From Ornithinimicrobium faecis (GTDB lineage Bacteria; Actinomycetota; Actinomycetes; Actinomycetales; Dermatophilaceae): a DNA stretch of 64,000 nucleotides. This document shows, one piece after another, positions 1-64,000 of this stretch. The notes under the pieces are model-generated. The model saw nothing but the letters and a program-made list of their open reading frames with translations, searched no databases and was not told the origin of the DNA. Each line of letters starts with the position of its first letter. Position 1 is the stretch's first letter. The DNA is taken from contig NZ_CP099489.1 of assembly GCF_023923225.1 (NCBI RefSeq), forward strand, positions 3,596,001 through 3,660,000, read 5' to 3'. Made by a program: the position numbers and the translations under genes.

Positions 1-913
1 CGATCGGCTCGGGCAGACCGCGCAGCAGCGGGAAGAAGCCACCGAATCGCACCGTCACCAGCCCCGCCCCGTAGTGGATGCCCGGCCGCATCCGGTGGCG
101 CCGCCGCGCCATCCAGACGAGGGTCGATCGCGAGACCAGCTGCTCTCCGTGCAGGGCCTCCTGGAACCGGATCAGGTCCTCTGCCGGGGCCACGATGCCT
201 CCCCCGGCCCAGTCGAGGCTGACCGCGAGCGCCCGGCTCAGCTCGTGGGGCCCGATCCAGAACGGCTGAACGTCCAGGTCCGCCAGGCCCTCGGGGGTGC
301 GGGCATCGCCGTAGGGCGTTGAGCTGCGCGTCATCCCGGCCCGCTCATAGATCCGGGACGCCAGGAGCGCACTGAACGCCTCCCCCGTCACCTCCTCGGC
401 AATCCGGCCGAGCAGGACGTAGGCCGTGTCTCCGTAACTGAACGTCTCACCCGGGCGGCCCACCGGTGGCAGGTGGCGCACCTCGGCAAGGAGCTCGTGG
501 GGAGTCCAGCGCCGTTGCGGATCCTGGGCCACCGACGCGGTCGAGGCCGCCGTGCTCGACCCTCTCGGCGGCTCGAAGTAGTCGGGGAGACCGCTCGTGT
601 GCGTCAGCAGGTGCTCGACCGTCACATCGCGAGCGGTGTCAGTGCCGGGAGCCGCGGGGAGTCCGGCGATGTCCTCACCCGGCAGCACCCGCCCGATCGG
701 TGTGTCTGCGTCCACCTGCCCGCCCTCGATGAGCATGGCGATCAGGGTCGCCGTCATCACCTTCCCGACGCTGGCTGCGTGGAACGGGCGATCGACGTCC
801 CCGAACTCAAAGTCCCACCCCGGAGCGCGGACCACGACCTGAGGCGGGGGCAGGCCGGGTTGCCTGCGGACGACGCGCTCGAGGGAGGCGTGAAGGCTCT
901 GCACGGTGGGCAC
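1..913 (-). CDS. Serine hydrolase, class C beta-lactamase-like (3' end outside window)
   Basis: Member of the class C beta-lactamase / D-alanyl-D-alanine carboxypeptidase-like serine hydrolases; 304 codons are visible and the C-terminus lies beyond the window edge. SVGK at residues 48-51 is the SxxK nucleophile motif. YGD near residue 158 replaces the usual YxN, and HYG near residue 280 fits the KTG/HxG position. LLTHTSGLPDY is a family signature. No signal peptide is visible from this start. GTG 913 is chosen because GGGAG lies about 8 nt upstream. It is divergent from the PadR gene across a perfect inverted repeat, so it is probably the PadR target. The substrate cannot be told; an esterase or peptidase role is as likely as beta-lactam hydrolysis. 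Confidence 0.85.
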   Translation of the reverse strand, partial: MPTVQSLHASLERVVRRQPGLPPPQVVVRAPGWDFEFGDVDRPFHAASVGKVMTATLIAMLIEGGQVDADTPIGRVLPGEDIAGLPAAPGTDTARDVTVEHLLTHTSGLPDYFEPPRGSSTAASTASVAQDPQRRWTPHELLAEVRHLPPVGRPGETFSYGDTAYVLLGRIAEEVTGEAFSALLASRIYERAGMTRSSTPYGDARTPEGLADLDVQPFWIGPHELSRALAVSLDWAGGGIVAPAEDLIRFQEALHGEQLVSRSTLVWMARRRHRMRPGIHYGAGLVTVRFGGFFPLLRGLPEPI

Positions 914-949
914 GGTCTGCTCCCGGAGTCAGGTGATCGCTCGATAAGT

Positions 950-982
950 CTCATAGACATGTCTAACAGACATGTCTATGAG
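950..982. promoter_or_regulatory. 33 bp perfect inverted repeat, likely PadR operator
   Basis: Left arm CTCATAGACATGTCT (950-964), spacer AAC, right arm AGACATGTCTATGAG (968-982): 15 of 15 positions pair. Each arm also contains the 10 bp palindrome AGACATGTCT, so two dimers could bind side by side. The site lies between the divergent hydrolase and padR starts and abuts the padR -10 box. Operator function is inferred. Confidence 0.75.
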
Positions 983-993
983 GGACAACCCTC

Positions 994-999
994 TACACT
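994..999 (+). promoter_or_regulatory. -10 box (TACACT) of padR, leaderless
   Basis: TACACT ends 8 nt before ATG 1008 and no Shine-Dalgarno sequence stands at normal spacing, which predicts transcription starting at the start codon. The -35 region would fall inside the inverted repeat at 950-982, consistent with autorepression. Confidence 0.5.
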
Positions 1000-1007
1000 C
1001 ACTGTCC

Positions 1008-1532
1008 ATGGCGCACGTGATCCTCGGGCTGCTGCTCATCTATCCGCAGAGCCTCTATGACCTCATCAAGAGCTTTGAGGCTGGCGTCTCCCTCTTCTAT
1101 AGCGCGAGCTCCGGCAGCATCAAGCGGGCCCTCGACAACCTGCTGGCCAGCGGCTCCATCGAGGTCGCCTCGACCGAGCCGGGAGCGCGGGGGCGCAAGG
1201 TCTATCGCGTCACGGACTCCGGTCGCGGCGAGTTCCACGCCTGGATGACCGGGCCGCTCAGCGGCAACCTGGAGACCGCCGCCCTGTCCCGGCTCTATTT
1301 CCTCGGCCTCCTCGAGGCACCGGAGCGCCCACCCGTGCTGGAGCGCATGAGGGAAGCAACCGAGGCCCAGCTCGGACAGCTCACCCGTCTGCGGGACCAC
1401 ATCAGCACGCTTGAGATCCCCGACGAGCTCCGCGATGTCGCCGAGTCCCAGGCGGCCACGCTCGACTATGGCATCCACTCCCATCAGGCGTCCCTCGACT
1501 GGTTCACCCGTCGACTGGGAGACCCCTCCTGA
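1008..1532 (+). CDS. PadR family transcriptional regulator
   Basis: 174 residues. The N-terminal winged helix begins MAHVILGLLL and includes the typical PadR wing (GARGRKVYRVTDSGRGEFHAWM). The C-terminal half is helical (Vir_act-type dimerisation). Upstream in-frame ATGs at 972 and 978 lie inside the operator, so ATG 1008, which also matches usual PadR N-termini, is preferred. Likely represses itself and the divergent serine hydrolase. Its 3' end overlaps the convergent rhomboid-like gene by 29 bp. The effector is unknown; PadR proteins often sense phenolics or toxic compounds. Confidence 0.88.
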   Translation: MAHVILGLLLIYPQSLYDLIKSFEAGVSLFYSASSGSIKRALDNLLASGSIEVASTEPGARGRKVYRVTDSGRGEFHAWMTGPLSGNLETAALSRLYFLGLLEAPERPPVLERMREATEAQLGQLTRLRDHISTLEIPDELRDVAESQAATLDYGIHSHQASLDWFTRRLGDPS

Positions 1533-2124
1533 CAAGACCCGCGCCCATCACGAGGCCCAGGACCACCGCTGGACCGTGCTCATCACCGGTGACGACGAGG
1601 GACAGCGTGGCCACGACCAGCAGGGCGCACGGGACAAGGACCTCACGCGCTGGCCGCCGCGGCCAGGCCACGGTCACCGCCATCGCGGCCAGCAGACACA
1701 TCGTCGCCATGGAGTTGCCCGCGCCGCTCTGACCCGTGGTCCAGAGGGTGAGCACGTTGGCCAGCACCCCACCGACCAGGAACACCGAGACGCAGGTGAG
1801 CCCTCGGCATACGTCCCCGATCAGGAGCAGCGTGACGGCGAGCATGCTCAGGTTGAACACCGTCCCGAACCAGCCGCCGTCCTGCAGCACGATCGAGGTG
1901 GCCAGGCGCCACCACTCCCCCGACGCGATCGCCGAGGCGTCCCGCCCGCCCCACTCCAGCAACTCGGGGGCCCAGAGCAGTTGCACCAGTGACGGCACGG
2001 CCACCACGCACCAGAGCAGCACCGCCCCCCACCGCGGTCTCGGCAGTCGGGTCAGGGACTGCCGCAGGACGGTCCACCCGGTCAGGTAGGTGACCCAGAT
2101 CGCGACGACAGCGACAACGCTCAC
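1504..2124 (-). CDS. Rhomboid-like integral membrane protein
   Basis: About 206 residues with at least five hydrophobic segments. GEWWRLATS early in the chain, GAGNSMA in the middle and GDEHG in the last membrane segment resemble the rhomboid layout, with Ser in GxS and a late catalytic His. That suggests an intramembrane serine protease, or a degenerate relative, since the GASG loop is altered. GTG 2124 lies 14 bp after the stop of the molybdoenzyme gene. ATG 2172 is in frame but would overlap that gene's 3' end by 35 bp. Probably cotranscribed with the molybdoenzyme. Protease activity is an inference. Confidence 0.6.
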   Translation of the reverse strand: MSVVAVVAIWVTYLTGWTVLRQSLTRLPRPRWGAVLLWCVVAVPSLVQLLWAPELLEWGGRDASAIASGEWWRLATSIVLQDGGWFGTVFNLSMLAVTLLLIGDVCRGLTCVSVFLVGGVLANVLTLWTTGQSGAGNSMATMCLLAAMAVTVAWPRRPAREVLVPCALLVVATLSLVVTGDEHGPAVVLGLVMGAGLVRRGLPVDG

Positions 2125-2137
2125 ACGAGCCTTCGGC

Positions 2138-3727
2138 TCACCGGACCTGCACGTCGACCGTGTGCCACCCACTCGCGCCGTTGGGAGCAGGGAGGGCGTG
2201 CTCCTCGGTCTGCACCTCGCCGGCCCCGTCGGTGGCCCGCACGCTCACGGCATACTCGCCCGGCTCGGCCTGCCAGGTGAGCATCCACTGGCGCCAGGAG
2301 TCGGTCGTCGGCTCCTCCGCAAGGGTCGCCTCCTGCCAGTCGCCGTCCCCGATGCGAACCTCGACGCGCTCGATCCCGCGGTGCTGGGCCCAGGCGACAC
2401 CCGCGATCACGACCTCCCCGGCGCCGACCGGCTCGCCGGGACGCGGGACGTCGATCCGCGAGGCGGTCTTGATCGGGCCCAGGGCCGACCAGCCGCGCGG
2501 GGTCCAATAGCCCTCGTCCTGGTCAAACCTGGTCACCTTGAGCTCGGTCACCCACTTGGTCGCCGAGACATAGCCATACAGGCCCGGCACGACCAGTCGC
2601 ACCGGGAATCCGTGCTCGGGCAGCAGTGCCTCCCCGTTCTGAGCGACGGCCAGCAGTGCGTTGCGGTCGTCAGTCAGCGCCTCGATCGGGGTGCCGGCCG
2701 TGAAGCCGTCGGTGCTGGTCGACAGCACCATGTCGGCGCCCTCCTGCACCCCGGCGCGCGCCAGCACCTCGCGGACCGGCAGCCCGGTCCACACGGCGTT
2801 GCCGGCCAGGTTGCCGCCCACATAGTTGGACACGCAGGTCAGCGTCACCAGCGCCTCGACCAGGTCGGCGTCCAGCAGGTCCTGGAAGGTCAGCTCAATC
2901 TCCTGGTCGACCATCCCGGTGACCCGCAGCCGCCAGGCGTCCGGGTCGACCTGGGGCACGGTGATGGCGGTGTCGATCCGATAGAAATTGTTGTTGGGAG
3001 TGATGTATGCCGTCTGGCCGGTCACTCCCTGCGTGGCACCTGCCGGGACGGCGACCGGGTGCGCAACGTGCAGCATGCCCAGGCTCGCGCGGGCTGCCTC
3101 GACCACCTCGCCGGCGCGACTGAGGGCGCGGCCCGCTGCGATGCCAAGGGCACCGACCACCGTGAGTCCGCCGCCCCAGGCCAGCACCGTGCGCCGACTC
3201 GCCATGCCCGCTCCCATCGGCACCGCCTCAGGCTGGCTGGGCGCCAGACGGCGCCAGAGCCGGTCGAGGGTCCACAACCCGACGAGCGTCCCGATGATCG
3301 TTGGGATGGTGTCGGGCCAGGAGAAGTTGGGCCGGTCCATCACGGCGAGCACCCCGACAACCCCGACTGCCGCGAACACCCCCAGCCCCCAAAAAATATA
3401 GAGGTCTCGCACGCCCTCCCCGTCTTTTGATAGAGGTCTCGCACGCCCCGCGCCGAGGACCCCGATCAGCGCACAGAGCCCAGTCAGCACGATGCCCATG
3501 CCGACCAGCAGCGCGAGCTTGTCGTTGGTCCCGAAGGTCTGGATCGCGAAGTCTTTGAGCCAGGCTGGCGTCCGGTCGACGAACGCGCCGGCGACGGCCA
3601 CGAGGGGGGAGGCCGTCCCCGATCCGATGCCGCCGCGCATCAGCACGGCCGCGCCAACCTCCGCCACCGCCAGAGTGATCGCTCCCGCGGCGACGCCGGA
3701 CAGTGCTGCCAACCAGCGACGACTCAC
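2138..3727 (-). CDS. Membrane-anchored molybdopterin oxidoreductase (sulfite oxidase family)
   Basis: 529 residues. Residues 1-200 hold about five membrane segments. Residues 235-430 form the sulfite-oxidase/YedY-type molybdopterin domain; TLTCVSN supplies Cys298, the expected Mo ligand. The C-terminal 110 residues form the Ig-like Mo-co dimerisation domain. It probably transfers electrons at the outer membrane face; the substrate (sulfite, methionine sulfoxide or other) is unknown. GTG 3727 gives a normal membrane start; longer in-frame starts run into the divergent RHH gene. Residues 94-113, in the loop between the third and fourth membrane segments, are encoded by two tandem copies of a dispersed 31-32 bp repeat. 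Confidence 0.85.
   Translation of the reverse strand: MSRRWLAALSGVAAGAITLAVAEVGAAVLMRGGIGSGTASPLVAVAGAFVDRTPAWLKDFAIQTFGTNDKLALLVGMGIVLTGLCALIGVLGAGRARPLSKDGEGVRDLYIFWGLGVFAAVGVVGVLAVMDRPNFSWPDTIPTIIGTLVGLWTLDRLWRRLAPSQPEAVPMGAGMASRRTVLAWGGGLTVVGALGIAAGRALSRAGEVVEAARASLGMLHVAHPVAVPAGATQGVTGQTAYITPNNNFYRIDTAITVPQVDPDAWRLRVTGMVDQEIELTFQDLLDADLVEALVTLTCVSNYVGGNLAGNAVWTGLPVREVLARAGVQEGADMVLSTSTDGFTAGTPIEALTDDRNALLAVAQNGEALLPEHGFPVRLVVPGLYGYVSATKWVTELKVTRFDQDEGYWTPRGWSALGPIKTASRIDVPRPGEPVGAGEVVIAGVAWAQHRGIERVEVRIGDGDWQEATLAEEPTTDSWRQWMLTWQAEPGEYAVSVRATDGAGEVQTEEHALPAPNGASGWHTVDVQVR
3391..3447. repeat. Two tandem 31-32 bp dispersed repeats inside a coding region
   Basis: Two units with core ATAGAGGTCTCGCACGCC, 32 bp apart, on the strand opposite the molybdoenzyme gene. 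The same core occurs four times at 45623-45747. Here the insert stays in frame and adds about 20 residues to a membrane-protein loop. Confidence 0.8.
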
Positions 3728-3786
3728 TTGGTGATCGTGGCACCCACACCTGGGAATCCGGTCACGACAACCTGGGCATTCCATCG

Positions 3787-3811
3787 CTACGTAGTACGTT
3801 GCAAGACGTAG
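3787..3811. promoter_or_regulatory. Possible RHH autoregulatory site
   Basis: CTACGT (3787-3792) and ACGTAG (3806-3811) form an inverted repeat around a further TACGT copy, 25-49 bp before the RHH gene start. RHH proteins usually bind such short repeated half sites; function here is inferred. Confidence 0.3.
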
Positions 3812-3835
3812 ACATCGCCAAGCTGAAGGCCTGAC

Positions 3836-4147
3836 ATGAAGGAACTTGAGCGAACCCTGGCCGAGGACGGCCTTGCCGCCGAGGACAACAAGGACGCGCC
3901 AATTCGCCCGGACACCCGGGTCAGTCGCGGGCATGGCAGATCACGGACACTGCAAGTGCGGCTCAACGACGAGGAGTATGTGGCGCTCGAGGAGCTTGCC
4001 ACGAGGCGCGGTCTGCCCATCTCAACTCTTGTGCGCAGCCTCCTGCTCCCGCTGCTGACAGCCGAACAGGATGAGCCCGGAGAGGTCATCGAACGGATGC
4101 GGCGAGAGCTCGACCTTCTGGCACGACATCTGGGCAGCTCGCGGTAG
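3836..4147 (+). CDS. Small ribbon-helix-helix (CopG/Arc-like) protein
   Basis: 103 residues. A charged, flexible N-terminus of about 40 residues precedes LQVRLNDEEYVALEELATRR, a typical RHH beta strand and first helix, followed by GLPISTLVRSLLL as the second helix and an acidic helical tail. Such proteins are DNA-binding repressors, often antitoxins, but no toxin gene adjoins it. GAAGG lies 6 nt before ATG 3836. It is divergent from the molybdoenzyme gene. Partner and targets are unknown. Confidence 0.7.
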   Translation: MKELERTLAEDGLAAEDNKDAPIRPDTRVSRGHGRSRTLQVRLNDEEYVALEELATRRGLPISTLVRSLLLPLLTAEQDEPGEVIERMRRELDLLARHLGSSR

Positions 4148-4185
4148 TCGCCGACATGAAGGGCATGAAGGCTGATCAACACAAC

Positions 4186-4215
4186 ACCGCCCGCCCTGCG
4201 GAGAGGGCGAGCGGT
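4186..4215. terminator. GC-rich hairpin between convergent genes
   Basis: ACCGCCCGCCCT and AGGGCGAGCGGT form a 12 bp stem with one mismatch and a 6 nt loop, between the ends of the RHH gene and the secreted-protein gene. No T run follows; likely a bidirectional terminator of the actinobacterial kind. Confidence 0.6.
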
Positions 4216-4234
4216 GCTGGGGGCTGCGATTGGC

Positions 4235-4630
4235 TCAGCAGGAGTTGGCGTCGAACTCGCCGACGAAGAAGACCAACATGCCCCAGGGCGCCATGGGCTG
4301 CTGGGTCTGCCCGGGCTCATAGCAGAGGTCCAGCGTGAACCACTTCCTGGTGATCGACTCATAGGCCGAGGCGTGGACACGAACCGGGTTGTCCCGGCAG
4401 TTGTTGTAGCTCTGGTAGCCGAAGTGGAAACCGCACGGCAACGCCTGTGGCGCCACCTCGGTCGGCAACTCCATCGGACTGGTTGCGGTGCTGCCGGTCG
4501 GCAGCTGACTCGTTTGCGTGTGCGCTGGCGCCGACTCCAGGCCGGGCGTCGCCGAGGCCGAGGAGGCCCCGATCGCCAGGCCCACGCCAGCGACTGCGGC
4601 GGCCGTCTTCATCTTCCAGGAATTCTTCAT
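4235..4630 (-). CDS. Secreted Cys-containing protein, possibly DUF6355-like
   Basis: 131 residues. A Sec signal peptide (MKNSWK, hydrophobic stretch, SASA cleavage region) leads to a mature domain with four cysteines: PCGFHFG, SYNNCRDN, LDLCYEPG and the C-terminal NSC. This spacing resembles small secreted DUF6355 proteins of actinobacteria, but I am not certain of that match. ATG 4630 has GGGAG 8 nt upstream; a longer in-frame start at 4699 would bury the signal peptide. A TAACGT box lies at 4668-4673. Function unknown. Confidence 0.65.
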   Translation of the reverse strand: MKNSWKMKTAAAVAGVGLAIGASSASATPGLESAPAHTQTSQLPTGSTATSPMELPTEVAPQALPCGFHFGYQSYNNCRDNPVRVHASAYESITRKWFTLDLCYEPGQTQQPMAPWGMLVFFVGEFDANSC

Positions 4631-4795
4631 GCTGAATGCTCCCTTCGAGTGAATGCGTGCGCTCTCCACGTTAGGAACCACAACGTCAACGCACATCACG
4701 AAAAGGTAAAAACCTGGGAAGTCTGGTCACCGTGAGGTCATGCAGATGCAGCCCGGACCTGCGCGTGATAGGCATGCCCGCGCGCGCCCGCCACC

Positions 4796-5374
4796 TCAGG
4801 AACGCGCGTGGGAGTGATACTCCTCATTCGGCACGAGACCGATCGCGGTCGCCACCCGGTTGGTCATGTTGAACATGCCAATCACCTGCACCAGCTCCAT
4901 GATCTGGTGGTCGTCCATGCCGACCTCACGCAGTGGCTCCAGGTCCTCCCGGGTGACCTCGTCCGGCGCCCGGGTGAGGAGCTCGGCATACTCCGCGATC
5001 GCACGCTCCCGGGCCGGCAGGTCAGCCTGCCGCCAGTTGACCGCGACGAGGTCGGCGGTCACCGTGTCACCAGTGAACTGCCGCAGCGCGGCGCCGTGCG
5101 AGATCGTGCAATAGGTGCACCGGTTGATGCCGCTGACCACGACCGCGACGAGCTCGCGCTCGGCGTTGGTCAGGTGCCCCTCCTTGTTGACCAACAGGTT
5201 GAAATAGTTCCACCACGCCAGGAACTGGTCGCCGTTGACGGCCTGCCCCTGGAAGACGTTGGGCACGAAGCCGAACGCTTCCTGCGACTTGTCCCACAGG
5301 CGGGTCACGCCCTCGGGCACGTCGTCGCGGCCGGGGACGGAGAGGTAGGAGATCTCGGGAGTCTGGTCAGCCAT
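4796..5374 (-). CDS. Peroxidase-related enzyme, AhpD / carboxymuconolactone decarboxylase-like
   Basis: 192 residues of the all-helical AhpD-like fold. CTYCTISHG carries the CxxC plus downstream His of alkylhydroperoxidase-type active sites. The length and N-terminus (ISYLSVPG) fit the peroxidase-related branch. Probably reduces hydroperoxides using thiols; the reductant is not identifiable. Transcribed alone, with a -10 box 6 nt before the ATG. No link to the adjacent secreted-protein or isomerase genes is evident. Confidence 0.85.
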
Positions 5375-5380
5375 GTCGTG

Positions 5381-5386
5381 AGGCTA
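5381..5386 (-). promoter_or_regulatory. -10 box (TAGCCT), leaderless
   Basis: Read on the minus strand, TAGCCT ends 6 nt before ATG 5374 of the peroxidase gene and no Shine-Dalgarno sequence is present. Confidence 0.5.
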
Positions 5387-5410
5387 CCGGCACACATCCT
5401 CGCGCAGCGC

Positions 5411-6118
5411 TCAGGCCCAGGCAGGCGGGGGCGGCAGGTCAACCTCGGCGTCAAGACCGTCGCTGTTTCCCCGCGCGAGCCACAGCAGCATCGCCCCAGG
5501 ACTGCCGATGACCGCGGGCCCACCGCCGCCCAGGGCCATCTGATCCAGTCCGCGCGGTTGCAGCGTCAGGGCCGGGGCGGACCCGCTCGCCTCCCAGGTG
5601 CGCACGCCGCGGCGCAGGGTGCGGGCGACCCAGTCGGGGTCCGCGTCCTCGAATGTATAGCCGGCCAGCAGGTCGACATGATGGAAGACCACCTCGAGGG
5701 TGCGCATCGCCACAACCTGAGCGCCGGTGACGTCGTTGCCCGTCCGGCTGCGGACGACAGCTGCCCCCGCGGGACCCCGGAGCCCCTCCGCCTGGGCACG
5801 GAACCGTTGGGCCGTCGTGCGCACGTCGGCAACGATGTGCTCCAGAGAGCGCTGGGATCCGACCTCAATGTCGTCGCGTCGGGCCTGCTCTGAGGCGTAG
5901 GCCTCGCGCTCGCGGCCATCCACGGCCCAGTTCACCAGGTTGCCCAGCGCCTCGGCGTTGCGCGCCAGGTGCGTGAGCACGTGCCGCCGGCTCCAACCTG
6001 CGCACAGGGTGTCGTGGTCTGCGTCCTGCTCCGTCAACCGGTCGAGGGTGGCGCCCAGACGAGCGTCCTCGGCGTCGAGCAGGGCGAGATTGTCCGCCGC
6101 GCGGTGCGCAGTGCTCAT
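5411..6118 (-). CDS. Maleylpyruvate isomerase family (mycothiol-dependent/DinB-like) protein
   Basis: 235 residues. The N-terminal DinB-like four-helix bundle has GWSRRHVLTHLARNAEAL, whose His belongs to the family metal site, and a second conserved region VVFHHVDLLAGY. The C-terminal region is a short alpha/beta domain ending in PPPPAWA. Family members isomerise maleylpyruvate in the gentisate pathway using mycothiol, or act as mycothiol-dependent enzymes of unknown substrate. ATG 6118 overlaps the stop of the upstream GntR gene by 4 bp, so the two are coexpressed. No gentisate genes are in the window, so the substrate is open. Confidence 0.8.
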   Translation of the reverse strand: MSTAHRAADNLALLDAEDARLGATLDRLTEQDADHDTLCAGWSRRHVLTHLARNAEALGNLVNWAVDGREREAYASEQARRDDIEVGSQRSLEHIVADVRTTAQRFRAQAEGLRGPAGAAVVRSRTGNDVTGAQVVAMRTLEVVFHHVDLLAGYTFEDADPDWVARTLRRGVRTWEASGSAPALTLQPRGLDQMALGGGGPAVIGSPGAMLLWLARGNSDGLDAEVDLPPPPAWA

Positions 6119-6939
6119 CGGCCGACCGAGCCGGGCTCGTTGCGACCCGCTGGTTCCTTGCGACCCGCTGGTTCTTCACGACCGCCTGCGCCGTCCTCGG
6201 GACGCAGGAAGGCCACGTCCGACACGGTCGCGATGTGGCGGGTCATCGCGAGTGAGGCCGCGAGCGGGTCCTGCTCCCGAATCGCCGTGGCGACGGCGCG
6301 GTGCTGCTCCAGGGACTCCTCCGGGCGGCCGGGTTGGGACAGAGACTCGATCCGCGTCTCCAGGATGAGCTCGCTGATCTCAGCCATGAGCCGAGCCAGG
6401 ACCCGGGAGTGTCCGGCCGTGGTCACTGCCGCGTGAAAGGCACGGTCACCCTCGAGGGGGCGCTCCCCGGCTGCGACCTGACGCTCCATGAGCTCCAGCG
6501 CCTCGTCGATGGCGCGCAGGTCCTCCGGGGTGGCCCGCCGGGCAGCGAGCGCCGCCAGCTTGGCCTCAAGCGCGGACCGGGCGTCGATGATGTCGGGCAG
6601 GCTGTTCTGGTGCTCGCGCACGGCGCTGAGCAGCGCATCGTCCTCGGTCGAGCGGTCCAGGATGACGGCCCCTCCCCCATGGCGGACCTGGACGACGCCC
6701 ACGACCTCGAGGGCGACCAGCGCCTGGGCGAGCGAGGCCCGGCTGACCTGGAGTGCCTGGGCAAGTTCGCGCTCGGGCGGGAGCTTGTCACCGGCCCCGA
6801 GCTTTTCCTCGCGAATGTGCGCCAGGAGCTGCTCCACGATCTGCTCATACAGGCGTGGGCGGGCCACTCGGGAGGGCACGGCACGCTTGACCGCCGGGCT
6901 CGCCACGACTGGGTCGGAGTCCATTCTTTCTCGCGGCAT
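6115..6939 (-). CDS. GntR family regulator, FadR subfamily
   Basis: 274 residues from ATG 6939. The N-terminal winged helix contains DKLPPERELAQALQVSRASL, and the C-terminal half is an all-helical FCD effector domain with the metal-site region SRVLARLMAEISELI. The tail holds EPAGRK/EPAGRN repeats from an 18 bp tandem repeat. TAACAT stands exactly 7 nt before ATG 6939 and overlaps ATG 6948, so 6939 is preferred, as a leaderless start. It is divergent from the CoA-transferase/TRAP operon, which it most likely controls in response to a carboxylate or its CoA ester. Confidence 0.85.
   Translation of the reverse strand: MPRERMDSDPVVASPAVKRAVPSRVARPRLYEQIVEQLLAHIREEKLGAGDKLPPERELAQALQVSRASLAQALVALEVVGVVQVRHGGGAVILDRSTEDDALLSAVREHQNSLPDIIDARSALEAKLAALAARRATPEDLRAIDEALELMERQVAAGERPLEGDRAFHAAVTTAGHSRVLARLMAEISELILETRIESLSQPGRPEESLEQHRAVATAIREQDPLAASLAMTRHIATVSDVAFLRPEDGAGGREEPAGRKEPAGRNEPGSVGR
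6140..6175. repeat. 18 bp tandem repeat x2 at gntR 3' end
   Basis: TTGCGACCCGCTGGTTC is repeated head to tail (6140-6157, 6158-6175) in the last codons of gntR, adding two six-residue units without shifting the frame. Confidence 0.8.
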
Positions 6940-6946
6940 GCCCTTC

Positions 6947-6987
6947 ATGTTATTGACAAATGGCTCAGTTGCCTATTGGCTAGTCCA
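6947..6987. promoter_or_regulatory. Divergent promoter and putative GntR operator
   Basis: The minus strand has TAACAT (6952-6947) for gntR. The plus strand has TTGACA (6953-6958) upstream of the CoA-transferase operon, with a weak -10. TGG-N5-CCA (6977-6987) resembles FadR-subfamily half-site spacing. Assignment to the GntR protein is inferred. Confidence 0.45.
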
Positions 6988-7009
6988 CCGAACCACAAAG
7001 GAGTGGCGG

Positions 7010-8197
7010 ATGACACAATCTGTGCAGAACGGCGCCCTGTCCGACCTCATCGTGCTGGACCTGACGCGAGCCCTCGCCGGTCCTCACGCGGCGATGATGC
7101 TCGCGGACCTCGGTGCCCGTGTCATCAAGGTGGAGGCGCCCGGGCACGGTGATGAGACCCGCACCTGGGGGCCACCGTTCATCGACGGCAGCGACCACGA
7201 GGCCGTGTCCAGTTATTTCCTGTCCTGCAACCGCGGCAAGGAGTCGATCGCCCTCGACCTGAAGTCCGACGAGGGCAAGGCACAGCTGACCGAGCTGATC
7301 CGGCGCAGCGACGTGCTGCTGGAGAATTTCCGCCCAGGCGTCCTGGACCGCCTCGGCTTCCCCAGCGCGACGTTGTTCGAGCTCAATCCCCGCCTGGTGA
7401 TGCTCTCCATCACCGGCTTCGGCCACGACGGCCCGGAGGGCAACCGCCCCGGCTATGACCAGATCGCCCAGGGCGAGGCCGGGCTGATGTCGGTCACCGG
7501 CTCCGGCCCGGACGACCCGCAGCGCGTGGGGGTCCCGATCGGCGACCTCACCTCGGGCATGTATGGCGCCTATGGCATCCTCGCCGCGCTGCTGGAGCGC
7601 GAGCGCACCGGCCGCGGTCAGGTCGTGCGCACCTCGTTGCTCGCCTCCCTGGTCGGCCTCCATGCCTTCCAGGGGACCCGGTGGACCGTGGCGCACGAGG
7701 TGCCCCGGGCCCAGGGCAACCACCACCCCTCGATCAGCCCCTACGGCCTGTTCCACTGCCGCGACGGCGCGGTCCAGATCGCCTGTGGCAACGAGACCCA
7801 CTGGCAGCGCCTGTGCCAGGAGTTCGGCCTGGACCCCGCGACGCCGGGCCTGGCCACGAACCCCGAGCGGGTCACGAATCGCAACGAGGTGATCACCCTG
7901 CTGGAGTCGACCTTCGCTGACATCGACCAGGTCGACCTGCTCACCCGTCTCGACACGATCGGCATCCCCGCGGGTCGGGTGCGTGACTTCCAGGAGGTCT
8001 ATGAGTGGGATCAGACCCGCTCCCAGGGGCTGCTCATCGAGGTGGAGCACCCCACCCTGGGCCCGGTCGAGCTGCCCGGTCCGCCGCTGCGCTTCTTTGA
8101 CGTCGACGGCGCCGAGACGACCGTGACCGGGCAGGGCAGCCCACCGCTGCTCGATGAGCATGGTGATCAGATCCGCCACTGGCTGGCGCAGGGTTAA
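7010..8197 (+). CDS. CaiB/BaiF family III CoA-transferase
   Basis: 395 residues. Typical class III features: LTRALAGPHAAMMLADLGA at the N-terminus, NRGKESIALDLK, LLENFRPG, the PGYDQIAQGEAGLM segment, and Asp179 in PIGDLTSGMYG, the expected catalytic aspartate. Family members move CoA between short acids, for example oxalate, dicarboxylates or carnitine. AAAGGAG lies 8 nt before ATG 7010. First gene of an operon with a carboxyltransferase and a TRAP transporter; it probably activates the imported acid. The exact substrate cannot be read from the sequence. Confidence 0.9.
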   Translation: MTQSVQNGALSDLIVLDLTRALAGPHAAMMLADLGARVIKVEAPGHGDETRTWGPPFIDGSDHEAVSSYFLSCNRGKESIALDLKSDEGKAQLTELIRRSDVLLENFRPGVLDRLGFPSATLFELNPRLVMLSITGFGHDGPEGNRPGYDQIAQGEAGLMSVTGSGPDDPQRVGVPIGDLTSGMYGAYGILAALLERERTGRGQVVRTSLLASLVGLHAFQGTRWTVAHEVPRAQGNHHPSISPYGLFHCRDGAVQIACGNETHWQRLCQEFGLDPATPGLATNPERVTNRNEVITLLESTFADIDQVDLLTRLDTIGIPAGRVRDFQEVYEWDQTRSQGLLIEVEHPTLGPVELPGPPLRFFDVDGAETTVTGQGSPPLLDEHGDQIRHWLAQG

Positions 8198-8206
8198 GCG
8201 GCGTTG

Positions 8207-9682
8207 ATGCCCCGCCTCCCCGCCCTCGAGGTCCTCGCCACCGTGCTGGACCAGGACTCCTTCATCTCCTGGGACCAACCCGTCGAACAACCAAATGCCA
8301 CAGCGGAGTATGCCGCTCAGCTGGCTCGCGCACGCGAGCGCACTAGTCTTGATGAGGCTGTCGTCACGGGCGAGGGTCGCCTGGCAGGTCGCCGGGTCGC
8401 GGCGGTCGCCTCGGAGTTCGGATTCCTCGCCGGCTCGATCGGGTCGGCGGCCGGCGAACGGCTCACCCAGGCGTTCGAGCGGGCCACGCTCGAGGGCCTG
8501 CCTATGCTCGCCTCCCCCTCCTCGGGTGGCACCCGGATGCAGGAGGGCACGTCCGCCTTCATCCAGATGGTCAAGATCGGCCAGGCCGTCGCCGCCCACC
8601 GACGGGCCGGCCTGCCCTACCTGGTCTATCTGCGCGACCCCACCACGGGAGGTGTCCTGGCCTCGTGGGGCTCCCTGGGCCACCTGACGGTCGCGGAGCC
8701 CGGTGCCCTCATCGGCTTCCTGGGCCCGCGCGTGCGCGAGGTCATCCTCGGCACTCCGTTCCCCGAGGGGGTGCAGACAGCGGAGAACCTGACGCGGCGC
8801 GGCGTCATCGACGGCGTGGTCCCCCTCGAGGGCCTGCGCGAGACCGCGATTGGTGCCCTGGAGGTGCTCACCTCTGCGCAAGAACCACCCGGGGAGCACG
8901 TCGCCGACACGGTGGTGACGGACCGCCCAGCCTGGTCCTCGGTCGAGGCCACCCGGCGCAGTGACCGCCCCGGCCTGCGCGAGCTGCTCCAGCACGGCGC
9001 CACCAGGTTCATCGCGCTGCGGGGCACCGGGTCGGGCGAGTCCGACCTCACGGTGATCCTGGGGCTGGCCCGCCTCGCGGGTGTCTCGTGTGTCCTGGTC
9101 GGTCAGGACCGCCGGGCACAGCAGGACGATTATCTCGGACCGGCGGCCCTACGGGTTGCCCAGCGCGGTTTCGCCCTGGCCGAGGAGCTCGACCTGCCAC
9201 TGGTCACCGTCATCGACACCCCCGGCGCCGACCTGTCGACCGAGGCCGAGCACGGCGGCATGGCCGGTGAGATCGCCCGCTGCCTGGCCAAGCTCGCCAC
9301 CGTCGAGGTCCCTGTCGTCTCAGTCATCCTCGGTGAGGGCACCGGCGGCGGCGCCCTGGCCCTGATGCCCGCTGACCGCACGGTCTGCGCCGAGAACGGG
9401 TGGATCGCTCCCCTGCCCCCCGAGGGCGCGAGTGCGATCGTCCACCGCGACAGCTCCCAGGCCGCCCAGATGGCCGAGGCCCACCACATCCGGGCCGTCG
9501 ACCTGCTCGCGCTGGGTGCCGTCGACGAGATCGTGCCGGAGCGCCCCGACGCGGCCGACGAGCCGGAGGCCTTCTGCCAACGGATCCTCGTGGCTACCGC
9601 GAGCCACCTGGGCGAGTTGCTCTCCCAGACCCACGAGGCCCGCATGGCCGCCCGCCACAACCGTTACCGACGGATGAGGTGA
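8207..9682 (+). CDS. Fused AccD/AccA-type carboxyltransferase
   Basis: 491 residues. The N-terminal half is AccD-like (GSIGSAAGERLTQAFERA, GGTRMQEG, DPTTGGVLASW, EPGALIGF) but lacks the AccD Cys4 zinc ribbon. The C-terminal half is AccA-like (VTVIDTPGAD, GEGTGGGALAL, PPEGASAIVH). This is a two-domain crotonase-superfamily carboxyltransferase, also the layout of malonate decarboxylase MdcD plus MdcE. No biotin carboxylase or biotin carrier gene is nearby. Following a CoA-transferase and preceding a TRAP importer, it may decarboxylate or transcarboxylate the CoA ester formed by its neighbour. ATG 8207 is chosen over TTG 8204. Confidence 0.8.
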   Translation: MPRLPALEVLATVLDQDSFISWDQPVEQPNATAEYAAQLARARERTSLDEAVVTGEGRLAGRRVAAVASEFGFLAGSIGSAAGERLTQAFERATLEGLPMLASPSSGGTRMQEGTSAFIQMVKIGQAVAAHRRAGLPYLVYLRDPTTGGVLASWGSLGHLTVAEPGALIGFLGPRVREVILGTPFPEGVQTAENLTRRGVIDGVVPLEGLRETAIGALEVLTSAQEPPGEHVADTVVTDRPAWSSVEATRRSDRPGLRELLQHGATRFIALRGTGSGESDLTVILGLARLAGVSCVLVGQDRRAQQDDYLGPAALRVAQRGFALAEELDLPLVTVIDTPGADLSTEAEHGGMAGEIARCLAKLATVEVPVVSVILGEGTGGGALALMPADRTVCAENGWIAPLPPEGASAIVHRDSSQAAQMAEAHHIRAVDLLALGAVDEIVPERPDAADEPEAFCQRILVATASHLGELLSQTHEARMAARHNRYRRMR

Positions 9683-9807
9683 CAGACCTGCCAGCTCAAC
9701 CAGAGGGCTCCAACCCAGATGACTTCAACCCAGACAACCTCAACGCAGACGACTTCAACGCAAACAAAACCAACCCGATAGTGCTCAATCACGGAGGAAG
9801 ATCATGA
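9679..9807 (+). CDS. Possible small protein linking carboxyltransferase and dctP
   Basis: A 42-codon frame whose GTG overlaps the carboxyltransferase stop (GTGA) and whose TGA overlaps the dctP ATG (ATGA). It fills the gap exactly and could couple translation. Codons 13-32 are four five-residue units (PDDFN, PDNLN, ADDFN, ANKTN). The last codons contain the GGAGG ribosome site of dctP. GC at third positions is about 60%, well below the neighbours, so it may be a repeat-expanded spacer that happens to be open. No family recognised. Confidence 0.4.
   Translation: MTDLPAQPEGSNPDDFNPDNLNADDFNANKTNPIVLNHGGRS
9715..9774. repeat. 15 bp tandem repeat x4
   Basis: Four units of the type CCAGATGACTTCAAC, diverging toward the end, between the carboxyltransferase and dctP genes. 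In frame with the small open frame 9679-9807. Confidence 0.8.
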
Positions 9808-10928
9808 TCACGACACGATCCCGCGCCCTCACCGCCGCTCTCGCCCTGGCGACGATGATCGGCATCAGTGCCTGCGCACCCGGCTCCGGCGACGACACGG
9901 ACAACGGGGGTGACGGCGGCGGTGGTGCAGACACTGGCAACAGCAGTGCTGACGCCGGTGCCGCCGCCGAGGAGTGCACCGACGTCGAGATGAGGCTCTC
10001 GCACCAGTGGCCCGAGCCGACCGGTGACGACGGCGACTTCCGCGCGATGGTTGCCCAGAAGTTCGCGGAGGAGGTTGAGGCCGCCACCGACGGCAGTGTC
10101 AAGGTGACCGTCTATCCCAACAGCACCCTGTCGTCGGCCACCGAGCAATATGACGCCATGATGGCCGGCTCGATCGACGCCTCCGTCTTCCCGCTCGACT
10201 ATGCCTCCGGCCGGGTGCCGCAGTGGTCGATCACCCTGATGCCAGCCATGGTGCAGAGCCACGAGGAGGCCCAGGCCTGGGACCAGGCAGAGATCGGGCA
10301 GGCCGTGCGCGACAACATGCACGAGAACGGCCTGACCTTGCTGACCAACGTCTGGAACGCCGGTGCCATCGGCGTGAAGGGCGACCCCGTCCTGGTCCCG
10401 GAGGACATCCCGGGAGGCATGACCATGCGGGCCGCGGGCTCCTATGTCGAGCACATGCTCGAGGCCGCTGGCGCGGGCATCACGTCCCTGCCCAGCTCGG
10501 AGATCTACACCGCCATGCAGACCGGCGTCCTGGACGCGGCTGTGACCTCCACCGGTTCCTTCGCGTCCTATCACCTCCAGGAGCAGGTGACGTCCTACAC
10601 CTCACCGACGACGCACACGTTCTGGTTCATGTATGAGCCGCTCGTGATGACCAACGAGGCCTTCGGCAAGCTGTGCGCCGACCAGCAGGCGGCGGTGACC
10701 GAGGTCGGCGAGGGCCTGCAGGAGTATGCCTACACCGCCTCCGCTGAGGACGACGTGCGGGTCGAGCAGATCTTCAAGGACGCCGGCGTGGAGGTCGTCA
10801 CCATGACGGACGAGGACTTCCAGGCCTGGCTCCCCCTGGCCAAGGAGCAGTGGGACGCCTACGCCGCGGACGTCGACGGAGGCCAGGAGCTGCTCGACCT
10901 CGCGATGAAGCTCCGCGAAGGCCGATGA
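9804..10928 (+). CDS. dctP: TRAP transporter substrate-binding lipoprotein
   Basis: 374 residues. Lipoprotein signal with ISAC (Cys24) at the cleavage site, then a Gly/Asp/Ser-rich linker to about residue 52. The DctP fold follows: MRLSHQWPE, FAEEVEAATDGSVKVTVYP, GSIDASVFPLDYASG and GAIGVKGDPVLVPEDIPG, the last resembling the region with the conserved carboxylate-binding Arg. GGAGG lies 6-8 nt before ATG 9804. It binds an extracellular, probably carboxylate, ligand and passes it to DctQM. The next gene starts inside its stop codon. Confidence 0.92.
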   Translation: MITTRSRALTAALALATMIGISACAPGSGDDTDNGGDGGGGADTGNSSADAGAAAEECTDVEMRLSHQWPEPTGDDGDFRAMVAQKFAEEVEAATDGSVKVTVYPNSTLSSATEQYDAMMAGSIDASVFPLDYASGRVPQWSITLMPAMVQSHEEAQAWDQAEIGQAVRDNMHENGLTLLTNVWNAGAIGVKGDPVLVPEDIPGGMTMRAAGSYVEHMLEAAGAGITSLPSSEIYTAMQTGVLDAAVTSTGSFASYHLQEQVTSYTSPTTHTFWFMYEPLVMTNEAFGKLCADQQAAVTEVGEGLQEYAYTASAEDDVRVEQIFKDAGVEVVTMTDEDFQAWLPLAKEQWDAYAADVDGGQELLDLAMKLREGR

Positions 10929-11611
10929 GTTCCGCCCCTTACGCCGCACCGAAGGCGGAGCACCGGCCACCAGCCATCGTGCGCTGGGTCGGCTGGCTGT
11001 GTGAGGCGTCTGGCTGGCTGTCGGCGATCGCGCTGGTGGCAGCCACGCTGATCACCACGCACGCCGTCGTCACCCGGTATTTCTTCAAGCAGCCGACCGT
11101 GTGGCAGACGGAGTCCACGATCTATCTGCTGATGCTGGTCACCTTCATCGGTGCTGCCTACGGACTGAAGCACCACGCGCACGTGGGCGTGGACCTGCTG
11201 ATCAACGCTGCGCCACAACGGCCTCAGCTGATCGGGCGGATCGTCAACGCCTTCCTGTGCCTGGGCGTGGTGCTGGTCGTCATGATCACCTCGTTCCGCA
11301 ACTGGCAGGAGGCCTATCTGTTTGACTTCCGCTCCCCGACCGCCTTCCGGTTCCCGCTGTGGATCTCCTACGCGATCCTCCCGCTCGGGATGCTGTTCGT
11401 CGCGCTCCAACTGGTCGCGATGATCATCGAGGGCGTCATGGGCCTGACCGGCAAGATCCCGATCTCTCAGGTCTCGATGATGCAGGGGACCAGCGAGCTG
11501 GCTCAGGTCCAGGCCGACCTCGAGCTGGAGGCAAGCCTGCACGAGGACGAGGCCGGACCACCGGATGACGAGTCGACCAGACGGCCGCGCTCGGGAGAGG
11601 AGGACGCATGA
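10925..11611 (+). CDS. dctQ: TRAP transporter small permease
   Basis: 228 residues with four membrane segments (about 35-55, 70-90, 110-130, 150-180) and the DctQ feature TESTIYLLMLVTFIGAAYGLKHHAHVG around the second segment. An acidic cytoplasmic tail of about 50 residues follows. ATGA overlaps with both neighbours (10925-10928 and 11608-11611) show tight translational coupling. It pairs with DctM in the membrane. Confidence 0.9.
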   Translation: MSSAPYAAPKAEHRPPAIVRWVGWLCEASGWLSAIALVAATLITTHAVVTRYFFKQPTVWQTESTIYLLMLVTFIGAAYGLKHHAHVGVDLLINAAPQRPQLIGRIVNAFLCLGVVLVVMITSFRNWQEAYLFDFRSPTAFRFPLWISYAILPLGMLFVALQLVAMIIEGVMGLTGKIPISQVSMMQGTSELAQVQADLELEASLHEDEAGPPDDESTRRPRSGEEDA

Positions 11612-12948
11612 GTTCCCTCACCCAGGGCGGGATCATCGGCCTGATGGCGATGGTCCTGTTCCTCACCGGCATGCCGATCGCCTTCGCGCTGGCCATCACC
11701 GGGCTCATCTCCATCCTGATCTTCCTGGGACCGGAGCAGCTCGAGCTGTTCGGCAAGATGACCTATGACTCAGTCAACAACTTTGGCCTGTTGGCCATCC
11801 CGTTGTTTGTGCTGATGGGCAACCTGTTTGGTGGGTCCAAGGCCAGCACCCAGCTGTTCGAGGCCGGCGAGGCGTGGCTGTCCCGGATCCGCGGCGGGTT
11901 GGCGATGAGCTCGGTCGCTGCCTCCACGCTCTTCGCCGCACTGACCGGCTCTAGCGCGGCCACCGCGGCCGCGATCGGCCGGGTGGCCGTGCCCGAGATG
12001 GAAAAGCGAGGCTACTCCGACCGGATCGCCACCGGTGCCGTCGCCGCGGGCGGGACCCTCGGCATACTCATCCCGCCGAGCGTGACGCTGATCCTCTATG
12101 GCATCGCCGCCGAGCAGTCCATCGGCCAACTGTTTGCCGGCGGCATCCTTCCGGGCGTGATCATCGCGCTGATGTTCTGCATCTGGATCTACATCGCCCA
12201 GACGATGGAGGACCGGTCGACCAACAAACACCTCGCGAGCCTGGCCGAGGCACGCAAGGCCCGCCAGGAACGGACCTATAGCTGGGCCTTCCGGTTCATG
12301 AGTCTGGGCAAGACGCTGCCCTTCGCGGCGTTGATCGTCCTGGTGCTCGTGGTGCTCTATCGCGGCATCGCGACACCCAGCGAGGCAGCCGCGATCGGTG
12401 CCCTGCTCGTGTGGGTCCTGGTCACGGTCATCTATCGGGACCTGACCGGCAAGCAACTGATGAAGGTGCTGTTGGAGTCGACGAACCAGAGCACCATGAT
12501 CCTGATGATCACGGCGTTCTCCGCAGTGATCGCCACCATCCTGAGCTATCTGCGGGTCCCGCAGGATCTGGCAGCGGCCGTCAGTGAAGCAGACCTGAAC
12601 AAGTGGGTCGTGCTGCTGCTGATCAACCTGGTGCTGCTGGTGATGGGCTGCTTCCTGCCACCGGTGTCCATCATCGTGATGACCACACCGATCCTGCTGC
12701 CGATGATCCTGGCGCAGGGCTTTGACCCGATCTGGTTCGGAGTGGTGATGACGATCAACATGGAGATGGGGCTGATCACGCCTCCGGTGGGGCTGAACCT
12801 CTATGTCCTGAAGGGAATCGCACCTCACATTCCCCTCAAGGAGATCCTGTTGGGGTCGCTGCCCTACATCTTCGTGCTGACGATCGCGATCATCTTGTTC
12901 TCGGTGTTCCCGGAGATCGTCATGGTCCTGCCCAACATGCTGTATTAG
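11608..12948 (+). CDS. dctM: TRAP transporter large permease
   Basis: 446 residues and about 11-12 membrane segments. Conserved DctM signatures: LTGMPIAFALAITG, LAIPLFVLMGNL, ALTGSSAATAAAIGRVAVPEM, GGTLGILIPPSVTLILYG and EMGLITPPVGLNLYVLKG. It is the ion-coupled channel of the DctPQM importer. Last gene of the operon, followed by a strong hairpin. Confidence 0.95.
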   Translation: MSSLTQGGIIGLMAMVLFLTGMPIAFALAITGLISILIFLGPEQLELFGKMTYDSVNNFGLLAIPLFVLMGNLFGGSKASTQLFEAGEAWLSRIRGGLAMSSVAASTLFAALTGSSAATAAAIGRVAVPEMEKRGYSDRIATGAVAAGGTLGILIPPSVTLILYGIAAEQSIGQLFAGGILPGVIIALMFCIWIYIAQTMEDRSTNKHLASLAEARKARQERTYSWAFRFMSLGKTLPFAALIVLVLVVLYRGIATPSEAAAIGALLVWVLVTVIYRDLTGKQLMKVLLESTNQSTMILMITAFSAVIATILSYLRVPQDLAAAVSEADLNKWVVLLLINLVLLVMGCFLPPVSIIVMTTPILLPMILAQGFDPIWFGVVMTINMEMGLITPPVGLNLYVLKGIAPHIPLKEILLGSLPYIFVLTIAIILFSVFPEIVMVLPNMLY

Positions 12949-12970
12949 CGGCCCTGACGCAGAACCCACC

Positions 12971-13005
12971 TGGTCCCTGGCCGATGACTTGTCGGCCAGG
13001 GACCA
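12971..13005 (+). terminator. Terminator hairpin after dctM
   Basis: TGGTCCCTGGCCGA and its exact complement form a 14 bp stem with a 7 nt loop, 22 bp after the dctM stop. No T run, as usual in this genome. Confidence 0.8.
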
Positions 13006-13017
13006 GTCTGTCTGGGC

Positions 13018-13590
13018 ATGCGGACACTCGTCATCACCCAGAACGTCACCGCCGACGGAGCGATCGAGATGCTCGGCGACTGGTTCGACCCTCAGGACCA
13101 GACGCCCGACCAGCTCGAGGCCCTGCGCCAGTTCAGCGCGCAGGAGGACGCCCTGCTTCTCGGACGACGCACCTTCGAGGACTTCCGCGGCTTCTGGCCC
13201 GAGCAGCAGGACGACAAGACCGGGATCACGGCGATCCTCAACCAGGTGCCGAAGTTTGTCGTGTCCTCCACGCTCGGCGATCCCGGCTGGCGGAACTCGA
13301 CCGTCCTCGGTGGTGGGGACTGGCTCGAGCAGGTCCGTGCCCTCAAGGCCGCGGACGGCCAGGAGATCGGGGTCACCGGGAGCATCACGTTGTGCCACGC
13401 CCTGATCGAGGCAGGGCTCGTCGACGAGTTCCGGCTGTTCGTCTATCCCGTCGTGCAGGGACGCGGACGGCGCCTCTTCCCCGACGGCCACGAGGTGCCT
13501 CAACTCGAGCTCCTGGAGGTCCGTGCGTTCTCCAACGGCGTCGCGCTGGTGCGCTACGCCACGAAGCCGAACACCGAGACCAGCCCCTGA
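13018..13590 (+). CDS. Dihydrofolate reductase family protein (RibD C-terminal domain)
   Basis: 190 residues. Fold markers: N-terminal VITQNVTADGAIE, LLLGRRTFEDFRGFWP, FVVSSTLGDPGW, and GVTGSITLCHALIEAGLVDEF followed by PVVQGRGRRLFPD. It is in the RibD-C/YwjB-like group of NADPH-dependent reductases; the substrate is unknown. ATG 13018 follows the dctM terminator by 12 bp and has no Shine-Dalgarno sequence, so initiation may be leaderless from a weak CAGTCT box. Single gene. Confidence 0.88.
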   Translation: MRTLVITQNVTADGAIEMLGDWFDPQDQTPDQLEALRQFSAQEDALLLGRRTFEDFRGFWPEQQDDKTGITAILNQVPKFVVSSTLGDPGWRNSTVLGGGDWLEQVRALKAADGQEIGVTGSITLCHALIEAGLVDEFRLFVYPVVQGRGRRLFPDGHEVPQLELLEVRAFSNGVALVRYATKPNTETSP

Positions 13591-13855
13591 TTTTTTTACT
13601 CACGGTGACGTATTGCGTTGTCCTGCAACCGTTAAAGCAACAGTTGCCTGAACGTTTTACTACCTAGGGATCCTTTGCCTTCCCTAGGGGCGCCACGCCC
13701 CGGCGCACCCCTGCCACGGGGACACATTTTTCGTCTGGTAAGAATTAATCACCTCACGCAACGTTGCGTTGGTGCGGTGCAGGTCACGGGGGCAGCCTCG
13801 GGTGGGTGCACACGTGTGCCCTGTGCCGGTGAAATCGAACAGGGAGAAAATAGAT
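13591..13855 (+). promoter_or_regulatory. Long, AT-richer leader of the collagen-like gene with several dyads
   Basis: 265 bp without a gene. It contains GCAAC-A-GTTGC (13638-13648 region), CCTAGGGA/TCCCTAGG arms at 13663-13670 and 13681-13688, GGGGCG-CCA-CGCCCC just after, ACGCAACGTTGCGT (13756-13769, exact palindrome) and GCACACGTGTGC (13808-13819, exact palindrome). The first 170 bp are visibly less GC-rich than the surroundings. AGGGAG at 13841 serves the downstream ATG. Likely promoter plus operators; no known riboswitch recognised. Confidence 0.5.
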
Positions 13856-15415
13856 ATGCGTGTTCCCAAGCACCTGAACGGCTGGAAGGGCGCCACTCTT
13901 GCCGTCACAGCAAGCGCCGCTCTCGTCGTCCCGATGCTCGCCACTGCTGCTGACAGTGACGAAACAATCAATGCCGCCAGCCCAGAGTGGCAGATCATTC
14001 CTCGCAACACCGTTGGCAGCCCCTCACTGAACTTCGCCAGCGGCCCCGTTGGTGACAGCGAGGCGCAGCACGCTGGCACCGGCAGCCTGCACATCGCGGT
14101 GGACGGCCCGCGCGATGGCGGCGGCTCCACCTCCGCCGAGAAGATGGCCTACGCCATGCCCCTGAATGCGGAGTCGCCCCTCTGGGGCAAGAAGGTGTCC
14201 GAGCTCGGAGAGCTCAGCTACTGGGTCTACGACGGCACGGAGGCTCTCGACGGGGCTGCCGCTCTCCCGGGCCTGTCGATCGAGGTGGCTCGCGACGGCA
14301 TCGCCAACGGTGGCTATGCCTCGTTCGTCTTCCGGCCCGGCAGCTCAGTCCCGGAGGACGGAGAGCAGAACCTCAAGACCTGGGAGCAGTACGACGCCAA
14401 GAAGGGCAACTGGCTCAGCACCGGGGGCACCGAATGCCGTCAGGGCTGCACCTGGGACCAACTGACGACGGCCTACCCGAACGCTGCAGTGTGGTATTCC
14501 GCCGGCATCTCCAAGGGCCGCGACACCGCGTTCACCGGTGCCGTGGACCTGGTGACCATCGACGGTGTGACCTATGACTTCGAGCCCGGCGGAGGCGTGG
14601 GCCCGAAGGGCGAGAAGGGCGACACCGGTCCGCAGGGCGAGCCAGGAGCTCCCGGCGCTCCAGGCGAGGACGGCGTCAAGGGCGACGTTGGCCCGCAGGG
14701 CGAGCCTGGCAAGGACGGCGCCCCCGGCGACAAGGGCGACGCTGGTCCGCAGGGTGAGCCCGGCAAGGATGGCGACCCCGGCGACAAGGGTGACAAGGGC
14801 GCCAAGGGCGACAAGGGCGAGAAGGGTGACGCTGGTCCCGCAGGCGCCAAGGGTGCAGACGGCAAGGACGGCGCTACCGGGCCGCAGGGCGAGACTGGTC
14901 TCACCGGCCCCAAGGGCGACAAGGGTGACGCTGGTCCCGCAGGCGCCAAGGGTGCAGACGGCAAGGACGGCGAGACTGGCCCGAAGGGCGAGACTGGACC
15001 CGCTGGCGCAAAGGGCGAGACCGGTCCCGCTGGCGCAAAGGGCGAGACCGGCGCGGTTGGTCCGGCTGGCCCCCAGGGTCCGGCCGGCAACGACGCCAGC
15101 CTGATGCCGCCCGTCGAGGGCCCAGACCGGCTCGACGGTGCGAACCGCTACGAGACCTCGGTGGCGATCGCCCAGTTCCGGTTCCCGGAGGGCAGCCCGG
15201 TGGTCTACCTGGCGCGTAGCAACGACTTCGCGGACTCGCTCGCGGCCAACAGCCTGCTGGGGCCGATCGTGCTCGTCAAGAGCTGCGACCTGCCCATCGC
15301 CGTCAAGGACTACCTCGAGGACACCGAGCCGCAGCGCGTCACCGCACTGGGTGGCGTCGAGGCGATCTGCGACGACGTCCTCAACGATGCGAAGGACGCT
15401 GCCGGCATCAGCTAA
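13856..15415 (+). CDS. Secreted collagen-like protein with C-terminal CWB2-type domain
   Basis: 519 residues. Signal peptide to about residue 32 (ATLAVTASAALVVPMLATAA). Residues 33-245 form a beta-rich N-terminal domain of unknown family. Residues about 249-415 are some 55 Gly-X-Y triplets rich in GPKGEKGDTGPQGEPG-type units, forming a bacterial collagen triple helix. Residues about 422-519 (RLDGANRYETSVAIAQF, ADSLAANSLLGPIVLV, VTALGGVEAICDDVL) match one cell-wall-binding repeat 2 unit. ATG 13856 has AGGGAG 9 nt upstream. Probably an elongated wall-attached surface protein. Confidence 0.88.
   Translation: MRVPKHLNGWKGATLAVTASAALVVPMLATAADSDETINAASPEWQIIPRNTVGSPSLNFASGPVGDSEAQHAGTGSLHIAVDGPRDGGGSTSAEKMAYAMPLNAESPLWGKKVSELGELSYWVYDGTEALDGAAALPGLSIEVARDGIANGGYASFVFRPGSSVPEDGEQNLKTWEQYDAKKGNWLSTGGTECRQGCTWDQLTTAYPNAAVWYSAGISKGRDTAFTGAVDLVTIDGVTYDFEPGGGVGPKGEKGDTGPQGEPGAPGAPGEDGVKGDVGPQGEPGKDGAPGDKGDAGPQGEPGKDGDPGDKGDKGAKGDKGEKGDAGPAGAKGADGKDGATGPQGETGLTGPKGDKGDAGPAGAKGADGKDGETGPKGETGPAGAKGETGPAGAKGETGAVGPAGPQGPAGNDASLMPPVEGPDRLDGANRYETSVAIAQFRFPEGSPVVYLARSNDFADSLAANSLLGPIVLVKSCDLPIAVKDYLEDTEPQRVTALGGVEAICDDVLNDAKDAAGIS
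14822..14972 (+). repeat. 52 bp identical direct repeat inside the collagen region
   Basis: Copies at 14822-14873 and 14921-14972, 99 bp (eleven Gly-X-Y triplets) apart and identical over 52 bp. Recombination between them would change collagen length in frame. Confidence 0.8.
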
Positions 15416-15435
15416 CCCGGCACCTTCGCTTCACC

Positions 15436-15471
15436 CTTCGGCCCGTCGCGTTCCTACGCGGCGGGCCGAAG
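15436..15471 (+). terminator. Terminator hairpin after collagen-like gene
   Basis: CTTCGGCCCGTCGCG pairs with CGCGGCGGGCCGAAG: 15 bp with one G-U pair and a 6 nt loop, 20 bp past the stop. Confidence 0.8.
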
Positions 15472-15480
15472 GCCTGCACC

Positions 15481-15532
15481 CTAGAACTCGTGGGCCCGTC
15501 CGGGCTCGGTCCGCTCCACCTCACCGGGCCAG
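15481..15532 (-). pseudogene. Second copy of the MBL gene 3' end
   Basis: On the minus strand it reads WPGEVERTEPGRAHEF-stop; the intact MBL gene ends [20 protein letters not shown]. The 52 bp (15481-15532 versus 16171-16222) match without gaps at 42 positions, and the last 20 are identical. No other part of the MBL gene is present. The orphan HTH gene lies between the copies. Confidence 0.7.
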
Positions 15533-15618
15533 TTGCTGGCAGACCTCCAGAACTCGGTTGCTGAACTCGGGGCACTGTGCGCCCGCAGGCGGCGGCAGGG
15601 ACAGAGCGACCGTGCGCG

Positions 15619-16041
15619 TCACAGACCGAGTTCATTCTCCAACGCGATGAGCTCCTGCAGCGCCTGCTGCTTCTGCTCAAGGCGAGCCCGACGAACCGCA
15701 AGAACATCATCTCGGTCGAGACGGGTATGCGTGCCCACCTTGGTGTGCGACAGTTCCCCGTCAGCAACCATCTTCAGGACCGTTGTGCGGCTCACCCCGA
15801 TCAGTTCTGCAGCCACAGTTGTCGTCAACTGTCCCGGGATTGAGCCGATCACCACCTGACCGCCGTCAGCGAGGATCGCCATCGCCCGCTCGAGCAGGTC
15901 GGCGAGCTGTCCGGGCAGGCGGATCTCACCGCGCACGTCGGCCCCCTGGCGGTGCTCCTCGATCCAAGCCTTAAACTCCCCCGCCTGGCGAGAAGTCTGC
16001 TGGGTGGCGAACAGAGTCTCCTTCGATATTGCTGTTGCCAT
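15619..16041 (-). CDS. Orphan DNA-binding protein, excisionase-type HTH (antitoxin-like)
   Basis: 140 residues. The N-terminal half is helical and charged. Residues about 75-125 (TTVAAELIGVSRTTVLKMV, then HTKVGTHTRLDRDDVLAVRR) are the excisionase/MerR-like helix-turn-helix with wing. A helical C-terminus follows. Proteins of this form often act as antitoxins of PIN-domain toxins, but the 140 bp downstream hold only a short frame (from GTG 15618, about 33 codons) and an MBL remnant, so a toxin is missing or lost. ATG 16041 has GAGG 6-7 nt upstream. A 28 bp palindrome 76 bp upstream is a likely operator. Confidence 0.7.
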   Translation of the reverse strand: MATAISKETLFATQQTSRQAGEFKAWIEEHRQGADVRGEIRLPGQLADLLERAMAILADGGQVVIGSIPGQLTTTVAAELIGVSRTTVLKMVADGELSHTKVGTHTRLDRDDVLAVRRARLEQKQQALQELIALENELGL

Positions 16042-16116
16042 GACGCACCTCACGCACTCTCGCCCGACTTCGGATGTCCTCTACGACCGAGGACTACCCG
16101 TGCAACTATGACCGCA

Positions 16117-16144
16117 ACAACCGTCACTTGCAAGTGACGGTTGT
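16117..16144. promoter_or_regulatory. 28 bp perfect palindrome without loop
   Basis: ACAACCGTCACTTG followed directly by its complement CAAGTGACGGTTGT. It lies 27 bp after the MBL gene stop and 76 bp before the orphan HTH start. Lack of a loop and of a T run favours a dimer-binding operator over a terminator. Confidence 0.6.
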
Positions 16145-16170
16145 GAGACCTACCAGTGAGCGACCCGTAC

Positions 16171-16944
16171 TTATAACTCGTAGGTGCGCCCCGGCTCGGC
16201 AAGCTCCACCTCACCGGGCCAGACCTGCTCAGCCTGCTCTCGGCATACGGCCGGGTCGTTCCAGGGCGGCAGGTGCGTGAGCATCAACCGCTGCACCCCG
16301 CCGGCGGCGACGGCAGCCTCGGCGGCGCGGCGCCCGGACAGGTGGATCCCCTCGGCCCGGTCCCGCCCGTCGACGAAACCGCTGTCCGCCAGCACCAGGT
16401 CGACGTCGGCCATCAGCGGCAGCAGGGCCGGGCAGGCGTCGGTGTCACCTGTGTAGGCGATGGTGACGGTGCCAACCGAGACGCGATAGCCAAAGGCCTC
16501 GACGGGATGGTTGACGGTGATGGGCACGACCCGAAACGGGCCGATCACGAAGTCACGGCGGTCCTGCACCGTCACGAAACGGAAGACGTCGGAGACATCT
16601 GTGGCGCCCTGCACCCCGTGTGCTCGGGCGATCCGGTCGGCGGTGCCCGCGGGGCCGTGCACAGGCAACTTTCCCGTGACACGCCCCTGCGGGTGGTGCC
16701 GGCGCATCACGTGCAGCCCGGTCAGGTCCAGGCAGTGGTCCGGGTGCAGATGCGAGAGCACGACCGCATCGAGAGCGAGTGGATCCGTGTGCCGTTGCAG
16801 GGCCCCGAGAGCACCGCTGCCCAGGTCGAGGACCAGGCTCCAGGTGCGTCCCTTGTGCTCGGCCTGCAGGAGATAGCACGAGGCGGGGCTGTCCGGCCCG
16901 GCAACGGAGCCGGAGCAGCCGACGACGGTCAGGCGCAGACTCAT
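16171..16944 (-). CDS. MBL-fold metallo-hydrolase (RNase Z-like group)
   Basis: 257 residues. [11 protein letters not shown] is the HxHxDH zinc motif. Later ligands are seen in [24 protein letters not shown] and LTHLPPW. The N-terminus [22 protein letters not shown] is typical of the cyclic phosphodiesterase/RNase Z-like branch found beside murI in actinobacteria. Its ATG overlaps the murI stop (16941-16944). The exact reaction is unknown. A second copy of its last 52 bp lies 690 bp downstream. Confidence 0.88.
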
Positions 16945-17774
16945 GCGCTGCTCACCTCCTCCGCGCGACCCACGAAGGCCCGGCCGACCTGCTCGACCTC
17001 AGGGCCGAGGAACCGGCGTGCCAGGGGCGTGAAGCCGGACGGGTCGCCGGTGGTCAGGAAAGCATGCTCGGCCTCGCCCTGACTCTCGGGCCGTAGCGTG
17101 TCGGAGTCGGTGAGCGTGCGGAACAGCTCTGCCGCAGTCGCCTCTGCCGACGAGACCAGCGTGACGCCGTCGCCCAGGACATATTGCAGGACCGACCACA
17201 GCAGCGGATAGTGCGTGCACCCCAGGATCAGGGTGTCGATCTCGGCCTCGATCAGGGGAGCGAGATATTCGCGCGCGGTCGCCAGCACCTCCGGGCCGCT
17301 GGTGACTCCCGCCTCGACGAACTCCACGAACCGCGGGCACGGCTGGCTGATGACCTGCACGTTGGGCGGGGCTGCGGCGAAGGCGTCCAGATAGGCCCGG
17401 CTCTGGTGCGTGGCCTGCGTGGAGATCACGCCGACGCGTCCGGTGTGCGTGGCTGCCATCGAGCGCCGCACGGCGGGCCGGATCACCTCGATCACCGGCA
17501 CGTCATAACGCTCGCGCGCATCGGCGAGCATGGCCGCCGAGGCGGAGTTGCAGGCGATGACCAGAGCCTTCACGCCGTGGTCGACGAGCCGGTCCAGACA
17601 CTCGAGGGCAAACTCACGCACCTCGGCGATCGGCCGAGGGCCATAGGGCGCTCGAGCGGTGTCGCCGAGATAGAGCACCGACTCGTGCGGCATCTGGTCC
17701 ATGACCGCCCGGGCCACGGTGAGTCCACCGAAACCCGAGTCAAAGACGCCGACCGGAGAATCCTGCACCGGCAA
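16941..17774 (-). CDS. murI: Glutamate racemase
   Basis: 277 residues, normal family length. Makes D-glutamate for peptidoglycan. [26 protein letters not shown], Cys75 in ACNSASA and Cys186 in GCTHYPLL provide the two-cysteine active site. Follows the FAH-family gene on the same strand after only 3 bp, and overlaps the MBL gene start. Cytoplasmic. Confidence 0.97.
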
Positions 17775-17777
17775 AGA

Positions 17778-18554
17778 CTATGCCTCCGCGCGGACGAAGG
17801 GGTTGCTCATCGACCCGATGCGCTCGACCTCGACCTCGACGCGCTGCCCGGGCTCGACCAGCCCGACGCCGGCCGGGGTGCCCGTCAGCAGCACGTCACC
17901 GGGCAGCAGGGTGAACGCTGCCGACGCGACCTCGATGAGGCTGCCGATGCCGTGCACCATGTCCGCGGTCGTGCCATCCTGGCGCACCTCGCCATCCACG
18001 CGGCTGATCACGCGCAGGTCGGAGGTGTCCAGCTCGGTCTCGATCCACGGGCCGAGCGGGCAGAAGGTGTCGATGCCCTTGGCGCGCGACCACTGGCTGT
18101 CCGACTGCTGCAGATCGCGGGCGGTCACATCGTTGGCCACGGTGTAGCCGAAGATCACGCTGGCCGCGTCTGCGGCCTTGACGTCCTTGCACAGCCGCCC
18201 GATCACCACGGCCAGCTCCGCCTCGTAGCTGACCTCCTGGGTGATCGGCGGGATGATCACCGGATCCCCCGGGCCGACGACCGAGGTGTTGGGCTTGAAG
18301 AACATCCCGGGCACCTCGGAGACGGAGCCGCCCATCTCCTTGGCGTGATCGACGTAGTTCCGCTGCACCGCAACGATCTTCGACCGCGGGATCACCGGCG
18401 CGAGCAGGCGCACATCCTCGATGTCGTACTTCTCGCCGGTGAGCTCGATCTTGGTGTAGAGCGGGTCGCCGGTGATCGAGACGATCCGCTTGCCCTCCCC
18501 ATCAACCAGGCCGAACTCGGGGTCTTCTCCTGTGGTGAACCTGCAGATGCGCAT
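17778..18554 (-). CDS. Fumarylacetoacetate hydrolase family protein
   Basis: 258 residues. The N-terminal cap (MRICRFTTGEDPEFGLVDGE) is followed by the FAH core: RNYVDHAKEMG, MFFKPNTSVVGPGD, YEAELAVVIG with the metal Glu residues, GYTVANDVTARDLQ and LLTGTPAGVG. Family members include acylpyruvases and ring-fission isomerases. It is not next to the hpa operon, so acylpyruvate or oxaloacetate-type chemistry is equally possible. ATG 18554 has TACCCT exactly 7 nt upstream (18567-18562, minus strand) and no Shine-Dalgarno sequence, so a leaderless start is likely. Confidence 0.88.
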   Translation of the reverse strand: MRICRFTTGEDPEFGLVDGEGKRIVSITGDPLYTKIELTGEKYDIEDVRLLAPVIPRSKIVAVQRNYVDHAKEMGGSVSEVPGMFFKPNTSVVGPGDPVIIPPITQEVSYEAELAVVIGRLCKDVKAADAASVIFGYTVANDVTARDLQQSDSQWSRAKGIDTFCPLGPWIETELDTSDLRVISRVDGEVRQDGTTADMVHGIGSLIEVASAAFTLLPGDVLLTGTPAGVGLVEPGQRVEVEVERIGSMSNPFVRAEA

Positions 18555-18561
18555 GCGGACA

Positions 18562-18567
18562 AGGGTA
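18562..18567 (-). promoter_or_regulatory. -10 box (TACCCT), leaderless
   Basis: Minus-strand TACCCT, 7 nt before ATG 18554 of the FAH-family gene, which is followed by murI and MBL. Confidence 0.5.
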
Positions 18568-18590
18568 TGCCGAGTGCCGGCTCTCCCGGC

Positions 18591-18731
18591 ACCGGCACGA
18601 TCGCGCCGGTTGACTTCGAAACCCCGACGTTGCGAGGCGGCCGTCTGCCCCACCGGCACGATCGTGCCGATTCCGCTGGATAGGCAGGATCATTCGTGCC
18701 AAACTGGGTCGACCGGCACGTTCGTGCCGGT
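18591..18731. promoter_or_regulatory. Array of HipB-type operators
   Basis: Three 20 bp palindromes, ACCGGCACGATCGCGCCGGT (18591-18610), ACCGGCACGATCGTGCCGAT (18652-18671) and ACCGGCACGTTCGTGCCGGT (18712-18731), plus one half site TCGTGCC (18694-18700). Centres are spaced about 60 bp. The last is the best and extends to 12 bp arms. They fill the space between the divergent FAH gene and hipB, as expected for hipBA autoregulation. Confidence 0.75.
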
Positions 18732-18751
18732 CGACGATCAGAGGAGGCCCC

Positions 18752-18955
18752 GTGGAGCACTGGCTCAGCACTGTGGTGGCACAGCGGCGCGCTCTCGGCC
18801 TGCGACAGGCGGACCTGGCGGCCCTGGCTGGCGTCTCCGAACGTTTCGTTCGCGAGCTCGAGTCCGGCAAGACCAGTGTCCGGCTCGACAAGTTGGAACC
18901 TGTCCTGGAAGCTCTCGGGCTGCGCCTGGTCGTCGCGCCTCGGGAGACGCCGTGA
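18752..18955 (+). CDS. hipB: HipB-like antitoxin, Xre-type HTH
   Basis: 67 residues, essentially a single Cro/C1 HTH: LGLRQADLAALAGVSERFVRELESG, then a short C-terminal strand LRLVVAPRETP. GTG 18752 has GAGGAGG about 6 nt upstream. Its stop overlaps the hipA GTG. It should neutralise HipA and repress the operon through the upstream palindromes. Confidence 0.88.
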   Translation: MEHWLSTVVAQRRALGLRQADLAALAGVSERFVRELESGKTSVRLDKLEPVLEALGLRLVVAPRETP

Positions 18956-20187
18956 CTATGGCCAAGGACGGGCGCACCGACCCGCGGGATGTCCGGGTGG
19001 CCCATGTGTTGAAGGACGGCGTGCCAGCGGCCACGCTCGAGCGGGTGGACGGTGGGGTCGCCTTCGCCTACACGGCTGACTATCTTGCTGCCGGGTCGCG
19101 GTCGGTGGCCACCACGCTTCCTCTCACTGACGAGCCGGTGCGCACCGTCGCAGGCGCCGTGCCAGCCTTCTTCGCCAACCTCCTGCCGGAGGGGCGACGG
19201 CTGAGCGCCCTGCGCAGGTCGATCAAGGCCAGCGCGGACGACGAGTTGTCACTGTTGCTGGCTGTCGGCTCAGACCCGGTGGGCGATGTCCAGGTCGTTG
19301 CTGACCCGGACGCCATGGGGGTTGAGGGCGCGGAGGTTGAGGGCGTGGAACCCACCAGCGCCACGGGAGACTTTGCGGACCTCGACTTCGACGACCTCCT
19401 CGCCGCTCATGGCATCGGTGACCCGTCGGCACTGGCAGGGGTGCAGGACAAGGTGTCCGGCCGGATGCTGACGGTCCCGCTCGCCCATGAGGGCAGGGCG
19501 CACCTGCTGAAGTTCGAGGTGCCCGAGTTCCCGCTCGTCGTGACCAACGAGGACCACTTCCTCCGCGCCGCACGCCACCTGCGGCACCCGGTCGTGAGCG
19601 CAGAGGTGGTCCACGACCGGCACGGCCGGGCGGGCCTGCTGGTCACCCGCTTCGACCGGGTCCTTCAGGACGGACAGTTGCGCCGCCTGGCGGTGGAGGA
19701 CGGCGCCCAGGTCCTCGGTGTGCACCCTGCGGACAAATACTCGGTCTCCATGGAGCAGCTGGCCATCGGCCTGGCCGCGGTGTGCCGCTCACGTCCGCTC
19801 GCCCTACAGTCTGTGATCCGACAGGCCCTGCTGGCCTGGCTCACCGGCAACGGCGATCTGCACGCCAAGAACATCTCCACGCTCGGGCGTGAGGACCGCT
19901 CCATCGCCCCGATCTATGACATCCCCTCGACCGTGCCCTATGGCGACTCGACCTTCGCGCTGCCACTGTCCGGACGGCGGAACAACCTGAGCACCAAGGC
20001 GTTTCGTGCCTTCGGCGCCGAGATCGGTCTCCCGGCGGCAGCCGTGGACCGAGCCATCGAGGAGGTGTTGGCAGCAACCGTTGACGTCATCGATGAGATC
20101 GAGGCTGGCGCCATCGGGTGGGACAGCCGGCGTCGCAGGGATCTCACACGCACCCTGCGCCGTCGCCGCCGGGACCTCGAGGCCTGA
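18952..20187 (+). CDS. hipA: HipA-like serine/threonine kinase toxin
   Basis: 411 residues. HipA N-subdomain 1 (ATTLPLTDEPVRTV, PAFFANLLPEGRRL) is followed by the kinase core: SALAGVQDKVSGRM (autophosphorylation loop), LLKFEVPEFP, TNEDHFLRAARHL, LVTRFDR, the catalytic GNGDLHAKNIS and the metal-binding YDIPSTVP. All catalytic motifs look intact. HipA kinases phosphorylate a tRNA synthetase in characterised systems. GTG 18952 overlaps hipB; ATG 18958 is an alternative. A repeat-rich 217 bp gap follows. Confidence 0.92.
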   Translation: MTMAKDGRTDPRDVRVAHVLKDGVPAATLERVDGGVAFAYTADYLAAGSRSVATTLPLTDEPVRTVAGAVPAFFANLLPEGRRLSALRRSIKASADDELSLLLAVGSDPVGDVQVVADPDAMGVEGAEVEGVEPTSATGDFADLDFDDLLAAHGIGDPSALAGVQDKVSGRMLTVPLAHEGRAHLLKFEVPEFPLVVTNEDHFLRAARHLRHPVVSAEVVHDRHGRAGLLVTRFDRVLQDGQLRRLAVEDGAQVLGVHPADKYSVSMEQLAIGLAAVCRSRPLALQSVIRQALLAWLTGNGDLHAKNISTLGREDRSIAPIYDIPSTVPYGDSTFALPLSGRRNNLSTKAFRAFGAEIGLPAAAVDRAIEEVLAATVDVIDEIEAGAIGWDSRRRRDLTRTLRRRRRDLEA

Positions 20188-20222
20188 CTGAGGTTGACAG
20201 AGGTCGCCGCGGCCATCTGCTG

Positions 20223-20306
20223 TGACCGGCCCTCGCGCGCTTCCAGGCGTTGACCAGTCCTCGCGCACGTCAGACTTTGACCGGCCCCCGCGAGCATTCA
20301 GACAGG
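20223..20306. repeat. 27-29 bp degenerate tandem repeat x3
   Basis: Units starting TGACCGGCC, TGACCAGTCC and TGACCGGCCC at 20223, 20251 and 20278, each ending in a TTCCAGGC/GTCAGAC/TTCAGAC-like block. A fourth start (TGACGTC) at 20307 falls in the 94 bp element. Confidence 0.6.
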
Positions 20307-20387
20307 TGACGTCAGTCGCGTCGACGAGCACCAAGCCTCTGACCAGCACGTTTGTTCTCGGGGCATCGACGTCGCCTGTTCTTATGC
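20294..20387. repeat. 94 bp intergenic element with inverted ends, copy A
   Basis: Begins GCATTCAGACAGGTGACGTC and ends GACGTCGCCTGTTCTTATGC; 15 of 20 end positions pair, and T-G pairing adds one. An equally long copy lies at 50684-50777, with CTGACCAGC at the same internal place. Could fold as one long hairpin. No coding potential. Confidence 0.6.
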
Positions 20388-20404
20388 ACGGGTGAGGGGC
20401 GCAC

Positions 20405-21730
20405 GTGACTGACCTCACGCGCCACCAGGCAGAACAGGCCCACGGTGCTGAGAGAATGGACCGCGTGACTGTTTCTTCCCCTCCGCAACGCACCGACGTC
20501 CTCGTCGTGGGTGCCGGACCTGCCGGCTCGGCTGCCGCGGCGTGGGCCGCCCGCGCCGGCCTGGACGTGGTGCTCGCTGATGCGGCGACCTTCCCCCGGG
20601 ACAAGACCTGCGGCGACGGCCTGACCCCCCGCGCGATCGCCGAGCTGGAGCTGCTCGGTCTGCGCGACTGGCTCAGCACCCACCCGCGCAGCCGCGGCCT
20701 GCGGGCGCACGGCTTCGGACAGACCCTGCACCTGGACTGGACGGAGGGCCGCGGGAAGAAGGCCTCAGGCAACCTCCCGGCATACGGCTCGGCAGTGGCC
20801 CGCACCGAGCTGGACGATCACCTGCGCACCGTGGCCCTGAAGTCCGGGGCGCTCGGGATCGACGGAGCCCGCGCGATCAGTGTGCGCCAGGAGTCCGGCC
20901 GGGTGCGGGCGGTGACTTTCAAGGGCGCCGACGGCACCTTTGAGATCGAGTGCGACCGGCTGATCGTGGCCGACGGCGTGCGCTCGCCCGTCGGCAAGAT
21001 GCTGGGTCGGGAGTGGCACCGCGACACCGTGTATGCCGTGGCAGCCCGCGCCTATGTCGATTCCACCCGCAGCGACGACGAGTGGATCAGCTCCCACCTC
21101 GAGCTGCGCGACCGCGACGGCGAGATGGTCTCGGGATATGGCTGGATCTTCCCGCTCGGCGGCGGCCAGGTGAACGTCGGCGTGGGGACCCTGGCGACGG
21201 CCAAGCGACCCGCGGACATCCAGTTGCGCCCCCTGATGCAGTGGTATGCCGAGCAGCGCCAGGCCGACTTTGGAGTCAGCGGCGACCTGCGGATGCCAAC
21301 CTCCGCGCTGCTGCCGATGGGTGGCGCTGTGTCCGGCGTGGCCGGCCCCAACTGGATGATGATCGGTGACGCAGCCGCCTGCGTGAACCCGCTCAACGGC
21401 GAGGGCATCGACTATGGCCTCGAGACCGGGCGGCTCGCGGCGCAGATGCTGACCGACGAGGCCGACTTCTCGACCGCCTGGCCGGCGCTGCTGACCGACC
21501 GCTACGGCGAGGCGTTCTCGATCGCCCGGCGATTGGCCGGGCTGGTCACCGTGCCGTGGGTGCTGCCCAAGCTGGGTCCGATCGGCATGCGCTCGCCGGC
21601 GATGATGCGCCTGGCCCTGCGCTGGATGGGCAACCTGATCACCGAGGAGGACCGCGACGCCGCGGCCCGGCTGTGGCGGCTGGCCGGCAAGGGCTCGCAG
21701 CGTCTGGACGGGCGCCGACCGTTCAGCTGA
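20405..21730 (+). CDS. Geranylgeranyl reductase family flavoprotein (MenJ-like)
   Basis: 441 residues. VLVVGAGPAGSAAAAWAARAG is the dinucleotide-binding motif. FPRDKTCGDGLTPRA and MMIGDAAACVNPLNGEGIDYGLETG are the family's FAD and GD motifs. Related actinobacterial proteins (MenJ) saturate one isoprene unit of menaquinone, a reasonable guess here. GTG 20405 has AGGGG 5 nt upstream; ATG 20456 would give a more usual N-terminus, so the start is uncertain. Transcribed alone. Confidence 0.82.
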   Translation: MTDLTRHQAEQAHGAERMDRVTVSSPPQRTDVLVVGAGPAGSAAAAWAARAGLDVVLADAATFPRDKTCGDGLTPRAIAELELLGLRDWLSTHPRSRGLRAHGFGQTLHLDWTEGRGKKASGNLPAYGSAVARTELDDHLRTVALKSGALGIDGARAISVRQESGRVRAVTFKGADGTFEIECDRLIVADGVRSPVGKMLGREWHRDTVYAVAARAYVDSTRSDDEWISSHLELRDRDGEMVSGYGWIFPLGGGQVNVGVGTLATAKRPADIQLRPLMQWYAEQRQADFGVSGDLRMPTSALLPMGGAVSGVAGPNWMMIGDAAACVNPLNGEGIDYGLETGRLAAQMLTDEADFSTAWPALLTDRYGEAFSIARRLAGLVTVPWVLPKLGPIGMRSPAMMRLALRWMGNLITEEDRDAAARLWRLAGKGSQRLDGRRPFS

Positions 21731-21766
21731 CAAGGTCACCCGCCGCTATCGGCGAATGAGACTCTT

Positions 21767-21809
21767 CGCGAAACTTGGATAAAGACAGCTTCCCACTCCA
21801 GGTTTCGCG
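21767..21809. terminator. Inverted repeat after the MenJ-like gene
   Basis: CGCGAAACTTGGA and TCCAGGTTTCGCG pair over 13 bp with one mismatch, loop 17 nt. It lies 37 bp past the stop and ends 7 bp before the arsR -35 box; it could end transcription or bind a regulator. Confidence 0.45.
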
Positions 21810-21816
21810 CACCTTC

Positions 21817-21848
21817 TTGACAGATTGGTAACTAATAGGTTACTAATA
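21817..21848 (+). promoter_or_regulatory. arsR promoter with tandem operator
   Basis: TTGACA (21817-21822), then the 11 bp direct repeat GGTAACTAATA/GGTTACTAATA (21827-21837, 21838-21848), which also contains GTAAC-6-GTTAC. The second unit holds the -10 (TACTAA), 6 nt before ATG 21853, so the mRNA is probably leaderless and the ArsR protein would block its own promoter. Confidence 0.6.
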
Positions 21849-21852
21849 ATCC

Positions 21853-22224
21853 ATGGACCCGTTCGGAGCGATCGCAGACCCGGTGCGGCGCGCACTGCTG
21901 CAGCGCCTCGGTCGGGGACCAGCTCGCGTCGTGGACCTCACGGCCGAGCACGAGATCAGCCGACCGGCGATCAGTCGGCACCTGCGGGTCCTCGGCGAGG
22001 CGGGCCTGGTGTCCGCCGAGGACGTGGGTCGCGAGCGCCACTATCGGCTGGAGGCTGCGGGCCTGCAGCCAGTGCGGGCCTGGCTTGAGGCTCTTCCAGG
22101 CGCCTCGGGCCCGCGGATCCCCGAGCACGCCCTCGACGGTCTTGACCTTGAGGTGCGCCGCACCGGCCGGGACCGCCGAGCGACAGAGCGAGACACCCAA
22201 CAGACCAAGGAGACCGGATCATGA
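21853..22224 (+). CDS. ArsR family regulator
   Basis: 123 residues. The winged helix starts at once (MDPFGAIADPVRRALLQRLG), with recognition helix ISRPAISRHLRVLGEAGLV and wing GRERHYRLEAAGL. No metal-binding cysteines are present, so it belongs to the large non-metal branch commonly paired with SRPBCC proteins. The ATGA overlap with the next gene shows coexpression. Likely autorepressor at the upstream repeats. Confidence 0.92.
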   Translation: MDPFGAIADPVRRALLQRLGRGPARVVDLTAEHEISRPAISRHLRVLGEAGLVSAEDVGRERHYRLEAAGLQPVRAWLEALPGASGPRIPEHALDGLDLEVRRTGRDRRATERDTQQTKETGS

Positions 22225-22742
22225 GCACCCCGACCAACGGCCACGGCACCAGAGCACTCCACGACGACCAGCCCTTCATCGCCTTCACCCGCACCTTTCG
22301 GGCCCCGATCGAGCACGTGTGGGCGGCGGTGACGGAGTCGGACCGACTCGCCCGCTGGATCGGCAACTGGACTGGCGACCCCGCTGAGGGTGAGGTGCTG
22401 TTCCGCATGCTCTTCGAGGGCGAGGACCACGCCGCGGAGCGCTTCGCCATCACCGACTGCGAGGCACCCAAGCGCCTGCGGATCACCTCCACCATGCCGT
22501 TCGACGGGGAGAACCCCCAGATCTGGAACATCCGGCTCGACCTGTCCCAGGACGCCGACGTCACCACCCTCACCTTCGCGCAGAGCGTCCCCGACCCGGC
22601 GATGGCCGAGGGGGTCGGCCCCGGCTGGCACTACTACCTGGACCGCCTCGTCGTCGCCGAGGACGGCGCCGACCCGGCCACTGTCGTGTGGGACGACTAC
22701 TACCCCGCCCTGGCCGAGCACTACCGCGGCACGTTCGCCTGA
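22221..22742 (+). CDS. SRPBCC / AHSA1-like domain protein
   Basis: 173 residues. Standard AHSA1 pattern: FTRTFRAPIEHVWAAVTESDRLARWIG at the N-terminus, beta strands, and a C-terminal helix GPGWHYYLDRLVVAEDG. These START-like proteins bind hydrophobic ligands; paired with ArsR they probably act in ligand handling or sensing. The ligand is unknown. Confidence 0.88.
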   Translation: MSTPTNGHGTRALHDDQPFIAFTRTFRAPIEHVWAAVTESDRLARWIGNWTGDPAEGEVLFRMLFEGEDHAAERFAITDCEAPKRLRITSTMPFDGENPQIWNIRLDLSQDADVTTLTFAQSVPDPAMAEGVGPGWHYYLDRLVVAEDGADPATVVWDDYYPALAEHYRGTFA

Positions 22743-22756
22743 CCCGCACCACGGCA

Positions 22757-22762
22757 TACGCT
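22757..22762 (+). promoter_or_regulatory. -10 box (TACGCT), leaderless
   Basis: TACGCT lies 7 nt before ATG 22770 of the acyl-CoA dehydrogenase gene; no Shine-Dalgarno sequence is seen. Confidence 0.45.
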
Positions 22763-22769
22763 CGGCATC

Positions 22770-24005
22770 ATGAGCATGCAGCCCAGCCCGATGCCCGAGT
22801 CCGCCCGTGACGTCCCCGACGGCAGCGACCTCGGTCGCGCGCTGGGCACCGACTTCTTCGGCCTCGATGACCTGCTCACCGACACCGAGCGCGCCTTGCG
22901 CGACGGGGTGCGCCGCTGGTGTGACGAGGAGGTCGTGCCGCGCGCGCCCGACTACTGGGAGGCCGCGGAGTTCCCGCGGGACCTGGTGCCGGGGTATGCC
23001 GACACCCGGGTTGCCGGGGCGGCCATCCAGGGCTTCGGTTGCGCGGGCGTGAGCCCGCTGGCCGAGGGGATGATGTGTCTGGAGCTGGCCCGCGGCGACG
23101 GCTCGATCGCCACGCTCAACGCCGTCCACTCCGGCCTGGCGATGGCCTCGGTGCACGAGCTGGGCTCCGCTGAGCAGCGTGAGCGGTGGCTGCCGGCGAT
23201 GGCGCGGGTCGAGCTGCTCGGCGCCGTCGCGCTCACCGAGCCCACGCACGGGTCCGACGTGGTCAGCCTGGAGACCACTGCGCGCCGCGACGGGGACCAC
23301 TGGGTGCTCGACGGCGCCAAGCGCTGGATCGGCAACGGCTCCGTCTGTGACCTGGCGGTCGTCTGGGCGCGCGATGACGCGGGCGACGTCGGCGGTTTCG
23401 TCGTCGAGGCGCCGCAGGAGACGGACGGCTGGGACGCCCAGGTGATCACCGGCAAGATCAGCAATCGCGGTGTGCGGCAGGCACATATCCGCCTCGACGG
23501 CGTGCGGGTGCCGGCCGACAACCGACTGGCGGAGGCGCGGACCTTCGCCGACACCAACCGGGTGCTGATGCGCTCTCGCCAGACCGTCGCGTGGGAGGCG
23601 GTCGGCCACGCGGTCGGCGCCTATGAGGGTGCGCTGACCTATGCGCTGCGCCGTGAGCAGTTCGGTCGCCCGCTGGCCAGGAACCAGCTGATCCAGGACG
23701 GTCTGGCCCGCATGGTCACGCTGATCACCTCGATGCAGCTGATGTGCACCCGGATGTCGCAGTTGCAGGAGCGCGGGGAGTGCACCATCGAGCACGCCGC
23801 CATGGCCAAGCTGCACTGCACCGAGGGTGCTCGCGAGGTCGTCGCCATCGCGCGAGACATGCTGGGCGGCAACGGGATCCTGCTCGACCACCACGTGGGG
23901 CGGCACTTCGCCGACGTTGAGGCGGTCTACACCTACGAGGGCAGCCGGACCGTCCAGTCACTGCTCGTGGGCCGCGCCGTGACCGGGATGAGCGCCTTCG
24001 CCTGA
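22770..24005 (+). CDS. Acyl-CoA dehydrogenase, glutaryl-CoA dehydrogenase-like
   Basis: 411 residues with the three ACAD domains. AVALTEPTHGSDV (FAD/substrate motif), WVLDGAKRWIGNG, RQTVAWEAVGHAVGAYEGAL, REQFGRPLARNQLIQ and the catalytic Glu in TYEGSRTVQ match the glutaryl-CoA dehydrogenase subgroup. Oxidises an acyl-CoA with electrons to ETF; chain length is not certain. Single gene. Confidence 0.9.
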   Translation: MSMQPSPMPESARDVPDGSDLGRALGTDFFGLDDLLTDTERALRDGVRRWCDEEVVPRAPDYWEAAEFPRDLVPGYADTRVAGAAIQGFGCAGVSPLAEGMMCLELARGDGSIATLNAVHSGLAMASVHELGSAEQRERWLPAMARVELLGAVALTEPTHGSDVVSLETTARRDGDHWVLDGAKRWIGNGSVCDLAVVWARDDAGDVGGFVVEAPQETDGWDAQVITGKISNRGVRQAHIRLDGVRVPADNRLAEARTFADTNRVLMRSRQTVAWEAVGHAVGAYEGALTYALRREQFGRPLARNQLIQDGLARMVTLITSMQLMCTRMSQLQERGECTIEHAAMAKLHCTEGAREVVAIARDMLGGNGILLDHHVGRHFADVEAVYTYEGSRTVQSLLVGRAVTGMSAFA

Positions 24006-24064
24006 CGTCACGCCGCAGCCCGCCCCCACGGTGGTGAGGTTCGCGCCCAACGTGCCCGTCGGCA

Positions 24065-24070
24065 TACCCT
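24065..24070 (+). promoter_or_regulatory. -10 box (TACCCT), leaderless
   Basis: TACCCT ends 8 nt before GTG 24079, which supports that start over the in-frame GTG at 24031. Confidence 0.45.
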
Positions 24071-24078
24071 CAGACACC

Positions 24079-24933
24079 GTGCAGGTCCTCCCCGAGCCAG
24101 TCTGGCGAGCGCGAGCCGACGCCCACGCGGCGACGGTCGATGCGTTGACCGCCGGTCGCCTCGAGCGCCGCGCGGACGGCCGCAAGCACCCGGTCGAGGA
24201 CTTCCTGTTCGAGTACTACAACTTCCGCCCGGCCCAGCTGCGCCGCTGGCACCCGGGAGCCGGGGTTGCGCTTGAGGGTGCGGCCGAGCGGGGCGACTGG
24301 TCCTGCTATGCGTATGCCGAGGGGCGAGCCTCCCTCGACGTCGCCTCGTTTGTGGCCAAGCGCGAGTCGGCCCTGTTGTTTGTGCGCCGGCTGCTGAGCT
24401 CGACGCTGTCGCGGCCGGGGCGGTTCGGCTGCTTCGGGCTGCACGAGTGGGCGATGGTCTATCGCGCCGATGACGAGCAGGTCCGGCACGGCGGCTGGCC
24501 CCTGCGGCTGGGCTCCGCCGGGACCGACCAGGTCGTGGAGCAGGCCACCATCACCTGCTCGCACTTTGATGCCTATCGCTTCTTCACCCCGGACGCGGCA
24601 CCGCTCAACCGGCTCTCGCCCACGCGCGGGGACCAGGTGACGATGGAGCAGCCAGGCTGTCTGCACGGCGGCATGGATGTCTACAAGTGGTGCTTCAAGC
24701 TGACGCCGCTGGTGCCCAGTGAGCTGACCCTCGACGCCTTCCGGCTGGCCCTGGAGATCCGCGAGCTCGACATGCGCGCGGCACCCTATGACCTCTCCGA
24801 GCTGGGCTATGAGCCGGTGCGGATCGAGACTCCCGCGGGCCGGGCCGAGTATGCCGCTGAGCAGCGTGCCTTCAGCGAGCGCTCCAACGACCTGCGCCGA
24901 CGCCTGCTGGACGTGCTGCCTGAGCTGTCATAA
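24079..24933 (+). CDS. Conserved protein, often named 3-methyladenine DNA glycosylase
   Basis: 284 residues. Conserved blocks include HPVEDFLFEYYNFRPAQLRR, GLHEWAMVYRADDEQVRHG, ITCSHFDAYRFFTPDA and GCLHGGMDVYKW. This actinobacterial family is often labelled 3-methyladenine DNA glycosylase, but I see no helix-hairpin-helix or known glycosylase active site, so the label is unproven. GTG 24079 is favoured by the -10 spacing. Its 3' end overlaps the convergent vapC by 6 bp. Confidence 0.55.
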   Translation: MQVLPEPVWRARADAHAATVDALTAGRLERRADGRKHPVEDFLFEYYNFRPAQLRRWHPGAGVALEGAAERGDWSCYAYAEGRASLDVASFVAKRESALLFVRRLLSSTLSRPGRFGCFGLHEWAMVYRADDEQVRHGGWPLRLGSAGTDQVVEQATITCSHFDAYRFFTPDAAPLNRLSPTRGDQVTMEQPGCLHGGMDVYKWCFKLTPLVPSELTLDAFRLALEIRELDMRAAPYDLSELGYEPVRIETPAGRAEYAAEQRAFSERSNDLRRRLLDVLPELS

Positions 24934-25341
24934 GCGCCAGTCTTCCGGGCGGACAGCGGTCAGCCCCGGCACCGCGACGAAGTCACGATCCGCCGTGACG
25001 AGGCGGTCAAAGCCAGCCACGGTTGCCGTCGCCGCGTGAACGGCGTCCCGGCCCCGCAGCTCGGACCCCTCCAGGAGGGCGAGCATCGCATCCAACACCA
25101 GCTCATCGAACGCGTGCACAACGACGCCCCGCCTCAGGGTCGCGGCCTCTGCGAGCACCTGTTGACGCGGCCGGGCACGCATTCGGTGAAAGGTGAACTC
25201 CTGGAGCGCCTCGACGCTGACGTGGATCGAGACTCCTGCCTCGTGGCACCTGCTCAGGAACTGGCGAGCGCCCTCGCGCAGCGGGTGCGGGCTCCCCTGC
25301 GCCAGCAGGAAGACGGAGGTGTCCACGAAGACCGAGGTCAT
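24928..25341 (-). CDS. vapC: VapC-like PIN-domain toxin
   Basis: 137 residues. PIN acidic residues: Asp in FVDTSVFLL, Glu in VEALQEF, and the second cluster RGRDAVHAATAT plus TADRDF. A Mg-dependent RNase toxin by family. Starts inside the vapB stop codon (ATGA, 25338-25341). Confidence 0.9.
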   Translation of the reverse strand: MTSVFVDTSVFLLAQGSPHPLREGARQFLSRCHEAGVSIHVSVEALQEFTFHRMRARPRQQVLAEAATLRRGVVVHAFDELVLDAMLALLEGSELRGRDAVHAATATVAGFDRLVTADRDFVAVPGLTAVRPEDWRL

Positions 25342-25613
25342 GAGCCGCCCTTGCGGCTGAGGTGGTCCTCAAACTCATCATGGAGCTCGGCCACCACGTC
25401 CTCATCCGGGCCGTCCCCGTCCGGCCCCATGGCGAGGAAATCACCCAGCGCTGCGGACCTGCGTCCGCGCTCCTCGTCCTGCTCGAACCGGACGTCGATC
25501 GCCTCGCGGATAACCGCCGCCACACTCCGTCCGCTGCGGCTCGCCTCGGCTGCCACCTGCTCGTAACGGTGCGCGTCGAGCAGCAACTGCAGCCTCTTCT
25601 CCATAACCGGCAT
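25338..25613 (-). CDS. vapB: VapB-like antitoxin
   Basis: 91 residues from ATG 25613. The N-terminus MEKRLQLLLDAHRYEQVAAEA and SGRSVAAVIREAIDVRF are an RHH-type DNA-binding domain, followed by an acidic tail (GDGPDEDVVAELHDEFEDHL) that should bind VapC. TATGCT lies 6 nt before ATG 25613, favouring this leaderless start over ATG 25634, which lies within the operator, or ATG 25604. Confidence 0.85.
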   Translation of the reverse strand: MPVMEKRLQLLLDAHRYEQVAAEASRSGRSVAAVIREAIDVRFEQDEERGRRSAALGDFLAMGPDGDGPDEDVVAELHDEFEDHLSRKGGS

Positions 25614-25619
25614 AACATC

Positions 25620-25639
25620 AGCATACACATGCATGTGTA
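25620..25639 (-). promoter_or_regulatory. vapBC promoter with 16 bp palindromic operator
   Basis: TACACATGCATGTGTA (25624-25639) is an exact palindrome overlapping the minus-strand -10 TATGCT (25625-25620). VapB binding here would block the promoter. Confidence 0.65.
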
Positions 25640-25666
25640 GGTTCGTGTGGCGTCGCTGCGGCTGGG

Positions 25667-25672
25667 CATACT
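25667..25672 (+). promoter_or_regulatory. -10 box (CATACT), leaderless
   Basis: CATACT lies 6 nt before ATG 25679 of the inositol monophosphatase-family gene. Confidence 0.45.
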
Positions 25673-25678
25673 GCCTGC

Positions 25679-26572
25679 ATGGCCATCCCCATGAGCACCG
25701 AGACCTTCCTCGCCGACCCGGTCCTTGCTGCGGCGCGGGACGCCGCCCACATCGCCTGCTCGCGCATGGTGCACTGGCGGACCCGCCTGGATGGGGCGGT
25801 CGTCAGCGCCAAGGGTGACCCGAACGACCTGGTCACGGTGGCCGACCGGGAGATCGAGGCGCTCGTCACCGGCCACCTCCACCGGCACCGCCCGGACGAC
25901 GTCGTGATCGGTGAGGAGGGCGTCGCAGCACTGTCGCTCGATGACCTGCCCGGCGGCGCCGAGATCGCCGCCGGACTGCGCGGGTGCGGCGCCGGTGACA
26001 GCCCCCGCATCGAGTGGCACGTCGACCCGATCGACGGCACCGTGAACTTTGTCCGGGGCCTGGAGCAGCACTGCTTCTCGATCGGGGCCAGGGACCTGAC
26101 CACGGGCGAGTGGCTCGCCGGGCTGGTCGCCGCCCCGGCACTGCACAGCGTGTGGTTCGCGCGCGCGGGCCAGGGCGCGTGGCGGACCGGGGCGCTGCCC
26201 GGCAGCACCACTCCCGCGCCGCCGTTCGTGCGGTTGGCAGGGACACCGGCTGGGCGCCGCGGACAGGTGGTGGCCACCGGGTTCGGCTACTCCCCCGCGC
26301 TGCGAGCCATCCAGCTCACGGCGCTGCCCGAGGTGATGGAGGGCTTCGACGACCTGCGGCGGAGCGGGTCCGCGGCGCTGGATCTGTGTGCGGCGGCCGA
26401 GGGGCGGGTCAATGCCTACTTCGAGCGCGACCTGGGCGTCTATGACTGGGCCGCCGGGACTCTCATCGCCGAGGAGGCGGGCCTGGCCGTGCAGCGTCCC
26501 AGCGGCCCGGGCGAGCTGACGATCGTCGCCGACACCGCCGACCGCCTGGAGTTCCTGCGCGCCCGAGCCTGA
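25679..26572 (+). CDS. Inositol monophosphatase family protein
   Basis: 297 residues. Lithium-sensitive phosphatase motifs: GEEG (first metal Glu), WHVDPIDGTVNFVRG (DPxDGT) and YDWAAGTLIAEEAG (WDxAAG). Candidates are inositol-1-phosphate, histidinol phosphate or a nucleotide phosphate. The ATG at 25691 would shorten it by four residues. Single gene, divergent from vapBC. Confidence 0.92.
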   Translation: MAIPMSTETFLADPVLAAARDAAHIACSRMVHWRTRLDGAVVSAKGDPNDLVTVADREIEALVTGHLHRHRPDDVVIGEEGVAALSLDDLPGGAEIAAGLRGCGAGDSPRIEWHVDPIDGTVNFVRGLEQHCFSIGARDLTTGEWLAGLVAAPALHSVWFARAGQGAWRTGALPGSTTPAPPFVRLAGTPAGRRGQVVATGFGYSPALRAIQLTALPEVMEGFDDLRRSGSAALDLCAAAEGRVNAYFERDLGVYDWAAGTLIAEEAGLAVQRPSGPGELTIVADTADRLEFLRARA

Positions 26573-26589
26573 CCAGACCAGGTGAGGCT

Positions 26590-26606
26590 GCGCACTGTCA
26601 GTGCGC
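26590..26606 (+). terminator. Short hairpin after IMPase gene
   Basis: GCGCACT-GTC-AGTGCGC, 7 bp perfect stem, 18 bp past the stop; flanking GAG/CTC may extend it. It ends 6 bp before the next -10 box. Confidence 0.5.
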
Positions 26607-26611
26607 CTCGG

Positions 26612-26617
26612 CATACT
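26612..26617 (+). promoter_or_regulatory. -10 box (CATACT), leaderless
   Basis: CATACT ends 7 nt before ATG 26625 of the TfoX-domain gene. Confidence 0.45.
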
Positions 26618-26624
26618 GACAGAC

Positions 26625-26951
26625 ATGGCGTATGACGAGGGGTTGGCCGAGCGGATCCGTCAGGTGCTCGAGGGCGAGACGGGGGTGAGCGAGAAGAAGA
26701 TGTTCGGCGGGCTGGCGTTCCTGGTCGACGGCAACATGGCGGTCGCTGCGGGAGGTGACGGCGCACTGATGTTCCGGCGTGACCCGGGTCGCGACGACCC
26801 GGTGGGTGAACACATCCGGCCCCAGGTCATGGGCGAGCGGGTGATGTCCGGGTGGTTGCACGTCGACGCAGAGGGGGTGGCCAGCGACGACGCGCTGCGC
26901 GAGATCGTCGGTCGCGGACTGAGTTTCGCGCGGACCCTGCCGCCGAAATAG
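26625..26951 (+). CDS. TfoX N-terminal domain protein
   Basis: 108 residues. MAYDEGLAERIRQVL, KKMFGGLAFLVDGNMAVAA and VSGW-like VMSGWLHVD are hallmarks of the TfoX/Sxy N-terminal domain occurring alone. In proteobacteria the family is tied to competence; in actinobacteria the role is unknown. A 16 bp tandem repeat and a strong terminator follow. Confidence 0.88.
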   Translation: MAYDEGLAERIRQVLEGETGVSEKKMFGGLAFLVDGNMAVAAGGDGALMFRRDPGRDDPVGEHIRPQVMGERVMSGWLHVDAEGVASDDALREIVGRGLSFARTLPPK

Positions 26952-26961
26952 ACACCCGTCC

Positions 26962-27009
26962 CAACAGACGAGCAGGCCAACAGACCACCAGCTAACAAAC
27001 CACGGGCGG
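26962..27009. repeat. 16 bp tandem repeat x3 after the TfoX gene
   Basis: CCAACAGACGAGCAGG (26962-26977), CCAACAGACCACCAGC (26978-26993) and a degenerate third unit TAACAAACCACGG from 26994 that runs into the terminator. Confidence 0.65.
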
Positions 27010-27037
27010 GGCGACCGGGTGGCCGCCCCGCCCGTGG
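27000..27037. terminator. Strong bidirectional terminator
   Basis: CCACGGGCGGGGCG with its exact complement: 14 bp stem, 10 nt loop, between the convergent TfoX and DUF916 genes. Confidence 0.85.
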
Positions 27038-27049
27038 TGACTGCGGGAG

Positions 27050-28222
27050 TTAGGGTTTCGGCGGGTCCGCAGGCGGTTGGTCCGCGCCCGATCCCGCACC
27101 GGCACCCGAGGTTGCCGAGGTCTCTGAGGTGCTCGAGGCGCTCGAGGCTTTGTGCTCCTCCAGCTCCTTGCGCATCTCGGCACGCGCCTTGGCCACGGCC
27201 TCATCGACCTGCTTGGCGTTCTTCTTCTTGGCGTGCTTGCGCCGCCAGCGGGACCACACCACGAGCAGCACCAGGACCGCGAGGATGATCAGCTCGACCC
27301 AGGGCAGCGCCCACGCGTCGGCGGACTCCTGCGTCTGGACGACGGGCAGCACGTTGGCAGAGGTCTGGGGCGCCTCGGGCGTCACCAGGACCTCCTCCGT
27401 GACGCGGAACAGCGGCAGCACCCCGTCAACCTGCTCGGAGACGGTGAGCGACTCGCCGGGCAGGATCTCCCCCACCGGATCGAGCGTGACCGTGTGGTCT
27501 CCGAGCCCGAAGACCCCGTGACCGCTGATGCTCTGCTCACCGGAGAGGCGGACGTTGCCCGCGTTGTGGACCTCATAGGTCACCGTGGCCGCCCCGGTGG
27601 TGAACGGGATCCACGAGCGCTCGTAATTGACGCTGAGGTTGGTCACCTCCAGGGTCGGGTTGATGTCCCCGGCGACCCGCAGATAGATCCGCGAGCCGAC
27701 CCGGTTGTCGACCAGCACCCGCTGCCCCTCGGCATCGGTGGTCTCCGAGGTAACCGACGCGACGATGCCGCCGGCGTGATCGCCGGGGGTGGCGTCCTGC
27801 GGGACCGTCAGGGAGAACGGCACGTTGGCGCTCTCCCCCGCCCCGAGGGTCACCTGCTCGTCGAGACCGACCCACGCGCCGACACCCACGGGCTCGGCGT
27901 CCGCCGGTTGCAGGGTGAAGCCGCCGTCGGGGCTGTTGATCGCGTCGTGTGAATAGAGGTGGAAGGTGACCTCCTCGTCGCTGAAGTTGTTCAGCTGAGC
28001 AGCATCCTCCACGGTCTGTCCCGGCTCCACCTCCAGGTCCCAGTCTGGGCGGCCGTCGGCGCCGTCCTCACCGGCCGGCTGCACCGACCAGGTGAGGGAC
28101 GACTCCGGCTCGCCGGTCTGCTGGGCCTGGTCCTCGGCCGCCGCCGCGGGGGTGATCGCCAGTGCGAGACCAGCGATCACCGCCGCGGCTGCTGATAGTG
28201 CTCCTCGTGCCATGCCCAGCAT
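27050..28222 (-). CDS. WxL-interacting (DUF916) cell-surface membrane protein
   Basis: 390 residues. Signal peptide to about residue 29, then two beta domains: the peptidoglycan-binding-like DUF916 half (SSLTWSVQPAG, DAAQLNNFSDEEVTFHLYS, NVPFSLTVPQDATPGDHAGG) and a second Ig-like half (VTYEVHNAGNVRLSG). One membrane helix (about 307-325) is followed by WSRWRRKHAKKK and a charged helical cytoplasmic tail. In Firmicutes such proteins bind WxL-domain surface proteins. It is the last gene of the three-gene operon, 4 bp after the protease, so it is the likely anchor for the two proteins encoded upstream. Confidence 0.8.
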   Translation of the reverse strand: MLGMARGALSAAAAVIAGLALAITPAAAAEDQAQQTGEPESSLTWSVQPAGEDGADGRPDWDLEVEPGQTVEDAAQLNNFSDEEVTFHLYSHDAINSPDGGFTLQPADAEPVGVGAWVGLDEQVTLGAGESANVPFSLTVPQDATPGDHAGGIVASVTSETTDAEGQRVLVDNRVGSRIYLRVAGDINPTLEVTNLSVNYERSWIPFTTGAATVTYEVHNAGNVRLSGEQSISGHGVFGLGDHTVTLDPVGEILPGESLTVSEQVDGVLPLFRVTEEVLVTPEAPQTSANVLPVVQTQESADAWALPWVELIILAVLVLLVVWSRWRRKHAKKKNAKQVDEAVAKARAEMRKELEEHKASSASSTSETSATSGAGAGSGADQPPADPPKP

Positions 28223-28226
28223 CAGA

Positions 28227-31200
28227 TCACAGGGCCGTGATCGTCAGGATGGCGGTGTAGACACCAGGCGTGGTGGCCATCGGGACCTGCAGGTCCAGCC
28301 CCGCACCGAGCGTGGCAGAGCCGCGACCAGAGCCCGGCTCGGCCGAGCCCATAGGGCGCGGCACCGACAGGCCCTCACCGGACGGGAAGCCCGGGGCGAC
28401 CACGTCGCCCGGGGTCACGGCCTGACCGTCCGAGGAGGACTCCACGGAGGGGGCCCAGCCGAGGAACCCGCCGGCGAACAGACCCTCGTCGGACCCGGCG
28501 AAGTCGGACACCTGCGCCGAGACGTTCCAGCCCGGGTCGGCGGTCCGCGAGTCGGTCACCATGACCGGTCGCAGCTCACCCGAGGTGGCCAGACGGTCAC
28601 CCTGGGAGGCCATCTCCGGCAGCTCCACCGTGCGGTCCTGCGGGTCAACCGAGATCAGCAAGGATCCGTCCTCACCGCCCCCGTCCTGCGGGACGGTGGC
28701 CACGATGTCCTGGCTGGCACCGTCGACCGGCGGCTCCGAGCCGTCACCACTGACCGTCAGCGAGATCGGCAGCGACGTGGTCGGCTGGTCCGGGTCGTTG
28801 GACGCGAGCATCGCGATCGTCCGCTCGATGTCGCCAGCGCTCAGGCCAGCCGAGTCGATGGTCACGGTCACGTCCTGGGTCTGACCGGCCGGGACGGTGC
28901 CCGACATCGGCTCCATCGTCAGCCACTCCGGCAACTGGGTGTCCGGCGCGTCGGTGGTGCCCGTGACGTTCAGGACCAGGTGCGTGTCCGGGAAGCCGAT
29001 GACCGACATCGGAGCCGGCTCCGGCATCCCACAGTCCACCGAGCGCAGATAGGACGGTGCGGACTCACCCTCGGCGTTGGAGCCGGCGAAGAAGCCGCTC
29101 GTCTCGCTCGTCGAGGGAGCATCCAGCTCGACCACGAGGGTCGACCCGGCCGGTGCGGTGCCGGTCACGGGGACCGACACCATCTGCAGCGCCTGCGGCT
29201 GCAGCGTCACCTCGGAGCTGCCGATCTGCGTCAGGTTGTCATAGGTCAGCGTCTCGCCGTCGAGGGTGTAGAGACGCACCGTGACGTTGGCCGGGGCACC
29301 ATTGACCGCCTCGACCCCGAAGGAGACATCGGTGACCGCAAACTCGTCGGCGATCGCAAAGTCGGTCAGCGTGAAGGTCCGCAGGAACCCGTTGTCGCCG
29401 GTGAGTCCGTCCTCCGCGGAGCAGGCGACCGTGTTGTTGGCCAGGACAGCCTGCGACTCCGAGTGGGTCATCGTGACCGACCCCTCGTCCGCCGCGGGGC
29501 GCTCGACCTGCGTCTGTATGCCGCTCGCCACAGTCCCGGAGTTGCGTGCCGGTTCGAGCAGCTCACCCTGGCCAGGGAGCGTGCGGTCCTTCGGCAGGGC
29601 CGAGGCAGTGACCGGTGTGCCCGTCACTGGACGCAGGGTGATCGCCTGCTCGCCGGTCTCCTCCACGACGTTCCACTCCAGGCCCTGACCACCGGTGTTG
29701 CCGATGGTCACGGTGTGCTCCGTGACCGTGTCCGGCTCCTGCTCGGCAGCAACCTCACCGGGGTCGACCTCGAGCTGGGCAGCCGTGGACTGCACGAGCA
29801 TCGGGAACGTCGCGTCGGCGACCGGCACGCCGCTGGCGTAGGTGCCGTCGGTCGACCAAGTGACCGAGCCAAAGGCCCACTCACCGATCGGCAGACCGCC
29901 AGCCTGCGCCATGATCTCCACGGCTGCGGACTCCCCCGGCGCCAGGGTGATCGTTGCCGGCTCGACCTGCACAGACACTCCATCGGCGCTCTCGCCCGCA
30001 GCGGTGTAGGTCACGCTCGTGTCCGCGACGTTGGTCACCGTGCGCGTCCAGGTGCACGCGGATCCGCACTCCTGGTCGACCAGGGCCGGGACGTTGAGCG
30101 TCTGCGGGTCCCCGTCAAACCCGGGAGCCGGGTTGGCGGCCTTGAAGTTCTCATAGGTCTCATCGAGAACCAGGCCGACCCGACCAGCGGCTCCCAGGTC
30201 CAACAGCCCCGATCCCTGATCAAACGCCGTCGTGGGGTCGGCGCCCGCGCTCAGGACATCAGGATTGGCCGAGGAGGCCAGGGCAGACCGGATCTGCATG
30301 GGGGTCCAGTCCGGGTGCAGCGCCGTCATCAGGGCTCCGGCTCCGGCCACGTGGGGTGAGGCCATCGAGGTGCCCTGCTGGACCATGTAGGAGTCAGCAT
30401 CCCCGGCGTTGGCAGCCAGGATGTTGACACCGGGTGCGGTGATCGTCGGCGAGATCAGATCGTGCTGCGACGGGCCCCGCGAGGAGAAGCCGGCGATCGA
30501 GTTGGCCCACTCCTCATCAGTGACCAGAGACGTTGCCGCGTTGAGCCGGACCTGCGTGTCCGCGCCGGTCACGTGCTCACGCAGCGCGAGCCCGTCCGAG
30601 CGGCCGATCATGACGGCCGGCACCGAGGTGCCAGCCAGGCCGCCCATGGTGGTGGGCGGGCCGACCGAGTCACTGAAGACCACGACGGCGTCTGCCCCGG
30701 CCGAGGCAGCGTTGCTCACCTTGGCCGAGAAGTCACAGGCACCACGCTCGATGAGCGCGACGGAGCCCTCAAAGACACCGCCCGGGAAGGCAGCGCACCC
30801 GTTGCCGTTGCCGGAGGCCACCGCCTCCGCGTCACGGATCGGTGCCTCGAGGTCGTTGGTCAGGCCCGGGCCGTCACCGGAGGGGACCGCGGCCAGACCG
30901 CTGAGGCCCTCGGGGGCACCGGCAGTCGTGACGTCGAGCGTCTGCGCGAAGACCCGGCTGGTGGTCGAGGCCGCAACGGCGGTGATCCACGGCCCGCTGT
31001 GAGCCGTCGTGCTCTCACCCGGTCCCTCGTTGCCGGCCGCTGCGGCCACAAAGATGCCCGCGTTGGCGGCCTCGAGGAAGCCCACGCTGACCGGGTCGGT
31101 CCAGGGGCTGTCCGAGCCGGCGATGGAGAAGTTGATGACATCCACACCGTCGGTGACGGCCTGGTCGATGCCGGCCAGGATCGCGGTGATCGGGCAGTTG

Positions 31201-32231
31201 TTCAGGCACACCCGATAGGCCACGATGTTGGCCCGGGGCGCCACCCCGGAGACCTCGCGGGTGAACGAGGTGTCACCGATGGTGAACGTCGCATCGTGGA
31301 CGTTGCCTGCCGCCGTCGACGCGGTGTGACTGCCGTGGCCGTCACTGTCGATGGCGCTGTCCTCGCGGTAGTCGAAGGACCAGGCCCCGACCAGTTTGTC
31401 GTTGCAGATCGCCTCGTCGGGCTGCCTGCTATTCGACGGGTCGCAGACACCCAGGTAGGTCCCGTCACCGAGCGGGTTCTCGTGCTGATAGCCCGTGCCG
31501 TCGGTGGCGGCAAAGGACGGGTGCTCGGGGTTGACGCCCGAGTCCAGGATGCCGACCAGCACACCCTCTCCACGGGTGCCGACCTGGCTGCCCGTCTCGC
31601 CGCCCCAGATCGCGGCCGAGCCGATCGCCTCGTGCGAGACGTCGGTGGTCAGCTCGCGCAGCTCGTCGGGATAGACCGCGGCCACCCCCGGCAGGGCGGA
31701 GAGCTGCACGGCCTCGGAGCGGTCCGCCTCGATGACGACCGCGTTGAGCACCGAGCTGTAGGTGCGCTCGATCGCGACCTCACGACCCAACTCGCCTCCG
31801 GCTGTGTCGGCGAAGGTGGCCTGGCGGGCCTGCAGGTGGTCGGCGTAGGAGCGGGCCGCCGAGGAGGTCACGTCCAGCTTGGGCGCACCCGTGACCTGCG
31901 GGTCGGTGGCGGACAGGTCCGCGATGCCGCCGTCGTAGGTCGCCAGGGACGGCTCGTCCAACTGCACGATCCACCGGCCGGTCTCGGACGAGCCGAGGGT
32001 GCTGCTGGCTGCGAGTGTGTCCTGGTCCCCGGACGTGTCACCGCTCGCCGCCGTGCTGCCAGCGGCGATCTCCTGACCGGCCAGGTCGGCCTGGCCGAAC
32101 TGTGCGGCGGCGATGCCCGGCACCACGGCCACGGCTGTGACCGCGACGGCCGCGGCGAGGGCCCGACCGCCCCAGGATCTGGTGGTGCTGCGTCTCATCC
32201 GCCGTGTTGCGTCAGTGGTTGACCGGCGCAT
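28227..32231 (-). CDS. Large secreted subtilisin-like (S8) protease with WxL-like C-terminus
   Basis: 1334 residues. Signal peptide, I9-type propeptide (GRWIVQLDEP), then the S8 catalytic domain: Asp in VGILDSGVNPEHP, His in DGHGSHTASTAAG, Ser in GTSMASPHVAGAGAL. A PA domain (GACDFSAKVSNAASAGADAV) is inserted before the Ser. Fn3/Ig-like domains follow. The last ~165 residues are a domain about 70% identical to that of the neighbouring protein, with PGWNVSAQV, GGFLGWAPSVES and the final TAILTITAL. ATG 32231 shares one base with the previous stop. An exported protease probably held at the wall by the DUF916 protein. Confidence 0.88.
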   Translation of the reverse strand: MRRSTTDATRRMRRSTTRSWGGRALAAAVAVTAVAVVPGIAAAQFGQADLAGQEIAAGSTAASGDTSGDQDTLAASSTLGSSETGRWIVQLDEPSLATYDGGIADLSATDPQVTGAPKLDVTSSAARSYADHLQARQATFADTAGGELGREVAIERTYSSVLNAVVIEADRSEAVQLSALPGVAAVYPDELRELTTDVSHEAIGSAAIWGGETGSQVGTRGEGVLVGILDSGVNPEHPSFAATDGTGYQHENPLGDGTYLGVCDPSNSRQPDEAICNDKLVGAWSFDYREDSAIDSDGHGSHTASTAAGNVHDATFTIGDTSFTREVSGVAPRANIVAYRVCLNNCPITAILAGIDQAVTDGVDVINFSIAGSDSPWTDPVSVGFLEAANAGIFVAAAAGNEGPGESTTAHSGPWITAVAASTTSRVFAQTLDVTTAGAPEGLSGLAAVPSGDGPGLTNDLEAPIRDAEAVASGNGNGCAAFPGGVFEGSVALIERGACDFSAKVSNAASAGADAVVVFSDSVGPPTTMGGLAGTSVPAVMIGRSDGLALREHVTGADTQVRLNAATSLVTDEEWANSIAGFSSRGPSQHDLISPTITAPGVNILAANAGDADSYMVQQGTSMASPHVAGAGALMTALHPDWTPMQIRSALASSANPDVLSAGADPTTAFDQGSGLLDLGAAGRVGLVLDETYENFKAANPAPGFDGDPQTLNVPALVDQECGSACTWTRTVTNVADTSVTYTAAGESADGVSVQVEPATITLAPGESAAVEIMAQAGGLPIGEWAFGSVTWSTDGTYASGVPVADATFPMLVQSTAAQLEVDPGEVAAEQEPDTVTEHTVTIGNTGGQGLEWNVVEETGEQAITLRPVTGTPVTASALPKDRTLPGQGELLEPARNSGTVASGIQTQVERPAADEGSVTMTHSESQAVLANNTVACSAEDGLTGDNGFLRTFTLTDFAIADEFAVTDVSFGVEAVNGAPANVTVRLYTLDGETLTYDNLTQIGSSEVTLQPQALQMVSVPVTGTAPAGSTLVVELDAPSTSETSGFFAGSNAEGESAPSYLRSVDCGMPEPAPMSVIGFPDTHLVLNVTGTTDAPDTQLPEWLTMEPMSGTVPAGQTQDVTVTIDSAGLSAGDIERTIAMLASNDPDQPTTSLPISLTVSGDGSEPPVDGASQDIVATVPQDGGGEDGSLLISVDPQDRTVELPEMASQGDRLATSGELRPVMVTDSRTADPGWNVSAQVSDFAGSDEGLFAGGFLGWAPSVESSSDGQAVTPGDVVAPGFPSGEGLSVPRPMGSAEPGSGRGSATLGAGLDLQVPMATTPGVYTAILTITAL

Positions 32232-34012
32232 CAGATGGCGGTGATGGTCAGGACGGCGGTGTAGGTGCCGGGAGCGGTGTCAACGGGGATCTGCAGCTCC
32301 AGGCCGGCGCCGAGCACGGCCGAGCCGGTGCCAGCACCCTCGTCGGCCGAGCCCAGCTGGCGCGGCACGGACAGGCCCTCACCCGACGGGAAGCCGGGGT
32401 CCACGGCGTCGCCCGGGTTCACGGTCTGGCCGTCCGTGGAGGACTCCACGGACGGGGACCAGCCGAGGAAGCCACCCGCGAAGGAGTCATCGCCCTCGCT
32501 GGCGCTGAACTCAGACACCTGAGCGGAGACATCCCAGCCCGGGTTGGTCGCCCGGGAGTCGGTCACGGTGACGGGTCGCAGCTCACCTGAGGTGGCCAGG
32601 CGGTCGCCGAGGGAGTCCATCTCAGGCAGCGCCACCGTGCGGTCGTCGGGGTCGACGGAGATCACCAGTGACCCCTCACCGGTGTCCTCGGGGATCGTCG
32701 CGACGATCTCCTCGCTCGCGTCGTCGGCCGGCGGCTCCGAGCCGTCGGTGTCGCCATAGGCCACAAAGACGCCGGTGCCCCACTCAGCCTGGTTGTCGCC
32801 CTCCGGGTGCACGCCGGCGGCGAAGGCCACATCGCCGTTGTCGTTGATCGTCGGGCCACCGCCGAAGACGGGGCTGGCGTTGTGCTGGCCGAGCTGGGCG
32901 GTGCCCAGGTCGGTGGTGACCGCGTCACCCTGGGTCGCGACCGCGACCAGGTCCTCGCCGTCGCCAACATAGATGACTGCGCCGTCCGGGCCGATGGCGC
33001 GGAAGACGACCTCACCAGCGTTGTTGATGTCGGGGCGGAAATAGCGCACCGACTGGACGGGGCCGTCGGCGGACTCGGCAGCGATCTCGGTCACGGTCTC
33101 ACCGTCGGAGCGCACGACGACCTTGGCGCCGTCCGAGACGCGCTCGGCGACAGCCGCGATGACGCCCTCGTCGTTCACGGCGATGCCGTTGTCAAACTCC
33201 TTGTAGGGCGACTCGGGGTCAACTGCCTGGTTGGCCAGCAGGACCTCGGAGGAACCGTCCGGGTTGAAGACGCGCAGCTCCTGCTCGGTCACCTTGTCGT
33301 CAGAGGTCGAGACCTTGGCCGCGATCTGTCCGGCGTCGTTGTAGTGCGCGGTGTAGAAGAAGGTGAAGGGGCTGTTCGGGTCGACGCCCTTGTCGCTGGC
33401 ATAGAAGACACCCATGCCGTCGCGGTAGGCGGCCATCGAGCGGCCGGCCGAGAACGAGGCCTGGAACCCGATGTTGCCGTCCTCGTCCACCGCGGCCGAG
33501 GAGTAGGAGTTGGGCAGCACCGGAGAGGTCCCGACCTGTTCCGCGGTCTGCGTGTCGGCGGAGTACAGATACAGCTTGTTGTCCACGCCACCGCCGCCCA
33601 GCGTGAAGGCGATGTCGCCCTTGTCGTTCAGGATCGCCTCACCGGGGATGGTCCCGCCCTCGTTGCCGGTGTAGACGATCTCGCCCTCGCCGCCACTGCC
33701 AAACCAGACGCCCGGGCTGCCGATGGTCGGGTCAAGACCCGCGACGTATTGCACCCGGAAGGACACCTCGCCGTTCTCGTTGATCTGGGGGGTGATGGAG
33801 TTGAAGGACGACCCCGGCGGCAGGTTGTGCCCCGCGTCGTTGGCCAGCAGGTTGGTCCGGGCCTGGAGCTCGACCGTGTCGTAGGGGTCGCCGTCGGCGT
33901 GGGCCGCCATCGGCGTCACGCCGGCAGCGATCAGCAGCGCGGCCGTCGTGGGGGCGGCGGCCAGCAGCGTCATGAACGAACGGCGCGCTGCGGGACGGGG
34001 AGAGGTGTGCAT
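32231..34012 (-). CDS. Secreted NxxGxxAF-repeat protein with WxL-like C-terminus
   Basis: 593 residues. Signal peptide (RRSFMTLLAAAPTTAALLIAAG, shown here in part; Ala-rich cleavage at AAHA). At least seven repeats of the type INENGEVSFR, LNDKGDIAF, VDEDGNIGF, YNDAGQIAA, VNDEGVIAA, INNAGEVVF and INDNGDVAF suggest a beta-propeller. The C-terminal ~165 residues are the WxL-like domain shared with the protease (NPGWDVSAQV, GGFLGWSPSVES, final TAVLTITAI). GGAAGG-like site (GGAAGG) 8-9 nt before ATG 34012. First gene of the surface operon; the ligand is unknown. Confidence 0.82.
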   Translation of the reverse strand: MHTSPRPAARRSFMTLLAAAPTTAALLIAAGVTPMAAHADGDPYDTVELQARTNLLANDAGHNLPPGSSFNSITPQINENGEVSFRVQYVAGLDPTIGSPGVWFGSGGEGEIVYTGNEGGTIPGEAILNDKGDIAFTLGGGGVDNKLYLYSADTQTAEQVGTSPVLPNSYSSAAVDEDGNIGFQASFSAGRSMAAYRDGMGVFYASDKGVDPNSPFTFFYTAHYNDAGQIAAKVSTSDDKVTEQELRVFNPDGSSEVLLANQAVDPESPYKEFDNGIAVNDEGVIAAVAERVSDGAKVVVRSDGETVTEIAAESADGPVQSVRYFRPDINNAGEVVFRAIGPDGAVIYVGDGEDLVAVATQGDAVTTDLGTAQLGQHNASPVFGGGPTINDNGDVAFAAGVHPEGDNQAEWGTGVFVAYGDTDGSEPPADDASEEIVATIPEDTGEGSLVISVDPDDRTVALPEMDSLGDRLATSGELRPVTVTDSRATNPGWDVSAQVSEFSASEGDDSFAGGFLGWSPSVESSTDGQTVNPGDAVDPGFPSGEGLSVPRQLGSADEGAGTGSAVLGAGLELQIPVDTAPGTYTAVLTITAI

Positions 34013-34048
34013 CGTTGGAGCCTTCCGAGGGGTGTGGTGTCCCCGGCA

Positions 34049-34077
34049 GTCTCACCCGAAGTTGTTACCACTGTCAA
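34049..34077 (-). promoter_or_regulatory. Promoter of surface-protein operon with GTTAC repeats
   Basis: On the minus strand TTGACA (34077-34072), 17 bp spacer, TGAGAC (34054-34049). On the plus strand GTTACCACT (34064-34072 region) and GTTACACT (34080-34087) are near direct repeats around the -35 box, good candidates for binding by the divergent TrmB-like regulator. Confidence 0.5.
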
Positions 34078-34099
34078 TAGTTACACTAAGGTTTTACCC

Positions 34100-34918
34100 A
34101 TGGAAGACTCCTCCGTTGCCGAACTCGTCCAGCTCGGCCTCACCCGCTATGAGGCCCAGAGCTACCTCGCCCTGATCGGTCGCGACGATGGCACACCCGC
34201 AGAGATCGCCCGGATCGGCAACATCCCGCGACCCCGCGCCTACGACGTGCTGGCCTCTCTTGCCGAGCGTGGCTTCGTGGCGCCTGTCTCGGGCTCCCCC
34301 GGCCTGCGTTATCGGGCCAAGCCCCCGGACCAGGTGTTCGACAGCCTGCTCGCGGTGCGTCGCCACGATCTCGAGACGCTCGCCTCCCGATCTCGTGAGC
34401 TCGCCGTTGAGTTGCAGGCCCGTTTCGTGGACGGTCAGGGCCGAGCCGAGCCGCTGGACTATGTCGAGGTCCTGCGCGACCCGGCCCACACCGTGCAGCG
34501 CATCGAGCGGTTGTGGCAGGGGGCGCAGGAGGAGATCCTCGCGATGGTGCGCCCGCCCTATCTGGCCGCCCCACCCTCAGACGAGGCAACGCTCCCGTCC
34601 AGGGCCGGCATCAGAGCCATCTATGCGCGTCCCCTGCTCGATGACCCAGATCTGGTGCGCCTGCTCGAGGCCTACGAGCGCCTCGGCGAGGACCTGCGCA
34701 TCTGTGACGACGTGCCGCTGAAGATGACGGTCGTCGACCGGCAGTCAGTCGCCTTCAACATGCCCGACCCGGTCGAGAACGGCTCCTCGGTCACCACGAT
34801 CGTCGTGCACCACCGCGACCTCGCCGCCACCCTCAGCATCGCCTTCGAGACCCTGTGGGGGCAGGCAAGCACACTCGCGGACAGCGTCCCCGAGCCCGCT
34901 GCCGACACCGACGCTTGA
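34100..34918 (+). CDS. TrmB family transcriptional regulator
   Basis: 272 residues. The N-terminal TrmB winged helix (ELVQLGLTRYEAQSYLALIG, IPRPRAYDVLASLAERGFV) is followed by a coiled helix and a C-terminal effector domain (AQEEILAMVRPPYL to HHRDLAATLSIAFETLWGQ). In characterised members that domain binds sugars; the ligand here is unknown. Divergent from the surface operon, which it probably controls. A 36 bp piece of its coding sequence is duplicated just after its stop. Confidence 0.88.
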   Translation: MEDSSVAELVQLGLTRYEAQSYLALIGRDDGTPAEIARIGNIPRPRAYDVLASLAERGFVAPVSGSPGLRYRAKPPDQVFDSLLAVRRHDLETLASRSRELAVELQARFVDGQGRAEPLDYVEVLRDPAHTVQRIERLWQGAQEEILAMVRPPYLAAPPSDEATLPSRAGIRAIYARPLLDDPDLVRLLEAYERLGEDLRICDDVPLKMTVVDRQSVAFNMPDPVENGSSVTTIVVHHRDLAATLSIAFETLWGQASTLADSVPEPAADTDA

Positions 34919-34961
34919 CCGAGCCGTCGTGCACCACCGCGACCTGGCCGCCACCCTCAGC
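34802..34961 (+). repeat. 36 bp direct repeat across trmB-like gene end
   Basis: Copy 1 (34802-34837) is coding; copy 2 (34926-34961) lies after the stop; 35 of 36 bases agree, offset 124 bp. A third partial copy (GTCGTGCAACACC) follows at 34963. Confidence 0.8.
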
Positions 34962-35016
34962 TGTCGTGCAACACCGGGCACCGATGACCGCTTCGACACG
35001 ACGCCACCATGGCAGG

Positions 35017-35907
35017 TCAGTCGAGCGAGGCAGTCAGGCGCTGCACCGTGCGCAGGTTGGGCCCGGCCAACTGAGGTGCGGTGTCGCGGTAATAGGTCAT
35101 CCCGCTGATGGCCGGCGCCAGGGCGAAGCCGCGCGCCCGGCGGTAGGCCGCCTCGTCGAGCCCCAGGGCCTCCCGATAGAGGTCGGAGACCTGCTCCGGC
35201 AGATAGCCCCACATCGCGTTGAGCTCGATCGCCGGGTCACCGCGACCCGCTGTGCCCCAGTCGATCACAGCAGCCAGGTGTCCGTCGCGCACCAGGAGAT
35301 TCCCCTCGTGCAGATCGCCGTGGAACCAGACCGGCTCCCCCTCGTAGGGCGGCGCGGCCAGCGCGTCCTCGAGCACGGCGAGCACCGCGTCGCGTGAGAC
35401 GAGCGCGCTGTCGGCCCTGTCCGTCCACTCCCTGACCCACGCCTCCACGGCCGCGACCGGAGCACCGCGGCCGGACGTGCTCACTGGCCCGTCCATGCCG
35501 GGCACGGCGCGGCAGACCCGGACGAAGGCAGCGAGCGAGGTCGCCCACTCCTCCAGATCGATCGATTCTGCGGTGGGCTCAGCTCCCTCGATCCACGGGA
35601 CCACGGTCCAGTGCCACGGAAAGCCCGCTCCCGGCTCGCCCAGCGCGAGCGGCGCCGGCACCGCCAGTGGCAGGCGCGGCGCGAGGCGGGGCAGCCAGGC
35701 GTGCTCCCAGAGCGCGGAGTCGCTCGCGCCGGGGACCCGCGGCGTCCGCACCACCAACTCCTCGCCCAGACGGAAGAGCTGGTTGTCGGTGCCGGTCGGG
35801 GGCAGCCGCCGCAGGGGCAGGCCGCTCCACTGCGGGAACTGCTCGTCGACCAGATGGCGGACTGTGCTGTCGTCGACCTGGATCTCATCTGCGTGCAGGC
35901 CACTCAT
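35017..35907 (-). CDS. Aminoglycoside phosphotransferase-family kinase
   Basis: 296 residues. N-lobe TGTDNQLFRLGEELVVRTPR; C-lobe catalytic WFHGDLHEGNLLV and metal-binding VIDWGTAGRGDP. Small-molecule kinase fold; resistance is possible, but homologues also phosphorylate sugars or metabolites. TAACGT 8 nt before ATG 35907 predicts a leaderless start. Divergent from the MBL gene with only 23 bp between start codons. Confidence 0.9.
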   Translation of the reverse strand: MSGLHADEIQVDDSTVRHLVDEQFPQWSGLPLRRLPPTGTDNQLFRLGEELVVRTPRVPGASDSALWEHAWLPRLAPRLPLAVPAPLALGEPGAGFPWHWTVVPWIEGAEPTAESIDLEEWATSLAAFVRVCRAVPGMDGPVSTSGRGAPVAAVEAWVREWTDRADSALVSRDAVLAVLEDALAAPPYEGEPVWFHGDLHEGNLLVRDGHLAAVIDWGTAGRGDPAIELNAMWGYLPEQVSDLYREALGLDEAAYRRARGFALAPAISGMTYYRDTAPQLAGPNLRTVQRLTASLD

Positions 35908-35915
35908 CGACGCCC

Positions 35916-35925
35916 ACGTTAGTGT
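35916..35925. promoter_or_regulatory. Two overlapping divergent -10 boxes
   Basis: In ACGTTAGTGT, the plus strand reads TAGTGT (35920-35925), 5 nt before ATG 35931, and the minus strand reads TAACGT (35921-35916), 8 nt before ATG 35907. They share the central TA, so the two promoters cannot be open at once. Confidence 0.5.
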
Positions 35926-35930
35926 GTCGC

Positions 35931-36860
35931 ATGCGCTTGAGACTCGGTCGCCCGGACATCGCGGACCTCGCCGACCGGTTCGACACGCCCGCCGCAGACG
36001 GGGACCTGTCCGTGACCTTCCTCGGCGTCAGCAGCCTGCTCGTGGACGACGGCGAGACGGCGTTCCTGACGGACGGGTTCATGTCCCGTCCCTCGCTCCT
36101 CCGGGTGGCCGTGGGACGACTCAGCCCCGATCGGGAGCGGATCGACGCCACCCTGGGCCGGTTGGGGTTCGGGGGCACCGGACGCGACCTGGCCGCGGTG
36201 CTGCCGGTCCACACCCACTATGACCACGCCATGGACTCCGCCGTCGTCGCGCAGCGGACGGGAGCCGTCCTCCTCGGAGGCTCCTCCTGCGCCAACCTCG
36301 GGCGCGGCGCCGGGCTCGACCCTGCCCAGATCGCCGTGGTCAGCCCGGGACAACCCCAGACCTTCGGTGGGTTCACGCTCACCCACCTGGTGTCCGAGCA
36401 CTGTCCACCGGACCGTTACCCCGGGACCATCGACGAGCCCGTGGTGCCGCCGGTGCGGACGTCGGCCTATCGCTGCGGGGAGACGTGGTCAATCCTGGTG
36501 GAGCACACCAGCGGCCGGTCGGCCCTGCTGCAGGGCAGCGCCGGCTTTGTGGAGGGTGCCCTCGCCGGGCGTCAGGCCGAGGTCGCCTACCTCGGGGTCG
36601 GTCAGCTCGGGGTGATGGACGAGGACTACATCCGGACCTACTGGGCGCAGACCGTCGAGACGATCGGTGCCCGCCGGGTCGTGCTCACCCACTGGGACGA
36701 CTTCTTCCGTGGGCTGGACCAGCCGCTGCGCACCCTGCCCTATGCCGCTGACGACCTGGACGTCACCCTGCGGATCTTCACGCAGTTGGCCGGCGAGCAG
36801 GGCATCGCGCTGCACCTGCCGACGCTGTGGCGCCGCGAGGACCCCTGGGCAGGACTCTGA
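35931..36860 (+). CDS. MBL-fold metallo-hydrolase
   Basis: 309 residues. VTFLGVSSLLVDDGETAFLTDGF opens the fold, and HTHYDHAMDSAVVA is the zinc motif. THLVSEHCPP and a C-terminal LTHWDDFFR supply further His ligands. Similar to lactonase/UlaG-like hydrolases; the substrate is not recognisable. ATG 35931 is favoured by the -10 spacing. Confidence 0.88.
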   Translation: MRLRLGRPDIADLADRFDTPAADGDLSVTFLGVSSLLVDDGETAFLTDGFMSRPSLLRVAVGRLSPDRERIDATLGRLGFGGTGRDLAAVLPVHTHYDHAMDSAVVAQRTGAVLLGGSSCANLGRGAGLDPAQIAVVSPGQPQTFGGFTLTHLVSEHCPPDRYPGTIDEPVVPPVRTSAYRCGETWSILVEHTSGRSALLQGSAGFVEGALAGRQAEVAYLGVGQLGVMDEDYIRTYWAQTVETIGARRVVLTHWDDFFRGLDQPLRTLPYAADDLDVTLRIFTQLAGEQGIALHLPTLWRREDPWAGL

Positions 36861-36864
36861 CCCC

Positions 36865-36940
36865 ACGTCGCGGTCAGCACCGTCGCGGTCAGAAAATCGG
36901 CGGCAGCAACGTCGCCGGTCAGCAACGGCGCAGGTCAGTA
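36865..36940. repeat. 15-16 bp tandem repeat x5 between convergent genes
   Basis: Units such as ACGTCGCGGTCAGCA, CCGTCGCGGTCAGAA and CGTCGCCGGTCAGCAA fill the gap between the MBL stop and the hpaI stop; the last unit overlaps the hpaI 3' end. Confidence 0.7.
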
Positions 36941-37735
36941 GGAGGAGCGCTCGGCCCGCTCGACCTCGGGCACCCACGTGGCAGCGAGTGCCTCAGACCC
37001 GCGGGCCAGCAGCGCGACGTCCGCTCCGACGAGGATGAACTCGGCTCCGTCGTCGGCATAGCCCTTGGCCACCTGCGGGTCGAAGGCGTTGACACCCACC
37101 GGTTTTCCGGCGGCGCGCACCGCCTCGAAGGTCTGGCGCACCGCTGCGACGACGTCCGGGTGCGACTGCTGCCCGAGCACCCCCATGGAGGCGGCCAGGT
37201 CGGACGGCCCGACGAAGACCGCGTCGACCCCGTCGACCGCGGCGATCTCGCCGGCGGCCTGCACGCCGGCGGCCGTCTCGATCTGCACGATCAGGGCGAC
37301 GTGCTCATCAGCCTGGGTGAGATAACCCTCGGTCCGGTTCCAGCGTGCCGACCTGGCCAGGGCAGACCCGACTCCGCGACGACCCCGCGGCGGATAGCGG
37401 ACCGCCTCGACCGCGGCCTGCGCCTCCTGCGCCGAGGAGACCATCGGGACCAGCACGGTCTGGGCGCCCAGATCGAGCACCTGCTTGAGGACGACGGTGT
37501 CGTTGACCGGGACCCGCACGACGGGCGTCACCGGATAGGCGGCGGCCGCCTGGAGCTGGGCCAGCACGGACTCCAGCCCGTTGGGCGAGTGCTCCATGTC
37601 GATCAGCAACCAGTCGAGACCGGCACCGGCACAGATCTCGGCGACCAGCGGCGACCCGGAGCACACCCACATGCCGGCCAGTGGGCGCCGTTGCGTGCCC
37701 GCGAGCGCCTGGGCCAGGGTCAGACGAAACGACAT
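36935..37735 (-). CDS. hpaI: HpcH/HpaI aldolase (4-hydroxy-2-oxoheptanedioate aldolase)
   Basis: 266 residues. Class II pyruvate aldolase: LLIDMEHSPNGLE (His base), PRGRRGVGSALARSARW, IVQIETAAGVQA (metal Glu) and FVGPSDLAASMG (metal Asp). Splits 4-hydroxy-2-oxoheptanedioate to pyruvate and succinate semialdehyde, the last step of the homoprotocatechuate route. ATG 37735 overlaps the end of hpaH by 16 bp. Last gene of the hpa operon. Confidence 0.9.
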   Translation of the reverse strand: MSFRLTLAQALAGTQRRPLAGMWVCSGSPLVAEICAGAGLDWLLIDMEHSPNGLESVLAQLQAAAAYPVTPVVRVPVNDTVVLKQVLDLGAQTVLVPMVSSAQEAQAAVEAVRYPPRGRRGVGSALARSARWNRTEGYLTQADEHVALIVQIETAAGVQAAGEIAAVDGVDAVFVGPSDLAASMGVLGQQSHPDVVAAVRQTFEAVRAAGKPVGVNAFDPQVAKGYADDGAEFILVGADVALLARGSEALAATWVPEVERAERSSY

Positions 37736-38505
37736 GTGACCGTCCCCATCTCGTTGTAGTCGGCCAGGATCGTGTCGCCGCGGTGCACCCACATCGGTCG
37801 GGTGAAGGACCCGGCCAGGATGATGTCACCGGCACTGAGCTTGTCATCGTGCGAGGCGAGCTTGCGGGCCAGCCAGGCCACCGACAGCGCCGGGTTGTTC
37901 AGCACCGCGGCGGCGACGCCGGACTCCTCGATCGTCTCGTTGCGATAGAGCAGCGCGGAGACCCAGCGCAGGTCCAGGTCGTGCGGTCGCACCGGGTTGC
38001 CGCCATAGACCATGGCGCCCATCGCGGCGTTGTCGCTGATCGTGTCGACGATCGTGCGTCCCTCCATCTCGATGCGCGAGGAGAGGATCTCCAGGGCCGG
38101 CACGACATACTCGGTGGCCCGGAGCACGTCAAAGACGGTGACATCCGGGCCCTCCAGGTCGTCGGAGAGCACGAAGGCCAGCTCGACCTCGATCCGCACG
38201 TTGGAGAACCGGTCGAACTCGATGACCGAGCCGTTCTCAAAGACCATGTCGTCAAAGATGGCGCCATAGTCGGGCTCGGTGATGCCGGTGGCGGCCTGCA
38301 TCACCTTGCTGGTCAACCCGATCTTGCGTCCGACGAGCCGGCGACCGTCGGCCTGGCCCCGACGACGCCACTCAGCCTGCACGGCATACGAATCCTCGAC
38401 CGTCATGTCCGGGTGACGCACCGTCAGGCGGGGCACCATCGTGCGGTCCTGCTCGGCACGGGCCAGTTCGTCGGCGATCGTGGCGATGTCCTCTGGGGGC
38501 AGCAT
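37720..38505 (-). CDS. hpaH: 2-oxo-hept-3-ene-1,7-dioate hydratase
   Basis: 261 residues, the normal HpaH/MhpD length. LVGRKIGLTSKVMQ, ITEPDYGAIFDDMVFENG, VRIEVELAFVLSDDLEGP (metal Glu pair) and ILAGSFTRPMWVHRGDTI are family signatures. Adds water before HpaI cleavage. GAAGGA about 6 nt before ATG 38505. Same-strand neighbours are hpaD and hpaI. Confidence 0.93.
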   Translation of the reverse strand: MLPPEDIATIADELARAEQDRTMVPRLTVRHPDMTVEDSYAVQAEWRRRGQADGRRLVGRKIGLTSKVMQAATGITEPDYGAIFDDMVFENGSVIEFDRFSNVRIEVELAFVLSDDLEGPDVTVFDVLRATEYVVPALEILSSRIEMEGRTIVDTISDNAAMGAMVYGGNPVRPHDLDLRWVSALLYRNETIEESGVAAAVLNNPALSVAWLARKLASHDDKLSAGDIILAGSFTRPMWVHRGDTILADYNEMGTVTCRFV

Positions 38506-38538
38506 CCTGGTCCTTCGGTTGTGGATGGGCAGTGCGGG

Positions 38539-39681
38539 TCAGAGTTGGTTGCCGAGCTTGTACTCGCCCTGCTTCCAGCTGGGCAGGTCGTGGCCCTCCC
38601 CCTCATGCCCCTCGCGGGTGTAGGAGAAGCCGTCGGCGCCGATCGTGACCGCCATCTCGGAGTCGTCGGTGCGGGCGACCAGCGGCTGGGGGTTGCCGTC
38701 CAGGTCGAGCACCGGGGAGGCCTCGGTGTACCAGGACGGCACCACCGGGTTGCCCCACCAGTCGCGGCGCTGGTTGTCGTGCACGTCCCAGGTCACGATC
38801 GGGTTGTCCGGGTCGCCGGTGTAGTAGTCCTGGGTGTAGATCTCGACGCGGTGCCCGTCCGGGTCGCGCAGATACAGATAGAAGGCGTTGGAGACCCCAT
38901 GCCGACCGGGCCCGCGCTCGATGTGGTTGGACATCCGCAGCGCACCGAGCTTGTCGCAGATGGCGATGATGTTGTGCTTCTCGTGGGTGGCGAAGGCCAC
39001 GTGGTGCATGCGCGGTCCGTCCCCACCGGTCATCGCCGTGTCGTGCACGGTGGGCTTGCGCCGCATCCACGCGGCATAGACCGTGCCCTCCTCGTCCCGG
39101 ATGTCCTCGGTGACCCGGAAGCCCAGGTCCTGGGCATAGGCCACGGCCCGCGGGACGTCGGGGGTGACCTGGTTGAAGTGGTCGATGCGCACCAGGGCGC
39201 CGGGGGTGTAGAGGTCGTAGCGCCAGGCGAGCCGCTCGACGTGCTCGACGTCGTAGAAGAACTCGTAGGGGAAGCCCAGCGGGTCCTCAACGCGCACCGT
39301 GTCGCCGATGCCCTTCACGAAGCCCTCGGGGCGACGCTCCACCCGGCAGCCCAGCTCCTCATAGAAGGCGACCGCGTTGTCCAGCTCCTCGGGGCTGCGC
39401 ACGCGATAGGAGAAGGCCGCCACCGCAGCGACCGGGCCCTGACGCAGCACCAGGTTGTGGTGGATGAACTCCTCAAAGGAGCGCAGATAGATCGTGCTCT
39501 CGTCCTCCTCGGTGACCACCAGGCCGAGGACCTCGGCGTAGAACTTGCGGGAGGCCGCCAGGTCGGTCACCACCAGCTCCATGGAGGCGCAGCGCAGGAT
39601 GTCCGGGGGTGGGGCCTGGGGCGTCGGGATCGCGTTGGCGGGGCGCCCTCGGCTGGGGCCGTGGTGGGTCGGGGTGCTCAT
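38539..39681 (-). CDS. hpaD: 3,4-dihydroxyphenylacetate 2,3-dioxygenase
   Basis: 380 residues. Vicinal-oxygen-chelate extradiol dioxygenase closest to the Brevibacterium HPCD/Arthrobacter MndD type. His168 (RIDHFN), His227 (MHHVAF) and Glu280 (HRVEIY) stand at exactly the spacing of the HPCD metal ligands H155, H214 and E267 (+13). Uses Fe(II) or Mn(II). A Pro/Ser-rich N-terminal extension of about 13 residues is the only oddity. AAGGA 8 nt before ATG 39681. Confidence 0.95.
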   Translation of the reverse strand: MSTPTHHGPSRGRPANAIPTPQAPPPDILRCASMELVVTDLAASRKFYAEVLGLVVTEEDESTIYLRSFEEFIHHNLVLRQGPVAAVAAFSYRVRSPEELDNAVAFYEELGCRVERRPEGFVKGIGDTVRVEDPLGFPYEFFYDVEHVERLAWRYDLYTPGALVRIDHFNQVTPDVPRAVAYAQDLGFRVTEDIRDEEGTVYAAWMRRKPTVHDTAMTGGDGPRMHHVAFATHEKHNIIAICDKLGALRMSNHIERGPGRHGVSNAFYLYLRDPDGHRVEIYTQDYYTGDPDNPIVTWDVHDNQRRDWWGNPVVPSWYTEASPVLDLDGNPQPLVARTDDSEMAVTIGADGFSYTREGHEGEGHDLPSWKQGEYKLGNQL

Positions 39682-39732
39682 GTCAGCGTCCTTGCTGGTG
39701 TCGGGGTGTGGAGGGTATGCCGTGGGTCGGGT

Positions 39733-41250
39733 CTACTGGCCGAAGACCGGGTTGTGCACCTCACCGAGGTTGATGTGCACGGCCTGCTGGTCGGTGTAGA
39801 AGTCGATCGAGCGGTAGCCGCCCTCGTGGCCGAGACCGGAGGCCTTGACGCCACCGAAGGGGGTGCGCAGGTCGCGCACGTTGTTGGAGTTGAGCCAGAC
39901 CATCCCGGCCTCGACGGCCTGGGAGAAGTTGTGCGCGCGCTTCAGGTCGCTGGTCCAGATATAGGCCGCCAGACCGTATGCCGTGTTGTTGGCCAGGGCG
40001 AGCGCCTCACCATCGGTGTCGAACGGCGTGATCGTCACGACCGGACCAAAGATCTCCTCCTGGAAGACCCGCGCCTCTGGGGGCACGTCAGCAAAGACGG
40101 TGGGGGCCACGAAGTTGCCCGTCTCGAAGCCCTCCGGGCGGCCACCGCCAGCGACCAGTCGTCCCTCGGTCTTGCCGAGCTCGACATAGGACATCACCTT
40201 GTCGTAGTGCTCGGGGTGCACGAGGGCGCCGACCTCGGTGCTCTCCTGGTGGGGATAGCCGACGCGCACCCGCTGAGCCTGCGCGGCATAGCGCTCCACA
40301 AACTCGTCATAGATCTCCCGCTGGACCAGGATGCGCGACCCTGCCGTGCACCGCTCACCGTTGAGGGAGAAGACCCCGAAGATGGTGGCGTTGATCGCGG
40401 CCTCGAGGTCAGCGTCGGCGAAGACGACCGCCGGGGACTTGCCACCCAGCTCCATCGACAGGCCCTTGAGATGCGGCGCGGCGTTGGCGAAGATGAGCTG
40501 ACCGGTGCGGCTCTCACCGGTGAACGAGATCAGCGGGACGTCCGGGTGCTTGACCAGCGCGTCACCGGCCTGCTCACCGAAGCCGTTGACCAGGTTGAAC
40601 ACGCCCTGCGGCAGCCCCGCCTCCTCGAAGATCCCCGCCCACAGGGACGCGGACAGCGGCGTGAACTCCGCCGGCTTCAGGACCACCGTGTTGCCGGTGG
40701 CCAGGGCCGGGCCCAACTTCCAGGACTCCAGCATGAACGGGGTGTTCCAGGGCGTGATCAGCCCGGCGACACCGATCGGTTTGCGGTTGACGTAGTTGAT
40801 CTGCCGGCCCGGCACTTTGAACGTGTCGTCGGACTGGGCCACGATCAGGTCGGCGAAGAAGCGGAAGTTCTCGGCCGCCCGGCGCGCCTGGCCCAGGGCC
40901 TGGGTGATCGGCAGGCCCGAGTCGAAGGACTCCAGCTCGGCCAGCCGCTGGTCCCGCGACTCCACGAGGTCGGCGATGCGGTGCAGCACCCGGGAGCGCT
41001 CGCGCGGCAGCAGGTGCGGCCACGGACCGTCCGTGAACGCGCGGCGGGCGGCCGCGACCGCCGCGTCGACGTCCGCGCTCTGGCCAGCAGCGGCCTGCAC
41101 GTAAGTCTCGTTGGTGACCGGGTCCAGCACGTCGAAGGTCTCCCCGTCGAGGGAGTCGACGAACTCACCGTCGATGTAGTGCTGGATGCGCTCGGGCAGG
41201 TCAGCCGGAAGACGGTGGCCGGTGGCCGCGGCCGCGGTGGTGTCAGTCAT
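39733..41250 (-). CDS. hpaE: 5-carboxymethyl-2-hydroxymuconate semialdehyde dehydrogenase
   Basis: 505 residues, NAD-dependent ALDH fold. ITPWNTPFMLESWKLGPAL, SFTGESRTGQLI, MELGGKSPAV (general base Glu) and FSLNGERCTAGSRILV (nucleophile Cys) match HpaE. GGAGG precedes ATG 41250. Its start overlaps the gntR 3' end by 8 bp. Oxidises the HpaD ring-fission product. Confidence 0.93.
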   Translation of the reverse strand: MTDTTAAAATGHRLPADLPERIQHYIDGEFVDSLDGETFDVLDPVTNETYVQAAAGQSADVDAAVAAARRAFTDGPWPHLLPRERSRVLHRIADLVESRDQRLAELESFDSGLPITQALGQARRAAENFRFFADLIVAQSDDTFKVPGRQINYVNRKPIGVAGLITPWNTPFMLESWKLGPALATGNTVVLKPAEFTPLSASLWAGIFEEAGLPQGVFNLVNGFGEQAGDALVKHPDVPLISFTGESRTGQLIFANAAPHLKGLSMELGGKSPAVVFADADLEAAINATIFGVFSLNGERCTAGSRILVQREIYDEFVERYAAQAQRVRVGYPHQESTEVGALVHPEHYDKVMSYVELGKTEGRLVAGGGRPEGFETGNFVAPTVFADVPPEARVFQEEIFGPVVTITPFDTDGEALALANNTAYGLAAYIWTSDLKRAHNFSQAVEAGMVWLNSNNVRDLRTPFGGVKASGLGHEGGYRSIDFYTDQQAVHINLGEVHNPVFGQ

Positions 41251-42034
41251 GGGTTCCTCCAGTGGGTCTGGGTCGGGACGCGGTCGGTGAGGACGCAGCC
41301 GGTGAGGGTGCAGTCGGTGAGGACGCAGTCGCGCCCGGTGTGAGGCCGGGGATCAGTTCGGGGGCGTGCTCGGGCTGGTTGCTCAGCAGATAAGCGTGCA
41401 GGGTGTTGGCGCGGTGGTGCAGGGCGGCCTGCTGGATCTCGGCGGCCGGGGCGGACGCCTCGACGAGGTCGATCAGGTGCTCGTGCTCGCGCACCGAGTT
41501 GGCGGCCCGTTCGGGCACGACGGTGAAGGTCGAGTCGCGCAGGTTGTCCAGCCGGGCCCACTCCGCGCGCACCAGCTCCATCAGCCGCTCGTTGGGGCAG
41601 CCTCGGGTGAGGACCACGTGGAGCTCGTGGTTGAGGGCGGTGAACTCGTGCGGCACGAGATCCTCCAGCTGGCCCCGCATCCGGTCGTTCACGTTCCGCG
41701 CCTCGCTCAGGTCCGCCGCGGTGAGGTGCCCGGCGGACAGGGCGGTGGCTGCGGCCTCCAGCAGGGCGAGGGTCTGCATGGTGTCGCCGAACTGGGCGAC
41801 GTCCACCACGAAGACCCGGGCACCGACGTTGTGCTCGAAGGTGACCAGACCCTCGGCCTCCAGCTGGCGGATGGCCTCGCGCACCGGCACCACCGACATG
41901 TCGAGCTCCTCGGCGATGCTCGCGAGCACGAGGCGGTGCCCCGGGGCATAGTCCCGCGCCTGGATGCGCTCGCGCAGCCACTGATGGGCGCGCTGCGACT
42001 TGCTCAGCGCGACACCGGGCGGGCTCGAGATCAT
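41243..42034 (-). CDS. GntR family regulator of the hpa operon
   Basis: 263 residues. N-terminal winged helix (YAPGHRLVLASIAEELDMSV, VREAIRQLEAEGLV) and a C-terminal FCD domain (HELHVVLTRGCPNERLMELV, HEHLIDLVEA). The Pro/Ser/Ala tail contains five-residue repeats from a 15 bp DNA repeat and is probably disordered. Embedded in the operon: ATGA overlap with the hpaG-like fusion upstream, 8 bp overlap with hpaE downstream. Likely binds GATC-N6-GATC at 43647-43660. Confidence 0.88.
   Translation of the reverse strand: MISSPPGVALSKSQRAHQWLRERIQARDYAPGHRLVLASIAEELDMSVVPVREAIRQLEAEGLVTFEHNVGARVFVVDVAQFGDTMQTLALLEAAATALSAGHLTAADLSEARNVNDRMRGQLEDLVPHEFTALNHELHVVLTRGCPNERLMELVRAEWARLDNLRDSTFTVVPERAANSVREHEHLIDLVEASAPAAEIQQAALHHRANTLHAYLLSNQPEHAPELIPGLTPGATASSPTAPSPAASSPTASRPRPTGGTHD
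41285..41329. repeat. 15 bp tandem repeat x3 in gntR 3' end
   Basis: CGGTGAGGACGCAGC, CGGTGAGGGTGCAGT and CGGTGAGGACGCAGT in series, coding for five-residue units near the regulator's C-terminus. Confidence 0.85.
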
Positions 42035-43599
42035 CCGGCGCTGCCCCCAGTGCCGTCCTCGGTGCCGTCCTTGGTGCCAGCTGTCGTGGCCCCTGCGGAC
42101 TGGCCGCCGGCCCGCTCGGCCTCGTAGCGCTCACGCCACTGCTGGTTCATCGGGAACAGCCCCTTGATGGGCTCCCCCTCGCTGATCCGGTCGGCGACCC
42201 AGGCGTCCTCGGCCTCCTTGTCCAGCACGGCGTCGACGACCTCCTCGACCAGCGCCGGGGGCAGGACGATGGCTCCGTCGGCGTCGGCCACGATGATGTC
42301 GCCGGGCTGGACCGTGGTGCCGCCGCAACTGATCGTCAGGTCGTGGTCCCACGGGACGTGCCGGCGGCCGAGCACCGCCGGGTGGGCGCCTGAGCTGTAG
42401 ACCGGGATGCCAGCCGCCGCGACCGCGTCGTGATCGCGGACCGCGCCATCGGTGATGATCCCTGCGGCGCCGTTGGACCTCGCGCGCAGGGCGAGCACGT
42501 CGCCAAGGGTGCCAGCCGTGGCGTCACCACGGGCCTCGATGACCATGACCTCGCCCTCGCCGATCGCGTCGAAGGCCCGCTTCTGAGCGTTGTAGCCGCC
42601 GCCGTGGCTCTTGAACAGGTCCTCGCGGCTCGCCACGAAACGCAGGGTCCGGGCCGTGCCGACGATCTTGCCCGAGCCGGGCAGCGCTCGGACCCCGTCG
42701 ATGGAGACGTTGTTGAACCCCAGCTTGCGCAACTGCTGGGAGAGTCCGGCGACGGGACAGTCCATCAGCTTGGCGCGCACCTCGGGGGTCAGCGCGGGGC
42801 GGGCTGCTGACTCGTCGGCGCCCGCGGCTGCGGGCAGGCCGGCGGCCTCCTCGGAGCCCCAGGCGGCGATGCGCTGCTCGTCGTCGACGGCAGGCAGTGA
42901 ACCGAGTGCCGGATCAAACGAGGGCCCCTCACCCTGGACGACCCGGGTCTGCAGACGACCCGAGCTCTGACCGGTGTCGGGCGCGTCGACCTCGACCTCC
43001 ACCAGGTCACCGGGTGCCACCACCGTCGAGCCGGCCGGGGTGCCGGCGAGGATCACATCACCGGTCTCGAGGGTGAAGTGCTGGGACAGGTCGGCCACGA
43101 ACTGGGCGAGCGGGAAGATGAGCCCGCCGGTGGTGTCGTCCTGCACGAGCTCGCCGTTGACCCACGTGCGCAGGCGCAGGGCGGCCGGGTCGATGTCAGC
43201 GGCGTTGATCAGGGTCTGCCCGATGGGGGTGAAACCGTCCCCGCCCTTGGAACGGACGTTGGAGCCCTTGTCATTGGCCCGCAGGTCATAGAGCCCGAAG
43301 TCGTTGGCGGCCGTCACCCAGGCGACGTGTGCCCACGCCTGGTCGGCGCTGACCCACCGGGCGGGCTCCCCGATCACCAGGGCGACCTCCCCCTCGAAGG
43401 CCAGCAGCTCGGTGCCCCGCGGCCGGACGATCTCAGCACCGGAGGCAGCCACGGAGCTCGACGGCTTGAAGAAATAGCTCGGGGTGGCTGGGCGCTTGCC
43501 GCGCTGGTCAGCACGCGAGGCATAACTGACGTGGACCGCGACGATCTTGCCGGGGCGCTGCGGCAGACCGGCGAATCGGGCATCGTGCTGGGGGTCCAT
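42031..43599 (-). CDS. Fusion of FAH-type HpaG isomerase and RraA-like domain
   Basis: 522 residues. Residues 15-225 are an FAH domain (VHVSYASRADQRGK, YFFKPSSSV, FEGEVALVIGEPAR, VTAANDFGLYDLR, ILAGTPAGST). After a linker of about 60 residues, residues 285-490 are RraA/HMG-aldolase-like, with GAAGIITDGAVRDHD (the conserved G-x-D...RD site). E. coli HpaG instead has two FAH domains and both decarboxylates OPET and isomerises the product; here RraA chemistry (pyruvyl aldolase/decarboxylase) may replace one half. First gene of the hpa operon; the C-terminal tail contains 12 bp repeats. Confidence 0.85.
   Translation of the reverse strand: MDPQHDARFAGLPQRPGKIVAVHVSYASRADQRGKRPATPSYFFKPSSSVAASGAEIVRPRGTELLAFEGEVALVIGEPARWVSADQAWAHVAWVTAANDFGLYDLRANDKGSNVRSKGGDGFTPIGQTLINAADIDPAALRLRTWVNGELVQDDTTGGLIFPLAQFVADLSQHFTLETGDVILAGTPAGSTVVAPGDLVEVEVDAPDTGQSSGRLQTRVVQGEGPSFDPALGSLPAVDDEQRIAAWGSEEAAGLPAAAGADESAARPALTPEVRAKLMDCPVAGLSQQLRKLGFNNVSIDGVRALPGSGKIVGTARTLRFVASREDLFKSHGGGYNAQKRAFDAIGEGEVMVIEARGDATAGTLGDVLALRARSNGAAGIITDGAVRDHDAVAAAGIPVYSSGAHPAVLGRRHVPWDHDLTISCGGTTVQPGDIIVADADGAIVLPPALVEEVVDAVLDKEAEDAWVADRISEGEPIKGLFPMNQQWRERYEAERAGGQSAGATTAGTKDGTEDGTGGSAG
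42049..42084. repeat. 12 bp tandem repeat x3 at the fusion gene 3' end
   Basis: AGTGCCGTCCTC, GGTGCCGTCCTT and a degenerate GGTGCCAGCTGT; they encode the KDGTEDGT tail of the HpaG-RraA fusion. Confidence 0.75.
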
Positions 43600-43631
43600 G
43601 GGCCTCCTTGCTCAGGACTGTGGCGCGACTC

Positions 43632-43660
43632 TTGCGCAGGTTCTCGGATCGTATATGATC
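43632..43660. promoter_or_regulatory. Divergent hpa / monooxygenase promoter with GntR-type operator
   Basis: Plus strand: TTGCGC (43632-43637), 16 bp, TATGAT (43654-43659). GATC-GTATAT-GATC (43647-43660) is a near-palindrome covering the -10, a good site for the hpa GntR protein, which could then control both directions. Confidence 0.6.
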
Positions 43661-43745
43661 TGTCAGGTCGACACAACAGCCAAGACACCACCTCTGGCAC
43701 CGTCGCCGAAGACAGCGTCGTCTGCGGGAAGGGATCTAAGCCACC

Positions 43746-45632
43746 ATGCAGTTCCACCATCACGGATACGTCTCCCAGGACCCTCGGATCCTGCCCGCGG
43801 ACGGCACCGGCGTCGACCGCCCGAGTGAGCTCCCCGACGAGATGGACGTGCTGATCGTCGGGTCGGGCCCGGCCGGCATGTTGATGGCCGCCCAGCTCTC
43901 GGCGTTCCCGGACGTGACCACCCGCATCATCGAGCGCCGCGAGGGGCGCCTGCAGCTCGGCCAGGCGGACGGCATCCAGCCCCGCAGCGTGGAGACCTTC
44001 CAGGCCTTCGGGTTTGCCGAGCGGATCATCGCCGAGGCCTACAACATCGGCTGGATGAACTTCTGGGGCCCGGACCCGCAGGACCCGGACAACATCATCC
44101 GCACCTCGCGCACCGAGGACTACGCCTTCGGCATCTGCGAGTTCCCGCACCTGATCGTCAACCAGGCCCGCGTCCTGGACTACTTCGCCGAGGCGGCCCT
44201 GCACGGCCCCGGCCGCATCACTCCCGACTACGGCGTCGAGTTCGTCGGGCTCACGACCGGCCACGAAGGTGACTATCCGGTGGAGGTGACCCTGCGGCAT
44301 ACGGCTGGCCTGTTGGCCGGCCAGGAGCGCACCGTGCGCACGAAGTATGTCGCGGGCTGCGACGGTGCCCGCAGCGACGTGCGACGGGCGATCGGCCGCA
44401 AGCACATCGGCGACATCTCCGCGCACGCCTGGGGCGTCATGGATGTCCTGGTCAACACCGACTTCCCCGACTGGCGCATCAAGTGCGCGATCAACTCCAC
44501 ACACGGCAACATCCTGCACATCCCCCGCGAGGGCGGCTATCTGTCGCGGATGTATATCGACCTGGGCGCGGTGGCGCAGGACGACGACCACAAGGTCCGG
44601 CAGACGCCGCTGGCGAGCGTGATCGACAAGGCCAACGCGATCCTGCACCCCTACTCCATCGACGTCCGGGAGGTGGCCTGGCACAGCGTCTATGAGGTGG
44701 GCCACCGGGTCACCGACAAGTTCGACGACATCGACCCGGGCGAGCAGGGGCACCCACGCGTCTTCCTCACCGGCGACGCCTGCCACACGCACAGCGCCAA
44801 GGCAGGGCAGGGCATGAACGTCTCCATGCAGGACGGGTTCAACCTGGCCTGGAAGCTCGGTCAGGTGCTGACCGGCCGGAGCCCGGAGTCGCTGATGGCG
44901 ACCTACTCCGCCGAGCGGCAGCCGGTCGCGCAGCAGCTGATCGACTTTGATCGTGAGTGGTCCTCGCTGATGGCGCGCAAGCCCGAGGAGATCGAGGACC
45001 CGCAGGCGTTGGCGACCTATTATCTGGCGACCGCCGAGTTCCCCTCCGGCTTCATGACGCAGTATCCGCCGTCGCTAATCACCGGGACGGCCGAGCACCA
45101 GGGGCTGGCCGAGGGCTTCCCGATCGGCAAGCGGTTCAAGTCCGCCGAGGTGGTCAAGGCCTGCGACGGCAACGTCCAGCACCTGGGCCACCACGCCCGC
45201 GCCGACGGTCGGTGGCGGGTCTATGCCTTTGCCGACGCGCCCGCCCCCGGGCAGAGCTCGGCCCTGACGGACTGGGCCCGGTGGTTGTCGCAGTCGCCGG
45301 ACTCACCGCTGGTGCGGCACACCCCGGCGGATGGCGACGTGGACGCTGTCCTGGACGTCAAGGTGATCTATCAGCAGGGCTTCGAGGACATCGACCTGAC
45401 CACGCTCGACCCCGTCTTCGTGCCGCGCACCGGCCCGTTCGAACTGATGGACTGGGAGAAGGTCTTCGCCGCCGGCAACGGGTCGGACATCTTCGCGGAG
45501 CGCTCGATCTCGCGCGACGGCGCGGTCGTCGTAGTCCGGCCGGACCAGTACGTCGCCCACGTCCTGCCGCTGACCGCCACGCAGGAGCTCAGCGACTTCT
45601 TCGCCCAGCACCTCCTCCCCGCAAAAAGATAA
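43746..45632 (+). CDS. FAD-dependent aromatic hydroxylase (phenol 2-monooxygenase / MobA-like)
   Basis: 628 residues, close to 3-hydroxybenzoate 4-hydroxylase length. VLIVGSGPAGMLMAAQLS (GxGxxG), VAGCDGARSDVRRAIG (DG motif), VFLTGDACHTHSAKAGQGMNV (GD motif) and a C-terminal thioredoxin-like domain of about 190 residues. Shares the divergent promoter with the hpa operon, so it may hydroxylate a hydroxyphenylacetate to homoprotocatechuate; no two-component HpaBC is present. GGAAGGG before ATG 43746. The first unit of the 31 bp repeat array supplies its stop codon. Confidence 0.88.
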   Translation: MQFHHHGYVSQDPRILPADGTGVDRPSELPDEMDVLIVGSGPAGMLMAAQLSAFPDVTTRIIERREGRLQLGQADGIQPRSVETFQAFGFAERIIAEAYNIGWMNFWGPDPQDPDNIIRTSRTEDYAFGICEFPHLIVNQARVLDYFAEAALHGPGRITPDYGVEFVGLTTGHEGDYPVEVTLRHTAGLLAGQERTVRTKYVAGCDGARSDVRRAIGRKHIGDISAHAWGVMDVLVNTDFPDWRIKCAINSTHGNILHIPREGGYLSRMYIDLGAVAQDDDHKVRQTPLASVIDKANAILHPYSIDVREVAWHSVYEVGHRVTDKFDDIDPGEQGHPRVFLTGDACHTHSAKAGQGMNVSMQDGFNLAWKLGQVLTGRSPESLMATYSAERQPVAQQLIDFDREWSSLMARKPEEIEDPQALATYYLATAEFPSGFMTQYPPSLITGTAEHQGLAEGFPIGKRFKSAEVVKACDGNVQHLGHHARADGRWRVYAFADAPAPGQSSALTDWARWLSQSPDSPLVRHTPADGDVDAVLDVKVIYQQGFEDIDLTTLDPVFVPRTGPFELMDWEKVFAAGNGSDIFAERSISRDGAVVVVRPDQYVAHVLPLTATQELSDFFAQHLLPAKR

Positions 45633-45747
45633 AGGTCTCGCACGCGCCCCCGGAAAAAGATAAAGGTTTCGTACGCGCCGCCGGAAAAAGATAAAGGTTT
45701 CGTACGCGCCGCCCGCAACTTCGTAGAGGTCTCGCACGCCTCCCGCG
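45623..45747. repeat. 31-32 bp dispersed repeat, four tandem units
   Basis: Units begin at 45623, 45654, 45685 and 45717, with cores AAAAAGATAAAGGTCTCGCA or AAAAAGATAAAGGTTTCGTA then CGCGCC; the fourth (TAGAGGTCTCGCACGCC) is closest to the two units at 3391-3447. Placed between convergent genes. Confidence 0.85.
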
Positions 45748-45756
45748 AGGCGTGCG
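45733..45756. terminator. Hairpin at the end of the repeat array
   Basis: CGCACGCCTC-CCGC-GAGGCGTGCG, 10 bp perfect stem using the last repeat unit's CGCACGCC, between the monooxygenase and ThDP-enzyme gene ends. Confidence 0.6.
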
Positions 45757-45776
45757 TCGACGCCCCGCCGGACGGA

Positions 45777-47429
45777 TCAGGCGTTGACCCGGATCACCTC
45801 GCGCTGATAGGGCGCCATCACCTCGCCGCTGACGCGCAGGTCGAGCAGCAGGAACGGTCGCTCGTCCACCGGCCGCTGCACCCACGCCTCCAGCTGGTCC
45901 AGGTCATCGATCGTGTTCACGACGACGCCCTCGGCGCCGACCGCCTGGGCCAGCCCGGCAAAGTTCACCTCGTCGATCATCATCGGCTCGAGGGCGAACC
46001 CCTTGCGTCCGTAGAGGTGGACCTCGGCGCCGTAGGCGTGGTCGTTCCACACCACAGCCATGCCGCGACCACCGGCCACCCGCACAGCGGTGTCCAGGTC
46101 TGCGAGCGCCATCAGTCCGCCGCCGTCGCCGGTGGTGAGCACGACCGTCGAGTCCGGCTTGGCTCGGGCCGCCCCGGCCACCGAGGGGAAGCCCTGCCCG
46201 ATGGCCTGGTAGGCCGTGCCGATCATCATCATTCGGTCCGGTGAGGCAACGGGCCAGTACATGTTGGCCCAGGCGATGAAGTGGCCGCCGTCCGAGACCA
46301 CGACCCGGTCCTGCGGGAGCAGCTCGGCGATGCGTCGCGCGGCCGAGCGCGGGTCCAGCCGGCCATCGGGCGCCTGCCCAGTCCCTGGGTCATAACCCCG
46401 CAGTGCCGCGACGTCCACGCTCTCGCGCCAACCGCTGCTCTCGGCCCCGAGGGCGGAGAGCTCGGCGAGGATCGCGCGGGCGCTCAGGGCCGCGTCCGCA
46501 TGGAGATAGTCGCCGACCTGGGGGTGCGTGGCCACGTTGGACAGGTCGACCTGGATCACCCGTGCCGAGGGGTCGAACAATTCACCGAAGCGCATCGTGA
46601 ACTGGTTGAGCGAGGCGCCGAAGACGACGGCGACGTCGGCCTGCTGGATCAGCTCCATCGCTGCGTCGGCACCGAAGCCTCCGGCGACACCGAGGTCAAA
46701 CTGCTGCTCGGGGAAGATGCCGCGAGCCAGGGCCGTGCTGGCGGTGACCGCTCCAGTCGAGGCGGCCAGCGCCCCCAGGTCGTCCGCTGCCCCAGACAGC
46801 CAGGCGCCACGGCCGGCCAGCAGCACCGGCCGCTCGGCGTCGGCGAGCGCGCGAGCGATCTGCGCGACCTTGCCCACGGCCAGCTCACCCGCCGGGGCGA
46901 TCGGCTCGGGAACCAACGGCTCCGGAGGCGCAGGGATCTCGCCCATGTCCAGGCCCGCCACGTCATACGGGATGGCCAGCACGGCAGGCAGTGAATAGGA
47001 CAGCGCGTGCTCGATGGCGAGCATGGTGGTCGCCGCCGCGTCGGTGCGCCCGACGGTGAAGGTGCGCACACCGACGCCACTGGCGAGGGCCAGTTGGTCG
47101 ACGTCCCAGGGGCGACGGCCCCAGCGGGGCGCCTCGCCGGTGACCAGGATGAGGGGGACGCGTGCCTGGGCGGCCTCGGCGAGCGAGGTCAGCGTGTTGG
47201 TGAACCCGGCGCCATAGGTCGTTGTTGCGGCAGCCAGTCCGCCACCTGCGCGATAGCAGGCGTCTGCTGCCACCACCGCCCCGGCCTCGTGCCGCACGGC
47301 GGTGTAGGTCGCATCCGTCTCACGCTCGAGGGCGTTGAGGAAGTGCGCATTGCCGTTGCCCATCACCCCAAAGACCTGGCTGATCTGCCGGGTGAGTGTG
47401 GCGGCGACATGGGCAGACACGGTGGCCAT
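45777..47429 (-). CDS. Thiamine diphosphate enzyme (acetolactate synthase / benzoylformate decarboxylase-like)
   Basis: 550 residues with the three-domain ThDP layout. The N-domain has AVRHEAGAVVAADAC (activating Glu). The central domain has PVLLAGRGAWLSGAAD. The C-domain has TTGDGGGLMALADLDTAVR...VVWNDHAYG (GDG-N ThDP/Mg motif). The substrate class cannot be settled. Next to the aromatic genes, an aryl-2-oxoacid such as benzoylformate or a hydroxyphenyl analogue is attractive. GAGGAGAA lies 8-10 nt before ATG 47429. Confidence 0.82.
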   Translation of the reverse strand: MATVSAHVAATLTRQISQVFGVMGNGNAHFLNALERETDATYTAVRHEAGAVVAADACYRAGGGLAAATTTYGAGFTNTLTSLAEAAQARVPLILVTGEAPRWGRRPWDVDQLALASGVGVRTFTVGRTDAAATTMLAIEHALSYSLPAVLAIPYDVAGLDMGEIPAPPEPLVPEPIAPAGELAVGKVAQIARALADAERPVLLAGRGAWLSGAADDLGALAASTGAVTASTALARGIFPEQQFDLGVAGGFGADAAMELIQQADVAVVFGASLNQFTMRFGELFDPSARVIQVDLSNVATHPQVGDYLHADAALSARAILAELSALGAESSGWRESVDVAALRGYDPGTGQAPDGRLDPRSAARRIAELLPQDRVVVSDGGHFIAWANMYWPVASPDRMMMIGTAYQAIGQGFPSVAGAARAKPDSTVVLTTGDGGGLMALADLDTAVRVAGGRGMAVVWNDHAYGAEVHLYGRKGFALEPMMIDEVNFAGLAQAVGAEGVVVNTIDDLDQLEAWVQRPVDERPFLLLDLRVSGEVMAPYQREVIRVNA

Positions 47430-47487
47430 GAAAATGTTCTCCTCGTTGAGTGGTCAGGCCGGACAACCCTAATGGGCCTCCCCTGCC

Positions 47488-48495
47488 CTAGACGACACGG
47501 CGTCGTGCCAGCACCGCGATCCCCACCCCCAGGATGACGAGTGTGGTGGCCACGTGTGTGGTCCAGGGGACGCCCCCGGACTCGGCGACCGCGATGGCCC
47601 AGGCCGCGGCCATCTGCCCCGCGATGGTGCACAGCATCAGCACCAGCACGCCGTGGACCCGCACCAGCAGCGCGGACGCCGCGATGAAGCTCACGCCGAG
47701 AGGACCACCGGTGTAGAGCCACCACTGCGTCGGCCAGGCGCCGAAGTCGTGGGGCAGCAACAGGGCCGCCCCGAGCGCACAGATGAGCACCACGGAGCCG
47801 ACGGCCGTGTTGAGCCAGGCCGCGACATACGGCCCGGCCACTGCACCCACGCGCCCGTTCAGGGCCTGCTGGATCGCCGTGCCGACACCAACCCCCACCG
47901 TGAAGATCAGCAACGTGGTCACCACGGTGGTGCTGGCGTCTCCCCCGGAGCCGAGCCGGCCCACGCCGGCCAGGACGACGGCTGCCAGAGCCGTTGCCGC
48001 AGCGATGATCCGGGGCACCGACAACGGTTGTGGGCCACCCGGGCCGAGACCGACGCGGTCTGCCGCAGCCCCGCCGGCGGTCTGCCCGAGGACGACGGCC
48101 ATCGTGAAGACGGCCAGGCCGAGCGGCCCCACGGCCGTGGCCTGTCCCAGCACGAACAGGGTGCCCAGCGCCCCGCCCCAGATGAACCGCCACGGCAGGG
48201 CGTGCGTGCCCAGCGACCGGCGGAAGTGAGCAAAGTTGCGGCGCTGCCGCGGCGACGCCGCGATGACCAGGCTGGTGATCACCACCCCAACACAGAACGT
48301 GAACATGGCCGTGACGACCGGTGCGAGCAGACCTGTGCCCAGCTCGTCCCCCAGCTGACCGTTCACCCGGGACTGGACGGCAATGCCCACGCCCACCAGG
48401 AGCATGCCGGGCACGGCGATGACACGCAGCCACCGCGGCGTGCTGCTCACCCGCCCCGGACCCGCAGCGCCCGTCCCGCCCTGATCACTGGTCAC
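47488..48495 (-). CDS. DMT-superfamily transporter, YdcZ/DUF606 type
   Basis: 335 residues, ten membrane segments arranged as two five-helix repeats (GMLLVGVGIAVQSRVNGQLG and TVGVGVGTAIQQALNGRVG are equivalent first helices). Both DUF606 halves are fused in one protein. Substrate unknown. Follows the ThDP gene direction, but is transcribed from its own start GTG 48495. Confidence 0.88.
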   Translation of the reverse strand: MTSDQGGTGAAGPGRVSSTPRWLRVIAVPGMLLVGVGIAVQSRVNGQLGDELGTGLLAPVVTAMFTFCVGVVITSLVIAASPRQRRNFAHFRRSLGTHALPWRFIWGGALGTLFVLGQATAVGPLGLAVFTMAVVLGQTAGGAAADRVGLGPGGPQPLSVPRIIAAATALAAVVLAGVGRLGSGGDASTTVVTTLLIFTVGVGVGTAIQQALNGRVGAVAGPYVAAWLNTAVGSVVLICALGAALLLPHDFGAWPTQWWLYTGGPLGVSFIAASALLVRVHGVLVLMLCTIAGQMAAAWAIAVAESGGVPWTTHVATTLVILGVGIAVLARRRVV

Positions 48496-48554
48496 CCCTC
48501 ATTGTCACCCGACCTGCTTGTCTCCCCACCCCCGAGTCTCCACGACCTGACCCG

Positions 48555-48560
48555 TAGCAT
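48555..48560 (+). promoter_or_regulatory. -10 box (TAGCAT), leaderless
   Basis: TAGCAT ends 6 nt before ATG 48567 of the P450 gene. Confidence 0.45.
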
Positions 48561-48566
48561 CTGGTC

Positions 48567-49775
48567 ATGGAGCACCTCTTCCTCGATCTCGCAGACCCGA
48601 CCTTTGACGTCACCGGCCCCGACGTGATCAACGCGCGGGAGCAGTCGTGGTGGGCACGCAGCAGCTATGGGCACGCCGTCCTGCGCCACGCCGAGGTGAC
48701 CGCCCTGCTGAAGGATCGCCGCTTCCAGCAGGGCAACGCCCAGTGGCCGGCCCAGAATGGCGTCCACTCCGGGCTGTTCAGCGACTGGTGGCACAAGGTG
48801 CTCCTCTCCCTCGAGGGCGAGGACCACCTGCGGATGCGCCGGCTGCTCAACCCCGCCTTCAAGCAGGGCGCCATCGCGGCCATGGTCCCCTCGTTCACGC
48901 AGCTCGCGCACGAGCTGGTCGACAACTTCAGCGAGCGCGGGTCCGTGGAGTTCATCAAGGAGTTCGCCGAGCCCTATGCCTCGCGCATCCTGTGTCGCCT
49001 GGTCGGGCTGCCGGAGAGCGAGTGGGCGCAGGTCGCGCACTGGGCCGACGATCTGGGCAAGTGCTTCGGGGTGCGGATCAAGGAGGACCTGCCACGGATC
49101 GAGGCCGCGCTCGAGGGGCTCTATGGCTATTGCGACACGGTCGTCCAGGACCGCACCGCCAACCCGCGCGATGACCTGGTCTCCGACCTGGTGCGCAACC
49201 AGCAGGAGGGCAAGCTCTCGTCCGCGGAGCTGTCGGTCGCGCTGGTCTTCCTGATCTTCGCCGGCATGGAGACCACTCGCAACCAGCTGGGGCTGGCCCT
49301 GCAGACCCTGTTCGCCCACCCCGGGCAGTGGGAGTTGCTCGCGGCTGACCCCAGCCTGGGTCGCAACGCCGTCGAGGAGGTGATGCGCGTCAACCCGACG
49401 GTCACCTGGATCACCCGGGAGGCCATCGAGGACGTCCACCTCAACGACGAGCTGCACCTCAAGGCGGGCGACATCGTGCAGGTGCTCTCCCACAGCGCCG
49501 GCACCGACCCACGCGCCCAGCCCGACCCGACGTTCGACATCACCGTCGAGCACCCGATGCACATGGGTTTCGGCGGCGGCGTGCACCACTGCCTGGGGCA
49601 CTGGGTTGCCCGGATGGACATGGCGGTCGCCCTGCCGGTCCTGGCTGCCCGGATGCCGGATGCGCGCGCGGACGGGCCCGGCAACTGGCTGCCGGTCTCC
49701 GGCAACACCGGCGCGATCACCTTCCCGATCTCGTTCACCCCGACGCCCCGGGTCGGTGCTGCCAGCCGTGGATGA
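48567..49775 (+). CDS. Cytochrome P450
   Basis: 402 residues, soluble bacterial type. EDHLRMRRLLNPAF (C-helix), the I-helix segment FAGMETTRNQLG in which the acid-alcohol pair is E-T-T, EEVMRVNP (ExxR region, K-helix) and FGGGVHHCLGHWVARMDM with the heme-ligand Cys. No ferredoxin gene is adjacent. Substrate unknown. The next gene overlaps its end. Confidence 0.95.
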   Translation: MEHLFLDLADPTFDVTGPDVINAREQSWWARSSYGHAVLRHAEVTALLKDRRFQQGNAQWPAQNGVHSGLFSDWWHKVLLSLEGEDHLRMRRLLNPAFKQGAIAAMVPSFTQLAHELVDNFSERGSVEFIKEFAEPYASRILCRLVGLPESEWAQVAHWADDLGKCFGVRIKEDLPRIEAALEGLYGYCDTVVQDRTANPRDDLVSDLVRNQQEGKLSSAELSVALVFLIFAGMETTRNQLGLALQTLFAHPGQWELLAADPSLGRNAVEEVMRVNPTVTWITREAIEDVHLNDELHLKAGDIVQVLSHSAGTDPRAQPDPTFDITVEHPMHMGFGGGVHHCLGHWVARMDMAVALPVLAARMPDARADGPGNWLPVSGNTGAITFPISFTPTPRVGAASRG

Positions 49776-50190
49776 CCACGAGTTCGACGACCTGATCCTG
49801 CACACCCCGGAGGAGCAGTTGGCACTGTTGCAGGAACTGCGCCCCCGTATGTCGAGGCTCGAGTTTGTCTTCCACGACGGCGATGCGGGGCACCCGTTGG
49901 TCGACAGACTGCGGGACCTGGGTCCCGAGCGGATCGAGGGCGTGGGTCCTCGCCCGGGTTACCAGCGGGCCGAGCCGAAGGCGGTGCTTCACCGCTACGC
50001 CTATGACCGGTCCATCATCGCTGCCCTGCGCGACCTCGGTGGGCTGTTCACCTGGGTGCTTCATCCCTATGGTGACTCGGTCGAGCTGACCAGCCTGGAC
50101 ACCGTCGACCTGGCGATCTATGACGCCCGTGGGCGACTGTTCTTCTACACCGTCACCCACGAGGGGCTGATCTTCGTCCGCGATATCTGA
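49756..50190 (+). CDS. Hypothetical protein
   Basis: About 144 residues with no family recognised: an acidic, helical N-terminus (DDHEFDDLILHTPEEQLALL), then mixed alpha/beta with LHPYGDSVELTSLDTVDLA and the C-terminus HEGLIFVRDI. The start may be GTG 49756 or GTG 49768; both overlap the P450 stop. Size and composition are compatible with an immunity-type protein, but that is a guess. Its last 24 coding bases recur exactly 476 bp downstream, after the PH-domain gene. Confidence 0.6.
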   Translation: MLPAVDDHEFDDLILHTPEEQLALLQELRPRMSRLEFVFHDGDAGHPLVDRLRDLGPERIEGVGPRPGYQRAEPKAVLHRYAYDRSIIAALRDLGGLFTWVLHPYGDSVELTSLDTVDLAIYDARGRLFFYTVTHEGLIFVRDI

Positions 50191-50194
50191 CGCG

Positions 50195-50200
50195 TACTGT
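50195..50200 (+). promoter_or_regulatory. -10 box (TACTGT), leaderless
   Basis: TACTGT lies exactly 7 nt before ATG 50208, inside the low-GC segment, so the PH gene carries its own promoter. Confidence 0.5.
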
Positions 50201-50207
50201 GCGCTGC

Positions 50208-50633
50208 ATGGGAATCTTTCAGGGCCTGGCCGGGAACATGCAGCAAATCAGCGAACAGGAAGCACACGGCGAGTACGGCCAGTGGTTGCTGGAGCACGAG
50301 CAGATCCAATCTGCCTACAAGATGCTCCGCGACGGTTTCTGCATCACCAATCACCGCATCATCACGCTCGATCGTCAGGGCGCGACCGGCAAGAAGGCAC
50401 GCGTCCGTTCGATCGCGCTTCACGCGATCGTTGATGTGACAGCTGAGACGGCAGGCACGATGGACGACTCCGAGATCACACTCACCTACATCACAACGCC
50501 CCGCCTGCGAGCCAACGTGGTGGAGTACTCGAGTTACACCTTCGAGTTTCCGCGGAATTTCGATGTTGCGGCGCTCTACCGCTATTTCATGGCCGTCGCG
50601 ATGGGCAATGTCGCCAAACTCAACGAGAGTTGA
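50208..50633 (+). CDS. Bacterial PH-domain protein (low GC)
   Basis: 141 residues. ISEQEAHGEYGQWLLEHEQI, then a beta sandwich: AYKMLRDGFCITNHRIITLD, ITLTYITTP, SSYTFEFP and a last amphipathic helix DVAALYRYFMAV. This matches the small prokaryotic PH domain group seen as single-domain proteins. Its GC (about 59%) and flanking direct repeats mark it as a recent arrival. Function unknown; homologues are often scattered accessory genes. Confidence 0.75.
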   Translation: MGIFQGLAGNMQQISEQEAHGEYGQWLLEHEQIQSAYKMLRDGFCITNHRIITLDRQGATGKKARVRSIALHAIVDVTAETAGTMDDSEITLTYITTPRLRANVVEYSSYTFEFPRNFDVAALYRYFMAVAMGNVAKLNES

Positions 50634-50683
50634 GTCGAGGGGCTGATCTTCGTCCGCGACACCTGCCCCTCTGCATACCCCGT

Positions 50684-50777
50684 GCAGCCAAACAGGCAAC
50701 GTGACGACCCCCGCCGGGGCGCAGCGCGCTGACCAGCGCCGATGCAGATGCCCGCGCGACGTCGCCTGTCTGAATGC
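50684..50777. repeat. 94 bp intergenic element with inverted ends, copy B
   Basis: Same length as 20294-20387, starting GCAGCCAAACAGGCAACGTG and ending GACGTCGCCTGTCTGAATGC. The two copies agree at about 54 of 94 positions without gaps, with the best match in the ends and at CTGACCAGC. The end CCTGTCTGAATGC is the exact complement of the start of copy A. Confidence 0.6.
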
Positions 50778-50829
50778 ACAGTCGAGTGCTGATCAGGGTG
50801 CGCCGAGCAAGCGCCGACCGAGCGGCCGA

Positions 50830-51024
50830 TCAGACGAAACGGCTGGCCACGAACAGCAGGACGCCGAGCAGGAACGCCGGGGTCGCGAGCCGGAAGCGCA
50901 GCCGACGCTGTCGCTCGGCGACCGCCGGAGCGTCGCCAGCAGAGGACAGCCGTGCGGCCATGCCCGCGGCAGCGACACCCACCAGCAGGAAGACGACGGC
51001 CAGGACCGTCAGCACGATGCCCAT
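50830..51024 (-). CDS. Small two-helix membrane protein
   Basis: 64 residues: helix one TVLAVVFLLVGVAAAGMAAR, a charged loop (ERQRRLRFR) and helix two ATPAFLLGVLLFVASRFV. Begins 2 bp after the ilvE stop, so it is the last gene of that operon. No family recognised; the composition looks genuinely coding. Confidence 0.65.
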   Translation of the reverse strand: MGIVLTVLAVVFLLVGVAAAGMAARLSSAGDAPAVAERQRRLRFRLATPAFLLGVLLFVASRFV

Positions 51025-51026
51025 GC

Positions 51027-52121
51027 TCAGACCAGCCGGTGCATCCAGCCGTGGGTGTCCTCGGCGCGGCCATACTGGATGTCCAGCAGAGCACTGCGCA
51101 GGTCCCCGGCGATGTCACCGCCGGTCATGGAGACCTCGCCACCGCGCCACTTCAGGGTGCCGACCGGCACGATGACCGCTGCGGTGCCGCACGCGAACAC
51201 CTCGACCAGGTCACCGCTCTGCGCGTCCGCACGCCACTCGTCGATCGAATAGCGACGCTCCACCACCTCGTGGCCGCGCTCCCGAGCCAGCTCGATCAGG
51301 CAGGAGCGGGTGACGCCCTCCAGGATCGTGCCGCTGAGCTCGGGCGTGACGATGGTGCCGTCCTTGTAGGCGAAGAACAGGTTCATCCCGCCCAGCTCCT
51401 CGACCCACTTCTTCTCGACCGCGTCGAGGAAGGCCACCTGGTCGCAGCCGTTGTCGATGCCCTCGGCCTGGGCCGACAGCGAGGCGCCATAGTTGCCGCC
51501 GCACTTGGCGGTCCCGGTCCCGCCCGGGGCTGCGCGGGCGAAGTCCTCGGACAGCCAGATGTTCACCGGCTTCAGACCACCGGGGAAATAGGCACCGGCC
51601 GGCGAGGCAATCACGCTGTAGAGCGCCCGGTTGGACGGCCGCACGCCAAGGGCCTGCTCGGTGGCGATCATGAAGGGCCGCAGATAGAGGCTGACCTCGC
51701 CCAGGGACTGGTCAGGCACCCACCGCTGGTCCAGGTCCACGAGCGCACGCAACGACTCCACGAACAGCTCCTCGGGCAGCTCGGGCAGCGCCAGCCGCCG
51801 GGCACTCTGCGCGAACCGCGCGGCATTGACCTCGGGACGGAACGTCCAGATCGACCCGTCCTCGTGGCGATAGGCCTTCATCCCCTCAAAGATCTCCTGG
51901 CCATAGTGGAAGACCGAGGCAGCCGGCTCCAGCGGGATCGGACCGTAGGCTGTGACCCGCGGGTTGTCCCACCCACCGTCCCTGCTCCAGTCGACCATCA
52001 CCATGTGGTCGGTGAACTTCGCGCCGAAGGCCGGGTTGGCCAGCAGCTCGGCCACCTGCTCATCGGTCGCGGGGTCGGGCCGCTGCTCGACGGTGAAGGT
52101 CGGGGCGGTCTGCGTGGTCAT
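51027..52121 (-). CDS. ilvE: Branched-chain amino acid aminotransferase
   Basis: 364 residues, PLP fold type IV. FHYGQEIFEGMKAYRHEDG, FRPEVNAARFAQSARRLALP, GTGTAKCGGNYGASL with the PLP Lys, and EELGGMNLFFAYKDG are classic IlvE blocks. Interconverts Val/Leu/Ile with their 2-oxo acids. AGGAGG precedes ATG 52121. Follows the KARI-like gene by 47 bp. Confidence 0.97.
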   Translation of the reverse strand: MTTQTAPTFTVEQRPDPATDEQVAELLANPAFGAKFTDHMVMVDWSRDGGWDNPRVTAYGPIPLEPAASVFHYGQEIFEGMKAYRHEDGSIWTFRPEVNAARFAQSARRLALPELPEELFVESLRALVDLDQRWVPDQSLGEVSLYLRPFMIATEQALGVRPSNRALYSVIASPAGAYFPGGLKPVNIWLSEDFARAAPGGTGTAKCGGNYGASLSAQAEGIDNGCDQVAFLDAVEKKWVEELGGMNLFFAYKDGTIVTPELSGTILEGVTRSCLIELARERGHEVVERRYSIDEWRADAQSGDLVEVFACGTAAVIVPVGTLKWRGGEVSMTGGDIAGDLRSALLDIQYGRAEDTHGWMHRLV

Positions 52122-52168
52122 GCGTCCTCCTGGGCCAGCGTCATTGCGTCAGGACCCAAGTTACCCGC

Positions 52169-53032
52169 TCAGCGGATCCAACTCATCAACGCCCGCACCC
52201 GTCGCCCCACCTGCTCGATCGGGTGGGCGGCGCGGGCCACGGCTCGGCGGCTCTCCAGCTCGGCGGCATGCCGGTCGGGCACCTGCTCCGTGCCAAAGCC
52301 AGCGGTCCACGCCGTGTCGATCCGCTGCTTGAGCTCGTGCAGGGTGAGCAGGTAGGCGACTTCTTCGGACGTGCCCCGCTCCACGAGACGATCAAACCCG
52401 TCCTCCACCAGCCGCTGGACGGCCAGGTGGACTGCCTCCTCGGCATACGACCCTGCCTCGGCGAGCTCGGCGGCACTGGTGACCAGGGCACCGGAGCGCA
52501 GGGACCCCAGGGCCTGACTGTATGCCGTGAGCACCGGCCAGGCGACAGAGGTCGCGTCGGTCTCCACCGCCACCAGGCAGGGGACCCCGCGGCCGTCCAG
52601 GTATTCACCACGCAGCCGGTCCGGGCCGCCGATCCCCTGCAGCACAACGAGATCCACCCCTTCTGGGGCCGTGACCTCTCTGGCATGGACCGGCTCCGGC
52701 CCGGTCACGAGGATCATGTCGCCGGGCTCGAGTCCCGCCGTCAGGAGCTGCTGCAGGGTGGTCTGATCGGTCGAGTCATCGGTGGGCAGCACGACGATGT
52801 CGGCCTGCCGGACAGCATCCTGCGGGCTCACCACGAGCAGCCCCTCGACCTCGGCGCGGGCGGCGGCACGACTCTCAGCGGGCACACCGACGCGGACGTC
52901 AACTCCGCTGTCGCGCAGGTTGAGAGCGTGCCCCGAGGCAATCGGTCCGAAGCCGAGGACCGCCACCTGTCGGTCCTGCAGCAGCGTCAGGTCGGCCGAG
53001 TCCGGCTCGAGCAGTCTGGCCTGCGAAGTCAC
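52169..53032 (-). CDS. Degenerate ketol-acid reductoisomerase-like protein
   Basis: 287 residues, against about 330 for IlvC. The N-domain keeps the KARI shape: VAVLGFGPIASGHALNLRDS (cf. GYGSQGHAHALNLRDS). GRGVPCLVAVETDAT aligns with the KARI GRGVPCLIAVHQDAS region. In the helical domain the metal-binding Asp of TDLFGEQ is lost (EAGSYAEEA) and the Glu before LHELK is replaced (AYLLTLHELKQ). It probably cannot do normal KARI chemistry. It lies between SixA and ilvE, so a branched-chain or NAD(P)-linked regulatory role is possible. Confidence 0.7.
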   Translation of the reverse strand: MTSQARLLEPDSADLTLLQDRQVAVLGFGPIASGHALNLRDSGVDVRVGVPAESRAAARAEVEGLLVVSPQDAVRQADIVVLPTDDSTDQTTLQQLLTAGLEPGDMILVTGPEPVHAREVTAPEGVDLVVLQGIGGPDRLRGEYLDGRGVPCLVAVETDATSVAWPVLTAYSQALGSLRSGALVTSAAELAEAGSYAEEAVHLAVQRLVEDGFDRLVERGTSEEVAYLLTLHELKQRIDTAWTAGFGTEQVPDRHAAELESRRAVARAAHPIEQVGRRVRALMSWIR

Positions 53033-53571
53033 TGCTCACTCTCCGCACCGCGCCACCGGTGGACACCCACCAGCCGGGCCGACTCAGCGGCGAGCGCGGC
53101 CCAGGTGCCCTCGACCTCGAGCTCGAGTCCGACGCCGGTCGGCATCCCCTCCTGCAACGTGGCGAGTGCGGCCTCGTCTGAGGTCTCTGGATCAGCCAAA
53201 CCGTCTCCGAGAGAGGGGATCCCGGGTGCATGCCCCACGACCATCACGGTGCGGGCGTCCTCGGGCGCCTCGCGAATGACCTCAAGGATCTCCTCGGGAT
53301 AGGCGTTGTAGATGCGCCGGTCGCTCCAGACCTCGACGTCGCGCAGGTGGCCGCCCTCGGCGATCTCCTGCCAGGTCTGCTGAGCGCGGGTCGCGGTCGA
53401 GCAGAGCACCAGGTGTGGCACCAGATCGTGCTCGACGATCCAGGCTCCCCCGGCCCTGGCGTCTCCCACCCCGCGGGGCAGCAGCTCCCGGTCGTGGTCG
53501 ACCTTGCCCGGCACCTGCTCGGTCTTGGCGTGCCGCACCAGCACCAGCCGGCGGGTTTCCTGCAGCGTCAT
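53029..53571 (-). CDS. SixA-type histidine phosphatase
   Basis: 180 residues. LVLVRHAKTEQ is the RHG/RHA catalytic motif, CSTATRAQQTW the second Arg region, and VVGHAPGIPSLG the second His. SixA relatives remove phosphate from His residues of phosphorelay proteins or act on small molecules. Overlaps both neighbours by 4 bp (ATGA). Confidence 0.9.
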   Translation of the reverse strand: MTLQETRRLVLVRHAKTEQVPGKVDHDRELLPRGVGDARAGGAWIVEHDLVPHLVLCSTATRAQQTWQEIAEGGHLRDVEVWSDRRIYNAYPEEILEVIREAPEDARTVMVVGHAPGIPSLGDGLADPETSDEAALATLQEGMPTGVGLELEVEGTWAALAAESARLVGVHRWRGAESEQ

Positions 53572-54497
53572 GCCTGCTCCTCTCCGGTGGCCACGACGTG
53601 CTTGAGCTCGCCCGTGCTCAGGTAGTGCTCGATCTGGGTCTGGACATAGCGCGCCTGGCGCGAGGGGAAGACCGAGGTGCCGCCGGCCACGTGCGGGCTG
53701 ATCAGCACCCCGGGTGTGCGCCACAGCGGGTGATCCTCGGGCAGGGGCTCGGGGTCGGTGACGTCGAGGGCAGCCCGCAGCCGACCCGAGGCGCACTCGG
53801 CGATCAGTGCCTCGGTGTCCACCAGCGGTCCCCGGCCGACATTGACGACGAGGGCGTTGTCCGGCAGCAGCGCCAGCTCCGCGGCGCCGATCATGCCGCG
53901 CGTCGCCTCGCTCAGCGGCACGGCCAGCACCACCATGTCGTGCTCGGCGAGCAGGGCCGGCAGGTCGCTGACCGAGTGCACGCTGTCCACGAACTCGTCG
54001 CCGTCGCGGGCCCGGCTCGCGACGGCGGTGACGCTGGTCTCGCAGGCGAGCAGCCGGGCAGCCAGAGCTCGCCCGATGCCGCCATAGCCCACCACGAGCA
54101 CCCGCTGGTCGGCCAGCGCCCGGCGCTCCTGCAGCTCCACCCAGCGGCCCTCGTCCTGGGCGCGCACGAAGGTCGGCAGGTCACGTTGCGCGGCGAGCAG
54201 CAGCGTCAGGGCCATCTCCGCGGTCGCGGTGTCGTGGACACCGACCGCGTTGGCCATGCTGACGCCGGGTGGCAGGAAGCGCACGGCGTGCTCATAGCCA
54301 GCCGTCGACAGAATCACCGCCCGCAGCTTGGGCAACTCACCCAGACGCGTGATGAAAGGTGAGTTGAACGGCGGGACAACCACCACCTCGATGTCGTCGC
54401 GCGGCGGTTCGGACGCGACGTCCCACGTCACGATCTCCACCCCCTCGACAGGCTCGACGAGGGAGGCGATGACCGGCGGCACGCTGATGACTGGCAC
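53568..54497 (-). CDS. D-isomer-specific 2-hydroxyacid dehydrogenase
   Basis: 309 residues. NAD-binding VLVVGYGGIGRALAARL; catalytic Arg in NVGRGPLVDTEAL, Glu in DVTDPEPLPEDHPL and His in LISPHVAGGTSVF. Interconverts a 2-oxo acid and a D-2-hydroxy acid. First gene of the operon ending in ilvE, so branched-chain 2-oxo acids are plausible substrates. GTG 54497 follows TAGCGT by 6 nt. Confidence 0.93.
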   Translation of the reverse strand: MPVISVPPVIASLVEPVEGVEIVTWDVASEPPRDDIEVVVVPPFNSPFITRLGELPKLRAVILSTAGYEHAVRFLPPGVSMANAVGVHDTATAEMALTLLLAAQRDLPTFVRAQDEGRWVELQERRALADQRVLVVGYGGIGRALAARLLACETSVTAVASRARDGDEFVDSVHSVSDLPALLAEHDMVVLAVPLSEATRGMIGAAELALLPDNALVVNVGRGPLVDTEALIAECASGRLRAALDVTDPEPLPEDHPLWRTPGVLISPHVAGGTSVFPSRQARYVQTQIEHYLSTGELKHVVATGEEQA

Positions 54498-54503
54498 ACC
54501 GCC

Positions 54504-54509
54504 ACGCTA
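54504..54509 (-). promoter_or_regulatory. -10 box (TAGCGT), leaderless
   Basis: Minus-strand TAGCGT, 6 nt before GTG 54497; drives the dehydrogenase-SixA-KARI-like-ilvE genes. Confidence 0.5.
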
Positions 54510-54562
54510 TCGAAAGGCGTCACGGGCCGTCCCGTCGCCCGCGGTCGTGACAGGCTGGGCAG

Positions 54563-55762
54563 ATGCGAGGGCACCTGGTCGCCACGGTCGCGCTCGGCGT
54601 GGCGCTCCTCGCTGGCTGCTCCGAGGATCGTGTGCCGACGGGGGCTGACCCGTCCAACGGCTCCACCGGCACCGGCCCGTCCGACCGCTCCACCGGCCCC
54701 GGCCCGGACGAGTCGGTCGCGACGGTGGCCACCGGCTTCGAGGTCCCGTGGGGTCTGGTGCCGCTGGACGACGGGAGCCTGCTGGTCGGCGAGCGGGAAA
54801 CGGCCCAGGTCTTCCGTGTTGTGCCGGGGTCAGATCCGAGCCTGCTCACCACTGTGCCGGGCGTCGCGCCCGATGGGGAGGGCGGACTGCTCGGGCTCGC
54901 GGTGCCCGACGACTCCGCGTGGCACGACGGGGAGCCGGCTCCGTTCTTTGCCTATGCCACGACCGACACCGACAACCGCGTTCTGCGGGTCGAACCCGGC
55001 GACGGTTCAGAGCCGGCCGTGGAGGTCGTCCTCGACGGGATCCCCAAGGCGGGCAACCACAACGGAGGCCGCATCGCGTTCGGACCGGACGGATATCTCT
55101 ATGTCACAACGGGTGACGCCTCGGACGGCGCGAGCGCCCAGGACCCCGACTCCCTGGCTGGCAAGATCCTGCGGATCACGGCCGAGGGGGCACCCGCACC
55201 TGACAATCCGGACCCGGGCTCCCCCGTGCTGTCCCTCGGCCACCGCAATGTTCAGGGCCTGGACTGGGACTCCTCAGGTCGGTTGTGGGCCAGCGAGTTC
55301 GGGCAGAACGCGCTCGACGAGGTCAACCTGATCCAGCCCGGTGGCAACTACGGGTGGCCACAGGTGGAGGGCCCCGGCGGCGAGCCGGAGTTCATCGACC
55401 CGGTCGTCAGCTGGCCCACGCAGGATGCCTCACCCTCGGGTCTGGCGGTGGGCGCTGACGGGGCGCTCTATGTGGCCGCGCTCCGCGGCGAGTCCCTGTG
55501 GCGGGTGCCGCTCACCGACGCAGACACGGGCACGGACGCGGGCACCGGCACCGGCACCGCCACTGGCACGGACCCCGGCTCCGTGACCGTCGGCGAGCCG
55601 GAGCGTCTGTATGAGGGAGAGTTCGGACGCCAGCGCAGCGTCGTCACGGGCCCGGACGGCGAGCTGTGGGTGCTGACCAGCAACACCTTCCGCGGCGACC
55701 CCGCGCCCGACGACGACCGGCTGCTGCGCCTCGATCCAGCCGCACAGGCCGGGAGCCCATGA
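54563..55762 (+). CDS. PQQ-type sugar dehydrogenase (GSDH family) lipoprotein
   Basis: 399 residues. Lipobox LLAGC, a Thr/Gly/Pro linker to about residue 50, then a six-blade propeller: FEVPWGLVPLDDGSLLVGER, GEGGLLGLAVP, NHNGGRIAFGPDGYLYVTTGD (catalytic His region), LGHRNVQGLDWD and FGQNALDEVNLI. A DTGTDAGTGTGTATGT repeat interrupts a late blade. Oxidises sugars or aldoses outside the cell if PQQ-loaded. Confidence 0.9.
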   Translation: MRGHLVATVALGVALLAGCSEDRVPTGADPSNGSTGTGPSDRSTGPGPDESVATVATGFEVPWGLVPLDDGSLLVGERETAQVFRVVPGSDPSLLTTVPGVAPDGEGGLLGLAVPDDSAWHDGEPAPFFAYATTDTDNRVLRVEPGDGSEPAVEVVLDGIPKAGNHNGGRIAFGPDGYLYVTTGDASDGASAQDPDSLAGKILRITAEGAPAPDNPDPGSPVLSLGHRNVQGLDWDSSGRLWASEFGQNALDEVNLIQPGGNYGWPQVEGPGGEPEFIDPVVSWPTQDASPSGLAVGADGALYVAALRGESLWRVPLTDADTGTDAGTGTGTATGTDPGSVTVGEPERLYEGEFGRQRSVVTGPDGELWVLTSNTFRGDPAPDDDRLLRLDPAAQAGSP

Positions 55763-55933
55763 AAACGCGCGCCAGCCTGGCACCCTGACACGGCCCACGC
55801 CGATGAGTCCACACGTCCGGAGGGGTCTCTCCTTCATCAGCACGACCAGCACCTCACGAAGAGGCCTACCTCTGCTTCGATACAGAGTGTATTGACGCAG
55901 CGCACGTCACCAGGTCGGGCGTGAGCCGTGCTC

Positions 55934-55977
55934 GTGAGTGCGGGCAGCGACCCCCCAGGGGCGCTGACCGCACTCAC
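55934..55977. terminator. Long hairpin before the gatB end
   Basis: GTGAGTGCGG (55934-55943) pairs fully with CCGCACTCAC (55968-55977); after one mismatch CAGCG pairs with CGCTG, leaving a C/G-rich loop. It lies 51 bp past the gatB stop and 171 bp past the sugar dehydrogenase stop, so it could end both. The remaining 170 bp (55763-55933) hold no gene; ATACA-GAG-TGTAT near 55880 is the only other dyad seen. Confidence 0.6.
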
Positions 55978-56028
55978 CAGGGCGCGCGAAGGTGGGGACG
56001 GGGCTCAGGAGCTCCCCAACCGCTCACC

Positions 56029-57564
56029 TCACGTGAGTTTGGCCAGGATCATCTCGCGGGCCTTGGCCGCGTCGGCCTGCCCGCGCATCTCCTTCATGAC
56101 CTGCCCGATCAGCGCACCGGCCGCCTGGACCTTGCCGTCGCGGACCTTGGCCGCGACGTCCGGGTTGGCGTCGATGACCTTGTCGACGGCGGCCTCGAGG
56201 GCACCGTCGTCCTGGACCAGCTCGAGCCCGCGGGCGTCGGCGACCTGCTTCGGGGTGCCCTCGCCGGCCAGCACGCCCTCCATGACCTGGCGGGCCATCG
56301 AGTCGTTGAGGCGGCCGTCCCGCACCAGCCCGTCGAGCTCGGCGATGTGTGCGGGGGTGACGCCCAGCTCCGTCACCGCAGAGCCAGCGTCGTTGGCCCG
56401 GCGCGCCAGGTCACCCATCCACCACTTGCGGGCGGCGACAGGCGTGGCGCCCGCGGCAACGGTCTCCTCGATCACCTCGAGTGCCTCGGCGTTGATGACG
56501 TCGCGCATCTCCAGGTCGGAGTATCCCCAGTCGGCCTGCAGACGCTTGCGGCGCTGGGCCGGCGGCTCGGGCAGCGTGGCCCGCAGCTCCTCGACCCGCT
56601 CGCGGGTCGGCGCGACCGGCACCAGGTCCGGCTCGGGGAAATAGCGGTAGTCGTCGGCATCCGACTTCGGGCGACCAGACGTCGTCACACCGGTGTCCTC
56701 GTGCCAGTGCCGGGTCTCCTGCAGGATGCTCTCGCCGGAGTCCAGCACGGCCGCATGCCGGCACATCTCATAGCGCACGGCTCGCTCGATCGAGCGCAGG
56801 CTGTTGACGTTCTTGGTCTCGGTCCGAGTGCCCAGCGGCACGGCCAGCTGCTCCTCAGAGGTCGCACCGTCGCCGGCCCTGGCCCGCAGCGAGACGTTGG
56901 CGTCGCAGCGCACATTGCCCTGCTCCATCTTCACCTCAGAGACGTCCAGCGCCTTGAGCAGGTCGCGCAACGCAGCGACATAGGCACGCGCCACCTCCGG
57001 CGCCCGCGCCCCAGCACCGGTGAGCGGCTTGGTGACGATCTCGATCAGCGGGATGCCCGCACGGTTGAAGTCGACCAGGGAGAACTCGGCACCCTGGATG
57101 CGGCCGGTCGAGCCGCCGATGTGGGTGGACTTGCCGGTGTCCTCCTCCATGTGGGCACGCTCGATGTCGACGCGATAGATCGTGCCATCGTCCAGCTCGA
57201 CATCCAGATAGCCCTCGAAAGCGATCGGCTCGTCATATTGACTCGTCTGGAAGTTCTTGGGCATGTCCGGATAGAAATAGTTCTTCCGGGCAAACCGGCA
57301 CCACTGCGCGATCTGGCAGTTCAGCGCCAGGCCGATCCGGATCGCCGACTCCACGGCCACCGCGTTGACGACCGGCAGCGCCCCGGGCAGCCCCAGGCAC
57401 ACGGGGCAGACCTGCGTGTTCGGGTCGGCGCCGAAGCCGATCGCGCAGCCGCAGAACATCTTGGTCGCGGTGTTCAGCTCGACGTGGACCTCCAGGCCCA
57501 GCACCGGGTCATACCTGGTCAGCAGCTCGTCGTAGTCGACGACGTCCTCGATCTGCGTGCTCAC
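56029..57564 (-). CDS. gatB: Asp/Glu-tRNA(Asn/Gln) amidotransferase subunit B
   Basis: 511 residues. [23 protein letters not shown] carries part of the zinc site with [57 protein letters not shown] and [15 protein letters not shown] follow, with the C-terminal YqeY-like domain. GTG 57564 overlaps the gatA stop. Activates misacylated tRNA for amidation. Confidence 0.97.
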
Positions 57565-59150
57565 TTCGCCTCCTCGCTGACTGCTCCGGTGACAGATCCG
57601 TTGCTCGCCGTCGCGGCGACGTCTGGTGCCCGGTCGAGCACGCTGCCCGACCCCCCCCACTGCTTGGCGAGCAGTGCCTCCAGGGCCGCCCCCACGGCAT
57701 ACATCCGCTGATCCTGGGTGGCCGGGGCAAGGATCTGTATGCCGACGGGCAGGCCGTCCTCGTCCGCCACCCCACTGGGCAGCGACAGTCCGGGGATGCC
57801 AGCCAGGTTGGCCGGGATGGTGGCGATGTCGTTGAGATACATCGCCATCGGGTCCTCCATCTTGTCGCCGATCTTGAACGCGGTGGTCGGCGCGGTCGGG
57901 CTGATCAACACGTCAGCCTGCTCGAACGCTGCCTCGAAGTCCCGGGCGATCAGCGTGCGGACCTTCTGAGCCTGGCCGTAGTAGGCGTCGTAATAGCCCG
58001 AGCTCAGGGCGTAGGTGCCCAGGATGATGCGGCGCTTGACCTCGTCGCCGAAGCCGGCGTCGCGGCTGGCCGCCATGACCTGCTCGGCGCTGGGGGCGTC
58101 CACACCGTCCGGTCCGACGCGCAGGCCATAGCGCATCGCGTCATAGCGGGCCAGGTTGGAGGAGGCCTCACTCGGCAGGATCAGGTAGTAGGCCGCCATC
58201 GCATACTGGAAGTGTGGGCAGGAGACCTCGACGATCTCGGCGCCGGCCTGACGCAGCAGCTCGACGGACTCATCGAAACGGGCTTGCACCCCGGCCTGGT
58301 AGCCCTCGCCGGTCAGCTCCCTGACGATGCCGATGCGGGTGCCCGTCAGGTCGCGGGACTTGCCTGACTCGACAGCTGCGACAAGGTGTGGGACAGGTGC
58401 GTCGATGCTCGTGGAGTCCATCGGGTCGTGCCCGCCGATGACCTCGTGCAGCAGGGCCGCGTCGGTGATGGTGCGGGCGCACGGGCCGATCTGGTCCAGG
58501 CTGGAGGCCAGGGCGATCACGCCATAGCGGGACACCCCGCCATAGGTCGGCTTGGCCCCGACGGTGCCGGTGACCGCTCCGGGCTGACGGATCGAGCCGC
58601 CCGTGTCCGAGCCGATCGCCAGCGGAGCCAGGAAGGCCGCGACCGCAGCCGAGCTGCCGCCGCCAGAGCCACCGGGGATGCGGTCCAGGTCCCACGGGTT
58701 GCGGGTCGGGCCGAAGGCGGAGTGCTCGGTGGAGGAGCCCATCGCGAACTCGTCCATGTTGGTCTTGCCCAGGATCGGCATCCCGGCGTCCTTGAGGCGG
58801 GTGACGATCGTGGCGTCATAGGGCGGGATCCAGCCCTCAAGGGTCTTGGATCCGGCCGTGGTCGGGATGCCCTGCGTGCAGGCGATGTCCTTGACGGCGA
58901 TCGGCACACCGGCCAGGCGCGGCAGGTCCTCGCCCGCGGCGCGGCGGGAGTCCACGTCGGCGGCGGTCGCCAGGGCGCCGTCGGTGTCCACCTGCAGGAA
59001 GGCGTTGAGCACCGGGTTGAGCGCGGCGATCCGGTCCAGGTGCGCCTGGGTCAGCTCCACGGAGGTGAACTCGCCGGCCGCCAGGCCGTCGGCCATCTGC
59101 GCGGCGGTGAGGTGGGTGAGATCGGTGACTGTCGGCATACGGCTGCTCAC
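57561..59150 (-). CDS. gatA: Asp/Glu-tRNA(Asn/Gln) amidotransferase subunit A
   Basis: 529 residues, amidase signature family. [22 protein letters not shown] has the catalytic Lys, [20 protein letters not shown] the Ser pair, and [12 protein letters not shown] the nucleophile region. Releases ammonia from Gln for GatB. GTG 59150 overlaps the gatC stop (GTGA); ATG 59138 is an alternative. A Ser/Thr-rich tail of about 20 residues follows the usual end. Confidence 0.97.
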
Positions 59151-59443
59151 TCCTCGTCCAGGATGCGGGGGACGCTGAACCGGTCCAGCTCGGACGCCGG
59201 CGCGTTGGCGAGCGCCTGCTCGGCGGTCAGGCTGGGGCGCACCTCGTCGGCGCGGGTGACGTTGGTCAGCGGCAGCGGGTGGCTCATCGGCGGCACGTCA
59301 TCGGCCGCGACCTCATTGATCTGGCCGACCCACCCGACGATCTGGTCGAGCTGGCCGGCGAGGCGGTCGAGCTCCTCATCGGTGAGCTGGATGCGGGCCA
59401 GCATGGCGACGTGCGCGACATCGTCGCGGGACAGTTCGGACAT
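59147..59443 (-). CDS. gatC: Asp/Glu-tRNA(Asn/Gln) amidotransferase subunit C
   Basis: 98 residues. [21 protein letters not shown] and the C-terminal [16 protein letters not shown] are GatC hallmarks. Stabilises GatAB. TAGACT (59455-59450) ends 6 nt before ATG 59443, so the gatCAB mRNA is probably leaderless. Confidence 0.96.
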
Positions 59444-59449
59444 GGGGTC

Positions 59450-59455
59450 AGTCTA
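59450..59455 (-). promoter_or_regulatory. -10 box (TAGACT), gatCAB
   Basis: Minus-strand TAGACT, 6 nt before ATG 59443. Confidence 0.5.
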
Positions 59456-59520
59456 GGTTCCCGCTCCTCGCGCACTGAAACCGCTCGTCACCTCACCCCG
59501 GGGCTGGCAGGATCGGCCGT

Positions 59521-59689
59521 ATGCCGAGCACCTCACCTCTCCCGGACTCGCCGGGGCCGGACGACTTCCGGGCCGAGCGGCATGTCGAGACCGGCGTGCC
59601 CTACACCCGCTCTGTGCTCACCCTGCCGGCTCTGGGCGCGGACTATTGTCTGCCCCCAGATACGGGGCAGACAATAGCGTCGCCCGTGA
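59521..59689 (+). pseudogene. Possible 5' gene fragment ending in a hairpin
   Basis: ATG 59521 follows CAGGAT by 7 nt, and about 42 residues (to PALGADY) have normal high-GC codon use. The frame then enters a lower-GC perfect hairpin at 59643 and continues out of phase with the next gene, without resembling it. It could be the start of a broken gene; no family recognised. Confidence 0.35.
59643..59677. repeat. Perfect 14 bp inverted repeat
   Basis: CTATTGTCTGCCCC and its exact complement with a 7 nt loop (CAGATAC). The A/T-rich stem ends stand out from the 70% GC surroundings. It sits between the gene fragment and the 140-residue gene. Confidence 0.75.
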
Positions 59690-59746
59690 CACCTCAGTCG
59701 GTCGAGCCGGTGCGGCGGCCAGACGGGCTGGTTCAGGAGCGGCCCG

Positions 59747-60169
59747 GTGCCTTCGGTCGAGTACGACGACCCGATGTGGCAGAACTATCGCTGGGTGGCG
59801 ATGCTCGATCCGGTCGAGCTGTCGCATGGGGTCGAGGTCAGGGAGGTGCACGCCCGCGAGCGCTTCGGGCGGCTCACCTTGACCGCGACCTGCCGCGCGC
59901 TCCCCGAGACGCGCGAGGGCGCATTCGATGGTTACGAGCCGCGGTGCTCCTGCTGTCCGCTCCTGTTCGGAGCGGTGAGCCAGGCGCTGGAGTTCGCCAC
60001 TGGTGACCACAGGGCGCCGTCGCAGGAGGAGGTCGCCGGCTACCCCTCGGCATACTGGGTCAGCCTTGATGTGCAGACCGGGGTCGTGGTCGATGTCGAG
60101 CCGCAGGACGGCGACCAGTCACGCACGGCCTTCACCAACGAGATCCACGAGGTTGGCCCGTTGGGCTGA
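59747..60169 (+). CDS. Hypothetical protein
   Basis: 140 residues from GTG 59747, which has AGGAG 7 nt upstream; the frame has a stop at 59687. Features: YDDPMWQNYRWVAMLDPVEL, CSCCPLL in the middle, and a C-terminal YWVSLDVQTGVVVDVEPQDG strand pair. No family recognised. The CxCC motif may bind metal. Convergent with the next gene, 10 bp apart. Confidence 0.65.
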   Translation: MPSVEYDDPMWQNYRWVAMLDPVELSHGVEVREVHARERFGRLTLTATCRALPETREGAFDGYEPRCSCCPLLFGAVSQALEFATGDHRAPSQEEVAGYPSAYWVSLDVQTGVVVDVEPQDGDQSRTAFTNEIHEVGPLG

Positions 60170-60179
60170 CAAGGACGGA

Positions 60180-60815
60180 TCAGACGTCGTCCTCGTGATC
60201 GAGGACTTCCAGGACCTCGCCGATGTTTGCGACGTCACCGGTGAGACCAATCGTCGTGCTCGTGTGCACGTAGGCAGCGCTCCCAGCAGCGACTGCCCCG
60301 CTGCCGCCTTCCCAGGTGGCCACCAGCCGGTGCGTTCCCTCGACGTCATCGACGACGTGCGCCAGCTGCACCTCTGGGGTGCTGGTCGTCGGCGACTCCA
60401 CGGTGAGCCGCACTGTCTGGTCCCGCACCTCGACCAGGGTGTCGCCGTCGTAGACCTCGTAGACCGCCTGGTCCTGCTCGCCGGCGAGGACTCGGGCATA
60501 GCAGGCCAGGGCGACCGGGTCACCCGCCGCGGCGTAGACGCTGCGCTCGCCGAGCACCGAGTGCTGTGTGGTGCCGATCAGGTGCTCCTGCGCCTCATGG
60601 AGCGGAGCCGCGCGATAGGTCATCGGCACGTGCAGCACCTCGCCCCCGCGCCGGATGAGCATTGCTTCGATGCCGACCTCTCCGACAGGATCGTCAAAGC
60701 GATAGGAGCCGACCAGTTCGAGCTCACCCGACCCGCCCCACGGCTGACGGCCCAGCCAGGGCTGCACGAGCTCGAGCTTGGTCGGTGTGAGGGTCGCCCG
60801 GTGGATGATGGCCAT
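60180..60815 (-). CDS. Maltokinase N-terminal cap-like domain protein (CG0192-like)
   Basis: 211 residues. MAIIHRATLTPTKLELVQPWLG is the characteristic opening of this actinobacterial family, which resembles the cap domain of maltokinase (Mak/Pep2) without the kinase. Internal landmarks are ELVGSYRFDDPVGEVGIEA and QHSVLGERSVYAAAGDPVA. TAGGCT lies 6 nt before ATG 60815, favouring it over the adjacent ATG 60818. Role unknown. Confidence 0.7.
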   Translation of the reverse strand: MAIIHRATLTPTKLELVQPWLGRQPWGGSGELELVGSYRFDDPVGEVGIEAMLIRRGGEVLHVPMTYRAAPLHEAQEHLIGTTQHSVLGERSVYAAAGDPVALACYARVLAGEQDQAVYEVYDGDTLVEVRDQTVRLTVESPTTSTPEVQLAHVVDDVEGTHRLVATWEGGSGAVAAGSAAYVHTSTTIGLTGDVANIGEVLEVLDHEDDV

Positions 60816-60821
60816 CATTGG

Positions 60822-60827
60822 AGCCTA
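60822..60827 (-). promoter_or_regulatory. -10 box (TAGGCT), leaderless
   Basis: Minus-strand TAGGCT, 6 nt before ATG 60815; the earlier ATG 60818 would be too close. Confidence 0.5.
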
Positions 60828-60864
60828 GGGCAGCGCACCGACGTCGGGTCAGAGTTTTCGCGGA

Positions 60865-61212
60865 TCAGAGTTTGTCGCGGAGCAGGTCAGCCAGGACGAC
60901 GGCCTGGTTGTGCTCCTCGTCCTTGGCGCCATAGAGCAGGACCACGCGCTTGTTGCCGCGGACCTCCTTGAGCAGTTCGTCGAAGGCATCGGAGCCGTCG
61001 AGCTCCTTGCGGTAGCGCGTGGCGAACTCCTCGAACTTGTCCGGGTCGTGGTCGAACCACGTGCGCAGCTCGGTGGATGGGCCGACCTCCTTGAGCCAGG
61101 TGGCGCTCAGATCATCCTTGGCGATCCCGCGGGGCCACACGCGGTCGACCAGGATCGCGTGCCATCCGGGAGGTGCGCCGTCATAGACGCGCCGGGTCGC
61201 GATCTGTGTCAT
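60865..61212 (-). CDS. DUF488 family protein (YeaO-like)
   Basis: 115 residues. ILVDRVWPRGIAKDDL, WLKEVGPSTELRTWFDHDPDKF and VVLLYGAKDEEHNQAVVL are the short DUF488 pattern. Its ATG overlaps the glutaredoxin stop (ATGA). Function unknown. Confidence 0.92.
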   Translation of the reverse strand: MTQIATRRVYDGAPPGWHAILVDRVWPRGIAKDDLSATWLKEVGPSTELRTWFDHDPDKFEEFATRYRKELDGSDAFDELLKEVRGNKRVVLLYGAKDEEHNQAVVLADLLRDKL

Positions 61213-61637
61213 GTCAGTGCCTCCAGCCTCTCGCGGACGGCGCCCGGGTCGGGGTTGGTGTGCGGCTCCCCGTCGATCACCACGGTCGGCACCGTCTCGT
61301 TGCCGTCATTCACGCTGCGCACGAAGGCGGCCGCGTCGTCGTCCTGCCAGATGTTGACCCAGAGCACCTTGTCGCGCAGGTCGCCGAGGGAGGACTTCAG
61401 GCGCATGCAGTAGGCACAGCCCGGTCGCCAGTAGACGACCACCTCACGCTCGCTGTCTGACATCGCGCTGACCTCCTCGTGTCGCAGGGTCTTCCCACCC
61501 TGCCACGGGCTCAACCAGTAGGTCAGGCCACCCCCAACCACCGCATAGACAACGGCCAGCCAGTAGCGACCCTCCCAGGCCGCCTCCCCTGCCAGGTAGG
61601 CGAAGAAGGCGAGCATCGGGAACCACAGCCAGCGCAT
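61209..61637 (-). CDS. Glutaredoxin/mycoredoxin-like protein with N-terminal membrane segment
   Basis: 142 residues as read. Residues 1-45 hold two hydrophobic helices (FPMLAFFAYLAGEAAW, LAVVYAVVGGGLTYWL). Residues 59-142 are a glutaredoxin fold with CAYC, NDGNETVPTVVIDG (TVP motif) and TNP, like mycoredoxin-1. An internal ATG at 61463 has AGGAGG 8 nt upstream, so a soluble 84-residue form may be made as well or instead. Possibly reduces mycothiol-mixed disulfides. Confidence 0.8.
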   Translation of the reverse strand: MRWLWFPMLAFFAYLAGEAAWEGRYWLAVVYAVVGGGLTYWLSPWQGGKTLRHEEVSAMSDSEREVVVYWRPGCAYCMRLKSSLGDLRDKVLWVNIWQDDDAAAFVRSVNDGNETVPTVVIDGEPHTNPDPGAVRERLEALT

Positions 61638-61707
61638 GCCTCCATGTTCTCGCTTGCACGCTCTCGCCGGATCGGCCGTGAGAGGGAGATCTGGCCAGAT
61701 CGGCTCC

Positions 61708-61713
61708 TAACAT
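61708..61713 (+). promoter_or_regulatory. -10 box (TAACAT), leaderless
   Basis: TAACAT ends 7 nt before ATG 61721 and overlaps the in-frame ATG 61712, which is therefore rejected as the start. Confidence 0.5.
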
Positions 61714-61720
61714 GGGGCCC

Positions 61721-62257
61721 ATGAACCAGCCACTCCTGACCGTCGGGCACGGCACGCTCGATCGGGAGGGGCTCGGTGATCTTCTGGTGGGGGCCGGAGT
61801 CGAGGCGCTGGTGGACATCCGGCGCTTCCCGGGCAGCCGGCACAACCCGGACTCTCGGCGCGAGGCACTGGAGCAGTGGGTGCCGGAGCGTGGGATCGAC
61901 TATCGGTGGGAGGAGCGCCTCGGCGGACGGCGCCGCCTGGATGCCGACGAGGACGCCGCGAGTCCTGACACGTGGTGGCGAGTCGCCCAGTTCCGCGCCT
62001 ATGCCGCGGGCACCCGCGCGCCAGAGTTTGCCGAGGCAATGGGCGAGCTGTTGTCGAGTGCCACAGAGCATCGCACCGTCATCATGTGCAGCGAGGCCGT
62101 GTGGTGGCGCTGCCACCGCAGGATCGTGGCCGACGTGGCAGTGCTGGCCCACGGGCTGCCGACGTCGCACCTGATGCACACCGGGAAGCTCACCGATCAT
62201 CCGGTCAGCGAGGGTGCGCGGGTGAACGAGGACGGCGAGGTCGTCTGGGACGGGTGA
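61721..62257 (+). CDS. DUF488 domain protein
   Basis: 178 residues, long DUF488 type: TVGHGTLDREGLGDLLVGAG, VDIRRFPGSRHNPDSRREAL, GGRRRLDADED and MCSEAVWWRCHRRIVAD with a conserved Cys-x10-His arrangement. Role unknown. Divergent from the glutaredoxin gene. Confidence 0.93.
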   Translation: MNQPLLTVGHGTLDREGLGDLLVGAGVEALVDIRRFPGSRHNPDSRREALEQWVPERGIDYRWEERLGGRRRLDADEDAASPDTWWRVAQFRAYAAGTRAPEFAEAMGELLSSATEHRTVIMCSEAVWWRCHRRIVADVAVLAHGLPTSHLMHTGKLTDHPVSEGARVNEDGEVVWDG

Positions 62258-62308
62258 CTGCGCTGCGCCGCACGGGGGCGTGCTGCGTGACGCTGGGGCC
62301 AGTCGTCC

Positions 62309-63748
62309 TCAGGCGTGCGGCGTGGCGCCGCCGCGCCGGTCGTAGAGGTCCTTGTAGGCCACGGCCAGGGCCACCAGGATGACGCCGGCGATCAGGGCGA
62401 AGCCCAGAGCGGTCGCGGTCGACCAGCTGGTGGCCTGCAACAGCGAGAAGACCGCGGCGGTGATGACGGCTATGCCGATGGAGGTGCCCATCCGCTGACC
62501 GGTCTGCATGATCGCACCGGAGCTGCCGGCATACTGCAGCGGCACCTCGGCGAGGGTGAGGGTCTGATTCGGGCTGATCACCGTGCCCTGGGCCATCCCG
62601 ATGAAGGACAGGGTGAGCAGCAACCACCAGACGCTGAGGCCCACGGCCTCGTGGAGGAAGACCACGGCGGCGCTCAGGCCGAGTCCGAGCAGCGCGAGAT
62701 AGAGACCGGCGATGACGAGTCGGCGCCCGAGCCGCAGCACCCGGTTGCCGGCCCAGTTCGCCGCGAGGGCAGACAGGACGGCCGACGGCAGCCCCACGAT
62801 GCCGGCCTCGAGCGCGGAGTGGCCAGCGCCCTGCTGCATATAGAGCGCGATGAGCACCCAGATGCTGGTCATGCCCAGGAAGTACAGGGTGATGATGAGC
62901 GTGCCGTTGCTGAAGCTGCGGGTGCGGAAGACGCTCAGGTCCACCATCGGGCTGCCGCCGTGCTGCTTGAACCGGCGCTCCCAGCCCAGCCAGAGGCAGA
63001 CCAGCAGCACCCCGGCCGGGAACAGCAGCCAGGTCACTGCCGAGGACCGGGCTTCCATGAATGGCCACAGGATCGCCAGGACGGCGACGGCCAGGAGCAG
63101 GGAGCCGATCGGGTCCAGCAAGCGCACGGTGCTCAGCGCCGTGCCGGCGTGGGCGCTGCGCTGGATCATGGGCTTGGGGAACCAGAGCAGCGCCAGGACG
63201 ATGGTCAAGATCCCGATCGGCACATTCACCAGGAAGGTGAGCCGCCAGCCCAGGTCCGGGCCACCGGCGTCGATGAGCAACCCGCCGAGCACCGGCCCGA
63301 TCGCCACGGACACACCCACCGTGCTGCCGAAGTAGCCGAAGGCCCGACCCCGCTCGGCGCCACGAAAATACTGCTGGATCATGCCGACACCCTGGGGGTT
63401 CAGCAGCCCGGAGCCCACGCCCTGGGCGAAGCGGGCGACGATGAGCCACTCGGCGCTCGGCGCGAAGCTGGCGGCGACCGAGGAGAGGGTGAAGAGCAGC
63501 ACGCCGACCAGAAAGATGCCGCCGCGACCCATCACGTCTCCTGCGCGGCCGGCGGCAACGAGCACGACACCGAAGGTCAGGGCATAGCCGGACAGCACCC
63601 ACTGCAACTGGGACTCGGCAGCGCCCAGGCCGTCCTGGATCGCCGGGAGCGCGACGTTGACGATGCTCACCGAGATCAGGGACATGAAGATCGCCGCGAG
63701 CAGCACCAGCAGGATCCGCCAGCGCGCGGGGTCGGGGACATGGTCCAC
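62309..63748 (-). CDS. MFS transporter, DHA2-type (14 TM) drug exporter
   Basis: 479 residues. ILLVLLAAIFMSLISVSIVNVALP (helix 1, seen in part), LQWVLSGYALTFGVVLVAAGRAGDVMGR (motif A region), FAQGVGSGLLNPQGVGMI (motif B/C region) and AIGPVLGGLLID (antiporter motif C) give an EmrB/QacA-like exporter. GGAGG upstream of ATG 63748. Lies 12 bp after ligA on the same strand. Confidence 0.93.
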   Translation of the reverse strand: MDHVPDPARWRILLVLLAAIFMSLISVSIVNVALPAIQDGLGAAESQLQWVLSGYALTFGVVLVAAGRAGDVMGRGGIFLVGVLLFTLSSVAASFAPSAEWLIVARFAQGVGSGLLNPQGVGMIQQYFRGAERGRAFGYFGSTVGVSVAIGPVLGGLLIDAGGPDLGWRLTFLVNVPIGILTIVLALLWFPKPMIQRSAHAGTALSTVRLLDPIGSLLLAVAVLAILWPFMEARSSAVTWLLFPAGVLLVCLWLGWERRFKQHGGSPMVDLSVFRTRSFSNGTLIITLYFLGMTSIWVLIALYMQQGAGHSALEAGIVGLPSAVLSALAANWAGNRVLRLGRRLVIAGLYLALLGLGLSAAVVFLHEAVGLSVWWLLLTLSFIGMAQGTVISPNQTLTLAEVPLQYAGSSGAIMQTGQRMGTSIGIAVITAAVFSLLQATSWSTATALGFALIAGVILVALAVAYKDLYDRRGGATPHA

Positions 63749-63760
63749 GTGGTCCTCCGG

Positions 63761-64000
<240 letters not shown>

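Follow-up and report, generated by a model that had tools for sequence, protein, structure and literature searches.

A WxL/WxLIP-type operon with a subtilase and a repeat protein as probable surface cargo in Ornithinimicrobium faecis

Based on gene layout, homology, genomic linkage, the charge pattern around a membrane helix and a complex predicted for a related pair, a three-gene operon of Ornithinimicrobium faecis is probably a surface-display unit of the WxL/WxLIP type, in which two secreted proteins, a subtilase (B) and an NxxGxxAF repeat protein (C), would be held by a membrane-bound WxLIP homologue (A). The operon lies in a window of 64,000 nucleotides, which is the whole stretch of DNA that was analysed, and its features are as follows (window coordinates; CTD, the C-terminal domain shared by B and C).

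27000–27037, (−) strand: terminator-like hairpin 3′ of gene A, 14-bp perfect arms followed by TTTGTT, read by eye
27050–28222, (−) strand: gene A, 390 aa, WxLIP homologue
27254–27316, (−) strand: transmembrane helix of A, residues 303–323, from a hydropathy scan
27761–28042, (−) strand: PF06030 match in A, residues 61–154, from a Pfam search
28227–32231, (−) strand: gene B, 1334 aa, subtilase with C-terminal WxL-like domain
28230–28715, (−) strand: CTD of B, residues 1173–1334, from its identity to the CTD of C and a CTD profile match
32231–34012, (−) strand: gene C, 593 aa, NxxGxxAF repeat protein with C-terminal WxL-like domain
32234–32713, (−) strand: CTD of C, residues 434–593, matched by PF13731 as an isolated domain
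34061–34085, no strand assigned: element GTTGTTACCACTGTCAATAGTTACA between C and the TrmB-type gene, promoter/operator candidate
34100–34918, (+) strand: TrmB-type regulator gene, divergent from the operon (PF01978, E 6e-17 for frame 34064–34918)

The open reading frame coordinates place the three genes where the preliminary description had put them, all on the (−) strand. Since C and B overlap in TGATG, B and A are separated by 4 nt, and the hairpin begins 12 nt past the stop codon of A, the genes are likely to form a single operon. In a whole-genome scan of the host, PF06030 matched once and the CTD was found twice, in each case within this locus. The operon shows no compositional sign of horizontal transfer (GC 0.698 vs 0.691 for the 64-kb window); its rarity in the genus, with the CTD in 2 of 31 sampled Ornithinimicrobium members including the host, leaves room for the idea that it may have been acquired in this way.

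Signal sequences were recognized by inspection at the N-termini of A, B, and C. The N-terminus of C (ARRSFM; window 33900–34012) and those of several homologues (P0016, L030) look like Tat signals to us, which would fit pre-folded cargo. B comprises an I9 propeptide, a Peptidase_S8 domain (143.6 bits) with a PA insert, an fn3_6 domain, and a HYDIN-like Ig domain, and its catalytic motifs DSG (230), HGSH (299), and GTSMA (620) are intact. C exceeds the threshold of the TIGR05002 NxxGxxAF model (52.5 bits vs cut-off 50), and its homologue P0019 in O. cavernae bears the NCBI name “choice-of-anchor tandem repeat NxxGxxAF-containing protein.” The Pfam and TIGRFAM matches thus confirm the earlier reading of a DUF916-type membrane protein encoded beside two large secreted proteins, a subtilase and an NxxGxxAF protein.

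Over their last ~170 residues, B and C are identical at 124 of 173 positions (72%, E 8e-73), a likeness that is not due to chance and that agrees with the common domain of ~165 residues and ~70% identity proposed before; the PGW-N/D-V and FLGW motifs and the LTITA-I/L endings described with it are present in both proteins. The closest named relative, from O. cavernae, is 81% identical over the CTD. The AF2 model of the CTD of C (pLDDT 92.9, pTM 0.83) is all-beta except for one helical turn. As an isolated domain, the CTD of C scores 26.6–26.9 bits against the WxL model PF13731, just over its cut-off of 25, and the full-length proteins stay below it (C, 23.1 bits; B, 15.7 bits). At E≤0.01, PF13731 matched 21 of 57 diverse CTDs and was the sole Pfam family to match in that scan; with slightly longer CTD pieces, CDC48_2 matched 1 of 15 (E 0.0044), and the weak matches at E≤0.1 were NPCBM_assoc (2 of 15) and DUF4402 (1 of 15). 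Set A3 comprises 57 of the 76 CTDs, and set A7 comprises 33 of the 35 in-frame pairs (L190 and L197 were dropped).

The classical WxL criterion applied here demands two Trp-x-Leu motifs, the distal one being YXXX(L/I/V)TWXL. The first motif is represented in the window by W-D-V and W-N-V and, as W-x-[V/L/I], in 71 of 76 CTD proteins; in 47 of the 76, Asp occupies exactly position W-8 and Arg exactly position W-6, as described for WxL in PMC9772566. The distal Trp was absent from all scorable sequences (75/75 and 78/78), in which L, I, V, or F takes its place (I in both window CTDs), and a Trp elsewhere within the last 25 residues was seen in four of 76. A second conserved Trp lies instead in a GW.P motif (72/76). 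The domain stands at the extreme C-terminus in both window proteins and no more than 15 residues from the end in 74 of 76. Nine of the 76 proteins are small (≤310 aa), and seven of these, 201–219 aa in length with the CTD starting at residue 35–42, resemble the small WxL proteins. Because PF13731 matches and the first motif are kept while the distal Trp is missing, the CTD is, as judged from its sequence, a WxL homologue of a distinct branch, which bears out the earlier suggestion of a distinct actinobacterial version with an ending unlike that of classical WxL. The system would work like WxL/WxLIP, yet its CTD falls outside WxL by the two-motif definition. Sequence searches of the PDB with CTD profiles gave no convincing relative (best E 0.38 and 0.35), a search with a near-classical small protein gave no match, and one with P0004 reached E 0.93 at best; the WxL chain of PDB entry 9i25 was not reached by these sequence searches and was also absent from the 50 matches listed in another search.

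A scores 47.5 bits against the PF06030/DUF916 model (now WxLIP_PGBD; cut-off 27.3) and consists of a signal sequence, the DUF916/PGBD domain, a second Ig-like domain, a transmembrane helix, and a basic tail. The whole of this length is spanned by alignment A4, which comprises 50 of 65 WxLIPs after long, overlapping, or broken frames were dropped. PF06030 is found in 47 of the 50, and PF11797 (DUF3324/HBD) was found as the second domain in none at E≤0.01; the modelled WxLIP of the Microbacterium aoyamense pair L160 nevertheless aligns with EfmWxLIP1 of Enterococcus faecium over both domains. Both parts are very likely homologous to their counterparts in the WxL/WxLIP system. In three loci, the WxLIP genes are unusual: those in L100 (2975–7063) and L101 (5103–7166) extend hundreds of residues past the homology (1362 and 687 aa) and may be frame artefacts, and a WxLIP-like protein in L031 (7414–8508; genome G012, of the same genus) has no clear transmembrane helix in a genome without a CTD. 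The neighbours of the latter resemble what we take to be an iron-uptake operon of the EfeUOB type.

The C-terminal transmembrane helix is present in 49 of the 50 homologues, L031 being the exception. Around the helix of A, no Lys or Arg occurs in the 20 residues before it and eight occur in the 20 after it, and the same excess is found in 49 of 50 homologues, with means of 6.08 after vs 0.46 before per 20 residues. That the tail following the helix is basic favours anchoring in the membrane of the bacterium itself over that of a host, and the WxLIP is likely to be oriented with its tail inside. An anchor in the own cytoplasmic membrane was supposed for CscA (PMC1534035), and insertion of WxLIP into the host membrane was proposed in PMC10599100, which is implausible for environmental bacteria.

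The linkage between the CTD and WxLIP was followed across genomes, all within Actinomycetota. Among 78 genomes, the CTD was found in seven and PF06030 in eight, with both in seven. In 396 genomes of the order, the CTD was found in at least 80, PF06030 in 71, and both in at least 68, these being lower bounds since the genome scan scored at most nine CTD candidates per genome; the corresponding Fisher value of 8e-60 is inflated by kinship. In 12 genomes with a CTD match only, a WxLIP adjoins the CTD in 10, as found with an in-house profile derived from the same sort of loci as those tested, and the other two loci are cut by contig ends; in one of the 10 (L106), the WxLIP is split over two frames. 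Three genomes have PF06030 only. One of these (G169) has divergent CTD proteins adjacent to it, and in the other two (G209 and G357), PF06030 matches weakly within very long frames and no CTD was detected. The G169 locus (L111, 3061–8184) is arranged as small–large–WxLIP–small, and its CTDs, which lack GW.P, resemble classical WxL more closely (PF13731 scores reach 29 bits in G169); this type perhaps represents a third branch.

A second set of 79 named loci came from the best 80 of 117 relatives found with one peptide pattern. It is biased to one motif, and since the loci were picked by a CTD pattern and not by WxLIP, the linkage is not built in. By six-frame profile hits, a WxLIP starts no more than 600 nt downstream in 61 of the 79, eight end at contig ends, and three have the WxLIP elsewhere in the locus. 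The remaining seven have none in the locus, and the three genomes behind them (Compostimonas suwonensis, Microbacteriaceae 3FA27C10, and Dactylosporangium siamense) carry WxLIPs elsewhere. The named loci and the genome surveys overlap and are not independent (the O. cavernae locus is both L159 and L030). A survey of the phylum, in which the CTD profile matched 24 of 316 genomes, several of them weakly (31–50 bits), was excluded from the linkage figures. The preliminary description had held that its reading would fall if the domain occurred mostly without DUF916 and no interaction were predicted; on the first point the profile search gave the opposite, and the linkage is near-obligate.

Physical contact between the two parts was addressed by structure prediction, as the preliminary description had proposed. 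When the CTD and WxLIP of L160 were joined in one artificial chain, the model reached a pTM of 0.82, compared with an estimated 0.45–0.55 for independently placed parts. The predicted interaction, read from the pTM alone and in a relative of the window pair, suggests that the CTD is likely to dock on the WxLIP. Docking through the C-terminal strand of the CTD is plausible and slightly favoured. This last strand has five residues in the window CTD model and 10 in the L160 chain, the sequences of which differ. In the proposed mechanism, B and C would be secreted with the WxL-like domain at their extreme C-termini, and A would sit in the cytoplasmic membrane of the same cell, fixed there by its C-terminal helix, with the basic tail on the inner side. 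The DUF916 domain of A could then grip the WxL-like domain through beta-sheet addition, most plausibly involving the YxxxLTITA strand at the C-terminus, and the enzyme and the repeat protein would be kept non-covalently at the cell surface without a sortase, where they may help the cell to use extracellular protein. Points that weigh against this mechanism are the missing second WxL motif, the seven of 79 named loci with a CTD gene but no WxLIP beside it, the WxLIP-like gene of L031 in a genome lacking the CTD, and the rarity of the operon in its genus.

The linkage and the complex bear directly on another possibility, that the WxL-like domain itself binds peptidoglycan and so anchors B and C, and that A is co-expressed without physically holding them. 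The WxL domain of Firmicutes does bind peptidoglycan non-covalently and attaches to cell surfaces in trans (PMC5817068), and the CTD genes without a WxLIP neighbour in seven of the 79 loci would suit such an anchor. A near-obligate partner and the confident predicted complex in L160 speak against it, as do a PDB entry whose title names a WxLIP bound to a long WxL and the report that two WxL proteins of E. faecium bind their transmembrane partner in vitro (PMC5817068), and anchoring by the wall alone is considered unlikely.

The cargo was examined in set A5, the 69 of 76 CTD proteins with a region of at least 60 aa before the CTD (Pfam, E≤1e-4). A total of 31 families was counted, 25 of them listed, and one protein may count in several. 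Those listed include Esterase (10), the purple acid phosphatase N-domain (6), Metallophos (6), HtaA (4), GH18 (3), alkaline phosphatase, M64, S8, S15, and GH20 (2 each), and GH53 and GDPD (1 each). About half of the 69 regions carry a recognized enzyme or HtaA domain, and the rest are unrecognized or non-catalytic (e.g., ice-binding). A protease had been named as the cargo beforehand; this holds for B, a subtilase, whereas in the family the protease is one cargo among many, with Peptidase_S8 in two of the 69 regions, which are probably those of B and of the orthologous protein in O. cavernae. The CTD homologues (81 proteins) also include choice-of-anchor M proteins of Micromonospora and Glycomyces. 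HtaA is found in the CTD protein of L040, and a Peripla_BP_2 gene lies in L039, the CTD protein of which has no Pfam match at 1e-5. Together with L037, these two loci are in what we take to be haem-uptake-like neighbourhoods.

These cargoes weigh on the view that the operon is an ordinary WxL cluster that existing annotation already covers. Relatives P0001, P0004, P0016, P0017, and P0062 do carry WxL names or PF13731, the isolated CTD of C passes the PF13731 cut-off, and the Firmicutes clusters have been proposed as membrane-anchored surface complexes for carbon-source acquisition (Siezen 2006, PMC1534035). PF13731, however, finds at least 20 of the 396 genomes (seven over the cut-off), and 16 of these are among the at least 80 found with the actinobacterial profile; in G129, G231, and G264, the match falls on other parts of this model and no CTD is present. 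With the distal Trp missing throughout, the HBD model silent on the second domain of the WxLIP, and recognized cargo that is chiefly enzymatic, this view is also improbable. Ig-like C-terminal domains serve as sorting signals in type IX secretion, and a cleaved sorting signal of that kind with A as its processing or attachment machinery is very improbable here, because, apart from the cargo subtilase, no gene of the operon resembles a processing enzyme, A has the make-up of a WxLIP with two domains and a membrane anchor, and a discarded signal makes little sense in the seven homologues of 201–219 aa, which are hardly more than a signal sequence plus the CTD.

Expression of the proposed display unit may be controlled from the divergent TrmB-type gene. 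This gene starts at 34100, and L030, the locus of O. cavernae, has a comparable gene in divergent orientation. Of the 25 bases of GTTGTTACCACTGTCAATAGTTACA, 24 are the same there by eye, and the element contains two GTTAC copies. Regulation of the operon by the TrmB-type protein through this candidate element is plausible.

If the display reading is true, many secreted actinobacterial enzymes whose anchor is absent or undefined in annotation would gain a defined place and a partner, and the C-terminal tag could be used for enzyme display in actinobacteria. In recent work, WxL is described as serving gut Firmicutes in host adhesion and virulence (PMC9772566, PMC10599100), and an older proposal assigned WxL clusters to nutrient acquisition (PMC1534035). 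The older view gains weight from a branch that carries enzymes in actinobacteria of the environment. A broader picture is offered tentatively, at somewhat less than even confidence: Actinomycetota may possess a general, sortase-independent means of enzyme display, in which a membrane-tethered, PapD-like WxLIP captures a pilin-like C-terminal tag by a donated beta strand and thereby tethers phosphatases, esterases, proteases, and haem-binding proteins, so that WxL/WxLIP would be the monoderm counterpart of donor-strand complementation.

The WxL/WxLIP system of Firmicutes is already known and well described, and WxL names or PF13731 are already attached to some of the relatives in actinobacteria; the openly licensed papers searched did not yield a description of such a system from actinobacteria. 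One passage of the literature places DUF916 and metallophosphatase genes near the Ang-2 domain (PMC12537917). The structures of EfmWxLIP1 alone and with a long WxL (PDB 9i1y and 9i25), for which no describing paper was found in the openly licensed literature, were compared by titles and alignments; the identity is 12%, and the actinobacterial second domain differs in that the Pfam HBD model does not recognize it. C and proteins with related CTDs fall into the NCBI “choice-of-anchor” families (NxxGxxAF and choice-of-anchor M), where the CTD serves as one of several anchors; the anchor is not specified by those names, and in the present case it is WxL-like and tied to a WxLIP. Chaperone–usher pilins and PapD-like chaperones are further candidates for comparison. 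The closest parallel is provided by the Csc/WxL clusters of Lactobacillales and Bacillales, composed of cscA (DUF916), cscB (small WxL), cscC (large WxL), and cscD (LPxTG). As in those clusters, a DUF916 protein with a signal peptide and a C-terminal transmembrane helix is encoded with secreted proteins that end in a WxL-family domain, and one WxLIP with two WxL-like proteins fits the commonest Firmicutes arrangement of one WxLIP with two WxL proteins (98 of 179 clusters, PMC10599100) if WxL-like is counted as WxL. In contrast to the one small and one large WxL protein given as a cluster trait in PMC9772566, both window proteins are large, and a small one is absent from the genome. Unlike cscD, none of the three genes examined (A, B, and C) has an LPxTG ending, and the recognized cargo of the actinobacterial family is chiefly catalytic.
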